Shown: in pieces, positions 1 to 64,000 of the stretch
Layout: each line of letters begins with the position of its first letter
Numbering within the stretch: the stretch's first letter is position 1
Source of the DNA: Larkinella terrae
Lineage (GTDB): Bacteria > Bacteroidota > Bacteroidia > Cytophagales > Spirosomataceae
Direction of reading: 5' to 3'
Assembly (NCBI RefSeq): GCF_009668025.1
Contig: NZ_WJXZ01000009.1
Location: 310,001 to 374,000, forward strand
Length of the DNA stretch: 64,000 bases
Made by a program: the position numbers and the translations under genes
Notes under the pieces: model-generated
What the model saw: only the letters and a program-made list of their open reading frames with translations
What the model was told of the DNA's origin: nothing
The model's database searches: none

Positions 1-27
1 AAAGCGGCTTTCCGATGGTTTTAGAAT

Positions 28-50
28 GGACGGGACCTGAAAAACCGTCC
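28..50. terminator. Hairpin before dps
   Basis: GGACGG at 28-33 pairs with CCGTCC at 45-50 around an 11-nt loop, followed by a T-rich run. It may end a gene lying left of the window or sit in the dps leader. The upstream gene is not visible, so the role is a guess. Confidence 0.3.
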
Positions 51-73
51 TCTCATTTTAAGACACAAACGAC

Positions 74-544
74 ATGAAACTCAACATTGGTCTTGATCAA
101 GACACCCTGAAACAAGTCAACGAGCTTTTGAACGCCCTTCTGGCCGACCAACACGTTTTATACATCAAAACTCGCAAATACCACTGGAACGTGGCCGGAC
201 CGAGTTTTCTGGAATACCACGAGTTTTTTGAGAAACAATACAAGCAGCTCGAAGCGGCCATCGATGAAGTAGCCGAGCGCATCCGTACCCTGGGAGGTCG
301 ACCGGTTTCGACAATGGAAGATTTCCTGAAGCTCACCAGCCTGAAAGAGGACAAAAGTGACGAGATTAAGACCCCGGATATGTTCAAACGGCTGCTGGAC
401 GACCACGAACAATCGATTCGCGAGCTACGCGAAGACGTCAGCAAGTGTGAGGAACTCGACGACGCCGGAACTGCCGACTTCCTGACCAACCTGATGGAAG
501 ACCACGAAAAAATGGCGTGGATGCTGCGGAAATATCTGTCGTAG
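74..544 (+). CDS. dps: Dps family ferritin-like DNA-protection protein
   Basis: A 156-residue Dps protein. The family forms 12-subunit shells that oxidise Fe(II), preferably with hydrogen peroxide, store the iron and shield DNA during stress; it acts in the cytoplasm. The ferroxidase ligands can be read: His37 (KYHW), His49, Asp64 and Glu68, with the family spacing His-x11-His-x14-Asp-x3-Glu. Length is normal, and the all-helical, charged C-terminus ends in RKYLS. ATG at 74 is the only reasonable start. The gene stands alone and is followed by a strong hairpin terminator 16 nt after its stop, so it is probably a single-gene unit. No OxyR-like or other operator was recognised in the 73 bases upstream. 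Confidence 0.95.
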   Translation: MKLNIGLDQDTLKQVNELLNALLADQHVLYIKTRKYHWNVAGPSFLEYHEFFEKQYKQLEAAIDEVAERIRTLGGRPVSTMEDFLKLTSLKEDKSDEIKTPDMFKRLLDDHEQSIRELREDVSKCEELDDAGTADFLTNLMEDHEKMAWMLRKYLS

Positions 545-560
545 GACTAATTTTTCGTTT

Positions 561-594
561 AAAAAACCGGTATCCGATCAGATACCGGTTTTTT
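561..594 (+). terminator. Rho-independent terminator of dps
   Basis: A perfect 14-bp inverted repeat: the left arm at 561-574 and right arm at 581-594 enclose the loop CGATCA, and the right arm ends in TTTTTT. The stem is built on AAAACCGG, a word common at gene ends in this window. Confidence 0.85.
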
Positions 595-677
595 GATTTT
601 TATACAAAAGAGCCTATCATCCTTTTTCATAACTAACGCATTACCATTTAATTAAACGTTCTACCGTTGCCTAATAA

Positions 678-707
678 TTGAAGTTTCTCCGGTAAAAAAT
701 AGGTTAG
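678..707 (+). promoter_or_regulatory. Possible Bacteroidota-type promoter
   Basis: TTG at 678-680, a 19-nt spacer, and TAGGTTAG at 700-707 match the -33/-7 pattern TTG...TAnnTTTG with one mismatch in the -7 box. It lies about 50 nt before the lipoprotein start at 756. Confidence 0.35.
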
Positions 708-755
708 ATTCGGATGATATTTTTTTGTTCGCATCATCCTATCCTCCTGAACGCC

Positions 756-1826
756 ATGTGGAAACAAATCGCCTTCGCTACGTTCGCCCTCCTGTTTCTG
801 GCCGTTGTCAGTTGCCAGATTGATCCGCAAAAGGTTTCCAGTAATTCGCTTAAAGTCTCGTTGGTCGGCCTTGATGGAAAAACGCTTGTGCTCGATGAAC
901 GAGCGGAAGCCGCCCCTCCGCTGAATCCGGTTCGTAAAGATGACAAAGGGGTCTATTACGGTTCGCGACTGACTCTGACGCAGGACCAGTTGGCCCAGAT
1001 GAAGAAAGTCAAAAATCCGGCTATTCTCCGGATGCTGTACGATGAAAAGAACCAATTCCTGTTGGGCGAAGCCTACCCGATTGCGCAGTACCTAAAAGAG
1101 AACGTGATCACATTGCCGGGGGAACAACTCATAACGTCGAAAGCGTTTCAATGGGATTACCAGCTGGTGGATGCGCCCAGCCCGATGACAATTCCGCTGC
1201 AACTCAAAAAAGAAGATCTGATCAATCGGTCCTGGACAGCCTACGCCCGACTCCTACTCCCGATCTCCAAATTTATCTATTGTTTTCTGACCAAAGAGAC
1301 GCCCTGCGAACTTGAACGGTGCCTGAAATATCCGCCCGAATTCAATTTTGAAAGCATTGAGGTTTTGCAGAATTCCGGCCCGGCACTCATCAAAGCGCTC
1401 ACGTCTGCCGATTGCGCCATTAACCTCACGACAGCCCAGGCGTTCTCCACTTCCGGACCATCAGCTACGTTCAAGGTTCGGGCGTACATCAAACGGTTAA
1501 AGACGGCTCCGGCGGGCCCGGCTCCAACGTATTCGTTTCGGTATTCCAACTCCTCGCTGCCCTCGCGCCTGGAAGCCTCCAACCTGGTGACCGTCGACCT
1601 GTCAAGTCTGGCAACACTGGCAGTTGGCTCCAACCAGATGGTTGAGTTTCAGCTTTCCTGGGTTCTTCCGATAGGCATCGGGCCAAAAGATTTTTTCGTT
1701 GTCAATAACGCTACCTTCGATGCCATTGTGGCCAAAGGCGGTTGCACGACCCCGAATACCATGCAGTATTACGCCGAAGACCGATTTCGATTTAACCTGA
1801 ACGGCGCATTTGGGGGTTGTCTGTAA
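756..1826 (+). CDS. Hypothetical lipoprotein
   Basis: A 356-residue protein of no family I recognise. It opens with a lipoprotein signal (hydrophobic stretch, then VVSC as lipobox at about residue 20), so it should be anchored in the periplasm or outer membrane. An in-frame ATG at 714 exists, but starting there would put 14 polar residues before the signal; 756 is preferred. The mature part has many Pro/Ser/Thr residues and five further cysteines, three of them clustered (FIYC, TPCELERC), which could form disulfides; the C-terminal half looks beta-rich. It converges with the CocE-like gene; the two stop codons are separated only by the word AAAACCGCT. No function is inferred. Confidence 0.8.
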   Translation: MWKQIAFATFALLFLAVVSCQIDPQKVSSNSLKVSLVGLDGKTLVLDERAEAAPPLNPVRKDDKGVYYGSRLTLTQDQLAQMKKVKNPAILRMLYDEKNQFLLGEAYPIAQYLKENVITLPGEQLITSKAFQWDYQLVDAPSPMTIPLQLKKEDLINRSWTAYARLLLPISKFIYCFLTKETPCELERCLKYPPEFNFESIEVLQNSGPALIKALTSADCAINLTTAQAFSTSGPSATFKVRAYIKRLKTAPAGPAPTYSFRYSNSSLPSRLEASNLVTVDLSSLATLAVGSNQMVEFQLSWVLPIGIGPKDFFVVNNATFDAIVAKGGCTTPNTMQYYAEDRFRFNLNGAFGGCL

Positions 1827-1833
1827 AAACCGC

Positions 1834-3699
1834 TCAGTCCACCACCCGAACTTTCAACAAGCTCCCACCGTGAACGCGGTGGGTTGCTTTTTGATAATCG
1901 GATTCATTGGCGTTGTGGATGTTTGGCACAAACTTCTGCGGATTCCGGTCATAGAGCGGAAACATCGTGCTCTGAACCTGCACCATGATCCGGTGGCCTT
2001 TTTTGAAGGTGTGTAGAATATCGATCAGTTCGTAGTTGACGTTGGTCACTTCGCCCGGCTTGAACGGTTTGGGATTGGTTTTATCATCGCGGAATTTCCC
2101 CCGAAACGCATCGTGCCGGATCATTTGCTGAAAACCGCTCATTTTCTCGTTTTTAGCCGTATTCGCGTTATCTTTTGCATCGCCCGGATACACGTCGATC
2201 AGCTTCACCATCCAGTCAGCATCGGTGCCGGTGGTCGATACTTTCAGATTCGCCAGAATGTTACCGGCCAGCGTCACGTCTTTGTCGAGCACGTCGGTCT
2301 GAAACACCAAAACGTCAGGCCGACGGGCGGCAAACCGCTGGTCTTCCACCATGTAATCGCGGTTCATTTCCAGCGAAATAGTTTCGGTAAACGGCACCGG
2401 TTTCTTCGGATCGGACACAAATTCGGCAAAACCGCTGCTGGTTGCCGGGGCATCAAAAGTCAGTTTTCCAGTTGGCAGCAGGTATAGATTTTTTTCAACG
2501 GCGGCTTTGGGCGGCCAGGCGTCGAAGTTCCGCCATTTGTTACTTCCGGTTTCAAAAACCTGGGCTTCAGGAAATTTCGCATCGCCTTCACCTTTCAGAA
2601 AATACGCAAAAAACTTCCGCTCCACGTTTTCCTGAAAATACGGACCGGTTTTTTCGCCAAAATTGACACTGCCCAGTTGATCGCCGGTATCGTTCCAGCC
2701 GCCGTGCGTCCACGGACCTGCCACCAGAATGTTGTAAATGCCGGGATTCTGCTTTTCAATGGCTGCATATGTCTTGAAAATACCGTGCAAATCCTCAGCG
2801 TCGTACCAGCCGCCGACAATCATCACCGCGTGTTTGATACCTTTCAGGTGCGGTAAAATGTTCCTCGACTGCCAGAACTGATCGTAATTCGGGTGGGCCA
2901 GGTTGCCGTTCCAGTACGGATCTTTTCCTTCGTATAACCCGGCTTTCTGCGAATTTTTCATCGGACCGAGGTTCAGGAAAAACGCGTAGCCGTCTTCCGT
3001 GCCGTAGTTAAATTCCTTAGCAGACGGCGTTTTCGTTGGGGTTCCGTCCGTCCGGTTCGTAAAATAAGGGTAGAAATTGAAGTTGTGCGGAATCAGAAAA
3101 GCGCCGTTGTGGTAGCTGTCGTCCCGCCAGAGGTCGGCCATTGGTGCCTGGGGCGACGACGCCACCAAAGCCGGGTGACCGCTCAGCGTGCCTGCCGAAG
3201 CATAAAAACCGGGGTAACTGATTCCCCACTGCCCCACTTTACCGTTGTTATTCGCAACGTTTTTAATCAGCCAGTCGACCGTATCGTAGGTATCCGTGCT
3301 TTCGTCGACATCGGTTTTAGACTTTTTATTGGGAATTTGCGGAGTCATTTCCTGGAAAACGCCTTCGCTCATCCAGCGTCCTCGAACGTCCTGATAGACA
3401 ATAATATACTTGTCTTTTAGAACAAATTCAGAAGGGCCAAGCCGCCGGGCCGGGAACTGATCCGTCCCGTATGGGCGGCAGGAATACGGCGTTCGCTGCA
3501 TCAGGATGGGGTATTTCTTTTCCACCGAAATGTCCTTCGGAACATAAACCGCCGTGAAGAGTTTGATCCCGTCGCGCATCGGAATCTGGTATTCGAACTT
3601 GTTGTAATTTTCTTTGATGAACGGATTGGCTGCCGGAGCCTGGGCAAAACTTTGAATGGAAATTGCCCAAAAACAGATAATCAAAACGTAGATTTTCAT
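1834..3699 (-). CDS. CocE/NonD family exported hydrolase (peptidase S15 type)
   Basis: A 621-residue exported alpha/beta hydrolase of the CocE/X-Pro dipeptidyl-peptidase (S15) group; relatives hydrolyse acyl esters or cleave dipeptides after proline. A signal peptide covers residues 1-20 (MKIYVLI...SFAQ). The nucleophile is Ser161 in GISYPG; later blocks GGWYDAED and GPWTHGGW fit the Asp and His of the triad, and the C-terminal third has the S15 jelly-roll pattern. The open frame extends to 3798, but that would put 33 non-signal residues in front; ATG at 3699 starts a clean signal peptide. Its start is preceded (on its own strand) by a REP-like palindrome. A close paralogue lies at 62335. The substrate is unknown. 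Confidence 0.88.
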   Translation of the reverse strand: MKIYVLIICFWAISIQSFAQAPAANPFIKENYNKFEYQIPMRDGIKLFTAVYVPKDISVEKKYPILMQRTPYSCRPYGTDQFPARRLGPSEFVLKDKYIIVYQDVRGRWMSEGVFQEMTPQIPNKKSKTDVDESTDTYDTVDWLIKNVANNNGKVGQWGISYPGFYASAGTLSGHPALVASSPQAPMADLWRDDSYHNGAFLIPHNFNFYPYFTNRTDGTPTKTPSAKEFNYGTEDGYAFFLNLGPMKNSQKAGLYEGKDPYWNGNLAHPNYDQFWQSRNILPHLKGIKHAVMIVGGWYDAEDLHGIFKTYAAIEKQNPGIYNILVAGPWTHGGWNDTGDQLGSVNFGEKTGPYFQENVERKFFAYFLKGEGDAKFPEAQVFETGSNKWRNFDAWPPKAAVEKNLYLLPTGKLTFDAPATSSGFAEFVSDPKKPVPFTETISLEMNRDYMVEDQRFAARRPDVLVFQTDVLDKDVTLAGNILANLKVSTTGTDADWMVKLIDVYPGDAKDNANTAKNEKMSGFQQMIRHDAFRGKFRDDKTNPKPFKPGEVTNVNYELIDILHTFKKGHRIMVQVQSTMFPLYDRNPQKFVPNIHNANESDYQKATHRVHGGSLLKVRVVD

Positions 3700-3703
3700 A
3701 GAT

Positions 3704-3730
3704 GTACCGACGGACTCAGTCCGTTTTTTT
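3704..3730. repeat. REP-like palindrome type 1, copy a
   Basis: GTACC, then ACGGAC-TCA-GTCCGT and a T run. It matches the copy at 12523-12551 (GTACCCACGGA...CCGTG...TTTTT). Both sit 3-4 nt upstream of the start codon of a leftward gene. The T run lies on the + strand, so the hairpin is not a standard terminator for the leftward genes around it. Confidence 0.55.
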
Positions 3731-3790
3731 AGATAGTAACTCGCGATCAACAAATGTGAAACCAGATCATTCCTCCAGTCCTTTGGTACG

Positions 3791-6211
3791 TCACTCATTT
3801 TGAAGCGATTTGGTCGGATTATTTAAAGCCGCTTTAATCGTCTGAAAACTAATGGTGGCCAGTGCAATCAAAACCAGAACCAGCATCGGAATCAGCCAGT
3901 GAAACGGGTTCAGCTCGATCCGGAAGGCATACACCGACAGCCATTGGTGGATGGAATACCACGAAACCGGAATCGCCAGCAGACCAGCCACGAGTAGCAA
4001 ACGCATTGACTCCCAGGCCAGTAATCGTAACACACTGGCGACCGACGCGCCCAGCACTTTCCGAACGCCAATTTCTTTCGTCCGCCGGGCCGTGTTGTAC
4101 GAAGTCATTCCGAACAAGCCCATGCAGGCAATCAGAATCGCCAGCGACGAGAACAGAATGAAAGTACGGCCAAACTGACGATCCTGCCGGTATTGCCGGT
4201 TGAAAAAATCATCCAGAAAGAAGTAGTCCATCGACGATTCCGGGAAAAACCGCCCCCAAACCGTCTGCACTTTTTCGACCAGGCCATCTACCTGATTAGT
4301 GCTGATTTTCAGAGAGTAATAATCCGTCGGAAGCCAGCGGTAGTCGGGGTCCATGAATAAAATCAGGGGCGTAAACTGCTTCTGGAGCCCCTGCTGGTGG
4401 TAATCTTTGACAACCCCAATGATTTCATTCGGGCGGTCATGGGTCACCTCCAGCAGGATTTTTTCCCCAATGGCATCTTCGTTCGATTTAAATCCGAACT
4501 GCCTGACGGCCGACTCGTTCAGAATCAGCCCCGTCGAATCGGCGGGGCGGCTGCGGTCGAATGCACGACCCGCAGCCAGTTGCAGGTCGTAGGTTTTCAG
4601 GAAATCAAAGTCGATCATCAGCATTTCGTACAGCCGATCGGATTCCGGACCTTCGTGCAGTCGGCGGTTGGCCAGCATCTGCCCCACTTCTTTCCCCGGC
4701 ACTGCTCCCGAACCCGTCACCTCCGTAATACCCGGAACGGCCCGAAGGTCATTTTTCAGGGTCTGGGTTTTCTGCGCATAATGATCGGTTTTCACGGGCG
4801 CTTTCAACACCAGCACCTGATCCACGCGAACTCCTAAATCCTGATTCATCATGTACGCCAATTGACGCCCAGCGACAAACGTCCCGACAATCAGGATCAT
4901 CGAGGCCATAAACTGAAAAACGACCAGTCCTTTGCGCAAAACCGCCCCGCTGCCCGTAAACCGGTATTGGCCTTTTAAGGCAAGTACCGGTTTTACCCGC
5001 GACAAAACCAGCGCCGGATAAATGCCCGAAACCACGATTCCAACCAGAAATATTACCGCAAAAACCGCATACTGCGTGGGTTCGCTCCAGTCGAATGAAG
5101 TCGTCGGAATGTCCAGAAAGCCCGGCAAAACGAAATGAGCGATAACCACAAGCAAGACGGCCAGCACCAATGCCAGCACGTTGAGCAGCAGCGATTCGAA
5201 TAAAAACTGAAACACGAGCAGAGACTGATGCGAACCGATGGTTTTCCGAATGCCGATTTCCTTCGCCCGGTCCATCGCCCGGGCGGTCGACAGATTGATG
5301 TAATTGACCCAGCCAATGATCAAAATAACGAACGCGATAACCGACAAAAATTGAACCGCCCGGCGATTGCCCTTGATCTCAATTTCGTTCTGGGTAGCCG
5401 GATTCAGGTGAATGTCGTGCAGCGGAACCAGGTCGATGCTCCAGACATGGTCGCGGAGGGCTTCGGCGGTTTTGTATTTTTCTGACAAGGCCGGGAATTT
5501 GGCAATCAGCTTCGCCGGATCGGTTTGAGGTTTTAGCCGGACAAAGGAGTAACTTTCGTGCTGGTACCAGAAATCCCAGTTGCGCCGGTTCGACGTGGCA
5601 AAGGACATAAGCATACTAAATTGCATGGTCGAATTGGACGGTAAATCGGCAAACACGCCCGTTACCTCGCAATGATACGAACTCGCAATGGTGCTGACAT
5701 CCAGGTATTTGCCCAATGGATCGGCGTTTCCGAAATACCGCCGGGCCGCCGATTCCGAAATCACGATGGTATTGGGCGAGGTCAGGAACGTCCGCCGATC
5801 ACCTTTGAGAACCGGATAGCCGAAAAAAGTAAAGAAATTGGAGTCAGCAAAGCAGACGTGGTCCTCCCGAAACTTGGCTTCCTCGTACCGAACGACGCGG
5901 GTCGAGCCCCGCCAGGCGATGCGCGTGAACGCTTCGATTTCCGGAAAAGCCTGTTTCATAGCCGGGACGTAGCCATTGGAGCTGGTCGCCCAATGTTCAG
6001 TCTGTACTCCGTTTTTATAAAAGACGCTTTCGACTCGATACACCCGGTCGCCGTTCGGATGAATCCGATCGTAACTTTGCTCGAAGCGGACGTAACCGGA
6101 AATCAGCAGAAAAGCCGCCATCCCGAACGCCAGGCCGGTGATGACAATGCCGGTGTAAATTTTATTTCGCAGAATGGTTCGAAAAACGACGGTTGAGTAA
6201 TGTCGAAGCAT
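3791..6211 (-). CDS. ABC transporter permease, MacB/FtsX-like
   Basis: An 806-residue inner-membrane permease with two FtsX-type halves: a membrane segment near residue 20-40, a periplasmic MacB-core-like domain (about 45-270), three helices at about 280-410, then a second copy of the same layout ending in helices near 675, 725 and 770. The motif MGLFGM followed by KEIGVRKVLGAS, and the earlier KEIGIRKTIG, are the cytoplasmic segments that contact the ATPase in this family. Two-half permeases of this kind are typical of Cytophagales. No ATPase gene is adjacent, so the partner is encoded elsewhere. Substrate unknown; the family exports lipoproteins, peptides or drugs or transmits mechanical signals. 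It runs in the same direction as the CocE-like gene 91 bp downstream. Confidence 0.88.
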   Translation of the reverse strand: MLRHYSTVVFRTILRNKIYTGIVITGLAFGMAAFLLISGYVRFEQSYDRIHPNGDRVYRVESVFYKNGVQTEHWATSSNGYVPAMKQAFPEIEAFTRIAWRGSTRVVRYEEAKFREDHVCFADSNFFTFFGYPVLKGDRRTFLTSPNTIVISESAARRYFGNADPLGKYLDVSTIASSYHCEVTGVFADLPSNSTMQFSMLMSFATSNRRNWDFWYQHESYSFVRLKPQTDPAKLIAKFPALSEKYKTAEALRDHVWSIDLVPLHDIHLNPATQNEIEIKGNRRAVQFLSVIAFVILIIGWVNYINLSTARAMDRAKEIGIRKTIGSHQSLLVFQFLFESLLLNVLALVLAVLLVVIAHFVLPGFLDIPTTSFDWSEPTQYAVFAVIFLVGIVVSGIYPALVLSRVKPVLALKGQYRFTGSGAVLRKGLVVFQFMASMILIVGTFVAGRQLAYMMNQDLGVRVDQVLVLKAPVKTDHYAQKTQTLKNDLRAVPGITEVTGSGAVPGKEVGQMLANRRLHEGPESDRLYEMLMIDFDFLKTYDLQLAAGRAFDRSRPADSTGLILNESAVRQFGFKSNEDAIGEKILLEVTHDRPNEIIGVVKDYHQQGLQKQFTPLILFMDPDYRWLPTDYYSLKISTNQVDGLVEKVQTVWGRFFPESSMDYFFLDDFFNRQYRQDRQFGRTFILFSSLAILIACMGLFGMTSYNTARRTKEIGVRKVLGASVASVLRLLAWESMRLLLVAGLLAIPVSWYSIHQWLSVYAFRIELNPFHWLIPMLVLVLIALATISFQTIKAALNNPTKSLQNE

Positions 6212-6389
6212 GGGCCTGAAAATGAGAGAATAACCAGGGAACGGTTTTGAGGAATTTCATTTACTCCCTAAAATACGCACAATTAAAAAAGAATACCGAC
6301 TTAGCTTCGAAATAGAGTAATTTTAACCCGGTTGCGACCGAAATCCGATCATGAAGTAATCCAAAAAAGGAAGAAAACCGCTGAAAGGC

Positions 6390-8024
6390 TTATAATTCCA
6401 TCGTTTCCGCGGGCCGCAACCGGCGCAACTGGGTTTCCAAACTGAGACTTCGGATGTCGAGTTCCTGCTCAATCCGCCGAATGGCCTCGTCGCTGTAGGT
6501 CCCGTCCTTGTGCCACTGGATGATCAGGTCGCGCTGGTGGTCAACAATTGCTAATTCGCTCTCAACAAACTCTTTAAAGAAATTCGGTCCGGAAATGGGT
6601 TCTCCTTTTTTAGGTTTTTCATCCATTCGCAAAATACCATTCAGGTAGTTGGTCTGCTGCTCAAACCGGTTTTTCAGTTCGCTCAACACCTCATCGTGCA
6701 GATTCAGTGACAGCTCCCCTTCGATAAACGTAATCGAACTGGTGGTGATGGCCAGTCGAATTTTCTTCTCTTCTGCCAGAACTTTCTCCGGCGGTTCTTT
6801 CACGTTCAGCCGCCGGATCAACACCGGTAAGGTTAGCCCCTGCAACACCAGCGTGACCAGAATCACCATGAAGGATATGAACAAAATTTCGCTCCGCATT
6901 GGAAACGGATGCCCATTGCGGAGGGTAATGGGCAACGCCAGGGCCGTCGCGAGGGAAACTACACCCCGCATTCCGGCCCAGGAGGTGATGAACAGTTCGC
7001 TGGAGCTAAACCGGAAAACCCGTCTCCCGCGTTTTCGCATCATGGCGTAGAGATAAGCCAGCGGAAAAATCCAAATAATCCGGGTAATAATCGCCACAAA
7101 ACTAATGAGCAAACCGTATCCAATTAAGGCCGGTATGGAATCGCCCCCGATACTTTTCGTTATCACGGGTAATTGAGAACCGATCAGAATAAAGACAAAA
7201 CCGTTCAACAGAAAAATCAGAATATTCCAAAAACCGTTGATTTGCATCCGGGTTTGAAACGAATAGATTTCGTAGGAATGCCAGGCCAGGTACAAACCGG
7301 TAGCCACCACCGCCAATACGCCCGAGGTATGCAGGTGCTCGGCCACCAAATAGGCCATGAAAGGCATCAACAGCGTGATCGTGGTGGCAACCGTCGGATT
7401 TTCGAGCCGGTTATGAATTTTGGTAAAAATGTACCCAATGGCCAGTCCGATGGCGACTCCGCCCAAAGCGACAACCAGAAACTGCAGACCGGCCTGCCAG
7501 AGCACAAAACTCCCGCTGGTGACGGCGGCCACAGCGTACCGGTAGGCAATCAGCGCCGACGCGTCATTGACCAGACTTTCGCCTTCCAGAATGGTGATCA
7601 GCCGCCGGGGAAGACCCAGCCCGCGCGTGGCACTCGTCGCAGCAACGGCGTCGGGCGGTGAGGTGATGGCTCCCAGCACAAACGCCAGCGGCCAGGTGAA
7701 ACCGGGAATGAAATAATGCGCGGCTGCAGCCACGGCCACTGTCGTCAGGAAAACCAGCCAAACCGCCAGCATCCCGATGGGGCGCCGATAGGCTTTGAAT
7801 TCGTGCCACGAAATGTTACCGGCAGCTTCGAAGAGTAAGGGTGGCAGAAAAATTAAAAAGACCACTTCCGAGTCCAGGTGAATGTCTGGAATGCTGGGGA
7901 TAAAACCCAGCACCAGTCCCGCAATCACCAGGAGAATCGGGTACGGAATTTTCAGTTTCTGCGTCACCGAAGCCAATGCGGCCAGAATGGCCATTAATAT
8001 CAAAACAATTTCAAGATTGGTCAT
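6390..8024 (-). CDS. CPA1 family Na+(K+)/H+ antiporter
   Basis: A 544-residue cation/proton antiporter of the CPA1 (NhaP-like) family in the inner membrane. About 12 hydrophobic segments fill residues 1-400. Family signatures: TSPPDA at 121-126 and EGESLVNDASA at 147-157, whose Asn153-Asp154 pair is the ion-binding ND motif. A hydrophilic, highly charged tail of about 140 residues (from roughly 405) probably lies in the cytoplasm and regulates activity. The role is pH and sodium or potassium homeostasis; which cation cannot be read. It is divergent from the serine hydrolase at 8166, with a 141-bp gap that must hold both promoters. AAAACCGCT lies 8 nt beyond its stop. Confidence 0.9.
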   Translation of the reverse strand: MTNLEIVLILMAILAALASVTQKLKIPYPILLVIAGLVLGFIPSIPDIHLDSEVVFLIFLPPLLFEAAGNISWHEFKAYRRPIGMLAVWLVFLTTVAVAAAAHYFIPGFTWPLAFVLGAITSPPDAVAATSATRGLGLPRRLITILEGESLVNDASALIAYRYAVAAVTSGSFVLWQAGLQFLVVALGGVAIGLAIGYIFTKIHNRLENPTVATTITLLMPFMAYLVAEHLHTSGVLAVVATGLYLAWHSYEIYSFQTRMQINGFWNILIFLLNGFVFILIGSQLPVITKSIGGDSIPALIGYGLLISFVAIITRIIWIFPLAYLYAMMRKRGRRVFRFSSSELFITSWAGMRGVVSLATALALPITLRNGHPFPMRSEILFISFMVILVTLVLQGLTLPVLIRRLNVKEPPEKVLAEEKKIRLAITTSSITFIEGELSLNLHDEVLSELKNRFEQQTNYLNGILRMDEKPKKGEPISGPNFFKEFVESELAIVDHQRDLIIQWHKDGTYSDEAIRRIEQELDIRSLSLETQLRRLRPAETMEL

Positions 8025-8165
8025 CGGGTCAAACGGGTCTGTTTAACGAAAATGCTTACCTTGTAAAATTCAAAAACCGGGAATTCGGCCCATTAACAAG
8101 CCTATTAAGGGCATCGGTTTGTAAGCGTACGCGGATAGTTCGTCCGATTTCAACGGAATCAAGTT

Positions 8166-9077
8166 ATGGTTTTTCAAAAAAACAAAGCCATTCGGCGCGG
8201 TATTTCTTTCTTCCTGATCTCCCTGATCGGTTTTGCCTCTTTTGTTCAATCGAAACCAACGCTGGAGCAACTCAAACAGCAGATTGAGCTCGAATTCAAA
8301 AAGCAGCCGGGGCGGTTTGCGGTCGCTTTCAAAGATTTAACTAACGGACGTGAACTTTTGATTCGGGAACAGGAGGTTTTTCATGCCGCCAGTACAATGA
8401 AAACGCCGGTGATGGTCGAAGTGTACAAGCAGGTGGCTCAGAAGCGGTTTTCCCTGACGGATTCTGTTCTGATTAAAAACCAATTCAAAAGCATCGCCGA
8501 CGGCAGCCTCTACAGCCTCCGGCCCGAGGACGACAGCGAAACGAAATTGTACACCGAAGTCGGCAAAAAGCGGACGCTTTATTCGCTCATGTACGATATG
8601 ATTATTGTCAGCAGCAACCTGGCTACCAACCTCATCATCGACTTGGTGGATGCTACAAAAGTGACGCAAACCATGCGCGAACTGGGGGCTAAAAACAGCA
8701 ACGTTTTGCGGGGCGTGGAAGACACCAAAGCCTTCCAGAAAGGGCTGAACAATACCGTTACGGCCTACGACCTGATGGTGCTGTTTGAAAAAATCGCCAC
8801 CGGAAAGGCCGTTAGTTCCCAGGCATCGGAAGCAATGATCAAGGTGTTACTCGATCAGCACTTCAGCTCCGTGATTCCGGCGAAATTGCCGAATGACGTG
8901 AAAGTAGCCCATAAAAGCGGTTCTTTCGCGACGGTTCGTCACGATTCCGGGATTGTTTACCTCCCCGATGGCCGCAAATACGTGATCGTTCTACTTTCAA
9001 AAGAAATGCCGGATGATGCGGCTGCCACCGAAACGCTGGCGACCGTTTCCGGCCTGATTTACCAGTATGTGAAATAA
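8166..9077 (+). CDS. Exported serine hydrolase, class A beta-lactamase fold
   Basis: A 303-residue protein of the class A beta-lactamase/PBP-like superfamily with an N-terminal signal (hydrophobic about 12-27). The catalytic elements are in order: Ser76-x-x-Lys79 (STMK), Ser149-Ser150-Asn151 in place of the SDN triad, and Lys250-Ser251-Gly252 in place of KTG. The omega-loop region around residues 183-186 (GVED) could supply the general-base Glu185. It may be a true beta-lactamase or a peptidoglycan or ester hydrolase; the divergent SSN and KSG triads are common in uncharacterised Bacteroidota members, so resistance should not be assumed. ATG at 8166 gives a normal signal peptide. The thioredoxin gene follows after 70 bp. 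Confidence 0.85.
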   Translation: MVFQKNKAIRRGISFFLISLIGFASFVQSKPTLEQLKQQIELEFKKQPGRFAVAFKDLTNGRELLIREQEVFHAASTMKTPVMVEVYKQVAQKRFSLTDSVLIKNQFKSIADGSLYSLRPEDDSETKLYTEVGKKRTLYSLMYDMIIVSSNLATNLIIDLVDATKVTQTMRELGAKNSNVLRGVEDTKAFQKGLNNTVTAYDLMVLFEKIATGKAVSSQASEAMIKVLLDQHFSSVIPAKLPNDVKVAHKSGSFATVRHDSGIVYLPDGRKYVIVLLSKEMPDDAAATETLATVSGLIYQYVK

Positions 9078-9147
9078 TAAGCCAGCTTAATGCCCGTTTT
9101 CATATCAGATCTGGACCATTATTTGCTTGTAGATTCAATAAAGAATT

Positions 9148-10383
9148 ATGAAAAAAATCGCTTTACTCCTGCTGCTGTTTTCCGGCCTGGTCACAAACGG
9201 CTTTTCACAGGATATTTATCCGGGGGCAAAACCCGAAACCCTATTCACTGCTGCGGTTGAACAACGGTTTTTACGGGAGTTTACCGAAAAATTTAAAAGT
9301 GATTTCGACGCTCCGGCCCAATACGCCAAAGCGCAGACGCTGGGCGTCGATGGTTGGGAAATGAACCTGTTTACGGCCCGGAAAGCCCAACAGGCTTTTT
9401 ACAAAGACTATCCGCAGGCGGGTCAATTTTCCGAGAACTTCAAAAGATACGTTGAAAACTGCATTCGCTGGAATTACTGGCATTTGCTCATGGCCTGGCC
9501 CATTGTGCGGACGAACGTTCAGGCGACTCAGCAAACCGTGCCGTCGCTGCCCGCCGTGATGCTGGAAGGGTTCGATGAGTCGAAGGTCAATGATGAAACC
9601 GCCATGACGTCCGAACCGTACCGGAATTTCCTGTTCTATTACGTGACGTATTTCAATTCCAAAGCCCGGAATTTTGCCAAATACACGCAAAACGACCTGG
9701 ACAAGATTCTGCCGGAGAAAGCCGGTTTTGCCCGCCAGCACCTGAGCGGTTTGCCCTACCAGTATACGCTGACCCGGCTTTTGCTCGACAATTGTGAAAA
9801 AGCCGCGCCCTCGTCCGTCCGCACGGTTTTTGCCGCGCTCACTGCCACGCCCAATTCTGCGACATATGCCGATCTGGTAAAAGCCCGCTGCGGAGCGGTA
9901 ATGGCCCGAAAAGACGAGCCCAAACCAGAGGTTGCCGCGAAAAAGAAAGCCGTCGATCCCAACGTTTTCTCGTTTGTGAATCAGAACGGCGAGTCGGTCA
10001 CGCTCGACGATTTTAAGGGAAAAGTGGTTTATCTCGACGTCTGGGCGAGTTGGTGCGGCCCCTGCATTGGCGAAGTGCCGCATTCCAAAAAACTCTATGA
10101 GCGTCTGACGAAGAAGCAGTTGGAAAAAGTAGCGTTCCTGTACATTTCCATCGACGATTCGGAAACCAACTGGAAAAATGCGGTGAAAACCCATCAATTA
10201 CCGGGCGAACAGGGCTGGTCGAAAGGGGGCTGGCGGTCGCGAATCGTGCAATACTTCGGCATTCAAAGCATTCCGCGGTATATTTTGATCGACAAAAAAG
10301 GGCAGATGGCGGATTTAAACGCCAAACGGCCCAGCAGTGCCGAGGCCGTTTGGCAGGATATCATGAAATTACTGGACGAGTAA
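9148..10383 (+). CDS. Exported thioredoxin-like (TlpA-type) protein
   Basis: A 411-residue periplasmic protein. It has a signal peptide (residues 1-21, ending GFSQ), a 250-residue helical N-terminal region of no recognised family, and a TlpA/AhpC-like thioredoxin domain from about 272 to the end. The redox motif WASWCGPC is followed by the partner loop and cis-Pro (SIPRY), so it should act as a disulfide reductase or exchange protein. N-terminal extensions of this kind are common in Bacteroidota TlpA-like proteins. It is co-directional with the serine hydrolase. Its stop codon overlaps AGCGGTTTT, which also overlaps the stop of the convergent ThuA gene. Confidence 0.87.
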   Translation: MKKIALLLLLFSGLVTNGFSQDIYPGAKPETLFTAAVEQRFLREFTEKFKSDFDAPAQYAKAQTLGVDGWEMNLFTARKAQQAFYKDYPQAGQFSENFKRYVENCIRWNYWHLLMAWPIVRTNVQATQQTVPSLPAVMLEGFDESKVNDETAMTSEPYRNFLFYYVTYFNSKARNFAKYTQNDLDKILPEKAGFARQHLSGLPYQYTLTRLLLDNCEKAAPSSVRTVFAALTATPNSATYADLVKARCGAVMARKDEPKPEVAAKKKAVDPNVFSFVNQNGESVTLDDFKGKVVYLDVWASWCGPCIGEVPHSKKLYERLTKKQLEKVAFLYISIDDSETNWKNAVKTHQLPGEQGWSKGGWRSRIVQYFGIQSIPRYILIDKKGQMADLNAKRPSSAEAVWQDIMKLLDE

Positions 10384-10389
10384 GCGGTT

Positions 10390-11238
10390 TTAATTATCCC
10401 GAATCGGGGCATCCCGCGAATCGGCGTACGCTTTACTAAAATCGATCTTTTTGACCTGGCTGGCCACGTACCGGATGCCCTGAAAAATGTGTTTGATGAA
10501 CATCGGATCTTCCGAGTAATCCTTTTTATCGTGGCCCAGGGTCGTACACCAGGTGTAGCCGCCGTCGAAATTATAGTACCAGGCCGCCGGATAAAGATTC
10601 GTAAACGTCCCGCCGAACATCTTTACTTTTTCAGGTTCGTCGCTGGTAAGCGAAGTCAAATCGTGCGCCATAACGACCGTGGGTCCCGGTGACATTTCCT
10701 TCGTGAAGTAGAACTCGTCGGCCTTTTCCCACACTTTGGGAATGCCCTCCATCGACGGATGTTTCGTGTCGATGACGGTGGTTTTAAACTTCTGGAATTT
10801 GGGATGCCAGGCAAACGTGCCGCCGATCATGCGCTTGAACCAGGTCCAGTTTCGCTCGGTGCCGGTCACGGAATGGACGCCCACAAAACCGCCCCCGGCT
10901 TCGATATACCGGCGGAAGGAAAGGCGCTGCTCGTCCGTATCAAAAACATCATTATTCGTGCTGGGGAAAATCAGCAACGTGTATTGCTTCAGATTATCTT
11001 CGGTAAAAACCGTCGGCTGGTCCGAGACGTCCACCTTAAAACCGTTCTCCTCCCCCATTTTCTGGATGCTCTTTACCGCAAAAGGAATGTTGTCATGAAC
11101 ATAGCCCTTTCCATTTTTGGTATACACCAATACCTTGATTTTCTTCCAGTTAACCTTTTCTTCCTTCTGACTCCAGCCCGCCGATGCGGTCAGCACCAGC
11201 AATAAACCGGTCAGAAAAGTTGTAGCAATTCGATTCAT
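10390..11238 (-). CDS. ThuA domain-containing exported protein
   Basis: A 282-residue ThuA-like protein (class I glutamine amidotransferase-like fold). ThuA proteins are linked to trehalose and other sugar use and accompany Gfo/Idh/MocA enzymes in Bacteroidota. A signal peptide covers about 1-23 (ends AGWS). Family blocks visible are VLVYTKNGKGYVHD, LLIFPSTNND, GGGFVGVHS and YTWCTTLGHD. The open frame runs to 11295, but its extra 19 codons lie in an inverted repeat; ATG at 11238 directly precedes the signal. It is last in the leftward operon 15445-10390, 108 bp after the preceding gene, with the class A repeat in that gap. The catalytic role is not established; oxidised sugars are a likely substrate class. 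Confidence 0.86.
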   Translation of the reverse strand: MNRIATTFLTGLLLVLTASAGWSQKEEKVNWKKIKVLVYTKNGKGYVHDNIPFAVKSIQKMGEENGFKVDVSDQPTVFTEDNLKQYTLLIFPSTNNDVFDTDEQRLSFRRYIEAGGGFVGVHSVTGTERNWTWFKRMIGGTFAWHPKFQKFKTTVIDTKHPSMEGIPKVWEKADEFYFTKEMSPGPTVVMAHDLTSLTSDEPEKVKMFGGTFTNLYPAAWYYNFDGGYTWCTTLGHDKKDYSEDPMFIKHIFQGIRYVASQVKKIDFSKAYADSRDAPIRDN

Positions 11239-11275
11239 GGGAAATAGATTATCTGACTGATGATCATAGACGCTG

Positions 11276-11341
11276 GACCATTGACGATAGACCATAGACC
11301 ATTGTTGATCGTCAATGGTCTATGGTCTATCGTCAATGGTC
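11276..11341. repeat. Nested inverted repeat, class A, copy 1
   Basis: A perfect 29-bp inverted repeat: arms 11276-11304 and 11313-11341 around an 8-nt loop. Each arm is itself a tandem of the word GACCATTGACGATA. The right end lies 5 bp from the stop codon of the oxidoreductase gene (11347). It sits in the intercistronic gap before the ThuA gene. Confidence 0.95.
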
Positions 11342-11346
11342 AAATA

Positions 11347-12519
11347 TTAAACCTTCAATTTTACATCCTGAGCCTGTTTCTGGGCTTTCAACGCCAGTTC
11401 AGTGGTCAGAAAACAGTGAGCCTGGGTCATGGCGGTTTCGGTCCGGTTTAGAATGTCGTCGATCAGCAACGAACCGTAGGGCGTTACCACCTGGCTGCAA
11501 TCGATGGTTTTCGTTTCCTTGTTATCGACCAGAAAGAGGTGATTGCCACCTTCGCGCCCGCTGATGTCCACGTTCTTGCGAATTTCCATAAACCCATCCG
11601 TCCCCAGAATCGTCAACCGGCCGTCTCCCCAGGATTTCAGGCCGTCCGGCGTAAACCAGTCGACCCGGATGTAACCGGTTCCGCCGTTGCCGCGCACCAT
11701 CGCGTCGCCGAAATCTTCAAACTTCGGGTGATCTGGATGGTTGGTATTGCCTACCTGCGAAGCCACTACTTCGGCCTGCGTCGATCCCGTGAAAAACAGA
11801 AACTGATCAAACTGGTGCGAAGCAATGTCACAGATGATGCCGCCAAACCGTTGTTTGTCCCAAAACCATTCGGGCCGGGATTTCGGCGTTATGCGGTGTG
11901 GACCGAGGCCGATGGTCTGTATCACTTTTCCAATAGCACCGGCTTTGACGAGTTCGCCCGCTTTGATGGTTGCCTTGTTCTCAAACCGTTCGCTGTACAT
12001 GATCGAGTAAATTCGTTTGGTTTCCTTCTGAACCTTCCGAACCTCGGCCAATTGTTCGAGCGTCGTAATACCTGGTTTATCGGCCATGTAATCTTTCCCG
12101 GCTTTCATGACGCGAATGCCGAGCGGGGCGCGCTCGTCAGGAATTCCGGCACTGACCACCAGTTGAATGGAATTATCGTCCAGGATTTCCTTTTCGCTTT
12201 TGGCCAGCTTGGCTTCGGGATAGCGTTTGGTGAAGGCAGCGGCCAGCTCCGGTTCTTTGGCGTAGAACGAAACCAACTGTCCACCACCCCGAATAACGGC
12301 TTCCACCTGCCCGTAAATATGGCCGTGGTTAAGCCCAATGGCCGAAAACCGGATTCGGGGCGCTCCCTGCGGCCGCGCACTGCGACCCACCAGAGGCAGT
12401 GAATGCGGTGGTTCAGTGGCTGCCAGTAGCTCATTCGGCAGGGCACTCAGGCCGGCCAGACCGGCCGCGGTGGCGACGGATTCCTTGATAAACCGGCGTC
12501 GGTTTGCTTGTCGTTTCAT
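11347..12519 (-). CDS. Tat-exported Gfo/Idh/MocA family oxidoreductase (1 of 3)
   Basis: A 390-residue NAD(P)-dependent-type sugar oxidoreductase. It starts with a twin-arginine signal (NRRRFIKES), so it should be exported folded with its cofactor. The open frame reaches 12588; ATG at 12519 is chosen because it lies just before the Tat motif. The N-terminal fold starts at IRFSAIGLNHGHIYG, where the usual GxGxxG is replaced by GLNHGH; the catalytic-lysine block is ADKPG. The C-terminal half (from about 130) has the Gfo substrate fold with ICDIASHQFDQF. A linker of about 17 residues after the signal (around LPLVGRSARPQGAP) is encoded by GC-rich DNA with an internal inverted repeat. Part of the operon with two more oxidoreductases and ThuA. 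Confidence 0.85.
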   Translation of the reverse strand: MKRQANRRRFIKESVATAAGLAGLSALPNELLAATEPPHSLPLVGRSARPQGAPRIRFSAIGLNHGHIYGQVEAVIRGGGQLVSFYAKEPELAAAFTKRYPEAKLAKSEKEILDDNSIQLVVSAGIPDERAPLGIRVMKAGKDYMADKPGITTLEQLAEVRKVQKETKRIYSIMYSERFENKATIKAGELVKAGAIGKVIQTIGLGPHRITPKSRPEWFWDKQRFGGIICDIASHQFDQFLFFTGSTQAEVVASQVGNTNHPDHPKFEDFGDAMVRGNGGTGYIRVDWFTPDGLKSWGDGRLTILGTDGFMEIRKNVDISGREGGNHLFLVDNKETKTIDCSQVVTPYGSLLIDDILNRTETAMTQAHCFLTTELALKAQKQAQDVKLKV

Positions 12520-12522
12520 AGC

Positions 12523-12551
12523 GTACCCACGGATCAAAGCCCGTGATTTTT
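12523..12551. repeat. REP-like palindrome type 1, copy b
   Basis: GTACCCACGGA, a short loop, CCCGTG and a T run. It is homologous to the copy at 3704-3730 and likewise begins 4 nt upstream of a leftward start codon (12519). Confidence 0.55.
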
Positions 12552-12591
12552 GGTCGTTTAGTGCTAAATTTTCAGGTTCAGTAATCACGAA

Positions 12592-13998
12592 TTACCGCGT
12601 AGCGACGGTTGATCCGGAAGTGCGTTTGGCCAGTTCCAGCGCCTGCGTGGTCGTGTGGTATTTGGCCAGCATGTTCGGAACTTCCCAGGCGGGCAACGAA
12701 CCGGTCTTCAGGTACTCGAGGTATTTTTCTGCAACCCGACCGAAATGTGCTTCGTGGCTTTCTTTGAATTTTTCCGGGATGACCACTTCCCAACCTTTGG
12801 CAATTTTCTTTACATCAACACCCGGATAGGTCTTCTGAATAACTGGCAAAGCGGTTTTCAGTGCAGTTTCCGTATCGGCTTCTTTTCCAATCGCTTCAAT
12901 GTACAGCGTCGGTTTGAATTGCTGCTCGGCTCCCTGCCGGATGATGAGATTAGCTTTGGTGCCGCGCATGATCGAATAGTGCGTATCGCCGGTTCCCTCG
13001 GGAGCCTTGTATTTCCAGATCACCGACACTTTGGCGTGCACTCCGCGCAGCTGGTAGTTGATTTCGCCGTTGCTGTAAACCCGCAAGACGCTGTCTTTCA
13101 CCACATCTTTTTTCAGGTAATCCGGGAAAGCCTTCTGTTTCGTAATGGCCGTAAACTGGCTCAGGGTCATATCCGTTGTCCAGTGGCGGGCGGAAGTCAG
13201 CGCGATATCTTTCTGGTAATCAATCGTTTGTTCCGGAAAACACTCCCACTGCACCAGGTCGACCAGGTGGGTCGTTACGTCAACGATTCCTTCGCCCTGC
13301 TGGGCAACATCCATGAACCACGACGGCCGGGTGAGAATGCTGCCCGACACATTTTTGTAAAAATGGTGAACACTTTCCTTGGTCACGGCCGGGTTCTCGG
13401 GCGTTCCTTTTTCCAGCGTCCCAAAAACGTCCGGCTGCATCGAAAACGCCCGCTGCAACAGCGTGCTGATTTCGTAGCGCTCCGTCATGATGTCGTAAAG
13501 CAGCACCTTGTTTTTCTCCGCCGTGGCAAACGCATCTTTCAGTTTATCGAAATTGGCCGCGCTGATGAGCATCGGTTTATCCGCCAGCACGTTAAAACCG
13601 GCGGCAATCGTTTTCTGAATGTAATCGGTCTTCAGGCGGTTATTGCCCGACATCACCACCACGCTGGCCGCCTTGTTGGCCTTGCCCTGATCGGCCAGCA
13701 TTTTATCCAGAAAATCCGCGCCCAGATAAACGTCTTCGTGCCAGTGCGTCGGGTTTTCCGCCCGGCTATTGTAACCGTTAATCTTATCGAGGTGTAACTG
13801 CACTTCCGGACCATCCGGCGCATACACCTGGACCGTTGAATCGACTCCTTCATACATGGTTTTCTGAACCAGCGCGGCATGAAAATGGCCGGGATCGAGC
13901 GTAATCAGGTGAATCATGTCATCCTTGCTTTTCTCAGACTGACAGGCGGTAATCAGCGCAGCTAGAAACAGGCTGCCAATAATGGGCGATATTTTCAT
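12592..13998 (-). CDS. Gfo/Idh/MocA-like lipoprotein oxidoreductase (2 of 3)
   Basis: A 468-residue lipoprotein (lipobox LITAC, Cys19) of the putative-oxidoreductase branch of Gfo/Idh/MocA proteins. The first strand reads HLITLDPGHFHAAL, so the glycine-rich nucleotide motif is replaced by DPGHFHAA; the lysine block is LADKPML and the metal- or substrate-side block is DVTTHLVDL. The dedicated C-terminal domain ends with a helix near LEYLKTG. Whether it binds NAD(P) in the usual way is open. It ends 72 bp before copy 1 of this family and begins 16 bp after copy 3, so the three are very likely one transcript. Probable role: oxidation or reduction of glycosides outside the cytoplasm. Confidence 0.82.
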   Translation of the reverse strand: MKISPIIGSLFLAALITACQSEKSKDDMIHLITLDPGHFHAALVQKTMYEGVDSTVQVYAPDGPEVQLHLDKINGYNSRAENPTHWHEDVYLGADFLDKMLADQGKANKAASVVVMSGNNRLKTDYIQKTIAAGFNVLADKPMLISAANFDKLKDAFATAEKNKVLLYDIMTERYEISTLLQRAFSMQPDVFGTLEKGTPENPAVTKESVHHFYKNVSGSILTRPSWFMDVAQQGEGIVDVTTHLVDLVQWECFPEQTIDYQKDIALTSARHWTTDMTLSQFTAITKQKAFPDYLKKDVVKDSVLRVYSNGEINYQLRGVHAKVSVIWKYKAPEGTGDTHYSIMRGTKANLIIRQGAEQQFKPTLYIEAIGKEADTETALKTALPVIQKTYPGVDVKKIAKGWEVVIPEKFKESHEAHFGRVAEKYLEYLKTGSLPAWEVPNMLAKYHTTTQALELAKRTSGSTVATR

Positions 13999-14014
13999 TC
14001 GAATGGGTGCTCCG

Positions 14015-15445
14015 TTAACGGGATTTGGCGGTTTTTGATGAAGCTACGGTTTTAATGGCGTAAGCCGATCGTTGAGTTCTTGCTAAAAGTTTATTGGCTT
14101 CCGGGTCATTCTTGAACTGCTCTTTTTTCGGATCCCAATACAGTTTCCGGGGCAGTTTCATAGCCGCGTGATGCAGCAGACAGGCCGAGCACGAACGGTG
14201 ACCAACCTCAGCGGGAGCAATCGGCTCCTTGCGGCTAACGATGCTTTCCAGCCAGTTGCCGTGGTGTTCCTTGCTCACCGGCAGGTGAATTTCGTTCGGA
14301 CCAATCACGGATGTAATGATCTTGGGGTCGCTGGCATCCAGCGCTTTAGCCGCATTTTGTTTGGCAACCGGATCGCTGGCGGTTACTGCCGCATCACCGC
14401 GCGACACAAAAATCCAGCCGTCGGTTCCTTCAAATTTGATCCCGTTGGGCAGTTCGTTGCTCACGATCATGTGCACCCCGTTTTCGTACATAGCCTCGGT
14501 GCGAAATATCCCGTGAACATCCCACAAACCGCTCTTCGGGAAATCGGCTTTCCCCCAGATTTCGATCGGACCGGTATATTCAGTATCCATCGCCCAGTGG
14601 GAACAGTCGATGTGGTGCGAGCCCCAGCCCGTAATCATTCCCGCGCCAAACTGCTCGCAGCGCAACCAGCCCGGCCGGTCGTAACCCACTTGGGGGTGCA
14701 CCCGTTTTTCGGTGTAATACACCTCCGGTGTTGTGCCGAGCCACATGTCGTAATTCAGATTTTTCGGAATGGGCATTTCGGGTTCCACATCGCCCGAAGG
14801 ATCGCCGGGCAAACCGACGTAGACGGTTTTCAGTTTTCCGATCCGGCCATTGCGCACCAGTTCAGCGGCATACCGGAACTGGTTCGACGACCGCTGCTGA
14901 CTGCCCACCTGCATGATCCGACCCGTTCTTTTCACGGCATCGGCCATCAACCGCCCTTCCGAAATGGTCAGCGAAGCCGGTTTTTGCATGTAAACATCCT
15001 TTCCGGCTTCGACAGCGTGCACCACCATCGGCGCGTGCCAGTGGTCGGGCGTGCTGATCAAAACCGCATCGATATCTTTGTTAGCCAGGAGTTCGCGGTA
15101 ATCGCCGTAGCCTTTTACGCCATCGTAGGATTTACCGGATTTCTTGGCGTAAACCCCATTGACCAGTTGCTTTCCTTCTTCAACCCGCTTGCTGTCCACG
15201 TCGCAAACCGCCATGATCAGGGCATTGTCGTATTGCCAGACGCCTGGCAAATCGTGCGTCCGCGAAATTCGCCCCACCCCGATCGCGCCGACGTTGATGC
15301 GGTTACTGGGCGCATTTTTGCCAAATACCGAGGCCGGTACAATGCTGGGAAAACCACTCACGAGGGCCGTCGTAGCCAGAGCCCCTTTGGCCGACAAGTC
15401 GAGAAATTTCCTTCTGGTTACAACTGATTTTTTATCCGGTTCCAT
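14015..15445 (-). CDS. Tat-exported Gfo/Idh/MocA family oxidoreductase (3 of 3)
   Basis: A 476-residue enzyme with a twin-arginine signal (TRRKFLDLS, residues 11-19). Unlike its two neighbours it has a normal Rossmann motif (VGAIGVGRISRTHD); the lysine block reads MQKPAS in place of the common EKP. The C-terminal domain contains GWGSHHIDCSHWAMD, typical of the GFO_IDH_MocA_C2-type domain. The frame extends to 15511, but ATG at 15445 precedes the Tat motif directly. It is first in the leftward operon. The family oxidises or reduces sugar carbons with tightly bound NAD(P), in several cases producing 3-keto sugars. Substrate not known here. Confidence 0.88.
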   Translation of the reverse strand: MEPDKKSVVTRRKFLDLSAKGALATTALVSGFPSIVPASVFGKNAPSNRINVGAIGVGRISRTHDLPGVWQYDNALIMAVCDVDSKRVEEGKQLVNGVYAKKSGKSYDGVKGYGDYRELLANKDIDAVLISTPDHWHAPMVVHAVEAGKDVYMQKPASLTISEGRLMADAVKRTGRIMQVGSQQRSSNQFRYAAELVRNGRIGKLKTVYVGLPGDPSGDVEPEMPIPKNLNYDMWLGTTPEVYYTEKRVHPQVGYDRPGWLRCEQFGAGMITGWGSHHIDCSHWAMDTEYTGPIEIWGKADFPKSGLWDVHGIFRTEAMYENGVHMIVSNELPNGIKFEGTDGWIFVSRGDAAVTASDPVAKQNAAKALDASDPKIITSVIGPNEIHLPVSKEHHGNWLESIVSRKEPIAPAEVGHRSCSACLLHHAAMKLPRKLYWDPKKEQFKNDPEANKLLARTQRSAYAIKTVASSKTAKSR

Positions 15446-15774
15446 AAGATGGCTAGATTGATAGAGGTTATTCCTTAAAAACGCACCGATTATCTGACTG
15501 AATTCGACCATCAGACCTAAGCGAAAAGAAGCAAGATGATCCCACTTTTTAAGGCCTTAAGTCATTAATCTATTCTCTTTAATCCTTGTCTACCTACAAT
15601 AAGAAACGACGCGTCGATTTTTACTATTCATTTTTCAAGAACGTACCAATAACCGCCCGATTCGCCGAAACAATCCTCCACTTAAACCCCGATTTTTTCC
15701 ACTTGACCTTATTTTATTCCGTTCCATCCGGTCTGGGTTTTACTTTCGCAGCATAAACAACAAATACACACCAG
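15446..15774. other. Divergent intergenic region
   Basis: This 329-bp gap separates the leftward oxidoreductase operon from a small rightward lipoprotein gene, so it should hold both promoters. A 12-bp perfect palindrome, TTAAGGCCTTAA, lies at 15549-15560 and could be an operator. Before the rightward gene, TACTTTCG resembles a -7 box, but no TTG stands at the right distance. No gene or RNA was recognised. Confidence 0.5.
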
Positions 15775-16098
15775 ATGAATACGAACGTTAAATTAATTCA
15801 GTCGGCCCTTGGGCTGGCGATCGGCATGTGGATGCTGGCCTGTGGAGGGCCGAGTTACGGTGTCATCAACGCTGGAAAATCGAAAGCAAAAGCGCCAACC
15901 AAAGGAAAGCAGGCATTATTGAATCAGTCGGCGAAGAATTTGAAGGCAAAGGGCCTGATTGCGACAACCAGCGACGCCATCGCTTTTGAACGAAGTCAGA
16001 AAAAGAGTTCATCGATCAGTGGTACATCGAAAGTTATAAATAGCGCCACCACCTGTTTAGAGTCATCTTCAAAAAACCACCTTTTCTTCTGGCATTGA
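15775..16098 (+). CDS. Small putative lipoprotein
   Basis: A 107-residue protein without a recognised family. It starts with a signal that ends in LACGG, a plausible lipobox with Cys at about residue 23. The rest is rich in Lys, Ser and Ala (AGKSKAKAPTKGK, RSQKKSSS) and probably disordered. A basic, low-complexity lipoprotein could bind cell wall or nucleic acid, but nothing in the sequence proves a role. The start ATG is 10 nt after a purine-rich stretch, and a -7-like TACTTTCG lies about 35 nt upstream. Confidence 0.55.
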   Translation: MNTNVKLIQSALGLAIGMWMLACGGPSYGVINAGKSKAKAPTKGKQALLNQSAKNLKAKGLIATTSDAIAFERSQKKSSSISGTSKVINSATTCLESSSKNHLFFWH

Positions 16099-16314
16099 CC
16101 ATTCGGCCATATAGTCCGAAACCGGTTGATGCCTTTTGGTTGGTAACGATTCAGCTTTCCCGAAAAGTGCAAGGCTCCCTGCATTCTTCTTCAAATCCGG
16201 TTCGAACAAAATCTTTGTAGCTGGCGATAAACCGCGCGGGGATGTTCCTTATTTGCGGTTTTGGCCGCTTCTTTTCGGTGCAATGAGTATCTTTCGGAGT
16301 CTTTCGCTCCCACT

Positions 16315-19300
16315 ATGAAAAACTTGTACACCGTTGCCGTTGTTTTGCTGGCTTCGACCCTATCGTTTGCCCAAAAATCCAAAGACACCTGGGATGTGGC
16401 CGCTTCGCACGGTCCTTCCAAAGAAGTCAGTTTAACGACCAGTGAAGGCACCTGGATGAACCTCGACGTGAGTCCCGATGGCCGCGAAATCGTTTTCGAT
16501 ATGCTGGGCGACCTCTACACCTTGCCCATCACCGGCGGAACGGCCAAATTATTGGCAGGCGGTTTACCGCTGGACATTCAGCCGCGCTACAGCCCCGACG
16601 GCAAGCGGATTTCGTTCACCAGCGACCGCGCCGGTGGCGACAACATCTGGACGATGAACCGCGACGGTTCCAGTCCGCGCCAGATTACCAACGAAGATTT
16701 CCGGTTACTGAACAACGCCGTCTGGACGCCCGACGGCCAGTATCTCATTGCCCGCAAGCACTTTACGAGTCGCCGGTCGCTCGGCGCCGGTGAGCTTTGG
16801 CTGTATCACGCCGGAGGAATTACGTCGGGTCTGCAGCTCACCAAACGAAAAAACGACCAGCAGGACGCCGGTGAACCCTGCGTTTCGCCGGATGGTCGTT
16901 ATGTTTATTTCAGCGAAGACGTCAGTCCGGGGCCAATTTTCCAGTACAACAAAGACCCGAATGGGCAGATTTACGCCATCCGGCGGCTGGATCGGCAAAC
17001 CGGCGAAGTGAAGAATATCATCACTGGACCAGGTGGGGCCACACGTCCGCAGATTTCGCCCGACGGTCGGCAGCTGGCTTTTGTCCGGCGCGTTCGTACC
17101 AAAACCGTGTTGTTCATCCACGACCTGAAAACCGGTGAGGAGTTTCCGGTTTTCGATCAGCTGAATAAAGACCAGCAGGAAGCCTGGGCCATCATGGGCT
17201 TGTATCCGAATTACGACTGGCTGCCCGACGGCAAAGAGCTGGTGATCTGGGCCAAAGGTAAATTATTCCGGGTCAACGTGTCGACGGCCAAAGGGGTTGA
17301 GATCCCGTTTTCGGTCAATGCCAAACTGACGGTGACCGACGCCGTACGTTTTCCGCAGACGGTTTTTTCGCCGACGTTTGAGTCCAAAATGATTCGCCAC
17401 GCCCGCACGTCGCCCGACGAAAAAACGCTGATTTTTCACGCTGCCGGTTTTCTTTATACGAAAACGCTGCCCAACGGCCAGCCCGAACGATTGACGAAAG
17501 AAACCGCCAGTTTTGAGTACGAACCCAGTTTCAGCCCCGACGGAAAGTTTCTCCTTTACACCACCTGGAATGATTCGTTGACGGGTAGCATTCGGAAACT
17601 GGATTTGAAAACCCGCAAAATTGAAACCCTGACGCGGGAAAAGGGCTTTTACAACACCCCGGTTTTCTCACCTGATGGTACCCAGATCGTGTTTCGGAAA
17701 TCGACCGGAAACGGTTTTATGGGTTTTGCGTACGGCAAGGAACCCGGTTTGTATGTCATGGCGGCCAACGGCGGCACGCCAAAATTCATTCGGGAAGACG
17801 GCGAAGACCCGCTTTTCAACAGCACCGGCGACCGGATTTATTTTGTGGAAGACGGCGCTACGAAGGCCTTCAAGAGCGTGACGCTGAACAATGCCGACGA
17901 GCAAACGCATTTTACGTCGCAATATGCCACGCGCTTCGTTCCCAGCCCTGATTACCGCTGGATTGCGTTTCAGGAGCTTTTTCAGGTCTACATTGCTCCG
18001 TTTACGCAGGCCGGGAAAGCCGCCGATCTTTCGGGCGGCACCAGGGCCTTCCCGGTTTATAAAGTCACGCGCGACGCGGGCGATTACCTGCATTGGTCGA
18101 CCGACAGCAAAAAACTGCACTGGACCATTGGCCCCGAATATTTCACACGTTCCATTCAGAACAGTTTTGCATTTGTCGAAGGCGCTCCCGAAAAACTGCC
18201 AGCGATCGACAGCACCGGCCTTCCGATCGGTTTGAAACTTACCACCGACGTTCCGAAAGGCATTGTGGCTTTCAAAGGCGGCACGGTTTTAACGATGAAA
18301 GACGATGCCGTGATCGAAAACGGAACTGTGGTGGTGCAGGACAACAAGATTCTGGCGGTAGGACCAGCCAGTTCGGTCAGCATTCCGGCGGGGGCCAAAA
18401 TCATCGATGCGACTGGGAAAACCATCATGCCCGGCCTGATCGATACGCACGCGCACATCGGCACCGGCGACGGCAAATCACCCCAGCAGCAGTGGTCGTA
18501 TTTCACGAATCTGGCCTACGGCGTCACGACCGTCCACGATCCGTCGTCGAACACCGAAATGGTTTTCAGCCAATCAGAAATGGTCAAAACCGGTCGGATG
18601 ATCGGTCCACGGGTGTATTCAACGGGAACGATCCTGTACGGTGCCGACGGTGATTTCAAAACGATCATCAACAGCCTCGAAGACGCCCGTTCGCACCTGC
18701 GCCGGATGAAAGCCGTGGGCGCGTTTTCGGTCAAAAGCTATAACCAGCCCCGCCGGAACCAGCGCCAGCAGATCATTCAGGCCGCCCGCGAACTGGGCAT
18801 GATGGTGGTACCGGAAGGTGGCTCGTTTTTCAACCACAACATGACCATGATCATGGACGGTCACACGACAATCGAACACAATATTCCGGTCGATCCGGTT
18901 TACAAAGACGTGGTGTCGTTGTGGAGCAACAGCAAAACCGGTTATACGCCGACGCTCATCGTAGCTTTCGGTAGTGTTTCGGGCGAATATTACTGGTACC
19001 AGAAAATGAATGTCTGGGAGCAGGAACGCCTGTTGCGGTTTACGCCCCGCGCCGTGGTCGACAGCCGATCTCGTCGGCGGACGATGCTGCCGGATGAAGA
19101 ATTCGGGCACGTAGGCAATTCGCAGACCGCTAAACAACTTTCCGACGCGGGCGTGAGTGTTCACCTCGGAGCGCACGGTCAGTTGCAGGGTCTGGGAGCG
19201 CACTGGGAACTCTGGATGCTCGGACAGGGCGGTATTTCAAATCTGCAGGCGCTAAAACAAGCCACCATCATTCCGGCCCGAAACCTGGGACTTGACCGGG

Positions 19301-19569
19301 AAATCGGATCGCTGGAAGTTGGAAAACTGGCGGACCTACTGGTGCTGGACAAAAATCCGTTACAAGACCTTCGCAACAGCGAAGCGATTCAGTTTGTGAT
19401 GGTTAACGGTCGTCTTTTCGATGCTGCTTCGATGAACGAAACCGGCAATTACAACCGCCCGCGCAGTAAGTTTTTCTGGGAAAATAACCGCTATAACGAC
19501 GCCTTTGAATGGCACGCCGAAACCCAAAGCTTCGGCCACATTCATTGTATTTGCCAGGGGTTGCATTGA
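16315..19569 (+). CDS. Exported amidohydrolase with N-terminal TolB-like propeller
   Basis: A 1084-residue two-part protein. After a signal peptide (MKNLYTV...LSFAQ) residues 50-620 form a TolB/WD40-like beta-propeller, seen as repeats of the type SPDGKRISFTSDR, SPDGRYVYFSED and SPDGTQIVFRK. From about 640 it is an amidohydrolase of the imidazolonepropionase/prolidase-like group: TIMPGLIDTHAHIG supplies the first metal His pair (near residue 709), EHNIP and HLGAHGQ later ligands, and EVGKLADLLVLD the closing strand. Such fusions cleave amide or cyclic-amide bonds in the periplasm; substrate unknown. The tail ends in the unusual HIHCICQGLH, which could bind metal. The in-frame ATG at 16261 would add 18 residues before the signal and is rejected. 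Confidence 0.88.
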   Translation: MKNLYTVAVVLLASTLSFAQKSKDTWDVAASHGPSKEVSLTTSEGTWMNLDVSPDGREIVFDMLGDLYTLPITGGTAKLLAGGLPLDIQPRYSPDGKRISFTSDRAGGDNIWTMNRDGSSPRQITNEDFRLLNNAVWTPDGQYLIARKHFTSRRSLGAGELWLYHAGGITSGLQLTKRKNDQQDAGEPCVSPDGRYVYFSEDVSPGPIFQYNKDPNGQIYAIRRLDRQTGEVKNIITGPGGATRPQISPDGRQLAFVRRVRTKTVLFIHDLKTGEEFPVFDQLNKDQQEAWAIMGLYPNYDWLPDGKELVIWAKGKLFRVNVSTAKGVEIPFSVNAKLTVTDAVRFPQTVFSPTFESKMIRHARTSPDEKTLIFHAAGFLYTKTLPNGQPERLTKETASFEYEPSFSPDGKFLLYTTWNDSLTGSIRKLDLKTRKIETLTREKGFYNTPVFSPDGTQIVFRKSTGNGFMGFAYGKEPGLYVMAANGGTPKFIREDGEDPLFNSTGDRIYFVEDGATKAFKSVTLNNADEQTHFTSQYATRFVPSPDYRWIAFQELFQVYIAPFTQAGKAADLSGGTRAFPVYKVTRDAGDYLHWSTDSKKLHWTIGPEYFTRSIQNSFAFVEGAPEKLPAIDSTGLPIGLKLTTDVPKGIVAFKGGTVLTMKDDAVIENGTVVVQDNKILAVGPASSVSIPAGAKIIDATGKTIMPGLIDTHAHIGTGDGKSPQQQWSYFTNLAYGVTTVHDPSSNTEMVFSQSEMVKTGRMIGPRVYSTGTILYGADGDFKTIINSLEDARSHLRRMKAVGAFSVKSYNQPRRNQRQQIIQAARELGMMVVPEGGSFFNHNMTMIMDGHTTIEHNIPVDPVYKDVVSLWSNSKTGYTPTLIVAFGSVSGEYYWYQKMNVWEQERLLRFTPRAVVDSRSRRRTMLPDEEFGHVGNSQTAKQLSDAGVSVHLGAHGQLQGLGAHWELWMLGQGGISNLQALKQATIIPARNLGLDREIGSLEVGKLADLLVLDKNPLQDLRNSEAIQFVMVNGRLFDAASMNETGNYNRPRSKFFWENNRYNDAFEWHAETQSFGHIHCICQGLH

Positions 19570-19570
19570 T

Positions 19571-19697
19571 GGTTTGCGGTTTTCAGTTTACGGCATTCGG
19601 TTGGCGGACGCGTTCTTGTGGCAACTTGTGTCAGTCTCAGCGGGGACCACAACCGAATACAATAAACTGAAAACCATAAACTGTACACCGAAACCCG
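19571..19697. repeat. Nested inverted repeat, class C, copy 1
   Basis: The left arm (about 19571-19604) and right arm (about 19648-19697) share the complementary words CGGTTTTCAGTTTA and TAAACTGAAAACC and ATTCGGTTG and CAACCGAAT. The loop begins GGTTGGCGGACGCGTTCTT, nearly the same as in copy 2. It starts within 5 bp of the amidohydrolase stop. Confidence 0.8.
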
Positions 19698-19822
19698 CAA
19701 TCTTGTTACCGTATAATATATTAGGCTACAAACCGTTGTTTAAACGCGGTTTACGCCCATTGATCCAAAAATATTTCAATTAAATTGCGAGCTAAAACTT
19801 ATAGCTTGATAAACTTGATCCC

Positions 19823-20350
19823 ATGAAAAAAGCCCTTCTGTTCCTATTACTTGGCACAACTGTATTTGTGAGTTGCAATAAAGACGATGATGACACAACG
19901 CCTGCGGTGAAAACCAAAGCGGAAATGCTGATTAATACCTGGGAAGTTCAAAGCGGAACAGTAGGTTTGGGAGCTGCTGCCCCCATTCCTGGTTACACCA
20001 AAGGTGGCTCGACTAACCTGCTGGATATGAGTAAATTCCGCATGCAATTTAAAACCGGGGGTGACTTTGTTCAAACCAGCTTAGAAGGTGTCAGCACAAG
20101 CGGGAAATGGGCTTTATCGGACAACGATACGAAACTTACATTGACTACTCCCGCCCTTCCGGCCCCCGATGTCTGGAACATTACCAACCTGACGGAAACC
20201 AATTTTGATTTTGGCCGCGTGATTGCCGGAAATTCAACTGCGCCCGGTGACTTGTATTGGAAAAACCTGATCGATACCTACGGCAAACCCCTTGGTATTA
20301 CTTCAGCAAACGGTGTTACCATTGCCGTTAAAACCATTCCGGTCAAATAA
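19823..20350 (+). CDS. Lipocalin-size lipoprotein of unknown function
   Basis: A 175-residue lipoprotein: signal, lipobox FVSC (Cys18), then an NKDDDD stretch typical of surface-exposed Bacteroidota lipoproteins (acidic residues after the Cys favour export to the cell surface). The mature part reads like the lipocalin-like families common in this phylum: a WEVQSGT opening strand, then alternating strands such as FRMQFKTGGDF and GKWALSDNDTKLTL. No ligand or partner can be named. It is followed by a strong terminator shared with the convergent gene. Confidence 0.75.
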   Translation: MKKALLFLLLGTTVFVSCNKDDDDTTPAVKTKAEMLINTWEVQSGTVGLGAAAPIPGYTKGGSTNLLDMSKFRMQFKTGGDFVQTSLEGVSTSGKWALSDNDTKLTLTTPALPAPDVWNITNLTETNFDFGRVIAGNSTAPGDLYWKNLIDTYGKPLGITSANGVTIAVKTIPVK

Positions 20351-20372
20351 AAAATTCAGTATATAGCGAAAG

Positions 20373-20410
20373 CAAAACCGCATCGGGATCAAATTTCCGA
20401 TGCGGTTTTG
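20373..20410. terminator. Bidirectional terminator
   Basis: A 14-bp perfect stem (20373-20386 with 20397-20410) around a 10-nt loop, with T tracts on both strands. It lies between the rightward lipoprotein gene (stop 20350) and the leftward gene ending at 20433. Confidence 0.9.
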
Positions 20411-20432
20411 TTTTACCGTAAAAATCTGATTA

Positions 20433-22799
20433 TCAGCGCAGGATCATTAATGTTCCCCGCAATAATTTCGAATCAGGTTTATATCGAATCGCATAGGCGT
20501 AAGCACCCGCCGGAACCGCTTCGCCTTTCATCGTGCCGTCAAATGGATGCGTATACCCATCTTTTGACCAGTAAATTACCTCGCCCCAGCGGTTAAAAAC
20601 GGTTACTTCAACGTCCGGAAAGGCTTCGACGTTCTTTAATTCCCAGACATCGTTCTGTCCGTCGGCATTGGGCGTAAAAGCGCCCGGCACCCAGATTCGC
20701 TCATAAACCGTAATGACCAACGTCCCCTCGGCTTTGCAACCGGTAGCATTTTCAACGTTCAGGGTATAAACTATGTCGTCGCCAATGTTCTCGACTCGCG
20801 CGTTGGCTTCGGTCGCGTCGGCCAGATAGGTTGGTGGTGACCAGGCAAAACGCACCGGATCGCCGGTCAGTTGCGGACTGATAGTCAGCGAGGTACCGGG
20901 CGAAGTAATGATTTCTTCGGGAAACAAAACCGTGGGAATCGGCGCGACTACGGCGGTTTGCTGGGCCACGGCCGCCGGACATTCGGGCGCGAAATTAATG
21001 CTGTACGTCAACACGTGATTGCCAATTCCGGCCGCTTTTGAATCGTACTGATTTCCGGAAACACCCGGCCCGGCAAACGTCCCTCCCGCTGGTGTTCCCG
21101 TCAGCGAATAAACCGGTCCTTCCGTGCCACAAACCGACGGTATGGCTTCCATCGTGACCGTCACCGGAGGAATCTGTTCAACGGCAAATGGTTTTGAAAC
21201 CGCCTTGCAGCCATTTTCCGCGGTGACTTCAACCACGTATGTACCAGCGGTTTGCACCGAAAAAATCGGATCACTGACCGTCGCCACCGGCTGACCGTCG
21301 CGTTGCCAGGCAAAACTGACCCCGCCCAGACCTTCGAGCGGAAGCGATGCTCCGGGACAAATGCGGGTTTGGGCGGACCGGATGTCGGCTTGAACCACCG
21401 GAGCCCGCGTGAGGGAAACGGTCGGTGTTGTATAGGTACACCCAAACTGGGTTTGCGTGAGTGTAACGCGGTATTGGCCCGGTTGGGTTATCGTTAATGT
21501 ATTATCAGTTGCCGGAACGGTTACCGGTTTTTCATCCTTAAACCAATCGTATTTCATATTGACGCCCCCCGGAACGCTCAGCGTTACGGAGCCGTCGGTT
21601 GCGCATAATTGCCCGGCAGGATTGATCGACGAACTCAGATCGATCACGTTTACTCTCACATTCTGCGAACCGCTGGCTTTCCCGCACTGCGTTTTCAGCG
21701 AAACAAAAACGGAATAGGTTCCGGGTTCATTAACAGTCAGTTTAGTGCCGGTGGCATCTGCCAGGTTGATGCCATCACGTCGCCACTGGTAATTCCAGTC
21801 CGGATTCAGGGAGGTTTGAAGTTCCAGCGACTTACCTTTGCAAATCGTGAAGTCGGTGGCGGGGAGCTGGCCGGTTGCCCAAACCGGCGGATTGGGGGCG
21901 GTGACCGGTGGACAATCGATAACCAGAAACTGAAAATCCCGGCGAACTTCGCCAATTTTAATTCCATTCCGGTATTCCTCAACTTTCACAGCAAACACGA
22001 ACAGCCCTAACTGACTGGGTGTCACGGACAACTGTCCGCTTCTGGAATCGACCTGCAGCGTCGGATTTCCGGGAATTGAACTGTTCGGGGCAAAACCGGG
22101 TAGCCACTGAATATCCGGATACGGCCCCGACGAAACTTCCGATGTGCGACTGTTTCCGCCGTTTTTATTCAATGGCGTAATCATCGAGTAACGCAACTCA
22201 TCACCGTCGGGATCGACGCCCCCAAACGGAAATGTAAATGGCTCATTGATACAGAGATACTCGCCGTTGATGGAGTTGAAACGAGGGGACGAGTTGTTGT
22301 AATACTGCCCGTCTTTTACCAGTGCCGGGAATTCGAGGTAAAACGTAAAACCGGTTTGGAGCGGGTTCGTGATGTTATTGATTCCGGCGTTCCGGTTCTG
22401 GGTCTGAAACGACATGTAATACCCGGCCGCATCATTGTAATCCAACGGATTGAGCTGAATATCAGCCCCAAAGGTTGCCACAATCATCCGCTGGTTCTGG
22501 GAGGTAGCACAGGCTTCGTTCGTAAAAACCACCTTTTGCCGCTGATCGGTTTCCCGCACCGAAAAAACCATCATCCGCTGATTGTCCCGCCGACGGAAGA
22601 TACCGATATCACCGCCCGTAGTTTGGGCCGCCCGGTTATTGTCTTCGAGGTAATTGGTAACGATTATCCGAAAATGCCCCGGCGTGTCGCCAATGGCCCG
22701 CATTTCGATCTGACCGCCCACCTGGTGAGTAGCCAGAACAGGCATGGCAAAGCCCAGCAGAAGTAGCCAGAGCAAAGCTCGGTGAGCAGCGAGAAACAT
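20433..22799 (-). CDS. Type IX secreted protein with gliding-motility C-terminal domain (1)
   Basis: A 788-residue secreted protein. It has a signal peptide (to about residue 24, ends LATHQVGG), an N-terminal domain of about 290 residues found in many Cytophagales gliding-type proteins, several Ig/PKD-like beta modules (about 300-690), and a C-terminal CHU_C/type B sorting domain from about 700 (WVPGAFTPNADGQNDVW, NRWGEVIYWS, ending in TLMILR). That domain directs export through the type IX secretion system and surface attachment. The start at 22799 is chosen because the longer frame (22847) only adds residues before the signal. It lies 108 bp downstream of a protein with the same C-terminus; probable role is a cell-surface adhesin or scaffold. 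Confidence 0.88.
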   Translation of the reverse strand: MFLAAHRALLWLLLLGFAMPVLATHQVGGQIEMRAIGDTPGHFRIIVTNYLEDNNRAAQTTGGDIGIFRRRDNQRMMVFSVRETDQRQKVVFTNEACATSQNQRMIVATFGADIQLNPLDYNDAAGYYMSFQTQNRNAGINNITNPLQTGFTFYLEFPALVKDGQYYNNSSPRFNSINGEYLCINEPFTFPFGGVDPDGDELRYSMITPLNKNGGNSRTSEVSSGPYPDIQWLPGFAPNSSIPGNPTLQVDSRSGQLSVTPSQLGLFVFAVKVEEYRNGIKIGEVRRDFQFLVIDCPPVTAPNPPVWATGQLPATDFTICKGKSLELQTSLNPDWNYQWRRDGINLADATGTKLTVNEPGTYSVFVSLKTQCGKASGSQNVRVNVIDLSSSINPAGQLCATDGSVTLSVPGGVNMKYDWFKDEKPVTVPATDNTLTITQPGQYRVTLTQTQFGCTYTTPTVSLTRAPVVQADIRSAQTRICPGASLPLEGLGGVSFAWQRDGQPVATVSDPIFSVQTAGTYVVEVTAENGCKAVSKPFAVEQIPPVTVTMEAIPSVCGTEGPVYSLTGTPAGGTFAGPGVSGNQYDSKAAGIGNHVLTYSINFAPECPAAVAQQTAVVAPIPTVLFPEEIITSPGTSLTISPQLTGDPVRFAWSPPTYLADATEANARVENIGDDIVYTLNVENATGCKAEGTLVITVYERIWVPGAFTPNADGQNDVWELKNVEAFPDVEVTVFNRWGEVIYWSKDGYTHPFDGTMKGEAVPAGAYAYAIRYKPDSKLLRGTLMILR

Positions 22800-22907
22800 G
22801 GATAGGTAGAGAGTTTGGCAATAGAAATCTGGTAATGACAGAAACAAAATGTACTTATAAAGTTACTCTTTTTTTAATACTGCAAACTAAAAATTAATTC
22901 AACAATG

Positions 22908-24656
22908 TCAGTGAATGAGCATAACCGTACCGCGCCGTTCGTCAAGTTTCCCGTTGATATAAGCAACTTTTATTTTATACGTATAAATACCGCTTTCGGA
23001 GGTCTCGCCCAGGTACTCGCCATTCCAGCCATACGCCGGGTCGGAAGCCGGAAAATTCTGTTTTCGGAAAATGACCTCGCTCCAACGGTTGTAGATCAGA
23101 AATTCTTTCACCTCTGTCACGCAGTCGGTCCCCAAAATCAGAAAGACGTCATTATTTCCGTCTTTGTTTGGTGTAAAAGCCGTTGGTGTGTGGATCGTGC
23201 AGTCGCCGATGGTCACTTCGACCGATGCGGTTTTCTGGCAATGAAACTCCAGATCCTCGACAATCAACGTGTAACGAGTTGTTTCAGAAGGTTTTGCGGT
23301 CGTGACCGCGCAGGTCGGACACGCTAATCCTTCAGACGGACTCCACTGGTATTTGTAATTCCCGGCCGAAGAAACCGTTGCGCGAAGCTGGGCGCTGGCG
23401 TTCGGCCGAATAATCGTATCCGAACTGACCAGAAATTCAATCGATTTGATGCTCAGGTTTGTCGTAACAATACTGTCGCACAGCGGTTTGGGCCGTTCAA
23501 TCCGCGTTTCATACGATCCAGCGGTTTTATAAACCGTCGTGCCCACCGTGTAACTTTCTCCTTCGCAGATCGTGACCGTCTGCGAGCTGCGCGCCAACGG
23601 CCGGACGCTCAGAATGGTTTTCACCAGGCTATCGCACACATTTTCACCCCGCTTGATTCGGGTCAGGTAAGTACCAGCCTTGCGGTACGTCGAATCGGCA
23701 ACGACATAGCCATCGCCCTCACAAATTGAAGCCGTCACGGGCACCGGTTCTTTCTGTGGCTCAAAACTGACGGTATGGTTCAGTTGGAATTCGCAGGTTT
23801 CGTTCAGGCTGGAAAAGGGTTTCACTTTCACCCAGTACTTCGCGCCCTGAACGGGATTGATCGCGATGGTCGGGGTCGTTTCGCCGGTACTCCAGACGTA
23901 GGTCGCAAAGCCTTCCGGCGCTTTCAAGACCATTTTCGGATCGATCAATGGGCAGTACAAAGCGGTCGTAATCTCGGCTTTCAGGCATTGGGCGTCGAAA
24001 TATGCGTAACCTACGTGCCGCATTTCCGTACAACCGTGGGCAGTAACTTCCACCGTAATCGTCTGACCGACATAACTTTGTAGGTTAACCGCGCCCGTTG
24101 TCCAGTTCCGGTAGCGAATCGTCCCCTGGTTTTTAAAACCGTCGATGGTTCCGGCTGAGGTTACATTGTAGAAACTACACCCGATGGTTGAGCCATCCTG
24201 CGTGGTGATGCGGATCATAAATTCCGGTTGCTGCCAGACCTGATGGGCCGGGTTGTCGAGAATTACCGCAAATTTGTACTGAAAAAGGGTGTTATCGGGC
24301 GTGACGACAAACGAGCCTTTGATGCGATCGAAACGCCCGCCCCGGGTTACATTTCCGATCCGAATTGAATAGTTACTACCCGGTGCCACCATCGGAATAA
24401 CCTCACTGGTGATAAGCGGATCGTTACCGCTACTCGTAATCAGATGGCCATTCTGAAAAGAACCCAGCACTTCGCTCTGGTATTCGACCTTCTGATTCAC
24501 ATCTGTCACCACGCCATTCGACAGAATCCAGCCTCGGGTGGTCCCTTCCTCAAAACCGATGTTGGCACAATCCAACTGCTGGCCGAATCCTTTTGTTACT
24601 CCAAACAACAGGGCCAGCATCAGCAACAAGCGGATTCGAAGTAGCAGTACATTCAT
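22908..24656 (-). CDS. Type IX secreted protein with gliding-motility C-terminal domain (2)
   Basis: A 582-residue secreted protein: signal peptide (ends GFGQ at about 25), a beta-rich N-terminal domain starting LDCANIGFEEGTTRGW, a pair of about 48-residue tandem repeats (ICEGDGYVVADSTYRKAGTY and ICEGESYTVGTTVYKTAGSY, each with a conserved VCDSLV or LCDSIV), a short PKD-like module with a CPTC pair, and the CHU_C/type B sorting domain (TAFTPNKDGNNDVF, YNRWSEVIF, ending RRGTVMLIH). Export by type IX secretion is expected. The gene is followed by its relative at 22799, so the two may be co-transcribed. The conserved cysteines suggest disulfide-stapled stalk repeats. Confidence 0.88.
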   Translation of the reverse strand: MNVLLLRIRLLLMLALLFGVTKGFGQQLDCANIGFEEGTTRGWILSNGVVTDVNQKVEYQSEVLGSFQNGHLITSSGNDPLITSEVIPMVAPGSNYSIRIGNVTRGGRFDRIKGSFVVTPDNTLFQYKFAVILDNPAHQVWQQPEFMIRITTQDGSTIGCSFYNVTSAGTIDGFKNQGTIRYRNWTTGAVNLQSYVGQTITVEVTAHGCTEMRHVGYAYFDAQCLKAEITTALYCPLIDPKMVLKAPEGFATYVWSTGETTPTIAINPVQGAKYWVKVKPFSSLNETCEFQLNHTVSFEPQKEPVPVTASICEGDGYVVADSTYRKAGTYLTRIKRGENVCDSLVKTILSVRPLARSSQTVTICEGESYTVGTTVYKTAGSYETRIERPKPLCDSIVTTNLSIKSIEFLVSSDTIIRPNASAQLRATVSSAGNYKYQWSPSEGLACPTCAVTTAKPSETTRYTLIVEDLEFHCQKTASVEVTIGDCTIHTPTAFTPNKDGNNDVFLILGTDCVTEVKEFLIYNRWSEVIFRKQNFPASDPAYGWNGEYLGETSESGIYTYKIKVAYINGKLDERRGTVMLIH

Positions 24657-24769
24657 GGGAGGTTGGATTTCCGGGTTTCGTCAGTACATACGCGGAAAAT
24701 CCCGGATGCGTTGCACCCGTTACTACTTTATTGAATTCGGCTACTTATTCTATTTCATTTATTTTATTT

Positions 24770-24798
24770 GAGTTCTGGAGGGACGGCACATTTGTACC
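24770..24798. repeat. REP-like palindrome type 2, copy a
   Basis: GAGTTCTGGAGGGACGGCAC matches GAGTTCCGGAGGAACACCAT at 49532. The core is the small hairpin GTTC-YGGA-GRAC. It sits 8 bp beyond the stop of the leftward deacetylase. Confidence 0.5.
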
Positions 24799-24806
24799 AA
24801 ATACTA

Positions 24807-25667
24807 CTATCGCAAATCCCGGTAGCCGATTAATTGAATTCCTTTGGCTTTGATCAATTCTTTGATTTTGGGGCTGGTCCAGGCGTCGGTCACACCCTGA
24901 CGATCGACGGCAACCTGCTCGTAACCAATGTGGTGAATGGCACGCAGCTCCGGCGAATCCAATCCGGGATGATCAACAAACAAATAGGTTTTACCGGGTT
25001 CCAGGCTTTCGAGCATTTTGGAAAAACTCTCGATTTTTTCCGCCGATGTCGCATGCGGACCAATGTAACCCGCGCCCGTAACACCCAAATCCTGCATGTT
25101 CCGGTCCAGAATCAGGAGATTATATTCCTTTGCCAGTTTCTGAATCAGGGATTTCACCTCATCACCCATGCCGGTGCAGCCCATGTGCCCGGAAATGTGG
25201 CTGACGCGGGGAATCTTTTTCATCCCCATCTCGATCTGCGCCCTAAATTCCTTTTCGACGTCCTCAATTTTCCAGTCGTTTTCGACCAGCGCCCGTTTGG
25301 GGTAATTTTTGTTCGGGTATATCATCGGGTAAAAATAACCGTCGGCATCGCGCAGACTCGGACTGGCCGTCAGAGGCCGCCATTTCACGTTGTCCCATTC
25401 GCTGGTCAACGCCAGGTGAATGCCGACATCGATATTCGGAATGTCTTTCAGCATCTCAACCGCTTCCGGAAACCAGGGCGAGGGAACAATCACCTCAATC
25501 GACGATTCGATGCCTTCTTTGAAACACTTCACCAGTGCTTCATTGCCTGAATGGGAATATCCCATGTCATCCCCACGAACGATCAGCCGGGGCGGTTTGG
25601 ATTGGGCAAAAACCGGGTGAAAACCAATCAGAAAATAACCCACTACTAGCGGAAAAAGCTTTTTCAT
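24807..25667 (-). CDS. YdjC/ChbG family carbohydrate deacetylase, exported
   Basis: A 286-residue member of the YdjC/ChbG family, metal-dependent deacetylases that remove N-acetyl groups from sugars such as chitobiose. The metal ligands are visible: RGDDMGYS (Asp), GIHLALTSEW (His) and SHISGHMG (His). Unlike cytoplasmic ChbG it has a signal peptide (MKKLFPL...VFAQ, about 21 residues), so it should work in the periplasm. Length and motif order are normal. It is divergent from SusC/SusD pair 1, which may import the product or substrate; that link is inference only. Confidence 0.87.
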   Translation of the reverse strand: MKKLFPLVVGYFLIGFHPVFAQSKPPRLIVRGDDMGYSHSGNEALVKCFKEGIESSIEVIVPSPWFPEAVEMLKDIPNIDVGIHLALTSEWDNVKWRPLTASPSLRDADGYFYPMIYPNKNYPKRALVENDWKIEDVEKEFRAQIEMGMKKIPRVSHISGHMGCTGMGDEVKSLIQKLAKEYNLLILDRNMQDLGVTGAGYIGPHATSAEKIESFSKMLESLEPGKTYLFVDHPGLDSPELRAIHHIGYEQVAVDRQGVTDAWTSPKIKELIKAKGIQLIGYRDLR

Positions 25668-26283
25668 AGAAACTTAAGCGGTTTTCTGAGGAGAAAATAG
25701 TTCAACGGCTTTCAAACTAACAATCTGAACAACCTGACTTTGAATGCAGTAAAGGTTGGTTCATGGTCATTTTACTTGCCTGGCCAGGTGAGTTTCTGCA
25801 CGGCAGCCGATTACATATTCACTCCTTTCGCTGCCCTTCCGACTGGCAAATGTCGCCTGCCGAACACTCTTGCATCTTCTTAATAAAGTAATAAAGCAGA
25901 TTCTAGAATTTATATAAACTTTAAATAATTATATTTTCAACAGCTAGAATTTGAAAACTCAATTAATTAATCAAATAATACCGATATTAAGAAGTTTAGA
26001 TAAATAATTATTCGGCATAATATAATTATTTGCAATATAATTTTTTATTATTTTAATATTTTTAGAATATAATTTGGTATTGTATTATTTTATATTTTAC
26101 ATTACATTTTTAATTTTCCACGTAAACCACCCCTAATAAGGTCTAATATGAAACCTTCTTTTTAAATATTTAAAATTTTTTGTTCATTATTGACCATATT
26201 TTGAACTTAAAAATATTAATCTTAAAAACCCAATAAAACAATAATAGTCCAATTTCATCTCACTTCATTAATCTTTCATCTCT
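25668..26283. other. AT-rich divergent intergenic region before SusC pair 1
   Basis: This 616-bp region holds no gene that I can support. From about 25890 it is strongly AT-rich and likely contains the susC promoter and leader. The best promoter-like match is TTG at 26180-26182 with TATTTTG at 26197-26203, but the 14-nt spacer is short. A near-palindrome centred on CCTGGCCAGG lies near 25782. AGCGGTTTT occurs at 25677-25685. Confidence 0.45.
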
Positions 26284-29200
26284 ATGAAACGAATTTCTAC
26301 TTCCTGCTTCCTGCTGATTGCTTTGCTCCTGAGCTTGGTCAGCTATGCACAGGAGTTGACGCTTAAGGGCCGGGTGTTGTCTAAAACCGACGGCGGAGGG
26401 CTTCCGGGAGCCAACGTGCTGATCAAAGGCACCGACCGCGGAAGTACAACTAACTCCAATGGGGAATTCACACTGAACACACCCGCCAATGCCACGCTCA
26501 TTGTTTCGTTTATCGGTTTTAAGCCTACGGAAATAGCAGTTGGCAGTAAAACATCCCTGGATATTTCGCTGGAAGAAGATGCGGCTCTGCTCGGCGAAGT
26601 GGTTGTAACCGCCCTCGGGATAACCCGCGAAAAAAAAGCACTCGGGTATTCGGTGCAGGAAATCGGCGGCAAGCAAATGACCCAGGCCCGCTCAACCAAC
26701 TTTGTCAACGCTTTATCGGGTAAAATTGCCGGGGTACAGGTGACCAACTCCAACGGCGCACCGGGGGCTTCATCGCGGATTCTGATTCGGGGAACCAGTT
26801 CGATCGGGAGCAATAACCAGCCGTTGTTCGTCGTCGACGGCGTTCCCATTGATAACGGCAACTACGGTTCAGGTACGGGCGTCGATTACGGAAATGGGGC
26901 CTCCTCACTGAACCCCGACGACATCGACAACGTCAGCGTTCTGAAAGGCCCCAGCGCGGCCGCCCTGTACGGTTCGCGCGGAGCCAACGGCGTTATTCTG
27001 GTTACCACTAAAAGCGGGAAAGGCACCCGGGGAATCGGGGTTTCGGTCAATTCCAACACGGCATTTGACACCCCTTTCCGTCAGCCTGAATGGCAGAACG
27101 AATACGGGCAGGGTAACAAAGGCCAGTTTTCGTTCGTCGACGGAACGGGAAAAGGCGTGAACGACGGCGTGGATGAAAGCTGGGGGCCCAAACTGGACGG
27201 TCGGCTGCTTCCGCAATTTGACTCTCCAATTGCCGCCGACGGCACCCGGACGCCAACACCCTGGATCGCGCATCCCGACAACGTCAACCAGTTCTTTCAG
27301 ACCGGTCGGACGCTGACCAACAACGTTTCCATTACTGGTGGTAGCGACAAAGGCGATTTCCGTCTGTCGTTAACGGACTTGAACCAGACCGGTATTTTGC
27401 CCAATACGGATTACAAACGCAAAACCATTTCGCTGAATGCCGGCTGGAACCTTACCAAAAAACTGAGCATTCGGGCGACGGGGAACTACGTGAAAGACGG
27501 TAGCGACAACCGCACGAACTGGGGGCTTTATTTCATCTGGTTCGGTCGTCAGGTCGATATGGAAAAACTGAAAAACTACACGGCGCCCAATAGCATTTAC
27601 CAGAACAACTGGAACAACAACTACTGGACCAACCCGTATTACGTACTAAACCTCAGCACGAAGTTCAACGAAAAGGACCGGTTATACGGCAACGTGGCCG
27701 CCACCTACAAATTCACGCCCTGGCTGACGCTGACCGGTCGGACCGGCACGGACGTATATACCGACCGTCGGAAAACCAAAAACGCGGCCCGAATCGACAA
27801 CCTGAACGGCGCGAAGCAGTACGACAGCTACAACGAGGAGCAAATTTTCATCCGTGAATCGAACTCCGACTTCCTGTTGAATGCCGCCCATAAGTTCGGC
27901 GATTTCGATATTAGTGCCAACGTCGGGGGCAACCACCGTTTCAACTATTACCAGCGGAACTACATGGGTGCGACGGAGTTAGCCATTCCCCGCGTCTGGA
28001 ACCTGGGGAACTCGCGTCAGGCCAAAGTGGCCGAAAACTCGTACACGCAGAAAGAGGTCAACAGTGCGTACGCGTCTGCCAGCATCGGTTTCCGCAACTA
28101 CCTCTTTGTTGACCTGACCGCCCGGAACGACTGGTCGAGTTCGTTGCCGTCCAGCAACCGCTCCTATTTCTATCCTTCGGCTTCGGTGAGTGCGGTTTTG
28201 ACGGATATGTTCAACGTCAGCTCACCGGTTTTGTCGTTCGCAAAAGTCCGCGCCGGAGTTGCCAAAGTGGGGAACGATACCGATCCGTATAACCTGATGC
28301 AGACGTACTCGTACCAAAATCCCTGGGGAAGTACGCCCTCGCTGGCCGAAAACAACACGATGCTGAACGCCAATCTAAAACCGGAAATCACCAATTCGTT
28401 CGAAGTGGGTGCGGAAGTAAAACTCTGGAATAACCGGGTTGGGCTGGATGTGACGTATTACGACAAAGAATCCTTCAACCAGATTCTGAGCGTCAACATC
28501 TCCCAGGCAACCGGTTTTAACTCCAAGTTACTGAATGCCGGTAAGTTGCAAAACAAAGGAATTGAAGTGCAGTTGAGCGCAACTCCTGTCAGATCCGGCG
28601 CATTTCAGTGGGACATCGGTTTGAACTGGGCCCGCAACCGCAACAAGGTAGTGGAACTGGCCGACGGTTTGACGACTTACACGCTGGGAACCGTGCGCGG
28701 GATGACGATCGAAGCCCGCGTGGGGCAACCCTACGGTACGTTCTTCGGTCAGGGGCTGCTGCGCGACCCGAATGGCAACGTGGTTTATGACAAATCCGGT
28801 TATCCGCAAATCAACCCGACCCGCCGGATTCTGGGCAACTTTACGCCAAAATGGATCGGCGGTTTGCAGAACACATTCACCTACAAGCGCCTGTCGTTGA
28901 GCACGTTGATCGACGTTAAATCAGGTGGCGACATCTTCTCGCAAAGTGTGAATATCGGGCGCTACACGGGCGTATTAAAGGAGACAACGGTTGGTCGCGA
29001 AGACGGCATCGTTGGTCAGGGCGTGGTCAATACCGGAACAGCCGAAAGCCCGGTTTACACCCCGAACACGGTGAAAATTTCGTCGGAAGAATGGCACAAA
29101 AAATACTACTCCCTGACAAACAACGAAGTTACGCTGTTCGATGCGAGCTACGTAAAACTGCGGGAAGTAAAGCTGACTTATATGTGGTCGGGGCAGGTGT

Positions 29201-29388
29201 TCAAGCGTCTGCCGTTCCGCGACATTGCGATTTCGGTCGTGGGTCGTAACCTGGCGCTGCTGCACAGCAATGTTCCCCACATCGATCCCGAAACGAGCTA
29301 CTACAACGACGGAAACCTGCAGGGAATCGAAAACGGCCAGACGCCAACCACCCGCACGATGGGCTTCAACATTAGTTTCAATTTGTAA
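26284..29388 (+). CDS. SusC/RagA family TonB-dependent outer-membrane protein (pair 1)
   Basis: A 1034-residue outer-membrane transporter. Order of parts: signal peptide (MKRISTS...SYAQ), carboxypeptidase-regulatory-like domain (about 25-100; GRVLSKTDGGGLPGANV), TonB-box-like segment (GEVVVTALG), plug (about 120-240, with LRIRGTSS-type and SAAALYGSRGANGVI motifs), and a 22-strand-type barrel ending in FNISFNL. SusC proteins form the pore that imports oligosaccharides or, in RagA, peptides, gated by the SusD lid and driven by TonB. Length is normal. The SusD partner follows after 104 bp containing a class C repeat. Regulation is not visible; no SusR, ECF sigma or anti-sigma gene is adjacent. 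Confidence 0.95.
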   Translation: MKRISTSCFLLIALLLSLVSYAQELTLKGRVLSKTDGGGLPGANVLIKGTDRGSTTNSNGEFTLNTPANATLIVSFIGFKPTEIAVGSKTSLDISLEEDAALLGEVVVTALGITREKKALGYSVQEIGGKQMTQARSTNFVNALSGKIAGVQVTNSNGAPGASSRILIRGTSSIGSNNQPLFVVDGVPIDNGNYGSGTGVDYGNGASSLNPDDIDNVSVLKGPSAAALYGSRGANGVILVTTKSGKGTRGIGVSVNSNTAFDTPFRQPEWQNEYGQGNKGQFSFVDGTGKGVNDGVDESWGPKLDGRLLPQFDSPIAADGTRTPTPWIAHPDNVNQFFQTGRTLTNNVSITGGSDKGDFRLSLTDLNQTGILPNTDYKRKTISLNAGWNLTKKLSIRATGNYVKDGSDNRTNWGLYFIWFGRQVDMEKLKNYTAPNSIYQNNWNNNYWTNPYYVLNLSTKFNEKDRLYGNVAATYKFTPWLTLTGRTGTDVYTDRRKTKNAARIDNLNGAKQYDSYNEEQIFIRESNSDFLLNAAHKFGDFDISANVGGNHRFNYYQRNYMGATELAIPRVWNLGNSRQAKVAENSYTQKEVNSAYASASIGFRNYLFVDLTARNDWSSSLPSSNRSYFYPSASVSAVLTDMFNVSSPVLSFAKVRAGVAKVGNDTDPYNLMQTYSYQNPWGSTPSLAENNTMLNANLKPEITNSFEVGAEVKLWNNRVGLDVTYYDKESFNQILSVNISQATGFNSKLLNAGKLQNKGIEVQLSATPVRSGAFQWDIGLNWARNRNKVVELADGLTTYTLGTVRGMTIEARVGQPYGTFFGQGLLRDPNGNVVYDKSGYPQINPTRRILGNFTPKWIGGLQNTFTYKRLSLSTLIDVKSGGDIFSQSVNIGRYTGVLKETTVGREDGIVGQGVVNTGTAESPVYTPNTVKISSEEWHKKYYSLTNNEVTLFDASYVKLREVKLTYMWSGQVFKRLPFRDIAISVVGRNLALLHSNVPHIDPETSYYNDGNLQGIENGQTPTTRTMGFNISFNL

Positions 29389-29488
29389 AAACCGTTGACG
29401 GTATACGGTTTTCAGTTTTCGGTTGGCGGGCGCATGCTTCTCTAACGTCAAACCGAAAACCGGATACCGTAAACTGAAAACCGAAAAC
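29388..29488. repeat. Nested inverted repeat, class C, copy 2 (susC-susD junction 1)
   Basis: It begins at the susC stop codon. The arms use CGGTTTTCAGTTTTCGG and the complementary CCGTAAACTGAAAACCG. The centre, GGTTGGCGGGCGCATGCTT, matches the centre of copy 1. It ends 5 bp before the susD start. Confidence 0.8.
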
Positions 29489-29492
29489 TTTC

Positions 29493-30956
29493 ATGAAAAA
29501 CATACTTCATACGTTCCGAAATAAAACCGTATTGGCGGCTCTGATGCTGGGCGCAACCGCCTGTACGGGTGACTTTGACGAAGTGAACACCAACCCCAAC
29601 GCGCCGACCGTTGCCACGGCGGACCTGTTCCTGCCCCATGGCATTCAGAGTGCGGTCGATGCCTATTGGGGCGGTTCGCTGGGCATGGACATTGGCGACC
29701 TGATTCCGCAGTACTGGGCCCGGATTCAGTACACCGATGTCGATCAGTACACCATCACCAGCGACATTTACGGCAACTCGTCCTGGCAGATTTTTTACAT
29801 CGAATCGCTGGCCGATTACCAGCGGATTTACAAAATCGGGAAAGACTCGAATAATCCGAATTACCAGGCCGTTGCGGTTATTCTGCGCTCGTGGGTGTTT
29901 TCGTTGCTGACCGATATTTACGGTGATATTCCTTACAAAGAGGCCCTGATGGGCCTGGAAGGCACTTTGTCGCCGAAATACGATTCGCAGAAGGATGTGT
30001 ATGCAGGACTGATTGCGGAGTTGAAAGCCGCCAACGACATGATTGTTTTGAACGACGCCAGCAAGTCCATTGCGGGAGACATTCTGCTGGGTAACGACCT
30101 GACCAAGTGGAAGAAGTTTGCTAACTCGCTCAGCCTGCGTATCCTGAACCGGATGCTGGGCAAAGCCGATGCCCCGATTGATGTCAAAGCCGAAATTGGC
30201 CGGATTCTGGGCGATCCGGTGAAATATCCGGTGATTACGTCGAATGCGGAGAATATTCAGCTGAACTACATCGATGCCACGAACAACAACAATCCGATCA
30301 ACCAAAACCGCAAAACGCGCGATGATCACCGGGTGAGCGCAACGATTGTCAATAAACTGAAAGCCATGAACGACGCCCGTCTGGCGGTTTACGCCGACAA
30401 ACCGTCCGCCGGTGGCGATTACCTCGGCGTTCCGAATGGGTTGTCGGCCGCCGATGCCAACGCGCTCGGATTAGCCAAAACCTCCAAAGTCGGTGCGTAT
30501 TTCGTGGCGGCAACCGCTCCCGGTGTTATCCTGAGTTATTCCGAACTGCTGTTTATCAAAGCGGAATTTGCTTACAAAGGCATCACGGCCGCGGGCGACG
30601 TGGCCACCAATTACACCGCCGGGATCAACGCGTCATTTGCTCAGTACAAACTAACGGCGGATGCGGCCTATCTGGCGGCCAATGCGCTGAAAACCGGTAC
30701 CGCCGGTTACACGCAGATCATGGAGCAGAAATGGATCGCCTTGTTCGGCCAGGGGCTGGAAGCCTGGACGGAATTCCGTCGCACCGGAATTCCGGCTTTG
30801 TCGCCGTCCGTGATCAACACCAACGGCGGGGTCATACCCACGCGGCTGCCCTATCCGGGAACGGAAGAATCGTTGAACTTCACAAATTTTAACGACGCGC
30901 TCACGAAACAGGGCGGCAAGAATGACATGAAAACCAAGTTGTGGTTTGCCAAATAA
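29493..30956 (+). CDS. SusD/RagB family lipoprotein (pair 1)
   Basis: A 487-residue surface lipoprotein of the SusD-like (SusD-like_2) group, the hinged lid of the SusC transporter. The lipobox is ATAC (Cys near 24), followed by TGDFDEVNTNPN, a typical start for this subgroup. Helical TPR-like pairs can be seen (for example YAGLIAELKAANDMI and KWKKFANSLSLRI), and WIALFGQGLEAWTEFRRTG near the C-terminus is the conserved SusD block. The gene follows its SusC partner and precedes an M19 dipeptidase, a context that suggests a peptide or peptide-containing substrate like that of RagAB. The ligand cannot be read from sequence. Confidence 0.92.
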   Translation: MKNILHTFRNKTVLAALMLGATACTGDFDEVNTNPNAPTVATADLFLPHGIQSAVDAYWGGSLGMDIGDLIPQYWARIQYTDVDQYTITSDIYGNSSWQIFYIESLADYQRIYKIGKDSNNPNYQAVAVILRSWVFSLLTDIYGDIPYKEALMGLEGTLSPKYDSQKDVYAGLIAELKAANDMIVLNDASKSIAGDILLGNDLTKWKKFANSLSLRILNRMLGKADAPIDVKAEIGRILGDPVKYPVITSNAENIQLNYIDATNNNNPINQNRKTRDDHRVSATIVNKLKAMNDARLAVYADKPSAGGDYLGVPNGLSAADANALGLAKTSKVGAYFVAATAPGVILSYSELLFIKAEFAYKGITAAGDVATNYTAGINASFAQYKLTADAAYLAANALKTGTAGYTQIMEQKWIALFGQGLEAWTEFRRTGIPALSPSVINTNGGVIPTRLPYPGTEESLNFTNFNDALTKQGGKNDMKTKLWFAK

Positions 30957-30964
30957 GATAACAC

Positions 30965-30992
30965 AAAGGGTACATCGGCCGATGTACCCTTT
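30965..30992. terminator. Palindromic terminator after susD pair 1
   Basis: A perfect 28-bp palindrome (14-bp arms meeting at CGG/CCG) directly followed by TT. It lies 8 bp after the susD stop and 28 bp before the dipeptidase start, so it may give partial termination between them. Confidence 0.8.
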
Positions 30993-31019
30993 TTCCTTTG
31001 TATTAAACCAATATTCCCC

Positions 31020-32294
31020 ATGAAAAACTGGCTTTACCCTACCCTGCTGGCCTGTCTGGCCACCGGTTTTTTGCCGGCTTCGGCGAACGATGACGAAAAA
31101 GCCCTGCTGAAAAAAGCAAAGAAAATTCACGAAAAAGCGTTTACGGTCGACACCCACGCGGACACGCCGATGCTGTTGTCGCGCCCCGGTTTTGACGTAA
31201 CGAAAGAGAACGATGCCCGCGCCACCAATAGCAAAGTGGATTATCCGCGGATGCGGAAAGGCGGTTTGGATGCGATTTTCTGGGCGGTTTATCTGGGTCA
31301 GGGTCCGCGTACGCCCGAAGGGCACGAAACGGCGAAAACCAAAGCGCTTGGCATTTTCGACGCCATTCACACAACGCTGAAGAATACGATTGCCGAAGCC
31401 GAACTGGCCACGACGCCCCAGGATGCGTTACGGATCGGGAAAACCGGGAAGCGTGTGATTTTTATTGGCGTAGAAAACGGCTATCCGATGGGCCACGACC
31501 TCTCCATGCTGAAAAAATTCTACGACCTCGGCGCTCGTTACATGACGCTCTGCCACTCGAGCAACAACGACATCTGCGACTCCTCGACCGATCCGAAGGG
31601 AGCTGAATACCAGGGATTGAGTCCACTAGGCGAACAGGTGGTGGCAGAAATGAACCGGCTGGGCATGATGATCGACGTTTCGCACGTTTCTGATTCCACG
31701 TTTTACGACGTTGTCCGGTTATCCAAAGTCCCCATCATCGCGTCACATTCGGGTGCCAAGGCCATCTGCGACCACCCGCGCAACCTGACCGACGACATGC
31801 TCAAAGCGCTGGCGAAAAACGGTGGCGTCGTTCAGTTGAACCTGCTGAGTGATTACGTTAAAACCATTCCGCCCAGCCCCGAGCGCGAAGCGGCCCAGAA
31901 AGCCATGTTGGAAAAGTGGGGCGTCAAAGACCGCCGGTCGATGATGGGCGCGATGAGCAAACTGTCGGAAGACGATCAGAAGAAACTCCGGGCCGATTTT
32001 ATGGAGCTGAACAAAAAATACCCGGTTCAACTGGCGACGGTGAAAGACGCCGTTGACCACATCGACCACATTGTCAAGCTGATCGGCATCGACCACGTGG
32101 GCATGGGTGCCGATTTCGACGGCGGTGGCGCTCTGGCCGATTGTTTCGACGTCAGTCAGTACGAAAACTTCACGATTGAATTCGTCCGTCGCGGGTATTC
32201 CAAAAAAGACATTGAGAAAATCTGGAGTGGCAATTTTTTCCGGGTCATGAAAGCCGTAGAGAAAAGCACTCCAACCGAAATGATCGGAAAATAA
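31020..32294 (+). CDS. Exported membrane-dipeptidase-like peptidase M19
   Basis: A 424-residue zinc dipeptidase of the M19 (renal dipeptidase) family, which cleaves L-Xaa-D/L-Xaa dipeptides. Metal ligands are visible: His46 and Asp48 (DTHADTP), the bridging Glu in IGVENGYP, and His in DVSHVSDS and ASHSGAK. A signal peptide is present (cut near ASAND, residue 22), so it acts in the periplasm. Length is normal. It lies 63 bp after the SusD gene, behind a hairpin, and may degrade dipeptides that the SusC/SusD pair or outer peptidases deliver. D-amino-acid-containing dipeptides are a known family substrate, which is notable given the D-amino-acid-oxidase-like gene at 44987. Confidence 0.92.
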   Translation: MKNWLYPTLLACLATGFLPASANDDEKALLKKAKKIHEKAFTVDTHADTPMLLSRPGFDVTKENDARATNSKVDYPRMRKGGLDAIFWAVYLGQGPRTPEGHETAKTKALGIFDAIHTTLKNTIAEAELATTPQDALRIGKTGKRVIFIGVENGYPMGHDLSMLKKFYDLGARYMTLCHSSNNDICDSSTDPKGAEYQGLSPLGEQVVAEMNRLGMMIDVSHVSDSTFYDVVRLSKVPIIASHSGAKAICDHPRNLTDDMLKALAKNGGVVQLNLLSDYVKTIPPSPEREAAQKAMLEKWGVKDRRSMMGAMSKLSEDDQKKLRADFMELNKKYPVQLATVKDAVDHIDHIVKLIGIDHVGMGADFDGGGALADCFDVSQYENFTIEFVRRGYSKKDIEKIWSGNFFRVMKAVEKSTPTEMIGK

Positions 32295-32343
32295 CCGCAC
32301 TGGTTTTCACAGAGAAAGTGCTGCGTATTAACTTGTAAATCGG

Positions 32344-32371
32344 AAATGCCCCGCTGTTTTGTGGGGCATTT
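32344..32371 (+). terminator. Terminator after the M19 gene
   Basis: A 9-bp stem (32344-32352 with 32363-32371) around a 10-nt loop, followed by TTTT. It ends the dipeptidase transcript. Confidence 0.85.
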
Positions 32372-32464
32372 TTTATGGATAAAGGCATAAAAAAGTCCGT
32401 AAAATTGGTTAAGCTTGCCGGAATCGACCAAAACGCTTGAACGAGTTCAAAAACAACAAAAGCC

Positions 32465-33373
32465 ATGATAAAGCCGGAAAAACCGGGTCGGCGGGAATTC
32501 GTCGAAACGATCACGAAAGCGACCATCCTGTTAAGCGTACCGGGCGTCAGTTCGGCCGAGCGGTTTTGGCCTGCTGCCCAACCCGTTACGGTGGGTCAGG
32601 TGATGGAACTGATTTTGAAAACCATTCCGAATGCACCGTTTCCGAAAACCGTCGATACGCTCAAATCCGGAAGTCCGGATCAGAAAGTGACCGGCATCAT
32701 TTCCACGATGTTTGCCACGATGGACGTGATCGAAAAAGCCATTCAGCAAAAGGCCAATTTCATCATCGTTCACGAACCAACATTCTATAATCACCTGGAC
32801 GAAACCGACTGGCTGGCGAAGGATGACGTTTTCAGGAAAAAACACGACTTGTTGGAGAAAAATGGCATTGCCGTCTGGCGGTTCCACGATTACTGGCATT
32901 CGCACCGCCCCGACGGCATCCGCATGGGCGTTGTAACCGCTCTGGGTTGGGAAAAATACATGGATGCGAATAATCCTCGGCTGATCACGCTCCCCGCTCC
33001 CCAGGCGTTGAAACAGATCATTACTCACGCGAAGACCAGCCTGGGCATTGCAACGATGCGGGTGGTGGGTGACCTGAACCAATCCTGCCAGCGGATTTCG
33101 CTGATGCCGGGTGCCTCGGGCGGCCGCAGCCACATTCTGGCGATGGGCCAGGACAAACCGGATTTACTCCTGTGCGGGGAAATCAGCGAATGGGAAACCG
33201 CCGAATACGTCCGCGATGCCCGTCAGCAGGGTCAGAAGCTATCACTTGGCGTTTTGGGCCACATCATGAGCGAAGCGCCGGGCATGCAGTGGCTGGTGCC
33301 CTGGCTGCAGCCGAAACTGCCTGAGGTAAAAATCAGCTACATCGACTCCAAAACTCCGTTTACGTACGTTTAA
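32465..33373 (+). CDS. Nif3-like dinuclear metal-centre protein with N-terminal export signal
   Basis: A 302-residue Nif3-like protein (GTP cyclohydrolase I type 2/NIF3 family, hexameric dinuclear metal fold). Metal-binding blocks are IVHEPTFYNH, RFHDYWHSHRPD, CGEISEWE and LGHIMSE. The N-terminus has RREFVETITKATILL followed by a VSSAE cleavage-like site, which resembles a Tat signal; cytosolic Nif3 proteins lack this. Function of the family is still unclear; the exported branch is common in Bacteroidota. ATG at 32465 is the first start and includes the signal. It ends 14 bp from the convergent small gene, with AAAACCGCT overlapping its stop. Confidence 0.82.
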   Translation: MIKPEKPGRREFVETITKATILLSVPGVSSAERFWPAAQPVTVGQVMELILKTIPNAPFPKTVDTLKSGSPDQKVTGIISTMFATMDVIEKAIQQKANFIIVHEPTFYNHLDETDWLAKDDVFRKKHDLLEKNGIAVWRFHDYWHSHRPDGIRMGVVTALGWEKYMDANNPRLITLPAPQALKQIITHAKTSLGIATMRVVGDLNQSCQRISLMPGASGGRSHILAMGQDKPDLLLCGEISEWETAEYVRDARQQGQKLSLGVLGHIMSEAPGMQWLVPWLQPKLPEVKISYIDSKTPFTYV

Positions 33374-33387
33374 AAACCGCTATTTAG

Positions 33388-33570
33388 TCAGATAAAACTA
33401 TCGTCGAAGTCCGCGACAACCGTCAGGTCGTCCACATCGAACCATTCTTCCGAATCATCGTCGAGCCGACAGAGCGCCAGACTGTCTTCTTCGTCCATGC
33501 TCGAAATGGTCATGGGATGACCGTTATTCACAGTGGGGTCGTTGTGTTTTACAGAATCGCCGTAGTGCAT
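33388..33570 (-). CDS. Small DUF2158-like protein
   Basis: A 60-residue acidic protein. The pattern GDSVKH near the start, then HPMTISSM, then LCRLDDDSEEWFDVDDLTVV resembles the YodC/DUF2158 family (GD.V, MTV, C-W pattern), small SH3-like proteins of unknown role. The match is by eye and short. It converges with the Nif3-like gene and has its own upstream region. Its acid content and lack of signal suggest a cytoplasmic protein. Confidence 0.5.
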   Translation of the reverse strand: MHYGDSVKHNDPTVNNGHPMTISSMDEEDSLALCRLDDDSEEWFDVDDLTVVADFDDSFI

Positions 33571-34105
33571 GGTTTTAAAGATTAAACGCTAAGAATATTT
33601 TTAAACCGATTTATTTTGGTGGGTGGGATGAAAATAACTCATAAAACTCTGCCTTGAGTAAGCATTGTAAAATTAAGTTGTTTTTTAGAAGAAATGGAGC
33701 GTGCTAATTCGCCGAGCTCGTAAAAGTAACTGTCTGCGGATTAGCTAATTTATTTTCTAAAACCGCTCATCACATTCTCCTCTCCTTCCATTTGCTTGCC
33801 ACCAAACATTTCTCCTATTTTACTCCCAAATAGTACTACTATTAGTTCTACTGTCCGAGTGCGCGCCATCTCTCTGTTTCATTCATAAATCCCCAGAGCG
33901 GTTTTACGTTCGGCAGATTACCGGTTCAGGTCTCAACGTCTTCGTAATCGTAACTAAACCGTAACATTCCGTAAACGCCAGTCAACATCCCGTTTCCGTA
34001 CTTTGCGCGGCCCAAAAAGAAGAGCCCGGCTTTCGAGAGGTTACTTTTCGGGTGATCTGCGTCTAAATTTCTATTTACCGTACCTAATCAATCAAACCAA
34101 TTTCC
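33571..34105. other. Intergenic region and leader before SusC pair 2
   Basis: This 535-bp region has no supported gene. It holds the inverted repeat AATAGT-ACT-ACTATT at 33829-33843 (possible operator), AAAACCGCT/AGCGGTTTT words near 33757 and 33896, and the sequence CGTACTTTGCGCGG near 33997, which resembles a -7 box with one base missing between TA and TTTG. The likely 5-prime leader after it could fold weakly (CCCG...CGGG). Confidence 0.45.
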
Positions 34106-37100
34106 ATGCACATGATGAATCCAATTTTACGTAAACCATTACTCCCAGCGGGCTGGGCCGTTCTGGCGTTGCTCTGCACGGGCCTACCCGCCCAGGCCGG
34201 AACGCTGCCGGGAAAAACCGGCCCGGCCACCCGAACCGCTGCGGCTCAGGTAACCGTCACCGGCCGCATCACGGACGAAAAAAACCAGCCGCTTCCGGGT
34301 GCAACCGTGATCGCAAAAGGAACAACCGGCGGAACCGCCACGAATTCATCCGGCGAGTATTCCATCACGGTTGCGGGTCCGCAATCGGTTCTGATTTTTT
34401 CTTACGTCGGCTACCTCTCGCAGGAAGTAACCGTGGGCAGCAAGCCGGTGATTAACATTCAACTCGCTCCGGATTTGAAACAACTGACGGAAGTGGTCGT
34501 AACGGGCTACGGGACGCTTTCAAAACGGGAAGTGACCAGTTCAATTGCCTCCATTAAACCCGAGGAATTCAACCGGGGCGTGGTGGTTTCGCCCGCTCAA
34601 CTGCTGCAGGGCAAAGTTGCCGGATTGAACATTACCCGCTCCGGCGACCCCAACGGAACGCCTTCCGTTACACTTCGCGGCCCTTCCACGCTGCGCGAAG
34701 GGTCGGCCCAACAACCGTTTTACGTCATCGACGGGGTGCCAGATGCGTCTATCGACCTGATTCCGCCGGATGATATCGTGTCCATCGACGTCCTGCGCGA
34801 TGCCTCAGCAACCGCCATTTACGGCGCACGCGCGGCCAACGGCGTTATTATCGTGACGACCAAACGGGCCAAATCCGGTCAGTCACAACTCACCTACAGC
34901 GGCTACACCGCCCTTGAACAGGTTTCCAACCGCATCGACGTGCTGACCGGTGACGAAATCCGGGCCTATCTGAAAGCCAACGGCAAAACACTGGCTCCGG
35001 CGGATGAAGACAACGTCAACACCGACTGGCAGAAGGAGGTAATGCGGAGCCCGATTTCGCACAGCCACACGATTTCGTTTCAGGGCGGTAACAACAACAC
35101 GCTGTACGGCGCCAGCGTCAATTACCTCGACAATCCCGGGGTGCTGAAAGGTTCGTCGCGCGAACGGACCATCATTCGCGCCAACGTGCAGCACTCGGCG
35201 TTCAACAATCGGCTGCGGCTCGATCTTTCGGTCGGCAATACGTTCAATACGGCTAAAACCATTCCGTATGGCGTGTACGAAAACATGGTACGGTACCTGC
35301 CGACGGTGAACGTTCGGAATGCAGACGGCACTTTCAAGGAGAACTTTGGTCGGGGCAACTCCAACCCGGTTTCGCTAATTGAGAGCATTACCGAAAACCG
35401 CAAGACCAAAACGTTCATGGCGAACGGAAAAATCCAGGCCGAAATCCTGCCGAATCTGTTCTACAATGCCAACCTTGCCATTCAGGACGAGCAGATTAAT
35501 TACAATTACTACGCCAATCGCTACGCGCAGGGGGCCCTCACTACCGGCGGTATTGCGATTCGGTCGTCGTATGCGAACACCAAGAAAATCATTGAGTCTT
35601 ACTTCAATTACGACAAGCAATTTGGCAATCATGACCTCAAAGTGCTGGCGGGATATTCCTGGCAGCAGGACCGTCAGGGAGACGGTTTTCAGACATCGAC
35701 CCGCGGTTTTGTTTCGGATGCGCTGTTATACAACAACTTAGGATTGAGCAGTCCGCCGACCGGTTTTGTTCCTGATTTTGGTACAACGGTTATTAAAACC
35801 CTGCGATTGATTTCGTATTACGGCCGGATCAATTACCAGTACAATGACAAATACCAGATTCAGGCTTCGGTTCGTCGCGACGGCTCGTCGGCGTTCGGGA
35901 AAAACAACCAATGGGGGTTATTTCCGACGGTTTCGGCAGGCTGGCAGATCAGCAAAGAACCTTTCATGGCGAACGTGACGGCCTTCAGTGATTTGAAACT
36001 GCGCGTCGGCTACGGGGTAACCGGAAACTCGCTGGGCTTCGATCCGTTTGTTTCCATCCTGCGGTACGGTTCAACCGGGCGGTTTTATTACAACGGCAGC
36101 TACATCAACGGCGTGGGCCCAACCCAGAACGAAAACCCGGATTTGAAATGGGAAAAAACCGCCATGCTGAACGTCGGGCTTGACTTCGGAATCCTGAAAG
36201 GCCGCGTAACCGGTTCGCTCGAATACTACGACAAACTGACTTCCGACTTGATCTGGACCTATCCGGTTTCGACCACGCAGTACTTCGTGAGCACCCTGAC
36301 GGCCAATGCCGGTAAAATGAGTAACAAAGGCGTGGAGTTGACCCTATCGACCACCCCAATCAAAACCGGTCGGTTTACCTGGCGCAGCAACCTCAACCTG
36401 GCTCATAACGTCAACAAAATCACGACTTTATCGAATGACAAATTCACGCTGAATTTCATCCGGACGGCCTTTGTCGGCGGTCGCGGACAATCGGGTAATT
36501 CGTCGCAGATCGTGAAGGAAGGGCTGGCGATTGGAACGTTCAATTTGTGGCAATATGCGGGCAAAAACGAAAAAGGTATTTCGCAATTCAAAAAAGCCGA
36601 CGGCACGCTGACAACCTCGCCCACTTCTGACGATTTTGTGATTGGCGGCAATGCGCAGCCGAAGCTGATTTACGGCTGGAACAACAGTTTCACCGTCGGG
36701 AATTTCGACCTGAACGTATTTGTGCGGGGCGTTACGGGGAACAAAATCCTTAACGCATCGCTGGCCCAACTGAACGGTCCGAGTGACGCCAACTCCTACA
36801 ACCAGGCGCGGATTGTGCTGGATGAGCCGTTTGCGGATATCAACTCATACCTGGTGTCGAGCCGCTATCTGGAAAATGGTTCGTATCTCCGGCTGGATAA
36901 CGCAACGCTGGGCTACACCATTAAAACCGGTGCTCCGGCCATTCGCAACCTGCGCGTTTACGTGACCGCCAGCAACCTCTTCGTGATCACAAAATATCGC
37001 GGTATCGATCCGGAAATGAACCTGGGCGGCATCACGCCGGGAATCGACAACAACAACTTTTATCCCAAAACCCGCTCATTTGTGCTGGGAGCTAACATCA

Positions 37101-37108
37101 CATTCTAA
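34106..37108 (+). CDS. SusC/RagA family TonB-dependent outer-membrane protein (pair 2)
   Basis: A 1000-residue outer-membrane transporter with signal peptide (ends PAQAG near 32), a low-complexity linker (residues 33-48), carboxypeptidase-regulatory-like domain (VTGRITDEKNQPLPGATV), TonB-box-like LTEVVVTGYG, plug with VDVLRDASATAIYGARAANG-type motif, and barrel ending LGANITF. ATGs at 34106, 34112 and 34115 are all possible starts; MNPILRK at 34115 is as good as the first. Its SusD partner follows after 126 bp with a class C repeat. It is not closely similar to the SusC at 26284 in the barrel, so a different substrate is expected. Confidence 0.94.
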   Translation: MHMMNPILRKPLLPAGWAVLALLCTGLPAQAGTLPGKTGPATRTAAAQVTVTGRITDEKNQPLPGATVIAKGTTGGTATNSSGEYSITVAGPQSVLIFSYVGYLSQEVTVGSKPVINIQLAPDLKQLTEVVVTGYGTLSKREVTSSIASIKPEEFNRGVVVSPAQLLQGKVAGLNITRSGDPNGTPSVTLRGPSTLREGSAQQPFYVIDGVPDASIDLIPPDDIVSIDVLRDASATAIYGARAANGVIIVTTKRAKSGQSQLTYSGYTALEQVSNRIDVLTGDEIRAYLKANGKTLAPADEDNVNTDWQKEVMRSPISHSHTISFQGGNNNTLYGASVNYLDNPGVLKGSSRERTIIRANVQHSAFNNRLRLDLSVGNTFNTAKTIPYGVYENMVRYLPTVNVRNADGTFKENFGRGNSNPVSLIESITENRKTKTFMANGKIQAEILPNLFYNANLAIQDEQINYNYYANRYAQGALTTGGIAIRSSYANTKKIIESYFNYDKQFGNHDLKVLAGYSWQQDRQGDGFQTSTRGFVSDALLYNNLGLSSPPTGFVPDFGTTVIKTLRLISYYGRINYQYNDKYQIQASVRRDGSSAFGKNNQWGLFPTVSAGWQISKEPFMANVTAFSDLKLRVGYGVTGNSLGFDPFVSILRYGSTGRFYYNGSYINGVGPTQNENPDLKWEKTAMLNVGLDFGILKGRVTGSLEYYDKLTSDLIWTYPVSTTQYFVSTLTANAGKMSNKGVELTLSTTPIKTGRFTWRSNLNLAHNVNKITTLSNDKFTLNFIRTAFVGGRGQSGNSSQIVKEGLAIGTFNLWQYAGKNEKGISQFKKADGTLTTSPTSDDFVIGGNAQPKLIYGWNNSFTVGNFDLNVFVRGVTGNKILNASLAQLNGPSDANSYNQARIVLDEPFADINSYLVSSRYLENGSYLRLDNATLGYTIKTGAPAIRNLRVYVTASNLFVITKYRGIDPEMNLGGITPGIDNNNFYPKTRSFVLGANITF

Positions 37109-37109
37109 A

Positions 37110-37219
37110 TCGGTATTCGGTTGACGGTTTACCGTTTAAGGTTCATGTCACGGAAATTTCTATCCAGCCTCAACTCACCGTAACGACGGCCCGGCGAAAA
37201 CAGAAAACCGAATATCGTT
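37110..37219. repeat. Nested inverted repeat, class C, degenerate copy 3 (susC-susD junction 2)
   Basis: CGGTATTCGGTTGACGGTTT on the left is loosely complementary to AGAAAACCGAATATCG on the right. It starts 2 bp after the susC stop and ends 15 bp before susD, the same place as copy 2 in the other pair. The arms are more decayed than in copies 1 and 2. Confidence 0.55.
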
Positions 37220-37234
37220 AACACAAAAACTACG

Positions 37235-38857
37235 ATGAAAAATAGAAAATCAAAACTTGCTTTGCTGGCCCTGTCGCTCGGATTTGTCGGGAGTGGGTGC
37301 AGCGATCTCAATGTCAAAATCGAGTCGGAACTAACCGCGTCGAACTTCCCGAAAACCGCCGAGGAATTTGTGGCAGCCAGCGGTCCGATTTACACCCAAC
37401 TGGCTTATAATCAGGCCGGAGTAAGTTACGCCGTTGAATACTGGCGGATGCAGACACTCTCGACCGATGAAGCCATTATTCCGGCGCGGGATGGTAACTT
37501 CGACGACGGCGGGCAATATCGGCAACTGCATCAGCACAACTGGACGATCGACCACACGAACGTCATCAGCGTCTGGCAATGGGGTTACAGCGGCATCAAT
37601 ACCGCTAACCGGATTATCAAACTGTTTGAAGCTTCGGCCGATTCGCCCGCCCGCACCACGGCGCTGGCCGAATTGCGGACCATGCGCGCGCTCTTTCATT
37701 TTTACATGATGGACCTGTACGGCAACGTTCCGATCGTAACGGTTTTCGGCGATCCCAAACTGCCCGGAACGTCAAAACGGGCTGATGTTTACGCATTTAT
37801 CGAGAAAGAGTTGAAAGAATCGATTCCGAATCTGAACGCAACCGTCGGCGCTTTGACCTACGGTCGGGTGAACAAATGGATGGCGAATGCCTTGCTGGCG
37901 AAGTTGTATCTGAATGCGGAAGTCTATTCCGGAACACCGAAAAATGCCGAAACCGTAGTTACCTGTGACGCCATTCTGACCGGTGCGGGCTCCCTGTATG
38001 CGCTGGATGACAACTACCAGAGCATCTTCGCGGGGGATAACGGACCGCAAATCAAGGACATCATTTTCGCAGTACCGTACGACGGCAACGTGGTTCCCGG
38101 CAATCACTTTACGCGGTTTGCCACGCACCCGGAACTGGTGAACAAGTATAGCATTCCGTTCCGCCCGAGTATTGCGATGAGCACGATTAAGGAGTTTTAC
38201 GCCAAATTTAACCTCAAAGGCGACGTGCGGAACGACACCTGGCTGGTGGGGAAACAATTCAATTTCGATGGTACGCCGATTTTGGTCAACACAACGAAAA
38301 AAGGTCTCGATGCGACCTACGCCGGCACCGACGGAACCGCAGCCATCAAGTGGCAACTCGAATTTTCACCGGATCTTACGTTGGTTATTCCCGCCAAACT
38401 GGATGTGGGGAATGATGATTTAGCCAAAGCGAAAGGCATTCGGTCGGTTAAGTTTTATCCCGATAAGAATTCTAACGCCAGCACCCGGTATCAGGGCAAC
38501 GACTTCCCGGTTTTCCGGCTGGCCGATATTTACCTGATGAAAGCCGAAGCCATTCTGCGGGGTGCCACAGCGACAACCGTCGCGGGCGAATTACAAACGC
38601 CGGTAGTTTTGGTCAATAAACTGCGGAAACGGGCTAAAACGGATCAGGTGACCACGCTGACGCTGGATGAATTGCTCGACGAACGCGCCCGTGAGCTGTC
38701 GTGGGAAGGCTGGCGCCGGAACGATCTCATCCGCTTCGGCAAATTCGAAGACGCCTGGGGTTTCAAAGACAACAAGGAGGTTTTCCGCCGGTTATTTCCC
38801 ATTCCCGCCAGCGAACGAGCCCTAAATCCGGGCCTGACGCAAAATCCGGGGTATTAG
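37235..38857 (+). CDS. SusD/RagB family lipoprotein (pair 2)
   Basis: A 540-residue surface lipoprotein; lipobox GSGC (Cys22) followed by SDLNVKIES. This is a canonical SusD: N-terminal SusD domain, TPR-like helices (AELRTMRALFHFYMMDLYG) and the C-terminal block LDELLDERARELSWEGWRR followed by the RLFPIPASE...NPGLTQNPGY ending. It forms the lid over the SusC at 34106. Canonical SusD proteins bind oligosaccharides; the nearby sialate O-acetylesterase, sulfatase, esterase and alpha-galactosidase are consistent with a decorated polysaccharide, but they are not in one operon with it. Its stop lies 12 bp before a class A repeat. Confidence 0.94.
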   Translation: MKNRKSKLALLALSLGFVGSGCSDLNVKIESELTASNFPKTAEEFVAASGPIYTQLAYNQAGVSYAVEYWRMQTLSTDEAIIPARDGNFDDGGQYRQLHQHNWTIDHTNVISVWQWGYSGINTANRIIKLFEASADSPARTTALAELRTMRALFHFYMMDLYGNVPIVTVFGDPKLPGTSKRADVYAFIEKELKESIPNLNATVGALTYGRVNKWMANALLAKLYLNAEVYSGTPKNAETVVTCDAILTGAGSLYALDDNYQSIFAGDNGPQIKDIIFAVPYDGNVVPGNHFTRFATHPELVNKYSIPFRPSIAMSTIKEFYAKFNLKGDVRNDTWLVGKQFNFDGTPILVNTTKKGLDATYAGTDGTAAIKWQLEFSPDLTLVIPAKLDVGNDDLAKAKGIRSVKFYPDKNSNASTRYQGNDFPVFRLADIYLMKAEAILRGATATTVAGELQTPVVLVNKLRKRAKTDQVTTLTLDELLDERARELSWEGWRRNDLIRFGKFEDAWGFKDNKEVFRRLFPIPASERALNPGLTQNPGY

Positions 38858-38869
38858 GGTTTTGACGAT

Positions 38870-38923
38870 TGACCATTGACGATTGACCATTGGCAATCGT
38901 CGATGGTCAATCGTCAATGGTCA
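38870..38923. repeat. Nested inverted repeat, class A, copy 2
   Basis: Arms 38870-38892 and 38901-38923 pair at 22 of 23 positions around an 8-nt loop, built from TGACCATTGACGATTGACC. Loop length and word match copy 1. The right arm overlaps the 3-prime end of the leftward inhibitor gene and supplies its stop codon. Confidence 0.93.
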
Positions 38924-39207
38924 TTAATCGCTTTTTCCTGCAAATACTGAATCAGCGGCTGAAAACCGTCGGGCAGGGTAAGATCGTCAAAAGTTAGATT
39001 GACTTTTTTGCGGCCTTCCCGAAGCTCCAGGCGATACTGGTAACCGTCGCGCAGGCTGGCGTTCTTCTCGCGGGATCGGTAGTCATCGGGATTCTCGAGA
39101 AGCTTCCGGGCCAGTGTCTGCAAGTCGGCGGGCAGGTCCTCTACTTCGATTTCCGTTTCCGACACCTGAAAAAATAAGCCGCCTTCGCGGGCATAACTCA
39201 ACTTCAT
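38914..39207 (-). CDS. Emfourin-like protealysin inhibitor
   Basis: A 97-residue cytoplasmic protein. The pattern MKLSYAREGGL, DLPADL, then DGYQYRLELREGRK and PDGFQPLIQYLQEKA agrees with the emfourin family, proteinaceous inhibitors encoded next to protealysin-like M4 peptidases. It lies 26 bp downstream of such a peptidase on the same strand, which strongly supports the call. It should bind the enzyme's active-site cleft and keep intracellular activity low until release. The last codons and the stop (INDH, then TGA) are made by the class A inverted repeat, so the C-terminus is probably recent and dispensable. Length is usual for the family. Confidence 0.75.
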   Translation of the reverse strand: MKLSYAREGGLFFQVSETEIEVEDLPADLQTLARKLLENPDDYRSREKNASLRDGYQYRLELREGRKKVNLTFDDLTLPDGFQPLIQYLQEKAINDH

Positions 39208-39233
39208 AGATTCTGAGGCCGAAGCGGTTTTTT

Positions 39234-40265
39234 CTACAAACCTACTGATTCAAACGATTGTTTGGTAACCGTTTCCGTCGTTGCCGGCACATTACCAGCG
39301 GTCGTCAGCTTTTTCGCGATCTTCAACAGGGCGGTTTTAAAGCTTTTAAAATTGGTGGTCGGCTTCAGCGTTTTCAGCGTTTCGAACCAGAGCAAAGCCG
39401 CTTTATCGGTTCCGATGGCCGTGGCCACCAGGAAAAACACCTTGTTCGGAATCCCACTGTTAATGTGAACACCGCCATTATCGGCCGCTCCTTTGTACAG
39501 TTTGGACATGTGATCAGGTTGCGGGTCCTGCCCCATCAAGGCATTATTGTAAGCCGTTCCGGGCGCTTTCATCGACCGCAAAGCCTGGCCCTGCAGCGTG
39601 GGTCCCATAATTTCATCACCAATCAGCCAATCGGCCGTAGCCGCTGTTTGCTTTTTCGCGTGCTGTTTGATAACCGATCCGAAAACATCGGCGTAATGCT
39701 CGTTCAGCGCGCCGGATTGGCCTTTGTAAGTGAGATTGGCGGTGTATTGCACCACGCCGTGCGTCAGTTCGTGGGCCGTAACATCGAGCGCATTGGCTAA
39801 ATTGGTAAACACCTGACCGTCGCCATCGCCAAAGGTCATTTCGTCGCCATCCCAGAACGCGTTGGCGTACTCTTTTCCGAAATGCACGTTCAGAATCAGA
39901 TCCGCCCCGCGGTTGTCCACCGAAAAATAATTCAGAGCGGTTTTGTAATAGTCACGCACCGCAGCAGCATTTTCGTAAACAGTATTGACCACCGCGTCCG
40001 GTGCGGCCGGTCCGCCTTCTTTCCTAACCAGCAAAAGGCGCTGGTGCTGGGTGGTTTTGCTGTCGTAAACAAAACGATCGGCATTTTTGATGGGTGGTGT
40101 CACCAGAAACGCTTCACTGCGCAGGAGCGCGTTTTTCTCGTCGCGACGTTCCCGGAATTCGCGGTTGATGGTTTTCTGCGAGGGAATCTCAACACCTGCT
40201 TCCTTAAGTTTGTCGACCACAAACGGTGGGATGATGTGGCAATTGCACGGGCAATGGTTTCTCAT
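39234..40265 (-). CDS. Protealysin-like M4 family metallopeptidase
   Basis: A 343-residue thermolysin-family (M4) zinc peptidase. Zinc and catalytic residues: HELTH at 165-169, third ligand Glu189 in NEHYAD, and the transition-state His267 in GGVHINSG. It has the short propeptide of the protealysin subgroup, with HIIPPFVVDKL near the start, and no signal peptide, so like protealysin it is made in the cytoplasm as a precursor and processed there or after release. The N-terminal CPCNCH adds three cysteines within five residues. It heads a two-gene unit with the emfourin-like inhibitor. Upstream lies a class B repeat. Confidence 0.92.
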   Translation of the reverse strand: MRNHCPCNCHIIPPFVVDKLKEAGVEIPSQKTINREFRERRDEKNALLRSEAFLVTPPIKNADRFVYDSKTTQHQRLLLVRKEGGPAAPDAVVNTVYENAAAVRDYYKTALNYFSVDNRGADLILNVHFGKEYANAFWDGDEMTFGDGDGQVFTNLANALDVTAHELTHGVVQYTANLTYKGQSGALNEHYADVFGSVIKQHAKKQTAATADWLIGDEIMGPTLQGQALRSMKAPGTAYNNALMGQDPQPDHMSKLYKGAADNGGVHINSGIPNKVFFLVATAIGTDKAALLWFETLKTLKPTTNFKSFKTALLKIAKKLTTAGNVPATTETVTKQSFESVGL

Positions 40266-40398
40266 GATGCCATAAAAGTTTAGAGGGTGAGGGTGTATTG
40301 CCGCCGAAGTTCAGCTTCAACAAATTTCATCATAAACAACTGAAAATCAACGAGTATTTACCCCCGATTGCTGACCGTATTTTCCCGGTTTTTGTGAG

Positions 40399-40497
40399 TT
40401 GTATCGCGGAGTTGAGCGGAGTAAAATAGAGTTACGTGGAGGAGAAAAATAACTCTGCTTACCTCTTTTTGCCTCCGCTCAACTCCGCGACACAACC
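40399..40497. repeat. Nested inverted repeat, class B, copy 1
   Basis: Outer arms 40399-40422 and 40474-40497 pair at 23 of 24 positions (word CGCGGAGTTGAGCGGAG). An inner stem of AGAGTTA and TAACTCT lies between them. The right end is 5 bp from the stop of the esterase gene (40503). Confidence 0.93.
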
Positions 40498-40502
40498 CAT
40501 TT

Positions 40503-41903
40503 TCACGGATTAGACACCGGTCTCAATCCCAGGTCCCAGTCGTCCGTCCGGAAGGGAATAACCGGCAGGCCTTCCTTACTGAACAGATTCGGAACCGGCG
40601 CGTCGCGAAACCCAAACCGAACCGCTACCGGGTTTTTGACTGAATCGGACCAGACTTCCAGCGTGTTGCCTTTGATCCGGGCCTGCGCTTTGGAAAACAC
40701 CCGGTCAGATTCGGCAATTTCCAACTCGGCAATGTCGGAACCTTTCAGCACCAGACCGTTGGGTGCATTATCGAACGTAAGCCGGATTTTGTTTCCTTCC
40801 ACCTGCATTGAGCGGTATTGCGGACTTTTGTAAATGCCGACATTCTGGCCGTAGGTTTCCGCCAGTGCCCAGCCCGCCAGCCGGTTTCCGACTTCTTTTT
40901 TGTACGCCGGGTGAATGTCTTTCAGATTGTCCACCAGGTCGGTCGTCACAATCATCCCGGATTTTGGGATGTCCATCGCTTTCGTCTGGCTTTCGCGGGT
41001 GGCCGCCGTCTGGTATTTATCGCCGTAGGTGTACGGCGCAATCTGGACGTAGTAAAATGGAAAGTCCTTCTGCCAAACCCCACGCCAGGAATCAACCAGG
41101 GCATGCGTTAGCTTATAATAGGCCGGGGCATCGTGCCGGTTGGCTTCGCCCTGGTACCAAATCACTCCGGCAATCGGAAACGACGTGATCGGCGCGACCA
41201 TTCCGTTGTACAACACGCCCGGTTTATTGGGCGCCCAGGGCGCTTTCGGCATCGTCTGGGCCGACCGCCGGGTTTCGGGATACAGCATCGCAATGGTTTC
41301 CGGCACCCACGAATCCATGAACGAACCGCCCCACGACATGTCGATCAACCCGATGGGAATGTTCAGCGTATTTTGCAACCGTTTGCCAAAAAAATACCCC
41401 ACGGCACTAAAGTATTTCAGCGAAAGCGAATCGCAAACCGCCCAGTTTCCCCGCACATCGACCTGAGGGGCTTCCGTGGCCCGTTTCGGAATTTTGAAAA
41501 ACCGGATATTCGGGTTGTAAGCCGTCGGCAATTCGGCGCGGGCATCTTTGGCGCTATTCCCGCTCATTTCCATGTTCGACTGGCCCGAACACAGCCAGAC
41601 CTCACCGATCAGAATATTCTTGAGTTCCACTTTGTTGCGCCCCACAATGGTGATCGCATACGGCCCGCCCGCTTTCGGTGTGCGCAGGCTCACTTTCCAG
41701 ATGGCGTTGTCGTTGCAGGTCACACTGACGGGTTCGCTCGTCCAGCCCGCCGTTACTGTGACTTTCTCCGTCGGATCAGCCCAGCCCCAGATCGTAATTT
41801 CGGTCTGTTGCTGCAGCACCATGTTTGAATTCAGAATGGACGGCAGGGAAACGTTGGCCCAGGCCGACGCGGATGCCAGCAGAAAGAAGAGCAGCTTTTT
41901 CAT
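40503..41903 (-). CDS. Sialate O-acetylesterase-like SGNH hydrolase
   Basis: A 466-residue exported esterase of the sialate O-acetylesterase (SASA) family, which removes acetyl groups from sialic acids or plant polysaccharides. Signal peptide ends SAWAN (about 17). The nucleophile lies in GEVWLCSGQSNME, the oxyanion block in IDMSWGGS, the Asn block in GVIWYQGEAN, and the Asp-His pair in LKDIHPAYK. The last 80 residues form a beta-domain of the family. It follows the sulfatase on the same strand after 39 bp, so both are probably one transcript. Whether the real substrate is sialate or a hemicellulose acetate cannot be told; the latter is likely in an environmental Cytophagales. Confidence 0.88.
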   Translation of the reverse strand: MKKLLFFLLASASAWANVSLPSILNSNMVLQQQTEITIWGWADPTEKVTVTAGWTSEPVSVTCNDNAIWKVSLRTPKAGGPYAITIVGRNKVELKNILIGEVWLCSGQSNMEMSGNSAKDARAELPTAYNPNIRFFKIPKRATEAPQVDVRGNWAVCDSLSLKYFSAVGYFFGKRLQNTLNIPIGLIDMSWGGSFMDSWVPETIAMLYPETRRSAQTMPKAPWAPNKPGVLYNGMVAPITSFPIAGVIWYQGEANRHDAPAYYKLTHALVDSWRGVWQKDFPFYYVQIAPYTYGDKYQTAATRESQTKAMDIPKSGMIVTTDLVDNLKDIHPAYKKEVGNRLAGWALAETYGQNVGIYKSPQYRSMQVEGNKIRLTFDNAPNGLVLKGSDIAELEIAESDRVFSKAQARIKGNTLEVWSDSVKNPVAVRFGFRDAPVPNLFSKEGLPVIPFRTDDWDLGLRPVSNP

Positions 41904-41942
41904 GAAAATCGATTTAGGAAAACAAATGTGCTCAAAAACCGC

Positions 41943-43349
41943 CTATTTCTCAACAATCGCGTCCAGCAACGGAGGAACCGGAACCACGCCCGCCCGGTGT
42001 TTTTCAAACTCCTTTTTCAAATCTTCCAGAATGTCGGGGTGCTTGCTACCAATTTCATACCGCTCGCCGGGATCGACTTCGAGGTTGTACAGCAGAGCCG
42101 GATCGTGCGGAGTCGGGGCTTCGGGCGAATACGACGGATGCGTCGTAAAATGGGCTTTCCACGGCCCTTTCCGAATGGCATACAACCGATCCGAATCGTA
42201 ATAATAGACCAGCTCCGTTCCTTTGTCCGTTTTGCCCGCCAGCAAATCCGCGATGTTTTGCCCGTCCAGTGTCCGGTCCTTCGGCAACTCAACTTTCGCC
42301 AGATTCAATATCGTCGGAAAAAGATCCATCGACGTCGCCACCGCTGACGAAACGGTGTTGGCTTTCACCAAACCGGGTCCCCAGAAAATGGCCGGAACGC
42401 GCATTCCGCCTTCGTACGTGGAACCTTTCGCTTCGAACAGTGGTCCGGCGGAGCCACCGTTTTCTTCCAGCCGGTTTTTAATCAGCCAGGGCCCGTTGTC
42501 GCTCAAAAAGACGACCACGGTATTTTTATCCAGCTTCAGGTCTTTCAGTTTTTTAAGAATCTGGCCCACGCTCCAGTCCAGTTCCTCGACCACATCGCCG
42601 TACAAACCGCGTTTGCTTTTGCCCAAAAAACCGTCCGAAGCATACAGCGGAACGTGCGGAAAAGGACTTGCGTAATACATAAAGAACGGTTTTCCCTTGT
42701 TGGTCGAAATAAATTTCAGGACCTCATCCGTGTAGCGTTTGGTCAATAACCGCTGGTCCGGTTCGGTTTCAATGATCTTGTTGTCGCGGTACAAGGGCAA
42801 AGGCGGATTTGAATTTGGCGGAGCAGGTGCCGATGCGGTATTGCCAAACGAACCAACTTTACCCATGTCGTTTGAATAGGGTAAACCGAAATACGAATCA
42901 AAACCGTAGTTCAATGGCAGGTATTGCGGCTGCGAACCCAGGTGCCACTTCCCCACCAAACCCGTTTGATAACCTTTGGTTTTCAATGCTTTGGCAATCG
43001 TCACTTCGCTGGGAGGCAGTCCGTTGGCCGAGTTGGTGAAGAAAACCACCCGTTTGCCAAAGATGCCGTTGCGAACCGGCAAACGTCCGGTCAGCAAGGC
43101 CGCCCGGCTGGGTGTGCAGACGTTAGCGGCCACGTAAAATTGCGTAAACCGGGTTCCTTCGTGGGCCATTTGATCGAGATGGGGCGTCCGGATGGTCGGA
43201 TGGCCGTAACAACCCAGATCACCATACCCCAGATCGTCCGCCAGAATGACGATAAAATTGGGTTGTTTGGCCGGTTGTGCAGCCACAAAATAGAAAGTCG
43301 ATAGTACCAGTAGGGAAAATAGAAAAGCGGTTTTGTGAATTTGGGTCAT
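41943..43349 (-). CDS. Exported sulfatase, formylglycine type
   Basis: A 468-residue type I sulfatase. Signal peptide ends VAAQ (about 25). ADDLGYGD supplies metal-binding Asp residues; the maturation motif CTPSR has Cys78, to be converted to formylglycine, so an FGE or anaerobic maturase must exist elsewhere; TGLVGKWHLG gives further active-site Lys and His; and VVFLSDNGP the second metal Asp-Asn. The family removes sulfate esters from glycans or small molecules. The esterase follows after 39 bp, so the pair may strip sulfate and acetyl groups from the same glycan. The gene is divergent from the hydrolase at 43479. AAAACCGCC touches its stop codon. Confidence 0.92.
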   Translation of the reverse strand: MTQIHKTAFLFSLLVLSTFYFVAAQPAKQPNFIVILADDLGYGDLGCYGHPTIRTPHLDQMAHEGTRFTQFYVAANVCTPSRAALLTGRLPVRNGIFGKRVVFFTNSANGLPPSEVTIAKALKTKGYQTGLVGKWHLGSQPQYLPLNYGFDSYFGLPYSNDMGKVGSFGNTASAPAPPNSNPPLPLYRDNKIIETEPDQRLLTKRYTDEVLKFISTNKGKPFFMYYASPFPHVPLYASDGFLGKSKRGLYGDVVEELDWSVGQILKKLKDLKLDKNTVVVFLSDNGPWLIKNRLEENGGSAGPLFEAKGSTYEGGMRVPAIFWGPGLVKANTVSSAVATSMDLFPTILNLAKVELPKDRTLDGQNIADLLAGKTDKGTELVYYYDSDRLYAIRKGPWKAHFTTHPSYSPEAPTPHDPALLYNLEVDPGERYEIGSKHPDILEDLKKEFEKHRAGVVPVPPLLDAIVEK

Positions 43350-43424
43350 ACTCGTGCGATTTTTATCCAGAACGCAAATAAACGGTATTATTGGTGATTA
43401 GTCGATTCGAAAACGCATCTAATT

Positions 43425-43455
43425 TTGCCTGCATTCCAAAAAACATTTACATTAG
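43425..43455 (+). promoter_or_regulatory. Probable promoter of the esterase gene at 43479
   Basis: TTG at 43425-43427, a 20-nt spacer and TACATTAG at 43448-43455 fit the Bacteroidota pattern with one mismatch in the -7 box. The start codon is 23 nt downstream. Confidence 0.45.
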
Positions 43456-43478
43456 CACAACCCTAAAATCGACCTGAA

Positions 43479-44648
43479 ATGCGATCCTCTTTGACCTGTT
43501 CCTTTGTGATTTCCCTCCTGTCGTTAAGTGCCTTTGCCCAGCCCAATCCCAACCGTCCTGATTTGCGTCAGGGTGCTTATTTCAGCGAACCCGACGGCGC
43601 AAAAGCACTTCAGAATTGTGCGCTGGCCTACAATGATAAAGCATCGTGGGAAAAACGGGCGGCAATGATTCGCCAAGGCATCCGGGAAGGATTGAAACTC
43701 CCGGACAAACCGAACTTCGCTCCTCTGAAACCGATCAGCCACAGTTTGCGACAAATGGATGGCTATACCGTTAAAAATGTGGCCTTTGAAAGTTTGCCCG
43801 GTTTTTACATCACCGGAAACCTGTATAAACCAACCGGCATGTCGGGAAAAACCGCAGCAGTGTTATGTCCGCACGGCCATGTCGCCAACTCAGATGCCCG
43901 GTTTGTGGAACAGACGCAGCAACGTTGTATTACAATGGCGAAAATGGGAGCCGTCGTGTTTGTATACGACATGCTGGGTTACGGCGATTCAAAGCAGTGC
44001 GACCACAAGCTACCAGAAGCCGCTAAATTACAGACGCTTAACAGCATTCGCGCGCTGGATTACCTGACCGGTTTGCCGGAAGTCGACACGAACCGGGTGG
44101 CGGTTTCGGGCGAATCCGGCGGGGGAACCCAGACGTTTTTGCTGACCGCCCTCGATTCGCGGGTGAAGGTCTCCGTACCGGTCGTCATGGTTTCGGCTCA
44201 TTTCTTCGGCGGCTGCGTTTGCGAAAGCGGTATGCCGATTCACAAACGGCCTACGTTTGAAACCAACAACGTCGAAATTGCCGCGCTGGCAGCACCGCGC
44301 CCGATGATTATGATCTCGGACGGTGGCGACTGGACCAAAAACACACCGAATGTCGAATTTCCGCATGTGCAGCGGATTTACAGTTTTTATGGGGCCAAAA
44401 ACAAAGTCGAAAACGTTCACCTGCCGAATGAGAAACATGATTTTGGCCCATCTAAACGGGTGGCGGCCTACCGGTTTCTGGCCCTTCACCTGAAACTCGA
44501 TTTGAACAAAGTGATGAAAAACGGGCATATCGACGAAAGCTCCAATGTCCTTCTCAAACCCACTGATTTGCAGGTTTTTACTGAGGCCCATCCCCGCCCG
44601 TCCAACGCCGTGATGGGCGATGACGCGGTCATGGCGCTGCTGAAGTAA
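43479..44648 (+). CDS. Exported alpha/beta hydrolase, acetylxylan-esterase-like
   Basis: A 389-residue exported alpha/beta hydrolase (signal ends SAFAQ, about 21). The sequence resembles the AXE1/Abhydrolase_7 group: PHGHVAN for the oxyanion region, VSGESGGGTQ with nucleophile Ser near residue 213, ISDGGDW for the acid and NEKHDFGPS for the catalytic His. Likely role: removal of acyl groups from a plant or algal polysaccharide or from a xenobiotic ester. It is divergent from the sulfatase, sharing a 129-bp promoter gap, and may be co-regulated with the sulfatase and sialate esterase. Exact substrate unknown. Confidence 0.8.
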   Translation: MRSSLTCSFVISLLSLSAFAQPNPNRPDLRQGAYFSEPDGAKALQNCALAYNDKASWEKRAAMIRQGIREGLKLPDKPNFAPLKPISHSLRQMDGYTVKNVAFESLPGFYITGNLYKPTGMSGKTAAVLCPHGHVANSDARFVEQTQQRCITMAKMGAVVFVYDMLGYGDSKQCDHKLPEAAKLQTLNSIRALDYLTGLPEVDTNRVAVSGESGGGTQTFLLTALDSRVKVSVPVVMVSAHFFGGCVCESGMPIHKRPTFETNNVEIAALAAPRPMIMISDGGDWTKNTPNVEFPHVQRIYSFYGAKNKVENVHLPNEKHDFGPSKRVAAYRFLALHLKLDLNKVMKNGHIDESSNVLLKPTDLQVFTEAHPRPSNAVMGDDAVMALLK

Positions 44649-44986
44649 AGCATTTTGCACTTATGACGTATGAGCAGGCTTTTCAAATCCAGTTCACGAA
44701 AAGATATTCCCGATTACGGCAATGCCTGTTGGCGGGCAAAAACACCGGGGTTTCAGAACATTTTACCGGTCAACAAAATATAACCATCTTTAAATAGCCA
44801 TAATCAACAAACTATTAGGATATATTTTATATTTCCTCAGAATCTTATTTTGATTTTTCAAAAATCATAGTAGATTTATTCCGGCCGCATAAGTAAAGTT
44901 CAGACAACCTGATCGGGTTGTCTTCCTATCATTCAACACCTTACCAAACTCCCGAATCGGGCACCCTTGTCCGGACTTGTAAGACT
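44649..44986. other. Intergenic region before the flavoenzyme gene
   Basis: This 338-bp gap holds no supported gene or hairpin. The second half is AT-rich and contains the likely promoter at 44850-44878. The reading frame of the next gene is open from 44918, but that part encodes no signal sequence. Confidence 0.5.
44850..44878 (+). promoter_or_regulatory. Probable promoter of the DAAO-like gene
   Basis: TTG at 44850-44852, an 18-nt spacer and TAGATTTA at 44871-44878, one mismatch from TAnnTTTG. This predicts a leader of about 100 nt before the ATG at 44987. Confidence 0.45.
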
Positions 44987-46120
44987 ATGAATCGTCGAAA
45001 CTTTCTACAAACGGCCGGGTTGGGTTCGCTGGCCGTTGCTGCCGGAGCTAGTTCCTGTACCACTCGAATGGGAGCGTCGTCCGCCCAGGCGATGCATCAC
45101 GTTCCTAAATTAAAGCTTTCACTGGATCGGATTGTGAAGGAAACCGTGGGTCTGCGCCCGTTTCGGGCATCCGGTCCGCGAATTGCCAAAGAAACCCTGG
45201 GAAGCAAAACCATCGTCCACAATTACGGCCACGGTGGCAGCGGCTGGTCGCTATCGTGGGGAACCGGCAATCTGGCGCGCGAACTCGTTCAGACGACCGG
45301 CGAAAAAAAAGTGGCCGTTCTGGGTTCGGGCACCGTTGGGTTAGCAACGGCGCGCCTGCTGCAGGAAAAAGGGTGTGAGGTAACGATTTACACCAAAGAT
45401 TTACCGCCCAATGTAACGAGCAATCTGGCTACCGGAACCTGGTCACCGGCGTCGCGGGTTTGCGACCCCAAAATCGCTACCCAGGCTTTTCATGACCAGT
45501 GGGAAACCGCCACCCGGTTTTCGTTCCGGCGGTTTCAATTTATGCTCGGAATGGACGATATTGTGTCGTGGGTGGATGAATATGGCGTCAGTAACGAACC
45601 GTTCCGGCAACAGATAGACCCGTCGATTGGCGGGGAAGTGTACCATTTGCCCGGCTTGATTCCGGAACGGAAAGAGCTGAGTCCCAGGGAGCATTCCTTC
45701 GGAGCCAGATACGTTTCCTGGCGGTCCAGTATGATGTTCAATATTCCAAGTTACCTCCATCACCAGCTCAGCACGTTCATCATGTTAGGCGGAAAATTGA
45801 AAGTTCAGGAGATTAAAAAACTGGAAGATATCGACGCCCTGCCCGAACTTTGCGTTGTCAACTGCATGGGGTTGGGTGCGAAAGAAATTTTCAATGATCA
45901 GGAATTAACCCCCATTTCAGGCCAACTAGCCTGTTTGATTCCCCAAAGTGAAGTGACTTATAAACTCAATGCGCGAGGAGCCAATATTATTTCGCGAAAA
46001 GACGGAATTTACCTGGGTGGCAACGGTATTATAGGAAACTGGGATACTACGCCCAAACGCGAGGTAACCGAGAAATTCGTCGATACGATCCAGCAGGTAA
46101 TGAAAGAAATGAGAAGTTGA
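44987..46120 (+). CDS. Tat-exported D-amino-acid-oxidase-like flavoprotein, apparently circularly permuted
   Basis: A 377-residue FAD-dependent oxidoreductase of the D-amino-acid oxidase (DAAO) family, which turns D-amino acids into imino acids and peroxide. It has a twin-arginine signal (NRRNFLQTA) and possibly a lipobox (GASSC, Cys24), so it is periplasmic. The conserved blocks are in an unusual order. The substrate-Arg block VGLRPFR (Arg57) and the HNYGHGG block (78-84), which end canonical DAAOs, come before the FAD motif GSGTVG (113-118), which normally starts them. The rest follows the usual order (ATGTWSPASR, VVNCMGLGAKEI) and ends at GGNGIIGNWD plus a helix, exactly where canonical enzymes continue into the Arg block. 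The longer frame from 44918 is rejected because it precedes the Tat signal. A RidA-like gene follows after 42 bp. Confidence 0.82.
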   Translation: MNRRNFLQTAGLGSLAVAAGASSCTTRMGASSAQAMHHVPKLKLSLDRIVKETVGLRPFRASGPRIAKETLGSKTIVHNYGHGGSGWSLSWGTGNLARELVQTTGEKKVAVLGSGTVGLATARLLQEKGCEVTIYTKDLPPNVTSNLATGTWSPASRVCDPKIATQAFHDQWETATRFSFRRFQFMLGMDDIVSWVDEYGVSNEPFRQQIDPSIGGEVYHLPGLIPERKELSPREHSFGARYVSWRSSMMFNIPSYLHHQLSTFIMLGGKLKVQEIKKLEDIDALPELCVVNCMGLGAKEIFNDQELTPISGQLACLIPQSEVTYKLNARGANIISRKDGIYLGGNGIIGNWDTTPKREVTEKFVDTIQQVMKEMRS

Positions 46121-46162
46121 TAAATTATTAATTTTTAGATAGTTAACCCTACCTTACTTTAC

Positions 46163-46699
46163 ATGAACTCTACTTTTGTGAGAAACATCTGTACCTTTTT
46201 AATCATCGGTTTTGCGGTATTTTCAAATGCGGTTTTTGGCCAGTCGGTTGAGGCTAAACTCAAAGAGCAGGGCATTGAACTCGCCAAACCCACGCCCTCT
46301 CTGGCCAATTATGTGAAAGCCGTGCGAACCGGAAATCTGATTTTTTTATCCGGGCACGTGTCCAACCGGGCCGACGGAACCGGCATTAAAGGCAAAGTGG
46401 GGAAAGACCTGACGGTGGAACAGGGCTATGAAGCCGCCAAATTGTCGGCTATTGGATTGCTTTCTTCCCTGAAAGCCGAAATTGGCGATCTTAACAAAGT
46501 AAAACGGGTCGTAAAAGTACTTGGCATGGTGAATTCAACGCCTGATTTTACGGATCATCCCAAAGTAGTGAACGGCTGTTCAGATCTGTTGGTAAAGGTT
46601 TTTGGAGATAAAGGCAAACACGCTCGTTCGGCAGTGGGGGTGGCTGCTTTACCATCCGATTACGCCGTTGAGGTCGAAATGATTGTTGAAGTGGAATAA
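46163..46699 (+). CDS. Exported RidA-like (YjgF/UK114 superfamily) protein
   Basis: A 178-residue protein: signal peptide (to VFGQ, about 27), then a RidA-type domain of about 150 residues. Typical blocks are NLIFLSGHVSNR, GYEAAKLSAIGLLSSLKAE and KHARSAVGVAALPSDYAVE. RidA enzymes hydrolyse reactive enamines and imines. In E. coli RidA the catalytic Arg105 sits in VARLP; here the site reads VAALP, so the Arg is an Ala, as in one trimeric side branch of the family. Deaminase activity is therefore uncertain. It follows the DAAO-like gene by 42 bp on the same strand and is also exported, which suggests handling of the imino products or another ligand. Confidence 0.87.
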   Translation: MNSTFVRNICTFLIIGFAVFSNAVFGQSVEAKLKEQGIELAKPTPSLANYVKAVRTGNLIFLSGHVSNRADGTGIKGKVGKDLTVEQGYEAAKLSAIGLLSSLKAEIGDLNKVKRVVKVLGMVNSTPDFTDHPKVVNGCSDLLVKVFGDKGKHARSAVGVAALPSDYAVEVEMIVEVE

Positions 46700-46759
46700 A
46701 AAGCAAAAATAATTCGATCAAAATATATCATTTTTTATCATTATTGATCATTTCTGAAG

Positions 46760-46767
46760 TACATTTG
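46760..46767 (+). promoter_or_regulatory. -7 box before the DUF4406-like gene
   Basis: TACATTTG is a perfect TAnnTTTG box, 32 nt before the ATG at 46800. The only nearby TTG (46744-46746) is 13 nt upstream, shorter than usual. GATCAA at 46716-46721 and TTGATC at 46744-46749 form a wide inverted repeat that could bind a regulator. Confidence 0.45.
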
Positions 46768-46799
46768 CAGGTATTTGCAAATTTCAATTGATCAAACCC

Positions 46800-47156
46800 A
46801 TGAAAAAGATGATTCTGATTGCCGGTCCTTATCGCTCCGGCACGAACGACGACCCGGTTAAAATTGCCGACCATGTTTCACAGATGACCCGTATAGCCCT
46901 CGAATTACTGGAAAAAGGGTATTTGCCGATGCTTGGCGAGTGGGTTGCGTTGCCGTTGATCGAAGCGGCTGGTTCACAACGGATTGGCGATGCGGTTTTT
47001 AATAAAATCTTCCATCCCGTAGCCATTGATCTGCTCTCCCATTGCGATGCGGTTTTGCGCATTGGCGGGCCTTCGCAGGGAGCGGATGAAATGATGACGC
47101 AGGCCCGCCAGCGGGGAAAGGCGGTTTTTAAGTCGATGGCGGAGATCCAATTTTAA
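46800..47156 (+). CDS. DUF4406/nucleoside-deoxyribosyltransferase-like small protein
   Basis: A 118-residue cytoplasmic protein. MILIAGPYRSGTNDDP at the start, GYLPMLGEWVALPL and CDAVLRIGGPSQGADEM fit the DUF4406 family, which shares the fold of nucleoside 2-deoxyribosyltransferases. The biochemical role of DUF4406 is not established; nucleotide-sugar or nucleoside binding is likely. ATG at 46800 is preferred to the upstream TTG at 46788 because a good -7 box lies 32 nt before it. It has its own promoter signature and is flanked by genes of unrelated function. Confidence 0.7.
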   Translation: MKKMILIAGPYRSGTNDDPVKIADHVSQMTRIALELLEKGYLPMLGEWVALPLIEAAGSQRIGDAVFNKIFHPVAIDLLSHCDAVLRIGGPSQGADEMMTQARQRGKAVFKSMAEIQF

Positions 47157-47214
47157 AAGAAGTCAATTTTGTGCAGCATTTGCCGGGAATGAATGGCCAT
47201 GAAGCTTCTTTTCT

Positions 47215-47222
47215 TAGCTTTG
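47215..47222 (+). promoter_or_regulatory. -7 box before the alpha-galactosidase gene
   Basis: TAGCTTTG is a perfect TAnnTTTG box, 23 nt before the ATG at 47246. No TTG lies at the usual 17-23 nt distance. Confidence 0.45.
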
Positions 47223-47245
47223 TTACCCTTAACTGAACGCTGCCC

Positions 47246-49438
47246 ATGAAATTTTTCCTTCTACTTCTGATCTCTATTTCCTTGAACGTAATCGCTAATG
47301 GGGCGGCCCCCGGCGATACGCAAATCGCGATTGAAACCCAGCACACGGCCCTAGTTATCCGGGTCAGCAAAGATGGCGATCCGACCATTATTCACCTTGG
47401 CAAACGACTTCAAAATGGAGCGGATTACGCCCTATTACCAGACAACGAAAAGCACGGGGAAGATTACACGAAGATTTACAATTCCGTTTATACCCCGGCG
47501 GGTGGTCGAAACTTGCTGGAACCGGCGCTCCAGGTTTCCCACGCCGATGGAAACCCCTCTTCCGACCTCAAATACGTTCGGCACGAGACCCAGAATGTCG
47601 CAGATGGCGTAGTTTTGACCACGGTTTTCCTGAAAGACCCGCAATATCCGTTTGAAGTGAAGCTGTATTACAAAGCTTATCAGAAAGAAGATGTGATCGA
47701 ACAATGGTCAAGTATTCGTCATACGGAGAAAAAAACCGTTCGTTTGCAGAAATACGCTTCCGCCAACCTCTACATTCCGGCGCAACATTATTACCTGACG
47801 CACTTCCATGGCGATTGGGCGCGGGAAATGAATCCCGAAGAAATTCCGCTGACGGCCGGTCTAAAAGTGCTCGACACCAAACTCGGAACCCGGGCCGATC
47901 TGTTCCAGCCGCCCTCCTTTCTGCTGTCGCTCAACAAACCGGCGGAAGAGGAAACCGGTGAAGTCATTGCCGGAACGCTGGCCTGGTCGGGAAATTATCA
48001 GATTCAGTTCGAGGTCGATCCGCTGCGAAATCTGCGGCTGATTGCGGGTATCAATCCCTACGCTTCGGAGTACATGCTGGCGCCGGATAAGGAGTTTGTG
48101 ACCCCGGCTTTTCTGTTTACGTACTCAAACGCGGGTAAGGGACAAGCCAGCCGAAATCTGCACCGCTGGGCCCGGAAACACCGCATTCCGCAGGGCGAAG
48201 GAAACCGGCTAACGCTGTTAAATAACTGGGAAGCGACGTATTTCGACTTTAACGAAGAAAAACTGACGGCTCTGTTCAAAGACGGCAAAAAATTGGGCGT
48301 CGATTTATTCCTGTTAGATGACGGCTGGTTTGCCAATAAATACCCCCGAAACGACGACCATACCGGCCTCGGCGACTGGCAGGAAAACAAGCAGAAACTC
48401 CCGCACGGATTGGGATATCTGGTCAAAGAAGCCGAAAGCGCGGGCATCAAATTCGGCATCTGGCTGGAACCCGAAATGGTCAGTCCGAAAAGTGAATTGT
48501 ACGAAAAACACCCCGACTGGGTGATTAAACTGCCCAACCGCTCCGAATACTATTTCCGTAATCAGCTGGTCCTGGATTTGTCAAATCCGAAGGTGCAGGA
48601 TTTCGTTTACGGTGTCGTGGACGGTATTCTGACGAAAAATCCGACTCTGGGCTACATCAAATGGGATTGTAACGCGGTGATCTACAACGCCTTCTCGGCC
48701 ACAAACCCCAACCCTTCCCACCTCTTCATCGAATACGTTCAGGGACTTTATAAAGTGATGGAGAAACTGCGGGCCAAATACCCGACCTTGCCTTTAATGC
48801 TCTGCTCCGGCGGGGGTGGCCGGGTAGACTACGGCGCACTGAAATACTTCACGGAGTTTTGGCCCAGCGACAACACCGACGGCCTGGAGCGGATTTTTAT
48901 TCAATGGAATTACTCGTATTTTTTCCCGGCCATCGCCACCTGCAACCACATCACCGATTGGGGGAAACAATCCATCAAATTCCGGACGGACGTCGCCATG
49001 ATGGGCAAAATGGGCTACGACATTGTCGTGAGCAAACTGGATGAGAAAGAGTTGGCATTCAGTCAGCAGGCGCTTCAAACCTACAACCGCGTCAAAGACG
49101 TCATCTGGAAGGGCGATTTGTTCCGGCTGGTTTCTCCCCAAACCAACGACATTGCATCGGTGCTCTACGTCAGCGAAAAGCAGGATAAAGCCATGTGGTT
49201 CAGCTACCTGGTCGGAAACCGGTACCGGGAAGGCAGTCAGGCGCCCATCAAACTGCGGGGCCTGAATCCGGAAAAGAATTATAAAATTCTGGAAGTGAAC
49301 GTCTATCCCGGAAGTAATTCGCCGATCAACCGCAACCAAATGGTTTATTCGGGTGATTATTTAATGACGGTCGGTTTTAATCCGTCCGTCGATGCGAGAC
49401 GGCAAAGTGTGGTTTTGGAAATTACGGAAGGTAATTAA
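47246..49438 (+). CDS. Exported GH36 alpha-galactosidase
   Basis: A 730-residue glycoside hydrolase of family GH36; most members release terminal alpha-galactose from raffinose-type sugars or galactomannan. Signal peptide of about 18 residues. N-terminal beta-supersandwich (about 25-325), then the TIM barrel: LLNNWEATYFDF, LDDGWF, GIWLEPEMVS, the nucleophile Asp474 in YIKWDCN, and the acid/base Asp in FWPSDNTD (539-545); C-terminal beta-domain to EITEGN. Length and motif order are those of bacterial GH36 enzymes. Being exported, it would act in the periplasm on oligosaccharides imported by a SusC/SusD system. It stands as a single gene with its own promoter-like -7 box. Confidence 0.93.
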   Translation: MKFFLLLLISISLNVIANGAAPGDTQIAIETQHTALVIRVSKDGDPTIIHLGKRLQNGADYALLPDNEKHGEDYTKIYNSVYTPAGGRNLLEPALQVSHADGNPSSDLKYVRHETQNVADGVVLTTVFLKDPQYPFEVKLYYKAYQKEDVIEQWSSIRHTEKKTVRLQKYASANLYIPAQHYYLTHFHGDWAREMNPEEIPLTAGLKVLDTKLGTRADLFQPPSFLLSLNKPAEEETGEVIAGTLAWSGNYQIQFEVDPLRNLRLIAGINPYASEYMLAPDKEFVTPAFLFTYSNAGKGQASRNLHRWARKHRIPQGEGNRLTLLNNWEATYFDFNEEKLTALFKDGKKLGVDLFLLDDGWFANKYPRNDDHTGLGDWQENKQKLPHGLGYLVKEAESAGIKFGIWLEPEMVSPKSELYEKHPDWVIKLPNRSEYYFRNQLVLDLSNPKVQDFVYGVVDGILTKNPTLGYIKWDCNAVIYNAFSATNPNPSHLFIEYVQGLYKVMEKLRAKYPTLPLMLCSGGGGRVDYGALKYFTEFWPSDNTDGLERIFIQWNYSYFFPAIATCNHITDWGKQSIKFRTDVAMMGKMGYDIVVSKLDEKELAFSQQALQTYNRVKDVIWKGDLFRLVSPQTNDIASVLYVSEKQDKAMWFSYLVGNRYREGSQAPIKLRGLNPEKNYKILEVNVYPGSNSPINRNQMVYSGDYLMTVGFNPSVDARRQSVVLEITEGN

Positions 49439-49531
49439 GGGATTGATTGAGGTACCCGGTTATTTTTTAACCACAAAAAATTGCCCTTTGGGATAAAATC
49501 TTCGTAGGTAAACAGGCAGGAAAGCGCATTT

Positions 49532-49563
49532 GAGTTCCGGAGGAACACCATCTTACGTACTTC
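49532..49563. repeat. REP-like palindrome type 2, copy b
   Basis: GAGTTCCGGAGGAACACCAT, with the hairpin GTTCC-GGA-GGAAC at 49534-49546. It is homologous to 24770-24798. On the opposite strand near 49590-49615, GACCCGGCAGGACATCTG looks like a diverged partner, so a pair in opposite orientation is possible. Confidence 0.5.
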
Positions 49564-49682
49564 ATAGATTGCGTTTCTTCAGAACTCGAACGCTTCAGAT
49601 GTCCTGCCGGGTCCGCCAGATCTTCTTTTCTAAACCAGAAAAAACCGCTCATCCCGACCATTCCCCGATCAACAAGTATTAT

Positions 49683-49733
49683 ACATACATTTAGTGAATT
49701 TATAAATCCATTTTACATACATTTAGTGAATAA
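49683..49733. promoter_or_regulatory. Tandem 17-bp direct repeat, probable PadR operator
   Basis: ACATACATTTAGTGAAT occurs twice (49683-49699 and 49715-49731), with start points 32 bp apart, about three helical turns, 135-185 bp upstream of padR. PadR regulators often repress their own operon through AT-rich repeats of this spacing. Confidence 0.55.
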
Positions 49734-49741
49734 AATGGGCT

Positions 49742-49862
49742 TATGGTTTACTGTTTGTGGTATACAGTTCACCAATATTTTAATAAAAAACTAATAACCA
49801 GATAGTTACCAAAAAATTTAAGCCATAAACGTTAGGCGCCACACCTTAAACGATAAACGCTG
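49742..49862. repeat. Degenerate class C-like repeat before padR
   Basis: GGTTTACTGTTTGTGGTATA on the left and CCTTAAACGATAAACG on the right are loosely complementary. The words resemble the class C elements but pairing is poor. It ends 3 bp before the padR start codon. Confidence 0.35.
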
Positions 49863-49865
49863 TAC

Positions 49866-50201
49866 ATGAAAGGAACCAATCTCGGAGAATTTGAGGAGTT
49901 AGTCTTGCTGACCAGTGCGGCGCTGGTGAACGACGCGTACAGCGTAGCCATTTGCGACGAACTGGGCAAATACACCGGACGGGTGGCCAAGCTGGGCGTT
50001 GTGCATGCGGTTTTGAATCGGCTGGAAGAAAAGGGTCTAGTGAAAAGCCACATGGGCGAAGCGACCAGTGCGCGGGGCGGCAAACGCAAGCGGTTTTACG
50101 AAGTAACGCACGCGGGAAAAGTTGCCCTGACTCGATCAAAAGAAGTTCGCGAAGCACTCTGGCGAATTATTCCCGGTTTCAATCTGGAGGGTTCCGTATG
50201 A
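49866..50201 (+). CDS. PadR family transcriptional regulator
   Basis: A 111-residue winged-helix protein of the short PadR group. The N-terminal helix and wing are visible (LGEFEELVLLTSAAL, then SVAICDEL and GVVHAVLNRLEEKGLV, and RGGKRKRFYEVTHAGK as the wing and terminal strand). PadR proteins are usually repressors that respond to small molecules or envelope stress. Its stop codon overlaps the start of the permease gene (ATGA at 50198-50201), so the two are translated as a unit. The paired PadR-permease layout is common in Cytophagales, where the regulator probably controls the transporter. A tandem direct repeat upstream is a candidate operator. Confidence 0.9.
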   Translation: MKGTNLGEFEELVLLTSAALVNDAYSVAICDELGKYTGRVAKLGVVHAVLNRLEEKGLVKSHMGEATSARGGKRKRFYEVTHAGKVALTRSKEVREALWRIIPGFNLEGSV

Positions 50202-52843
50202 AAACACCGACTCAAAAACTCCCGGAACCGCCCCGCTGGGCCCGCAATCTGCTCCACTGGTACTGCCGCCCCGACCTGCTCGAGGATCTGGAGGGCGACA
50301 TGAACGAATATTTTGAACGCAACCTGAAAACCAAAGGCATCCGGCGCGCCCGCTGGATTTATATTCTCGATGCGCTGAAATTTTTCCGCCCCTATACCGT
50401 CCGTAAACCCGAATTTTTAAACCTTCTCATTCATTGGCTCATGCTCGGCAGCTACTTCAAAACCTCCCGGCGCAGTCTCGTGCGCAACAAATTATTTTCA
50501 GCCATCAACATCATCGGGCTGGCGGTCAGCATGTCCGTCGGCCTGCTGGTCATCGCCTTCCTGACCGATCTGTTTTCCTACGACCTATTCCACGAAAAAA
50601 GACACCGAATCTACCGAATAGTAACCAAAACCGAGGGAGACGACAAACGGACGATGGATCTGGCGTCCACTTCGCTGAAAGCCGGTTACAAAATCCGGGA
50701 AACTTTTCCGGGGATTGAAGAAGTATCATTGATCCGGCGGGGGTTCTACAGTGACGCAAAGGTCAGCGACGAAACCATTATTCCCCTGGAGGCAACCTGG
50801 GCTGATCCGTCGTTTTTGAAGATTTTCACATTTCCGATGCTCAAAGGCAATCCGGCCACGGCACTGAAAGAACCGTATTCGCTGGTAGTCACCGAAAAAA
50901 CCGCACTAAAACTGTTCGGAAAAACGGAAGCGCTGGGGAAAACCGTCCGGTTCGACACCACGAATTACACGGTTACGGGCGTTCTGAAAGATATTCCCAA
51001 GCTGTCGCACATCCGGTTTGAGGCCCTCATTTCGCTGGCGTCGATGCTTGGCCAAAAGGCAGATTCCGACGGTGGTATCCTGGATTGGGGCAATATTTAC
51101 CAGAATTACGTGTACCTCACGCTCCCCGAAACCGCTAACCTGCAAACCGTTCAGGCCAATCTCGACAAACTGAGTGCCACCGAAAATAAACAACTCGAAC
51201 ACCAGAAAATTACGCTGTCGCTCCAGCCAATGGACAAAATTATTTTTGGCGGACGGCTGTCCAACGAAATTGGCGTTAACTTTCCCAAACCGGTGGCCTG
51301 GGTGTTGATCGGGCTCGCACTGGTTGTAATCCTTTCCGCCTGTTTTAATTACACGAACCTTTCGATCGCCCGGTCGATGCGACGGTCGCGCGAGGTCGGG
51401 ATTCGTAAAATAGTGGGCGCTTTGAAAAACCACGTCCTGGGACAGTTTATGGCCGAATCGGTGATCATTTCGGTGATGGCGCTGATCTTTTCGTTTGTTC
51501 TGTTTCTGATCCTGCGCACGCAGTTTATGGCATTGGCCCCCCAATTGTCCGACCTGGTAACCCTTGATTTATCGCCCCGGCTAATTCTTTATTTCCTGCT
51601 GCTGGCGGTGGTGGTTGGCCTGGCGGCCGGTTTTTTACCCGCCTTGTTTTTTTCCCGGATTCAGGCTGTTCAGGTTCTGAAGGATGCTTCGTCACTCAAG
51701 GTGTTCCGGCATATTAACCTGCGCAAAGCCCTGATTGTCATCCAATATACATTTTCACTGATGTTCATCACCACAACGCTGATCGGCTATAAGCAGTACC
51801 GTGGTTTTCTCTCTTTCGACCTCGGATTTACCACCGAAAACATCCTGAACATTCGGATGCAGGGAAATAAAAGTACGCTGCTGAAAAAAGAACTGGCCCA
51901 AATTCCGGCGGTCAATCAAATCGCGACCTCGCGGATGATTACCAGCCTGGGTAGCATTTATGGAACGCAGTTAAAATACAAGACCAAAAGCGTGCATGAT
52001 TCGGCGATGGTCTGGCTCAATTTTGTCGATGAAAACTACATTCCCCTCCACCACCACCGGTTTCTGGCCGGAACCAACTTTAAAAACCGTCCGACCAGCG
52101 GCAACGAGACGGAAGTCATTGTCAATGAGCAGGTTCTGAAACGATTTCACATCGTTGACCGCAACCCGGCCGACGCAATTGGCAAACAGGTGATGCTGGA
52201 CAACAAGCCGCTGACCATTGTGGGGGTTTTAAAAGATTTTCATTACGGAACGATGGATCACAAAATCGAACCTACGGTTTTCCGGTATTCATCCGAAGAA
52301 CCCGGCGGGTACCTGAACGTGGGCATCAAATCGGAAGATTATCCGGCGGCTTTGTCGGGCATCGAAGCCGCCTGGCAGAAAATTGATAAAATCCACCCGC
52401 TGAAGGCCACGTTTTACGACGACCAGATTGAAGAAGCCTATAAACAATTTGAAGTCATGGTGAAGGTGATCGGTTTCATCACGTTCCTGGCGATCTGCAT
52501 CGCGTCGATGGGATTGTTCGGCATGGTGGTTTTCATGACCGAAACCCGGCTCAAGGAAATCAGCATCCGGAAAGTGCTGGGCGCTACCGAAAGCGGCCTG
52601 ATTTTCCACCTCAGCAAAGGTTTTTTGCTGCTGCTGCTCATTTCCACTCTGGTTGCATTACCGGTTACCTACATCTTCTTCGACCAGTATGTGCTGACCA
52701 AATTTGAATATCACCAGCCCATTGGAGTCAGCGAGCTGATCATTAGTGTGTTGGTGGTGATGGCGCTGGCGTTTCTGCTCATCGGCTCCCAAACCTTGAA
52801 AGCTGCCCGGAGTAACCCGGCGAAGGTGTTGAAGAGTGAGTGA
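50198..52843 (+). CDS. ABC transporter permease with PadR-linked prefix domain
   Basis: An 881-residue inner-membrane permease. The first 75 residues form a soluble prefix domain (PPRWARNLLHWYCRPDLLED...) typical of permeases encoded directly after PadR genes. Two MacB/FtsX halves follow: periplasmic core about 115-345, helices about 365-500, second core about 530-755, and helices at about 765-875. MGLFGMVVF and KEISIRKVLGA mark the cytoplasmic coupling loop. The open frame begins at 49952, but translation from 50198 fits the ATGA overlap with padR and gives the known domain start. No ATPase is adjacent. It is similar in layout to the permease at 3791, which lacks the prefix. Substrate unknown. 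Confidence 0.9.
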   Translation: MKTPTQKLPEPPRWARNLLHWYCRPDLLEDLEGDMNEYFERNLKTKGIRRARWIYILDALKFFRPYTVRKPEFLNLLIHWLMLGSYFKTSRRSLVRNKLFSAINIIGLAVSMSVGLLVIAFLTDLFSYDLFHEKRHRIYRIVTKTEGDDKRTMDLASTSLKAGYKIRETFPGIEEVSLIRRGFYSDAKVSDETIIPLEATWADPSFLKIFTFPMLKGNPATALKEPYSLVVTEKTALKLFGKTEALGKTVRFDTTNYTVTGVLKDIPKLSHIRFEALISLASMLGQKADSDGGILDWGNIYQNYVYLTLPETANLQTVQANLDKLSATENKQLEHQKITLSLQPMDKIIFGGRLSNEIGVNFPKPVAWVLIGLALVVILSACFNYTNLSIARSMRRSREVGIRKIVGALKNHVLGQFMAESVIISVMALIFSFVLFLILRTQFMALAPQLSDLVTLDLSPRLILYFLLLAVVVGLAAGFLPALFFSRIQAVQVLKDASSLKVFRHINLRKALIVIQYTFSLMFITTTLIGYKQYRGFLSFDLGFTTENILNIRMQGNKSTLLKKELAQIPAVNQIATSRMITSLGSIYGTQLKYKTKSVHDSAMVWLNFVDENYIPLHHHRFLAGTNFKNRPTSGNETEVIVNEQVLKRFHIVDRNPADAIGKQVMLDNKPLTIVGVLKDFHYGTMDHKIEPTVFRYSSEEPGGYLNVGIKSEDYPAALSGIEAAWQKIDKIHPLKATFYDDQIEEAYKQFEVMVKVIGFITFLAICIASMGLFGMVVFMTETRLKEISIRKVLGATESGLIFHLSKGFLLLLLISTLVALPVTYIFFDQYVLTKFEYHQPIGVSELIISVLVVMALAFLLIGSQTLKAARSNPAKVLKSE

Positions 52844-52851
52844 GGAAATTG

Positions 52852-52943
52852 TTTCGCGGAGTTAAGCGGAGTAAAAAAGAGTTAAGCGGAGAAGAAATTT
52901 AACTCTGCTTAACTCTTTATTTTCTCCGCTTAACTCCGCGAAA
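52852..52943. repeat. Nested inverted repeat, class B, copy 2
   Basis: Outer arms 52852-52871 and 52924-52943 are a perfect 20-bp inverted repeat (CGCGGAGTTAAGCGGAG). Inner arms 52876-52891 and 52903-52918 pair at 15 of 16 positions with the same word. It fills the gap between two convergent genes, 8 bp from each stop, and could act as a two-way terminator. Confidence 0.95.
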
Positions 52944-52951
52944 TAATCTCC

Positions 52952-53950
52952 TTACCTTTTCTTAAACTTACATGCCCCGTTATCTGCCACGCGGTAGTAC
53001 GACTTGTAGTTCAAAGCGTTCTTCACCATGCAGCCTTTCAGGTTCAGCAATTCGATATTTTTAAAGTCGATTGCGTGGCTTTCGCTTTGCAGAGCAATGT
53101 AACCTTCCTTCAAGGGTGTGTTGTCCAGTTTCAGCCAGTAATCCGGGTTTCCGACGTGGCCGGAGGCAAAATCGTTCTGCTTGCTGATGTAACCGCCCCC
53201 CACTTTCGTTTTCTCGTACGTCAAAACCGTATCCCCTTCGATGATGTGGTGGATGATCGAATCACCCAGCACGACGGCGGTTACGCTCACCCACTGATCG
53301 CCGTCGTAGGTTTTCGATTGCGAGTCAATGCAATGATCAGGAATCACTTTTCCGCCCATTTCGACAATGGTTCCCGGTGTGCAAAGATTGGCCGTATGCC
53401 GGACGCCCTTGCCCAAACCACCCAGGGTCTGAATCTCCAGCGAAATCGGAAAATCCTGGTCTTTGGTCAAACTCTTCGCCGACTGCGAATGAATCATGAC
53501 CCCGCTGTTGCGCACATTCCAGGACGCGCCACCCGGCACCTGATCACCCAAAAACCGGTAGTCGAATTTCAGAATGTAATAGGAATACGGGTCCTTGTAA
53601 TAGATGTGGCCGTATTTGTTATCGAACGTTTTGTACTGGTCGTACATGATCCGAATCATGCCGTTCTCCGCCCGAAACGTATTTTTATAGTTGACATTCA
53701 GGTCTTCACCAGCTACTTTAATGTCCCATCCGCTCAGGTCTTTCCCATTAAAAAGCTGAATCCATTCTTCTTTACTGGGGTTGTTCTTTTGAGAAAAGGC
53801 TGGAGAGAATATTAAAGCGAAAAGGCTGTATCGCAGAGTTAAGCGGAGGTTCGCAGAGATAAGCGGAGTTTCTCTGCGAACCTCATTTTTTCTCTGCTTA
53901 ACCGCCGGGCGGCCCCGTTTGCGAAATAACTTTTGTAGAGACAAAATCAT
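52952..53950 (-). CDS. DUF1080 (3-keto-disaccharide hydrolase family) protein with a repeat in its N-terminus
   Basis: A 332-residue protein whose core (about 60-310) is the DUF1080 concanavalin-like fold, named 3-keto-disaccharide hydrolase: WIQLFNGKDLSGWDI, FRAENGMIRI, NSGVMIHSQ, SLEIQTLGG, GYIALQSESHAIDFKNIELL. The frame opens at ATG 53950 with MILSLQKLF, runs through a class B inverted repeat (about 34 residues, rich in Arg and Lys), then reaches a signal-like YSLFALIFSPAFSQ. No in-frame ATG lies after the repeat. Either the n-region of the signal is unusually long and basic, or the repeat has damaged a shorter original start. Probable partner of ThuA/Gfo enzymes in 3-keto-glycoside breakdown. 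Confidence 0.82.
   Translation of the reverse strand: MILSLQKLFRKRGRPAVKQRKNEVRRETPLISANLRLTLRYSLFALIFSPAFSQKNNPSKEEWIQLFNGKDLSGWDIKVAGEDLNVNYKNTFRAENGMIRIMYDQYKTFDNKYGHIYYKDPYSYYILKFDYRFLGDQVPGGASWNVRNSGVMIHSQSAKSLTKDQDFPISLEIQTLGGLGKGVRHTANLCTPGTIVEMGGKVIPDHCIDSQSKTYDGDQWVSVTAVVLGDSIIHHIIEGDTVLTYEKTKVGGGYISKQNDFASGHVGNPDYWLKLDNTPLKEGYIALQSESHAIDFKNIELLNLKGCMVKNALNYKSYYRVADNGACKFKKR
53828..53935. repeat. Nested inverted repeat, class B, copy 3, inside a reading frame
   Basis: The left part, TCGCAGAGTTAAGCGGAGG, and GTTCGCAGAGATAAGCGGAG pair with CTCTGCGAACCTC and CTCTGCTTAAC on the right. Compared with copies 1 and 2 the outer right arm is altered by a GC-rich stretch (CGCCGGGCGGCCCCG). The element is translated in frame as part of the DUF1080 protein. 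Confidence 0.85.
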
Positions 53951-54006
53951 ACGAATGAATAGTTGCAGTTGACAGGTTCAATAAGAAAAAACCGCTGGAG
54001 GTCTAC

Positions 54007-54915
54007 TCACGCCGACCGCTGGCGGATTCGCTGACTGATTTTCTCCGGCCCGAGCTCCTCGAGGTTGGGCAAGCCAGCTTTGTATGTCCGGTGAAAAGTA
54101 TTCTCGACCAGCGTCGGATACGGTTTGAAGGTAAGCCAGCGCAGCGGCCATTTTCGGAGCCAGAACGAACCTTCCAGCAGTTGACAGAACCAGGCCGCCG
54201 GTTTTTTATAGCCAAACGCTTCCCGAAGTTTGTCGTTGATCAAAGCCGCAAACGTGGGTTGCACGGCAAACCGCAGCGGTTTTGGAAACCAGCCTTCCAC
54301 AATCCGAACCGTTGCGTCGGCAATGCGCCGGTTGCTCTCGGCGTACCGGAAATGTTCCGCTTCGTACCTGTCCGTAAACTTTCGTAAGTCTTCGAGCGTC
54401 TCGGGAATATCCGTCAGGTTCATCAGTTGGCCGACTTCCCGAAAAAAAAGAAAGAAAGCCCGCTCCTCGCCCGGCGTCAGTTCGCGCCAGCCGTAGCGGT
54501 TGATCCAGTTGATGGGATAGAAAATGAAGGTCGACAACACCATCAGAAAATCCTCATTCTCAATCTGATAAAAACCGTGAATGCGATTCATGTGTGTGAT
54601 GGCCCGACGACCGGTTTCGGTGTCCAGTCCGTATTGCATGAACCAGGCAATCAGAATACTTGTGTCGTCGTACCGCTTCTGGCCATGCCGTTCAAACTCC
54701 CCCGTCCGCATCAGCAGCGCCGAAGTTCGCGGACTGGCGTAGGTGTGAAACAGCGCCAGTTCGAGCGCCCGCGTCACATCGAACGGAAATTCGTAGCCCA
54801 CCAGCAACTGAACCATGCGCTGGTAATCCCGTTCCGGGTCCAGTTGCTGCAACTCCCGCCGAACCGCCGGATTGCGGAAAACCCCGGCTAATCTTTTGTA
54901 AACCGTATTGCTCAT
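54007..54915 (-). CDS. Oxygenase MpaB family (DUF2236) protein
   Basis: A 302-residue helical protein of the MpaB/latex-clearing-protein-like family (DUF2236), whose characterised members are haem b oxygenases cleaving polyisoprene or the mycophenolic-acid prenyl chain. Family blocks are RYDDTSILIAWFMQYG, THMNRIHGFYQIENEDF and FIFYPINWINRYGWRELTPGE, with His residues that may bind haem. It has no signal peptide. It lies between the DUF1080 gene and the GNAT gene on the same strand with about 56- and 97-bp gaps. In a Cytophagales genome the substrate is not known. AAAACCGCT lies 10 bp beyond its stop. Confidence 0.78.
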   Translation of the reverse strand: MSNTVYKRLAGVFRNPAVRRELQQLDPERDYQRMVQLLVGYEFPFDVTRALELALFHTYASPRTSALLMRTGEFERHGQKRYDDTSILIAWFMQYGLDTETGRRAITHMNRIHGFYQIENEDFLMVLSTFIFYPINWINRYGWRELTPGEERAFFLFFREVGQLMNLTDIPETLEDLRKFTDRYEAEHFRYAESNRRIADATVRIVEGWFPKPLRFAVQPTFAALINDKLREAFGYKKPAAWFCQLLEGSFWLRKWPLRWLTFKPYPTLVENTFHRTYKAGLPNLEELGPEKISQRIRQRSA

Positions 54916-54962
54916 CGGTGAAAACGTTTAAAGTATACGGTGCGATTCTCCACTGGAAATGA

Positions 54963-55007
54963 CGCATTGCATTCATTATTCACTGTAAAGTATTCATTTG
55001 CAACGCG
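54963..55007. repeat. Class D inverted-repeat element, copy 1
   Basis: A 45-bp element with ends CGCATTGCA and TTGCAACGCG (near-complementary) and an inner ATTCATTATTCACTG. It matches copy 2 at 56081-56125 at about 37 of 45 positions. It lies between the GNAT and MpaB genes. Confidence 0.75.
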
Positions 55008-55012
55008 CCAAC

Positions 55013-55480
55013 CTAATTAAAAACCAGCCTCTTTTCCATACAAATACTGGTGCTCATTCCGGCGTAAGGACCGTAATTCTCGATGCGTTGGTAACCGGAT
55101 TTCAGGTATAATCCGACGGCTTCCAGTTGCTTGGTACCGGTTTCCAGTCGGGCAAAATGGTAGCGTTCTTCCAGTGCCCAGTTTTCCAGTTCCCGTAAAA
55201 CCCGTTCGGCAATGCCTTTTCTTCGGTGGTCGTGCGCCACAAACATCCGTTTGATTTCAACGCATATCGGATCGTCCGTCGGTCGGAAACAACCACAACC
55301 GACCGGTTGCTCATTATCCAGAATCACGACGACCCGGGCCAAATCATCCACTTTGTTAAAACCGTCGTAGAAAGCCTGATAGGGCTGGTAACGCCCCCGC
55401 AGGTCCTGATCCAGAAGCGCGATGAGGTCCCGAAAATCCGGATCCTCCGCAGTGGTTCGTTTACACGTAAATTGATTCAT
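55013..55480 (-). CDS. GNAT family N-acetyltransferase
   Basis: A 155-residue acetyltransferase of the GNAT fold. The acetyl-CoA pyrophosphate loop is visible as HDHRRKGIAERVL, preceded by the strand CVEIKRMFV, and the final block LYLKSGYQRIENYGPY is typical of single-domain GNATs. Cytoplasmic; acceptor unknown. Its start at 55480 is divergent from the iron-sulfur subunit gene at 55591, so the 110-bp gap holds two promoters; TAATTTAG near 55556 is a one-mismatch -7 candidate for the rightward gene. Confidence 0.88.
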   Translation of the reverse strand: MNQFTCKRTTAEDPDFRDLIALLDQDLRGRYQPYQAFYDGFNKVDDLARVVVILDNEQPVGCGCFRPTDDPICVEIKRMFVAHDHRRKGIAERVLRELENWALEERYHFARLETGTKQLEAVGLYLKSGYQRIENYGPYAGMSTSICMEKRLVFN

Positions 55481-55590
55481 AATGAGATAACTACTTCACT
55501 GACCCCAATCTGCATAAATCCGTTTTAATTCTGCACCGAAAGCGGTTAATTTTTGTAATTTAGCTTCCATTCCAAACTCACTTCTTCACT

Positions 55591-56049
55591 ATGGCCTTGT
55601 ATAAACTGCTCATCAACGGCAAAAGCTACCAGACCGAAGCCGAAGCCGACACCCCGCTGCTCTGGGTCCTGCGCGATCATCTCGGGCTGTACGGCACCAA
55701 ATACGGCTGCGGGATTGCCCAATGCGGAGCCTGTACCGTTCACCTGAATGGCGAAGCAACGCGTTCCTGCATGTTACCGGTTTCTGCCGTTGGTGCCTCC
55801 AAAGTTACGACGATCGAAGGCTTGTCCAAAAATGGCGATCACCCGGTTCAGAAAGCCTGGGATGCGGTCGATGTGGCCCAGTGCGGGTACTGCCAGGCCG
55901 GTCAGATCATGACGGCGGCTGCCCTGCTTAAGCGCAAACCCAACCCGACCGATGCCGAAATCGAAGCCACGATGTCCGGCAACCTCTGCCGCTGTGGCAC
56001 CTACCACCGCATCAAGGAAGCCGTGAAAGTAGCCGCAAAAACAAAATAA
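55591..56049 (+). CDS. (2Fe-2S) subunit of a xanthine-dehydrogenase-family molybdenum hydroxylase
   Basis: A 152-residue small subunit with two [2Fe-2S] clusters, as in the isoquinoline 1-oxidoreductase alpha subunit. Plant-type cluster ligands: Cys40, Cys45, Cys48 (CGIAQCGAC) and Cys60. Second cluster: Cys98, Cys101 (CGYC) and Cys133, Cys135 (CRC). No signal peptide; it would be carried across the membrane with its Tat-tagged partner. The large subunit follows after 126 bp, and no FAD subunit is present, which matches the two-subunit aldehyde/isoquinoline oxidase type that passes electrons to a cytochrome. Confidence 0.94.
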
Positions 56050-56051
56050 GT

Positions 56052-56155
56052 TTATCGGTATCCGGTTTACGGCTCGTAAACGTATTGCGTTCATTATTCA
56101 TTGTTAATTGTTCATTTGCAATGCAACAAACAACCGAAAACGGAATACCGAAAAC
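56052..56155. repeat. Nested inverted repeat, class C, copy 4, enclosing a class D element
   Basis: TATCGGTATCCGGTTTACGG on the left is loosely complementary to CGAAAACGGAATACCGAAAA on the right. The class D element (56081-56125) lies between the arms, so one repeat is nested in the other. The whole unit fills the gap between the two hydroxylase subunit genes. Confidence 0.65.
56081..56125. repeat. Class D inverted-repeat element, copy 2
   Basis: Ends CGTATTGCG and TTTGCAATGCA, inner TTCATTATTCATTG. Homologous to 54963-55007; the 8 or so differences are mostly transitions. Confidence 0.75.
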
Positions 56156-56175
56156 CCATAAAACCTTCAACCGAC

Positions 56176-58320
56176 ATGACCAAATTACCCAATCATAACC
56201 GCCGGAGTTTCCTGAAAATTGCGGCCGCAACCGGCGGGGGCCTGATGCTGGGCTTCAACTGGACGGAGTCGGAGGCCGCCACACCAACCGTTCTGGTAAA
56301 CGCGGCTTCGGCTGCGCCCGGTGTGGACTTCAACAGTTACCTGTCCATTAATCCGCAGGGCGTTATTACCATTCTGTCGCCGAATCCGGAAGTTGGGCAG
56401 GGCATCAAAACCGCTTTCCCGATTATCGTTGCGGAAGAACTCGACGCCGACTGGAAGAACGTCGTGGTAGAGCAGGCTCCGCTCGACACCAAAAAATTTG
56501 AACGACAGGTGGCCGGTGGCAGCGGTTCCATTCCGCATTCGTGGAAACGGCTGCGAGTAGCCGGAGCCACCGCCCGGCACATGCTGATCGAAGCAGCCGC
56601 CAAACGCTGGAGCGTGTCGGCCGCCGATTGCGCAACGCAGAAGGGTTTTGTGACCCACGCAGCCAGCAAACGCAAGCTCAGTTACGGCGAACTGGCCAAC
56701 GATGCCGCCCAGATTCCGGTTCCGGCAGATGTGAAGCTGAAAGAAATCAAGGATTTCAGCCTGATCGGTCAAACGATCAAAAATGTTGATAATCCCAAAA
56801 TACTGACCGGAAAACCGCTGTTCGGTCTTGATTTTCACCGCGAAGGTATGCTGATTGGGATGCTGCAGCGCCCGGCTTTTGGGTATAAAATCAAATCGGT
56901 TGATTCGGCCGCAGCCAAAGCCATGCCGGGAATCCTCCACGTCGTGACGATCAACAACAGCGTGGCCGTCGTCGGCAAATCGACCTGGCAGGTCAAAAAA
57001 GCGAAAGATGCGCTCAAGATTGAATGGGAAAAGGACGGCAATCTGGAAAGTACGGCCGACCATAACCGCATTTTCAAAGAGATGCTCGACAGCTCGAACA
57101 CCACCGTCCGACGGAAAGACGGCGATGTGGAAACCGCCTTTAAAAACGCGGCCAAGGTCGTTAAAGCCGAGTACCAATGTCCGTTTCTGCCTCACAATCC
57201 GCTGGAACCGATGAACTTCTTTGCCCACGTTAAGGAAGACAGCGCGGAGCTTGCCGGGCCCAGTCAGACGCCCGAAGCGGCTCGTAATCAGGCGGCTAAA
57301 CTGCTGGGTTTCCCACCCGAAAAAGTAACCCTGGAGCTGACCCGCATGGGGGGCGGTTTTGGCCGACGACTGAATACCGACTTCGCCATCGAAGCGGTAC
57401 AGGTTTCCAAAGCGGTCAATGCGCCGGTGAAGGTGATGTGGACACGCGAGGACGATATGACCGGCGGTATTTACCGCCCGGCAGTCCGCTACCGGTTCGA
57501 AGCCGCTCTGGACGACAAAGGAACCCTGATCGGATACAAACTGCGGGGAGCCAGCATCAACGCCGGAAACGCCACCCGCGAAGACAACTTCCCGTCGGGC
57601 GCCGTTGAAAACCTGCTGATCGACAGCATCGACCACAAATCACCCATCACAACCGGTCCCTGGCGGGCGCCGATCACCAATTTTCTGGCGTTTGCCGAGC
57701 AGGCGTTTCTGGACGAAGTGGCCCATGCCGCCGGGAAAGATCCGGTGCAGTTCCGGCTGGAATTGCTCGACAAAGCCAAACAAAAACCGACCGGAAAGAT
57801 CACTTACGACATCGACCGCATGCGGGGCGTCATTGAACTGGCTGCTGAGAAATCGGGCTGGGGCAAAAACAAAAACGTTGCGCAGGGCTTTAGCGTCTAT
57901 TTCTCGCACCGCTCCTACGTGGCGCAGGTCGGCGAAGTGGTGATGGAAAAAGGAAAACCGGTGCTGAAAAAAGTGTATTCGGCCGCCGACTGCGGGGTTG
58001 TCATCAATCAGAGCGGGGCGCAGCAGCAGGTGCGTGGTTGCATCGTCGACGGAATCGGTCACGCCATGTACGGCAATATCACGTTCAAAGACGGGATTCC
58101 CGACCAGAAAAACTTTAACGAATACCGACTGATCCGGATGAACGAGGTGCCGGAAATTGAAGTCCATTTCGTCAAAAATGAAATCGACCCGACCGGTTTG
58201 GGTGAACCTTCACTCCCACCGGCGGGCGCGGCCGTTGCCAATGCTATCTTTAAAGCCACCGGCAAACGCCTTTATAATCAACCCTTTGTAACAACCGAAG
58301 TTTTCAAAGGCGTTTCGTAA
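56176..58320 (+). CDS. Molybdopterin-binding subunit of a xanthine-dehydrogenase-family hydroxylase, Tat-exported
   Basis: A 714-residue catalytic subunit (isoquinoline 1-oxidoreductase beta / aldehyde oxidase type). A Tat signal (NRRSFLKIAA) shows export with the cofactor already inserted. Molybdenum-cofactor motifs include GGGFGRRLNTDF, the GPWRAP block, and the active-site Glu in TGLGEPSLPPAGAA near the C-terminus. It oxidises aldehydes or N-heterocycles with water-derived oxygen. Its partner is the [2Fe-2S] protein just upstream; electrons probably go to a periplasmic cytochrome encoded elsewhere. The open frame begins at 56101 inside a repeat; ATG at 56176 precedes the Tat motif and is chosen. 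Confidence 0.93.
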   Translation: MTKLPNHNRRSFLKIAAATGGGLMLGFNWTESEAATPTVLVNAASAAPGVDFNSYLSINPQGVITILSPNPEVGQGIKTAFPIIVAEELDADWKNVVVEQAPLDTKKFERQVAGGSGSIPHSWKRLRVAGATARHMLIEAAAKRWSVSAADCATQKGFVTHAASKRKLSYGELANDAAQIPVPADVKLKEIKDFSLIGQTIKNVDNPKILTGKPLFGLDFHREGMLIGMLQRPAFGYKIKSVDSAAAKAMPGILHVVTINNSVAVVGKSTWQVKKAKDALKIEWEKDGNLESTADHNRIFKEMLDSSNTTVRRKDGDVETAFKNAAKVVKAEYQCPFLPHNPLEPMNFFAHVKEDSAELAGPSQTPEAARNQAAKLLGFPPEKVTLELTRMGGGFGRRLNTDFAIEAVQVSKAVNAPVKVMWTREDDMTGGIYRPAVRYRFEAALDDKGTLIGYKLRGASINAGNATREDNFPSGAVENLLIDSIDHKSPITTGPWRAPITNFLAFAEQAFLDEVAHAAGKDPVQFRLELLDKAKQKPTGKITYDIDRMRGVIELAAEKSGWGKNKNVAQGFSVYFSHRSYVAQVGEVVMEKGKPVLKKVYSAADCGVVINQSGAQQQVRGCIVDGIGHAMYGNITFKDGIPDQKNFNEYRLIRMNEVPEIEVHFVKNEIDPTGLGEPSLPPAGAAVANAIFKATGKRLYNQPFVTTEVFKGVS

Positions 58321-58325
58321 AGTTT

Positions 58326-58363
58326 GGAACGGGATTTGAGCGGAATCGTTTAAATCCCGTTCC
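58326..58363 (+). terminator. Hairpin after the molybdenum hydroxylase operon
   Basis: A perfect 12-bp stem (58326-58337 with 58352-58363) around a 14-nt loop. No long T tract follows, so termination may be partial. Confidence 0.55.
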
Positions 58364-58391
58364 ATCATTTACTTCGTATTCTTACTCCGTT

Positions 58392-59192
58392 ATGCCCGCT
58401 TTGAAAACCGCCCGCCGATTTATCAGAAGGGTAAAACGCGTTTGCTGGTCCCTCAGTATATTCTTCTCATTTGGCTATCAAGGCTGCACGACCAAAGAAA
58501 CACCCCAATCGGCCGACACGTCTTCCAGCGATTTTCTCTACCAATACTCCATCATCAGCGCCCTGCAGGCGGGTGTTTTCGATGGCAACCTGACGTTCGG
58601 AGAGGTTAAAAAACACGGCGATTTTGGCGTTGGCACCTTCAACCGCGTCGATGGTGAGTTGGTGATCAATCTGGGTAAACTATACCGGATTCGGTCCAAC
58701 GGCACGGTTTCCGAAGTAGCCGACCGCGACAGTACCTCGCTCGCCTTTGTCAAGTTTTTCAAAGCCGACTCCAGTTTTACCATCCAGACGGCGGGCCTGA
58801 CGCTGGATCAGATCCAGAAAAAAATCGCGGCCGCGCTGCCCGCCAACGAGATTCACGCCATTCGGCTGAAGGGTACGTTTGCAAAAATGACCACCCGCGC
58901 GCCCGCTCCCGCCCAAAAACCGTATCCAACCCTGAACGATCACCTGGCCCGCTCACAGGTCATTTTTAACCTGACCAACACGACAGGAGTAGCCGTAGGT
59001 TTTCTGATTCCAGCGTATATGGAAAAGGTGAATGTCCCCGGTTTTCATTTCCATTACCTCTCCGACGACCTCAAATCGGGCGGCCACGTATATGATTTTA
59101 CTGCTACACAAATCACCGTGGATATCGATCGCACCAAAGGGTACTACGTCGAATTGAACACCAATACCGATTTCGGGAAAGTCACCCTGTGA
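58392..59192 (+). CDS. Acetolactate decarboxylase-like protein with lipoprotein signal
   Basis: A 266-residue acetolactate decarboxylase (BudA/AlsD family), which converts alpha-acetolactate to acetoin. The family start is visible as YQYSIISALQAGVFDG and HGDFGVGTFNRVDGE; the zinc ligands sit in GFHFHYLSDDLKSGGH with the family spacing His-x-His-x10-His. Unlike the cytoplasmic enzymes it has an N-terminal extension with basic residues, a hydrophobic stretch and YQGC (Cys32), which looks like a lipobox, so it may be anchored in the envelope. No acetolactate synthase or acetoin gene is adjacent. An exported version could act on acetolactate leaking from cells or on another beta-keto acid. Confidence 0.85.
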   Translation: MPALKTARRFIRRVKRVCWSLSIFFSFGYQGCTTKETPQSADTSSSDFLYQYSIISALQAGVFDGNLTFGEVKKHGDFGVGTFNRVDGELVINLGKLYRIRSNGTVSEVADRDSTSLAFVKFFKADSSFTIQTAGLTLDQIQKKIAAALPANEIHAIRLKGTFAKMTTRAPAPAQKPYPTLNDHLARSQVIFNLTNTTGVAVGFLIPAYMEKVNVPGFHFHYLSDDLKSGGHVYDFTATQITVDIDRTKGYYVELNTNTDFGKVTL

Positions 59193-59202
59193 ATTCAGGC
59201 GT

Positions 59203-59397
59203 TTAAACCAACGAGTCTGATTTCTGGTCTATTTCCCCCAAATGCAACCGGAAGATTTCGTAGTCGAGGAGCTTTTGATCTGCTGAAAACCGCACGGCCT
59301 CAGCTTTGGTTGAAAACCATTGCAACTGTCCGTCGGAGTCACGGACAATAACGGGTTTACCATCCGATGACTTCTGGATGAGAATAAAATTTTTCAT
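59203..59397 (-). CDS. Small hypothetical protein, paralogue of the protein at 59616
   Basis: A 64-residue protein: FILIQKSSDGKPVIVRDSDG, then WFSTKAEAVRF and LLDYEIFRL. It aligns with the divergent 59-residue protein at 59616 (YILL, YFQSYEAALKF, LKDYNIFKK). The pattern is a small beta-alpha unit: two strands, a strand ending in an aromatic pair, and a helix. The frame extends to 59418, but ATG at 59397 gives the start that matches the paralogue. No signal peptide. Function unknown. Confidence 0.6.
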   Translation of the reverse strand: MKNFILIQKSSDGKPVIVRDSDGQLQWFSTKAEAVRFSADQKLLDYEIFRLHLGEIDQKSDSLV

Positions 59398-59507
59398 GGG
59401 TTCGTTTCCGAGTAACACTTAGCGAAATGGAATAGTCTTGCACTAATAATCAACGATTTAGTAAGGTACAACGTATATAGATCCAGACCAAAATATGACA
59501 TATTCTG

Positions 59508-59553
59508 TTATTGAACGGCCCTTTCCCATTACGTATACAGGGCCGTTCAATAA
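59508..59553. terminator. Strong hairpin between two divergent small genes
   Basis: A perfect 15-bp inverted repeat (59508-59522 with 59539-59553) around a 16-nt loop, followed by AAAA on the + strand. As the flanking genes are divergent, it cannot end either of them. It could be an operator, a leader structure or the end of a small RNA. Confidence 0.5.
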
Positions 59554-59615
59554 AAATGTATGATCATTATTAATAATGTTTGGAAATTGGAAACTGACTA
59601 ACTCAACGTTCCCAT

Positions 59616-59795
59616 ATGGCTCTGTATATCCTCCTTTGCAATGTTACGCATCATTCGGTTCAGATAAGTACGGAAGAGAATGGCTGGCTCCGCTACTTTC
59701 AGTCGTATGAAGCGGCTCTCAAATTTGCCGAAGAAAATCAACTTAAAGATTATAATATTTTCAAGAAAAAGCCCCCCAAGGCACCGAAAAAGTAG
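59616..59795 (+). CDS. Small hypothetical protein (59 aa), paralogue of the protein at 59203-59397
   Basis: A short frame below usual length limits: MALYILLCNVTHHSVQI..., ending in the basic tail KKKPPKAPKK. It is supported by clear similarity to the divergent 64-residue protein next door (YILL/FILI, WLRYFQSYEAALKFAEEN against LQWFSTKAEAVRFSADQ, LKDYNIF against LLDYEIF). Both have the pattern strand-strand-aromatic-helix. Function unknown; the pair arose by duplication with inversion, and the basic tail is specific to this copy. Confidence 0.6.
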   Translation: MALYILLCNVTHHSVQISTEENGWLRYFQSYEAALKFAEENQLKDYNIFKKKPPKAPKK

Positions 59796-59929
59796 AACGT
59801 GTTTTTACCCATTTCGATTTCGCAACAGGTATGAACCTAGAAATCACTTAAATTGATAGTTGACCCAAACATCGGGAATTGAACCGTTGTTATAACCAGA
59901 GAGTAACGTATTACGCCCAATCCTTCTGA

Positions 59930-61315
59930 ATGACCACGTTGAAGTTAATTCATTGTTCACTCGGCCTGTTCCTGATTTTCTCCCTGACGAACTGCGGAAA
60001 AACCAATCCGCAACCGCCCAAAGCCGAGGGTTTTGATGCGACCATCCCGCGCGACACCTCCTATCTGGCAGGCCCCATAACGTTTACGGTCAAAGAATTA
60101 GAGGAAAAAATCAACCGGGAGCTTGATCCGGTTCTGGTCGGAAAAGGTTCTGCAGGAGGAAAAAAAGGGGGTATATTTCCGTTTAAAGTCGTTCGGTCGG
60201 GAAATGTCCATATTCAATATGCCGATAAGCAGGTAAAATTTTCGGCGCCTTTGAGCCTCTACATCAACTCGCCCCTCAGCGCCGAAAAGACGGTTGACCA
60301 AAAACCGTTCTGTTCCCTCCAGATCAATTTTCAAAGCCCGCTGACGGTAACGCCCAACTGGCGGCTGGCCAGTAAGGTGCAGTTTACGAATTTCGACTGG
60401 ATCAAAGAGCCGGAAATCCGGCTGCTGGGCAAGGAGATTTCGCTGACCAATTTTGCCAAAAAACTCCTCGACAAACACCAGTCGTCCATCGAAACCGCCA
60501 TCGACTCGGCGGTTTACAAAGAATTGCGGCTCGACCGAATGGTCGGGCCCATCTGGCTCAACATCCAGCAACCGCTGCTGATCGACAAATCGTTAGGTCT
60601 TTGGCTAATACCCAAACCCCTTAGCGTTGCCGCCAGCCCCATCGAAGGTGATCAGCAAAAAATAACCACGCATCTGCGAATTGCGCTGGAATCAAAAACC
60701 GTGTTGCAAGCCACAGAACCCCCGAATTCACCCGTTAAACTGCCCCAATTGCAGAAACGCGACTCCGTTTCTCAACTTTCGGATCTGCACTTGCTGAGCT
60801 TTATTCCGTACAAGGATATTAATCAGATGCTGGCCCGGTTGCTGGCCAAAGAAAAAAAGATGTTGCTGTTCGGGACCATTACCATCAAAAAAGCTTCGGT
60901 GTATGGCGGACAACGGGCGTTGATTGTTAAAACCGATATCAGCGGTTTACTGAACGGAACGCTGTATCTGCGCGGTCGACCGACGTTTGACACGACGACC
61001 AACACGCTGTCCGTCAAAGACCTGGATTTTGATGCCGAAACGGTCAGTGAGCTTTCCAAATTTTCCAATTCGCTGGTTCACGACGGCCTGGTCAAAGCGC
61101 TCGAAAGCTTCCTGACGATTTCGCTGGGCGGTGAAATTGAACAGCTTCCGGAAAAAATCAGTACAGCCTTCAAAAAAGGCAAAAGCGGCCAAAAAACCTC
61201 CCTTGGTATTCAATCTTTTCGATTTACGCCCCGGAAAATCGCGATCCGACCCGATGGCATCCAGGCGTTGATCAACGTCCAGTCGAAGGTGGCGGTTCAG
61301 GTCAGGAAGTTGTAA
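59930..61315 (+). CDS. DUF4403 family lipoprotein
   Basis: A 461-residue lipoprotein (SLTNC lipobox, Cys22) of the DUF4403 family. The family has two related halves with an alternating strand and helix pattern that recalls lipid-binding SMP/TULIP-type proteins: first half about 45-230 (ITFTVKELEEKINREL, GNVHIQYADKQVKFSAPLSLYI), second half about 255-455 (LLSFIPYKDINQMLARLL, LNGTLYLRGRPTFD). Function is unknown; lipid or glycolipid transport is only a structural guess. The gene converges with the esterase: their stops are 3 bp apart, with no room for a separate terminator. Confidence 0.8.
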   Translation: MTTLKLIHCSLGLFLIFSLTNCGKTNPQPPKAEGFDATIPRDTSYLAGPITFTVKELEEKINRELDPVLVGKGSAGGKKGGIFPFKVVRSGNVHIQYADKQVKFSAPLSLYINSPLSAEKTVDQKPFCSLQINFQSPLTVTPNWRLASKVQFTNFDWIKEPEIRLLGKEISLTNFAKKLLDKHQSSIETAIDSAVYKELRLDRMVGPIWLNIQQPLLIDKSLGLWLIPKPLSVAASPIEGDQQKITTHLRIALESKTVLQATEPPNSPVKLPQLQKRDSVSQLSDLHLLSFIPYKDINQMLARLLAKEKKMLLFGTITIKKASVYGGQRALIVKTDISGLLNGTLYLRGRPTFDTTTNTLSVKDLDFDAETVSELSKFSNSLVHDGLVKALESFLTISLGGEIEQLPEKISTAFKKGKSGQKTSLGIQSFRFTPRKIAIRPDGIQALINVQSKVAVQVRKL

Positions 61316-61318
61316 GAT

Positions 61319-62188
61319 TTACAAAAAACTCTGGCTGATGAATTGCAGCGCATCCGGTAAACCGCTGCGCCAGTATTCCCAGGTGTGGCCGCCGTTGCGA
61401 ACCCGATATTCGTGTGGAATGTTCAGGTCCCGCATCAGCGTGTGCATTTCGGCATTGCCTTTATACAGCAGTTGGTCGTCGTCGCCACAATCGAGGTAAA
61501 ACCGGACGGCTTTTTTCTGCGCTTCCGGCATTTTCTGGATCAGATACAGAATGCTGTTCTGGTTCCAGAAGTCGGTGATGCGGTTATCGGTTTCTTTCAA
61601 CTCACCCATCGCCGTGCGATACCGTCGCAGATATTCCTGATGCGGCATTTCCCGGATTTGCTGGTCGGTCCGAACCCCGGCGCTGAAAGCCGCGCAGGAA
61701 CCGAACAAATCCGGATGGTGCATGGCGTACAGCAACGAGCCAAAACCGCCCATTGACAAACCCGCTACGGCCCGAAACCGCTTTTCCGCCCGGCAGCGGT
61801 ACGTTTTTTCAATGTGCGGAATCAGTTCCTTAATGAAAAAATCTTCGAACTGGTATTTCCCGGCGGCACTGTTGAGGTAAAACGTCATTTCGGCGTCCGG
61901 CATCACCACAATCATCGGCGGGATGCGGCCCTCCCGAATTTCCCGGTCGACAATATTCTGCATATTCCCCGACTGGAGCCAGGCTGTCTGATCGTCACCA
62001 CCGCCGTGGAGCAGATACAAAACCGGGTAAGACCGCTGGGAGTTTTCGTAACCGGGAGGCAGGTAAAGTGCAAACTTTTTGTCTTTTTTCAGGATGGCGC
62101 TTTTGACCGTCAGGTCGTCGAACACTTTACTTTCCTGCGCAAACGCAGACAGGGAAAACAGCAGGCAAATGAGCCACAGAAATCGCAT
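61319..62188 (-). CDS. Exported esterase, alpha/beta hydrolase (esterase D / IroE-like)
   Basis: A 289-residue exported esterase of the putative-esterase (PF00756-type) family. Signal peptide ends SAFAQ (about 17). YPVLYLLHGGGDDQTAW is the oxyanion region, VAGLSMGGFGS holds the nucleophile Ser, and GGHTWEYWR the catalytic His; the Asp lies in YLDCGDDDQL. Relatives include feruloyl and acetylxylan esterases and S-formylglutathione hydrolase-like proteins. ATG at 62188 is chosen over 62245 because it begins the signal peptide. It is divergent from the second CocE-like gene with a 146-bp gap. Confidence 0.86.
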   Translation of the reverse strand: MRFLWLICLLFSLSAFAQESKVFDDLTVKSAILKKDKKFALYLPPGYENSQRSYPVLYLLHGGGDDQTAWLQSGNMQNIVDREIREGRIPPMIVVMPDAEMTFYLNSAAGKYQFEDFFIKELIPHIEKTYRCRAEKRFRAVAGLSMGGFGSLLYAMHHPDLFGSCAAFSAGVRTDQQIREMPHQEYLRRYRTAMGELKETDNRITDFWNQNSILYLIQKMPEAQKKAVRFYLDCGDDDQLLYKGNAEMHTLMRDLNIPHEYRVRNGGHTWEYWRSGLPDALQFISQSFL

Positions 62189-62334
62189 GAACAATCGTTG
62201 GATTTTGAGTTGAAACGAATAAAAAACCGCACGAATGAACGGCAAGTTAGCGGTTTATCCCGTCAGAAGTGGGTTTTTCTGCTTTTCTTTCCTATCTTAC
62301 TTTTTGTTCACTGCTTTCGTAACCGAATACAACC

Positions 62335-64000
62335 ATGAAACTCATTTACCGGATTCTGCTGGCTCTGCTGCCAGTTTTTGTGCACGCCCAAACGCCCGAT
62401 TCAACCTGGTTTCGAACGAATTATTCCAAACAGGAAATTTACATTCCGATGCGGGACGGCACGAAGCTTTTCACGTCCATTTACGCTCCGAAAGACAATG
62501 CAGAAAAACACCCGGTTCTGATGTCCCGAACGCCGTATTCCTGCGCGCCCTACGGCGAAACCGCCTATCGCAATTTCTGGAGCAATCACTACCGGGAATA
62601 CTTGAAAGAAGGCTACATCATGGTGGTGCAGGACGTTCGCGGCCGCTGGATGAGCGAAGGAACCTTCGAGGATGTCCGGCCTTACAATCCGGCAAAAAAG
62701 GCCAAAACGGACGTCGACGAAGCCACCGACACTTACGATACCATCGACTGGCTGGTGAAAAACCTGCCGAACAACAACGGCAAGGTGGGCGTTTTCGGCA
62801 TATCGTATCCCGGTTTTTATTCGACGATGGCGGCTTTGAGCAACCATCCGGCGCTGAAGGCCGTCAGTCCGCAGGCCCCGGTGACGGAATGGTTTCTCGG
62901 CGACGATTTTCACCACAACGGGGCGCTGATGCTGATGGATGCGTTCAATTTCTACATCCGGCGCGGTTTTGGTATGCCCCGGCCTAAACCAACAACCGTG
63001 GGTCCGAAACCGATGGAGGTAGTCACGAAAGACAGTTACGAATTTTTCCTTCGCAACGGCACGCTGCCGAAGTTGACCACCTTTGCCGGAGATAGCGTGC
63101 GGTTCTGGAAAGAGTTGATGCAGCACCCAAACTACGACAGCTTCTGGCAATCGCGCAACGTCCGCAATTTTGTCAACAACATTTCGCCCGGAACCGCAAC
63201 CCTGGTGGTGGGCGGTCTATTCGACGCGGAGGATTGCTACGGCGCCTGGACGACGTACAAAGCCATCGAAAGCAAGGCGAAAAATACCAACAAAATCATC
63301 ATGGGACCGTGGTTTCACGGGCAGTGGGCCGGTCGTGGCAGCGACGGTTCGTCGCTCGGTAACGTGCAGTTTGGCAGCCCAACCAGTGCATGGTACGCGA
63401 CGAATGTCGAAATTCCGTTTTTCAATTTTTACCTGAAAGGCAAAGGCAGCGCCGATCCGATCAAGGAGGCAACGGTTTTTTATACCGGCGAAAATCAGTG
63501 GCACCAACTGGAAAAATGGCCCCCGGCCAACACCTCCGAAACCGCCCTGTATCTGCAACCCAAGGGCACTCTGAGCTATACAAAACCGGCTTCGGCCGGC
63601 GATTCGTTCACGGCCTACGTCAGCGATCCGGCCAAACCGGTGCCGTACGCCGAAGGGATTAAAACGCTCCGCACCCGCGAGTATATGACGGACGATCAGC
63701 GGTTTGCGGCCAATCGACCGGATGTGCTGGTGTTCGAAACCGACGTACTGACCGAAGATCTGACCCTCGCGGGGCCGCTGACCGCCGATTTGCAGGTGAG
63801 CATCAGCGGAACCGACGCCGATTTTGTGGTGAAACTGATCGATGTTTTCCCGGATGAGTTTGAATACGGCAAGGCCGACAAATACATCATGAGCGGTTAT
63901 CAGATGCTGGTGCGCGGAGAGGTAATGCGCGGACGGTTTCGGAACAGTTTCGAAAAACCGGTCGCGTTTGTTCCCGATCAGGTCACGACCGTGAAATACG
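62335..64000 (+). CDS. CocE/NonD family exported hydrolase, 3-prime end beyond the window
   Basis: At least 555 codons are present, open to the window end, so the gene is partial only because the window stops. Signal peptide MKLIYRILLALLPVFVHAQ, nucleophile Ser157 in GISYPG, and VVGGLFDAEDCYG and GPWFHGQW for the Asp and His blocks. It is a paralogue of the protein at 1834-3699: both share PMRDG, TPYSC, VQDVRGRWMSEG, TDVDE, NNNGKVG and DVLVF segments. Compared with that copy it should continue for about 60 residues. Likely an exported acyl or proline-peptide hydrolase; substrate unknown. Confidence 0.9.
   Translation, partial: MKLIYRILLALLPVFVHAQTPDSTWFRTNYSKQEIYIPMRDGTKLFTSIYAPKDNAEKHPVLMSRTPYSCAPYGETAYRNFWSNHYREYLKEGYIMVVQDVRGRWMSEGTFEDVRPYNPAKKAKTDVDEATDTYDTIDWLVKNLPNNNGKVGVFGISYPGFYSTMAALSNHPALKAVSPQAPVTEWFLGDDFHHNGALMLMDAFNFYIRRGFGMPRPKPTTVGPKPMEVVTKDSYEFFLRNGTLPKLTTFAGDSVRFWKELMQHPNYDSFWQSRNVRNFVNNISPGTATLVVGGLFDAEDCYGAWTTYKAIESKAKNTNKIIMGPWFHGQWAGRGSDGSSLGNVQFGSPTSAWYATNVEIPFFNFYLKGKGSADPIKEATVFYTGENQWHQLEKWPPANTSETALYLQPKGTLSYTKPASAGDSFTAYVSDPAKPVPYAEGIKTLRTREYMTDDQRFAANRPDVLVFETDVLTEDLTLAGPLTADLQVSISGTDADFVVKLIDVFPDEFEYGKADKYIMSGYQMLVRGEVMRGRFRNSFEKPVAFVPDQVTTVKY

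Follow-up and report, generated by a model that had tools for sequence, protein, structure and literature searches.

The window analysed here is a stretch of 64,000 nucleotides from Larkinella terrae, the host genome being 7.85 Mb in size. On its plus strand, positions 44987..46120 hold the coding sequence of a 377-aa flavoprotein that resembles D-amino acid oxidase (DAAO) and that we regard, from the order of its sequence blocks, as circularly permuted. The ATG lies at 44987 and the stop codon ends at 46120, in agreement with an earlier note on this DNA. The closest relative by name is a protein of Larkinella rosea, with 93% identity, and the window's family is presumably Spirosomaceae.

The protein opens with a Tat-like start, MNRRNFLQTAGLGSLAVAAGASSC (44987..45058), which includes R3 and R4 and ends at a lipobox-like Cys24. 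Two blocks follow whose canonical place is C-terminal: VGLRPFR, the substrate-carboxylate Arg block, at residues 54-60 (45146..45166), and HNYGHGG at residues 78-84 (45218..45238). Residues 85-108 (45239..45310) correspond, to judge by the rotation peak and the spacing described below, to the canonical C-terminal stretch, from which a few residues lead to the old N-terminus. Only then comes VAVLGSGTVG, the FAD dinucleotide motif (residues 109-118; 45311..45340), whose canonical place is N-terminal. GGNGIIGNWD (residues 344-353; 46016..46045), comparable to canonical stretches of the GGTxxxGxWD type, precedes a new C-terminal tail of 24 residues (354-377; 46046..46117), placed by the rotation scan and the family alignment. 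All of these features are on the plus strand. The earlier note had read the same order, from the Arg block through HNYGHGG, the FAD motif and GGNGIIGNWD to the tail, and was right that every block occurs once and about where HNYGHGG and VAVLGSGTVG lie; VGLRPFR, which it gave as residues 55-60, begins one residue sooner.

Downstream on the same strand, 42 bases past the stop of the permuted gene, lies a gene for a RidA/YjgF-family protein (46163..46699) with a start that looks by eye like a signal peptide. The protein matches PF14588 with 71.1 bits (cut-off 35) and PF01042 with 53.8 bits (cut-off 27.3). Its R155, invariant in 14/14, is the residue that we equate by eye with Arg105 of RidA. Changing that arginine almost abolishes imine hydrolysis, according to the accessible part of PMC4433059. 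Both the Tat-like start and the RidA neighbour are additional to what the earlier note described. On the other side of the permuted gene, positions 41943-44648 carry a sulfatase gene (minus strand) and an acetyl-xylan-esterase-like gene, with no evident link to it.

Block order and the position of the new ends

Scanning genome contigs turned up 102 relatives, and 80 of them were kept. In the loci that were fetched, 199 open reading frames (ORFs) of 150 aa or more were classified; 186 were distinct, 162 of them permuted and 24 canonical. Permuted queries were used to fetch these loci, so 162 against 24 gives no measure of relative commonness.

The window protein as a whole matches the Pfam family DAO (PF01266) with 92.6 bits (cut-off 27.9). 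The match falls into two swapped stretches, with profile positions 291-352 first and 1-299 afterwards, and the phmmer alignments displayed for DAAO and DASPO chains of the PDB have the swapped order as well. For a rotation scan, window residues 36-377 were cut at each residue in turn and scored on a canonical-order profile made from 24 bacterial relatives. The best rotation, at residue 105, scored 173.6 bits in a single alignment over profile positions 3-313; the unrotated protein scored 117.9 bits, and the median across all rotations was 125.2. With this peak the window protein departs from the canonical block order, and in place of an N-terminal GxGxxG it has GSGTVG (residues 113-118) downstream of both the Arg block and HNYGHGG. 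As a control, five canonical proteins were scanned, each against a profile from which it had been left out, and none peaked more than 6 residues from no rotation. Eleven of 13 further permuted ORFs peaked at the same cut as the window protein; in L143 and L193 the peak was off the expected cut, and the aligner splits the match in both. When a fixed cut was applied to 159 permuted ORFs (3 of the 162 were dropped for missing columns), the best-domain score rose in 147/159 (median +60.5 bits), 12/159 showed no gain, and 138/159 matched in one piece after rotation.

A duplication followed by partial loss that left extra blocks was considered and rejected, since more than one profile domain was present in just one of the 162 permuted ORFs, and that ORF keeps the permuted order. 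The Pfam swap, the rotation scan and this single multi-domain case thus bear out the earlier reading of a permutation rather than a loss or a duplication. The protein also ends where canonical enzymes continue into the Arg block, as that reading had it and as the rotation scan and the family alignment indicate. The same reading placed a linker of about 20 residues between the old C-terminus and the old N-terminus, which was mistaken. The distance from H78 to G113 is 35 residues in 138/162 permuted ORFs, and the summed free arms of the 24 canonical relatives have a median of 39 residues, so the supposed linker is the canonical C-terminal segment. Judged by this spacing, the old termini are fused almost directly, without a new linker, and the new ends fall between the stretch after NWD and the segment that bears VGLRPxR.

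Conservation of the order among orthologues, which the earlier note had proposed to look at, extends to the window and 80/80 aligned relatives. R57 and P58 are invariant in all 81 rows, ahead of HNYGHGG and GxGxxG. A stricter text pattern passes 65/81 rows, and among the other 16 those printed show CTRP, CLRP or GHRP, not GLRP. The note had also raised the prospect of an assembly error. The 80 relatives come from other assemblies, many of them titled isolates, and keep the order, and the window gene is a single open frame; we therefore reject a misassembly, frameshift or chimera that mimics a permutation, to which we assign a negligible probability. Taken as sequence, the window protein is a member of the DAAO lineage with a circularly permuted gene.

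A profile of 30 permuted proteins matched 29 distinct PDB sequences at E <= 1e-5, and 17 of these are DAAO or DASPO. The best cited matches are DASPO 6rkf (1.3e-39) and DAAO 7ct4 (1.2e-37) and 1c0i (1.2e-32). In the stretch listed for each of the 17 DAAO/DASPO sequences we found no permuted order: the best stretch has the FAD part at the chain start or, in 9vpf, the Arg/HNYGHGG part at the chain end. This canonical placement argues that no solved permuted structure is among them. The window enzyme has in common with DAAO and DASPO (PF01266; 6rkf, 7ct4, 1c0i, 1kif) the GxGxxG, Arg-Pro, HNYGHGG and GGxxxxGNWD-type blocks, and it differs from them in the rotation of these blocks, the Tat-like start and a variable equivalent of Y223. 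Other flavoenzyme models fit it far less well. NCBIfam models of D-amino acid dehydrogenase score 32.3 bits (cut-off 383) and 27 bits (cut-off 494), and the ThiO glycine oxidase model TIGR02352 scores 40.8 bits (cut-off 250.8) on the FAD segment, its best stretch covering residues 109-157 only.

Spread and origin of the permuted branch

By their titles, the 80 relatives belong to Bacteroidota, Acidobacteriota, Gammaproteobacteria, Alphaproteobacteria, Gemmatimonadota and Candidatus Eremiobacterota. MAGs are numerous among them and include the Candidatus Eremiobacterota relative, and the records of Larkinella, Runella, Dyadobacter, Dyella and others carry strain titles. One contig titled Thalassovita (L050) may be mis-binned, because its proteins group with Bacteroidota and a SusD-like gene is near. 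This contig carries two permuted genes in same-strand tandem (L050:2498-4975), both with Tat-like starts. Multiple permuted paralogues also occur within single genomes, G298 having a fragment besides five long matches, and G304 three matches.

Whole-genome samples were searched with the permuted profile at E <= 1e-15. In the window's phylum, 22/296 genomes match, of which two have a full-length permuted protein (one being the window's), one has a very divergent permuted protein (L106) and 19 have canonical proteins. L106 is a 464-aa frame with a Tat-like start in which YRPMR and CNYGHGG replace GLRPxR and HNYGHGG. The phylum of L061's genome gave 33/297 matches, 26 strong (5e-91 or better) and seven weak, and the four weak ones that were fetched are canonical. 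The phyla of the genomes of L064, L085 and L087 gave 18/349, 32/150 and 11/98 matching genomes, and one match of the last group, L207, is canonical. Among plasmid records six match. Four are annotated simply as 'FAD-dependent oxidoreductase', a label under which the permuted branch lies hidden, and two have no annotated gene at the match. One of these two, an 11.85-Mb Nonomuraea record, matches in one piece over query positions 31-375, which argues that the permuted order occurs in Actinomycetota too. Search rules that require an N-terminal GxGxxG would miss such enzymes.

The rearrangement probably happened once. A tree of 50 rows was built from 27 permuted proteins, rotated for alignment, and 23 canonical ones, with the long-branch L106, L207 and L002 left out. 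A single branch separates the two orders (100 bootstrap / 99 SH-aLRT), and it is present in 100% of 200 bootstrap trees. This parting is consistent with one rearrangement, the tree being unrooted. In an earlier quick tree that included L106, L207 and L002, the canonical set formed one side of a branch (99), and two changes were required for the permuted set, next to which one distant outgroup row was placed. As a root, L002, a paralogue from the window's own genome, has too long a branch. Related flavoprotein families begin with the FAD motif, and it is from this background, not from the tree, that we take the direction of the change to be from canonical to permuted.

DAAO is a textbook flavoenzyme that is used in biotechnology. 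The permuted form in several phyla suggests that the sequence of DAAO can accept new ends at a specific point, and perhaps a permuted DAAO might serve as a scaffold for engineering and export. Among the matches listed in our literature search, which was confined to titles and abstract openings and left subscription journals mostly outside, we found no description of a natural permuted DAAO. On present evidence the permuted proteins make up a real and widespread branch of the DAAO family with export-like signals. A natural permutation in another class of exported flavoprotein is that of the circularly permuted FMN-bind proteins of bacterial extracytosolic electron transfer; as the accessible text of PMC11334425 describes them, they differ in having another domain (FMN-bind) and a covalently bound flavin.

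The N-terminal signal and the neighbouring genes

The new N-terminus was scored with a crude Tat rule: a start codon, RR within 30 residues and, after it, 9 or more consecutive residues with none of D, E, K, R, N, Q or H. Leaving aside L165, which the rule could not score, 153/161 permuted ORFs are Tat-like, and a lipobox-like Cys is found in 138 of the 153. The same rule picks 0/24 canonical ORFs and 73/704 background open frames of at least 300 aa. Seven of the eight failing ORFs come from the phylum of L087's genome, and in several of these a hydrophobic start is preceded by just one Arg or by Lys-Arg; the eighth, L162, is a frame cut just ahead of the domain. Among the alignment rows of the window and the 80 relatives, R3 is present in 80/81, R4 in 81/81 and C24 in 73/81. 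The window protein itself has the twin Arg, the hydrophobic stretch and the lipobox-like Cys (MNRRNFLQTAG...ASSC, by the crude rule), and its match to the Pfam TAT_signal model is weak (15.3 bits, under the cut-off of 22.7). Going by these patterns, the new N-terminus is Tat-like, and a lipobox-like Cys is usually part of it.

When the flanks of the 80 relatives' loci were searched with a profile, 17/80 proved to have a RidA-type gene; a single-sequence phmmer search, an underestimate, had found 3. In the other 63 loci, some with short flanks, the profile search found none, and the flanks of all 26 Dyadobacter-titled loci gave no RidA-type gene. We thus reject the idea of a RidA gene beside every permuted gene. 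The count in a wider set is 19/173 permuted-gene loci, a set that includes re-fetched copies and many short flanks. In 14 loci, L089 and 13 of the 80, the RidA gene is divergent and upstream. It follows the permuted gene on the same strand in L009, L010 and L090 (the window), precedes it on the same strand in L043, and is two genes on and on the opposite strand in L051. The window's arrangement recurs in five further fetched loci of its genus (L224, L228, L229, L232 and L233), some of which may be from the same species as one another or as L009 and L010. The hydrophobic signal-like starts of the RidA proteins in these loci were judged by eye. The RidA link is seen in Bacteroidota loci only. 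One literature search on signal-bearing, periplasmic Rid proteins gave no paper.

Within the window's family, 49/150 genomes have the permuted gene (50 matches, all in permuted order); G1213, of the window's own genus, is without it. A divergent RidA subfamily, different from the window's RidA, is present in 28/150 genomes of the family. In 27 of the 28 this RidA gene and the permuted gene are divergent neighbours, their matches 144-307 bases apart. The 28th, G1312 (92% complete, 310 contigs), has a RidA remnant interrupted by two stops, and no permuted gene was detected in it. The chance of such an overlap is 2.7e-15 if kinship is ignored, a figure that is too strong given kinship. Among the family loci L208-L235, from which two more same-genus hits were left out, 25/28 have a RidA-type gene; none was found within the flanks of about 1.5 kb in L227, L231 and L234.

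Flank clustering of the 80 loci and Pfam searches of 28 chosen neighbour frames found no neighbourhood conserved across phyla. Other neighbours of permuted genes include DNA ligase, helicase, amylase and transporter genes. In 23/26 Dyadobacter loci a gene that reads as threonine-aldolase-like is nearby, and the one that was scanned matches PF01212 (Beta_elim_lyase). Cytochrome c genes lie directly downstream of permuted genes at L240:4092-4520, L190:2667-3941 and L196:2756-4150. On the Kozakia plasmid the gene begins 5 bases after the permuted gene, and in L190 and L196 frames with Pfam cytochrome c matches begin 20 and 85 bases after it. Among the loci up to L207 there are 40 CXXCH frames within 6 kb, and those of L190 and L196 are within 100 bases downstream with a Pfam cytochrome c match. 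As a general neighbour, cytochrome c is rejected, being directly downstream in these three cases only. L137 has a CXXCH frame 50 bases downstream that looks by eye like another protein, and heme proteins may be encoded by frames further off, among them those of L012 and L084 and, about 0.6 kb upstream with two CXXCH each, those of L041, L044 and L045.

The neighbourhoods bear on the reading that the exported flavoprotein is catalytically idle or sensory, its fold kept for binding only. To our knowledge no activity is recorded for the permuted enzyme, and outside Bacteroidota we found no conserved gene neighbourhood, both of which would suit such a role. Against it, the FAD and carboxylate residues are invariant over the 162 permuted ORFs, and the RidA gene of G1312 has decayed in a genome where the permuted gene is undetected. 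We consider an idle or sensory protein very improbable and favor an active enzyme.

Conserved residues and a possible reaction

The Arg-Pro pair that would bind the substrate carboxylate, R57 and P58, is present in 162/162 permuted ORFs, as are G81, H82, G83 and G84 of HNYGHGG and G113, G115 and G118 of the FAD motif; H78 is present in 158/162. In a comparison of 28 permuted and 24 canonical rows, the residues invariant in both orders (28/28 and 24/24) are G113, G115, G118, S145, D304, P309 and G312, together with R57, P58, R60, N79, Y80, G81, H82, G83, G84, G86 and G92. The invariant FAD motif, Arg-Pro and NYGHGG make FAD binding and a carboxylate-bearing substrate the natural reading. Conserved in the permuted set only are Y325 (27/28 rows; in canonical proteins G, A and S are commonest there), Q320, F238, K74 and R48, which suggests that substrate specificity may differ. 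The position of yeast DAAO Y223 is N333 in the window protein, and a Tyr stands there in 59/162 ORFs by one alignment and in 20/28 representatives. As stated in the accessible part of PMC9844085, the GxGxxG fingerprint of DAAO is N-terminal, and across DAAOs only this fingerprint and the carboxylate Arg stay conserved and the Tyr does not, so the active-site Tyr is no longer a strict criterion for a DAAO.

We consider the window protein most likely to be a periplasmic FAD-dependent amino-acid oxidase or dehydrogenase that has RidA as its partner in the window's family. It would fold and take up FAD in the cytoplasm, leave in folded form through the Tat system and stay in the periplasm, often as a lipoprotein. 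R57 would hold the substrate carboxylate while FAD oxidized an amino acid, perhaps a D- or small one by kinship, to the imino acid. For the window's family, the next step would be hydrolysis of this imine to a keto acid and ammonia by a co-exported RidA-type deaminase. The electrons would pass to O2 in an oxidase or to a respiratory acceptor in a dehydrogenase, and for the window protein the two are equally possible. The cytochrome c genes downstream of the permuted genes in Kozakia, L190 and L196 would suit a periplasmic dehydrogenase and hint at one, at least in those three genomes.

Known Rid proteins offer parallels for the imine step. UK114 hydrolyses imino acids formed by D- or L-amino acid oxidases (per the accessible part of PMC5979572). 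In Pseudomonas aeruginosa, the Rid protein DadY deaminates the imine that is released by the flavin amino-acid dehydrogenase DadA, as described in the part of PMC9714295 that was available. That part makes no mention of export signals; in contrast, both members of the window pair have signal-like starts. The RidA-type neighbour makes a periplasmic pathway of amino-acid oxidation testable.

The same permuted fold might instead act on a substrate other than an amino acid, such as another amine or a hydroxy acid, with RidA handling another reactive product. The lack of conservation at the Y223-equivalent, the different pocket suggested by Y325, Q320, F238, K74 and R48, and the variety of neighbouring genes are compatible with this. 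Yet R57-P58 is invariant, and the Arg, not the Tyr, is what DAAOs conserve (PMC9844085, in the part available); two RidA types in differing arrangements also fit an imine product. Such a substrate is therefore unlikely in our estimation, and we retain the proposal as a whole, that of a permuted DAAO-lineage enzyme that is exported by Tat, oxidizes amino acids and is paired with RidA in the window's family, as probably correct.

A broader scenario can be offered tentatively, and with clearly less confidence. Perhaps one ancient permutation founded an exported, multi-phylum branch of DAAO and freed the new N-terminus for a Tat signal and a lipid anchor. The result might be a periplasmic deamination module that sends electrons to the respiratory chain and the imine to an exported RidA.

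In L051, an aminotransferase class V gene with an apparent Tat signal (by eye) lies directly downstream of the permuted gene (L051:6199-7533), and a RidA-like gene lies further on past it. Serine hydrolase/peptidase-like genes adjoin permuted genes at L240:1-2777 and L064:6197-8233, with PF00144 in both and an S9 peptidase also in L240, and the hydrolases and peptidases of these two loci possibly supply substrate.
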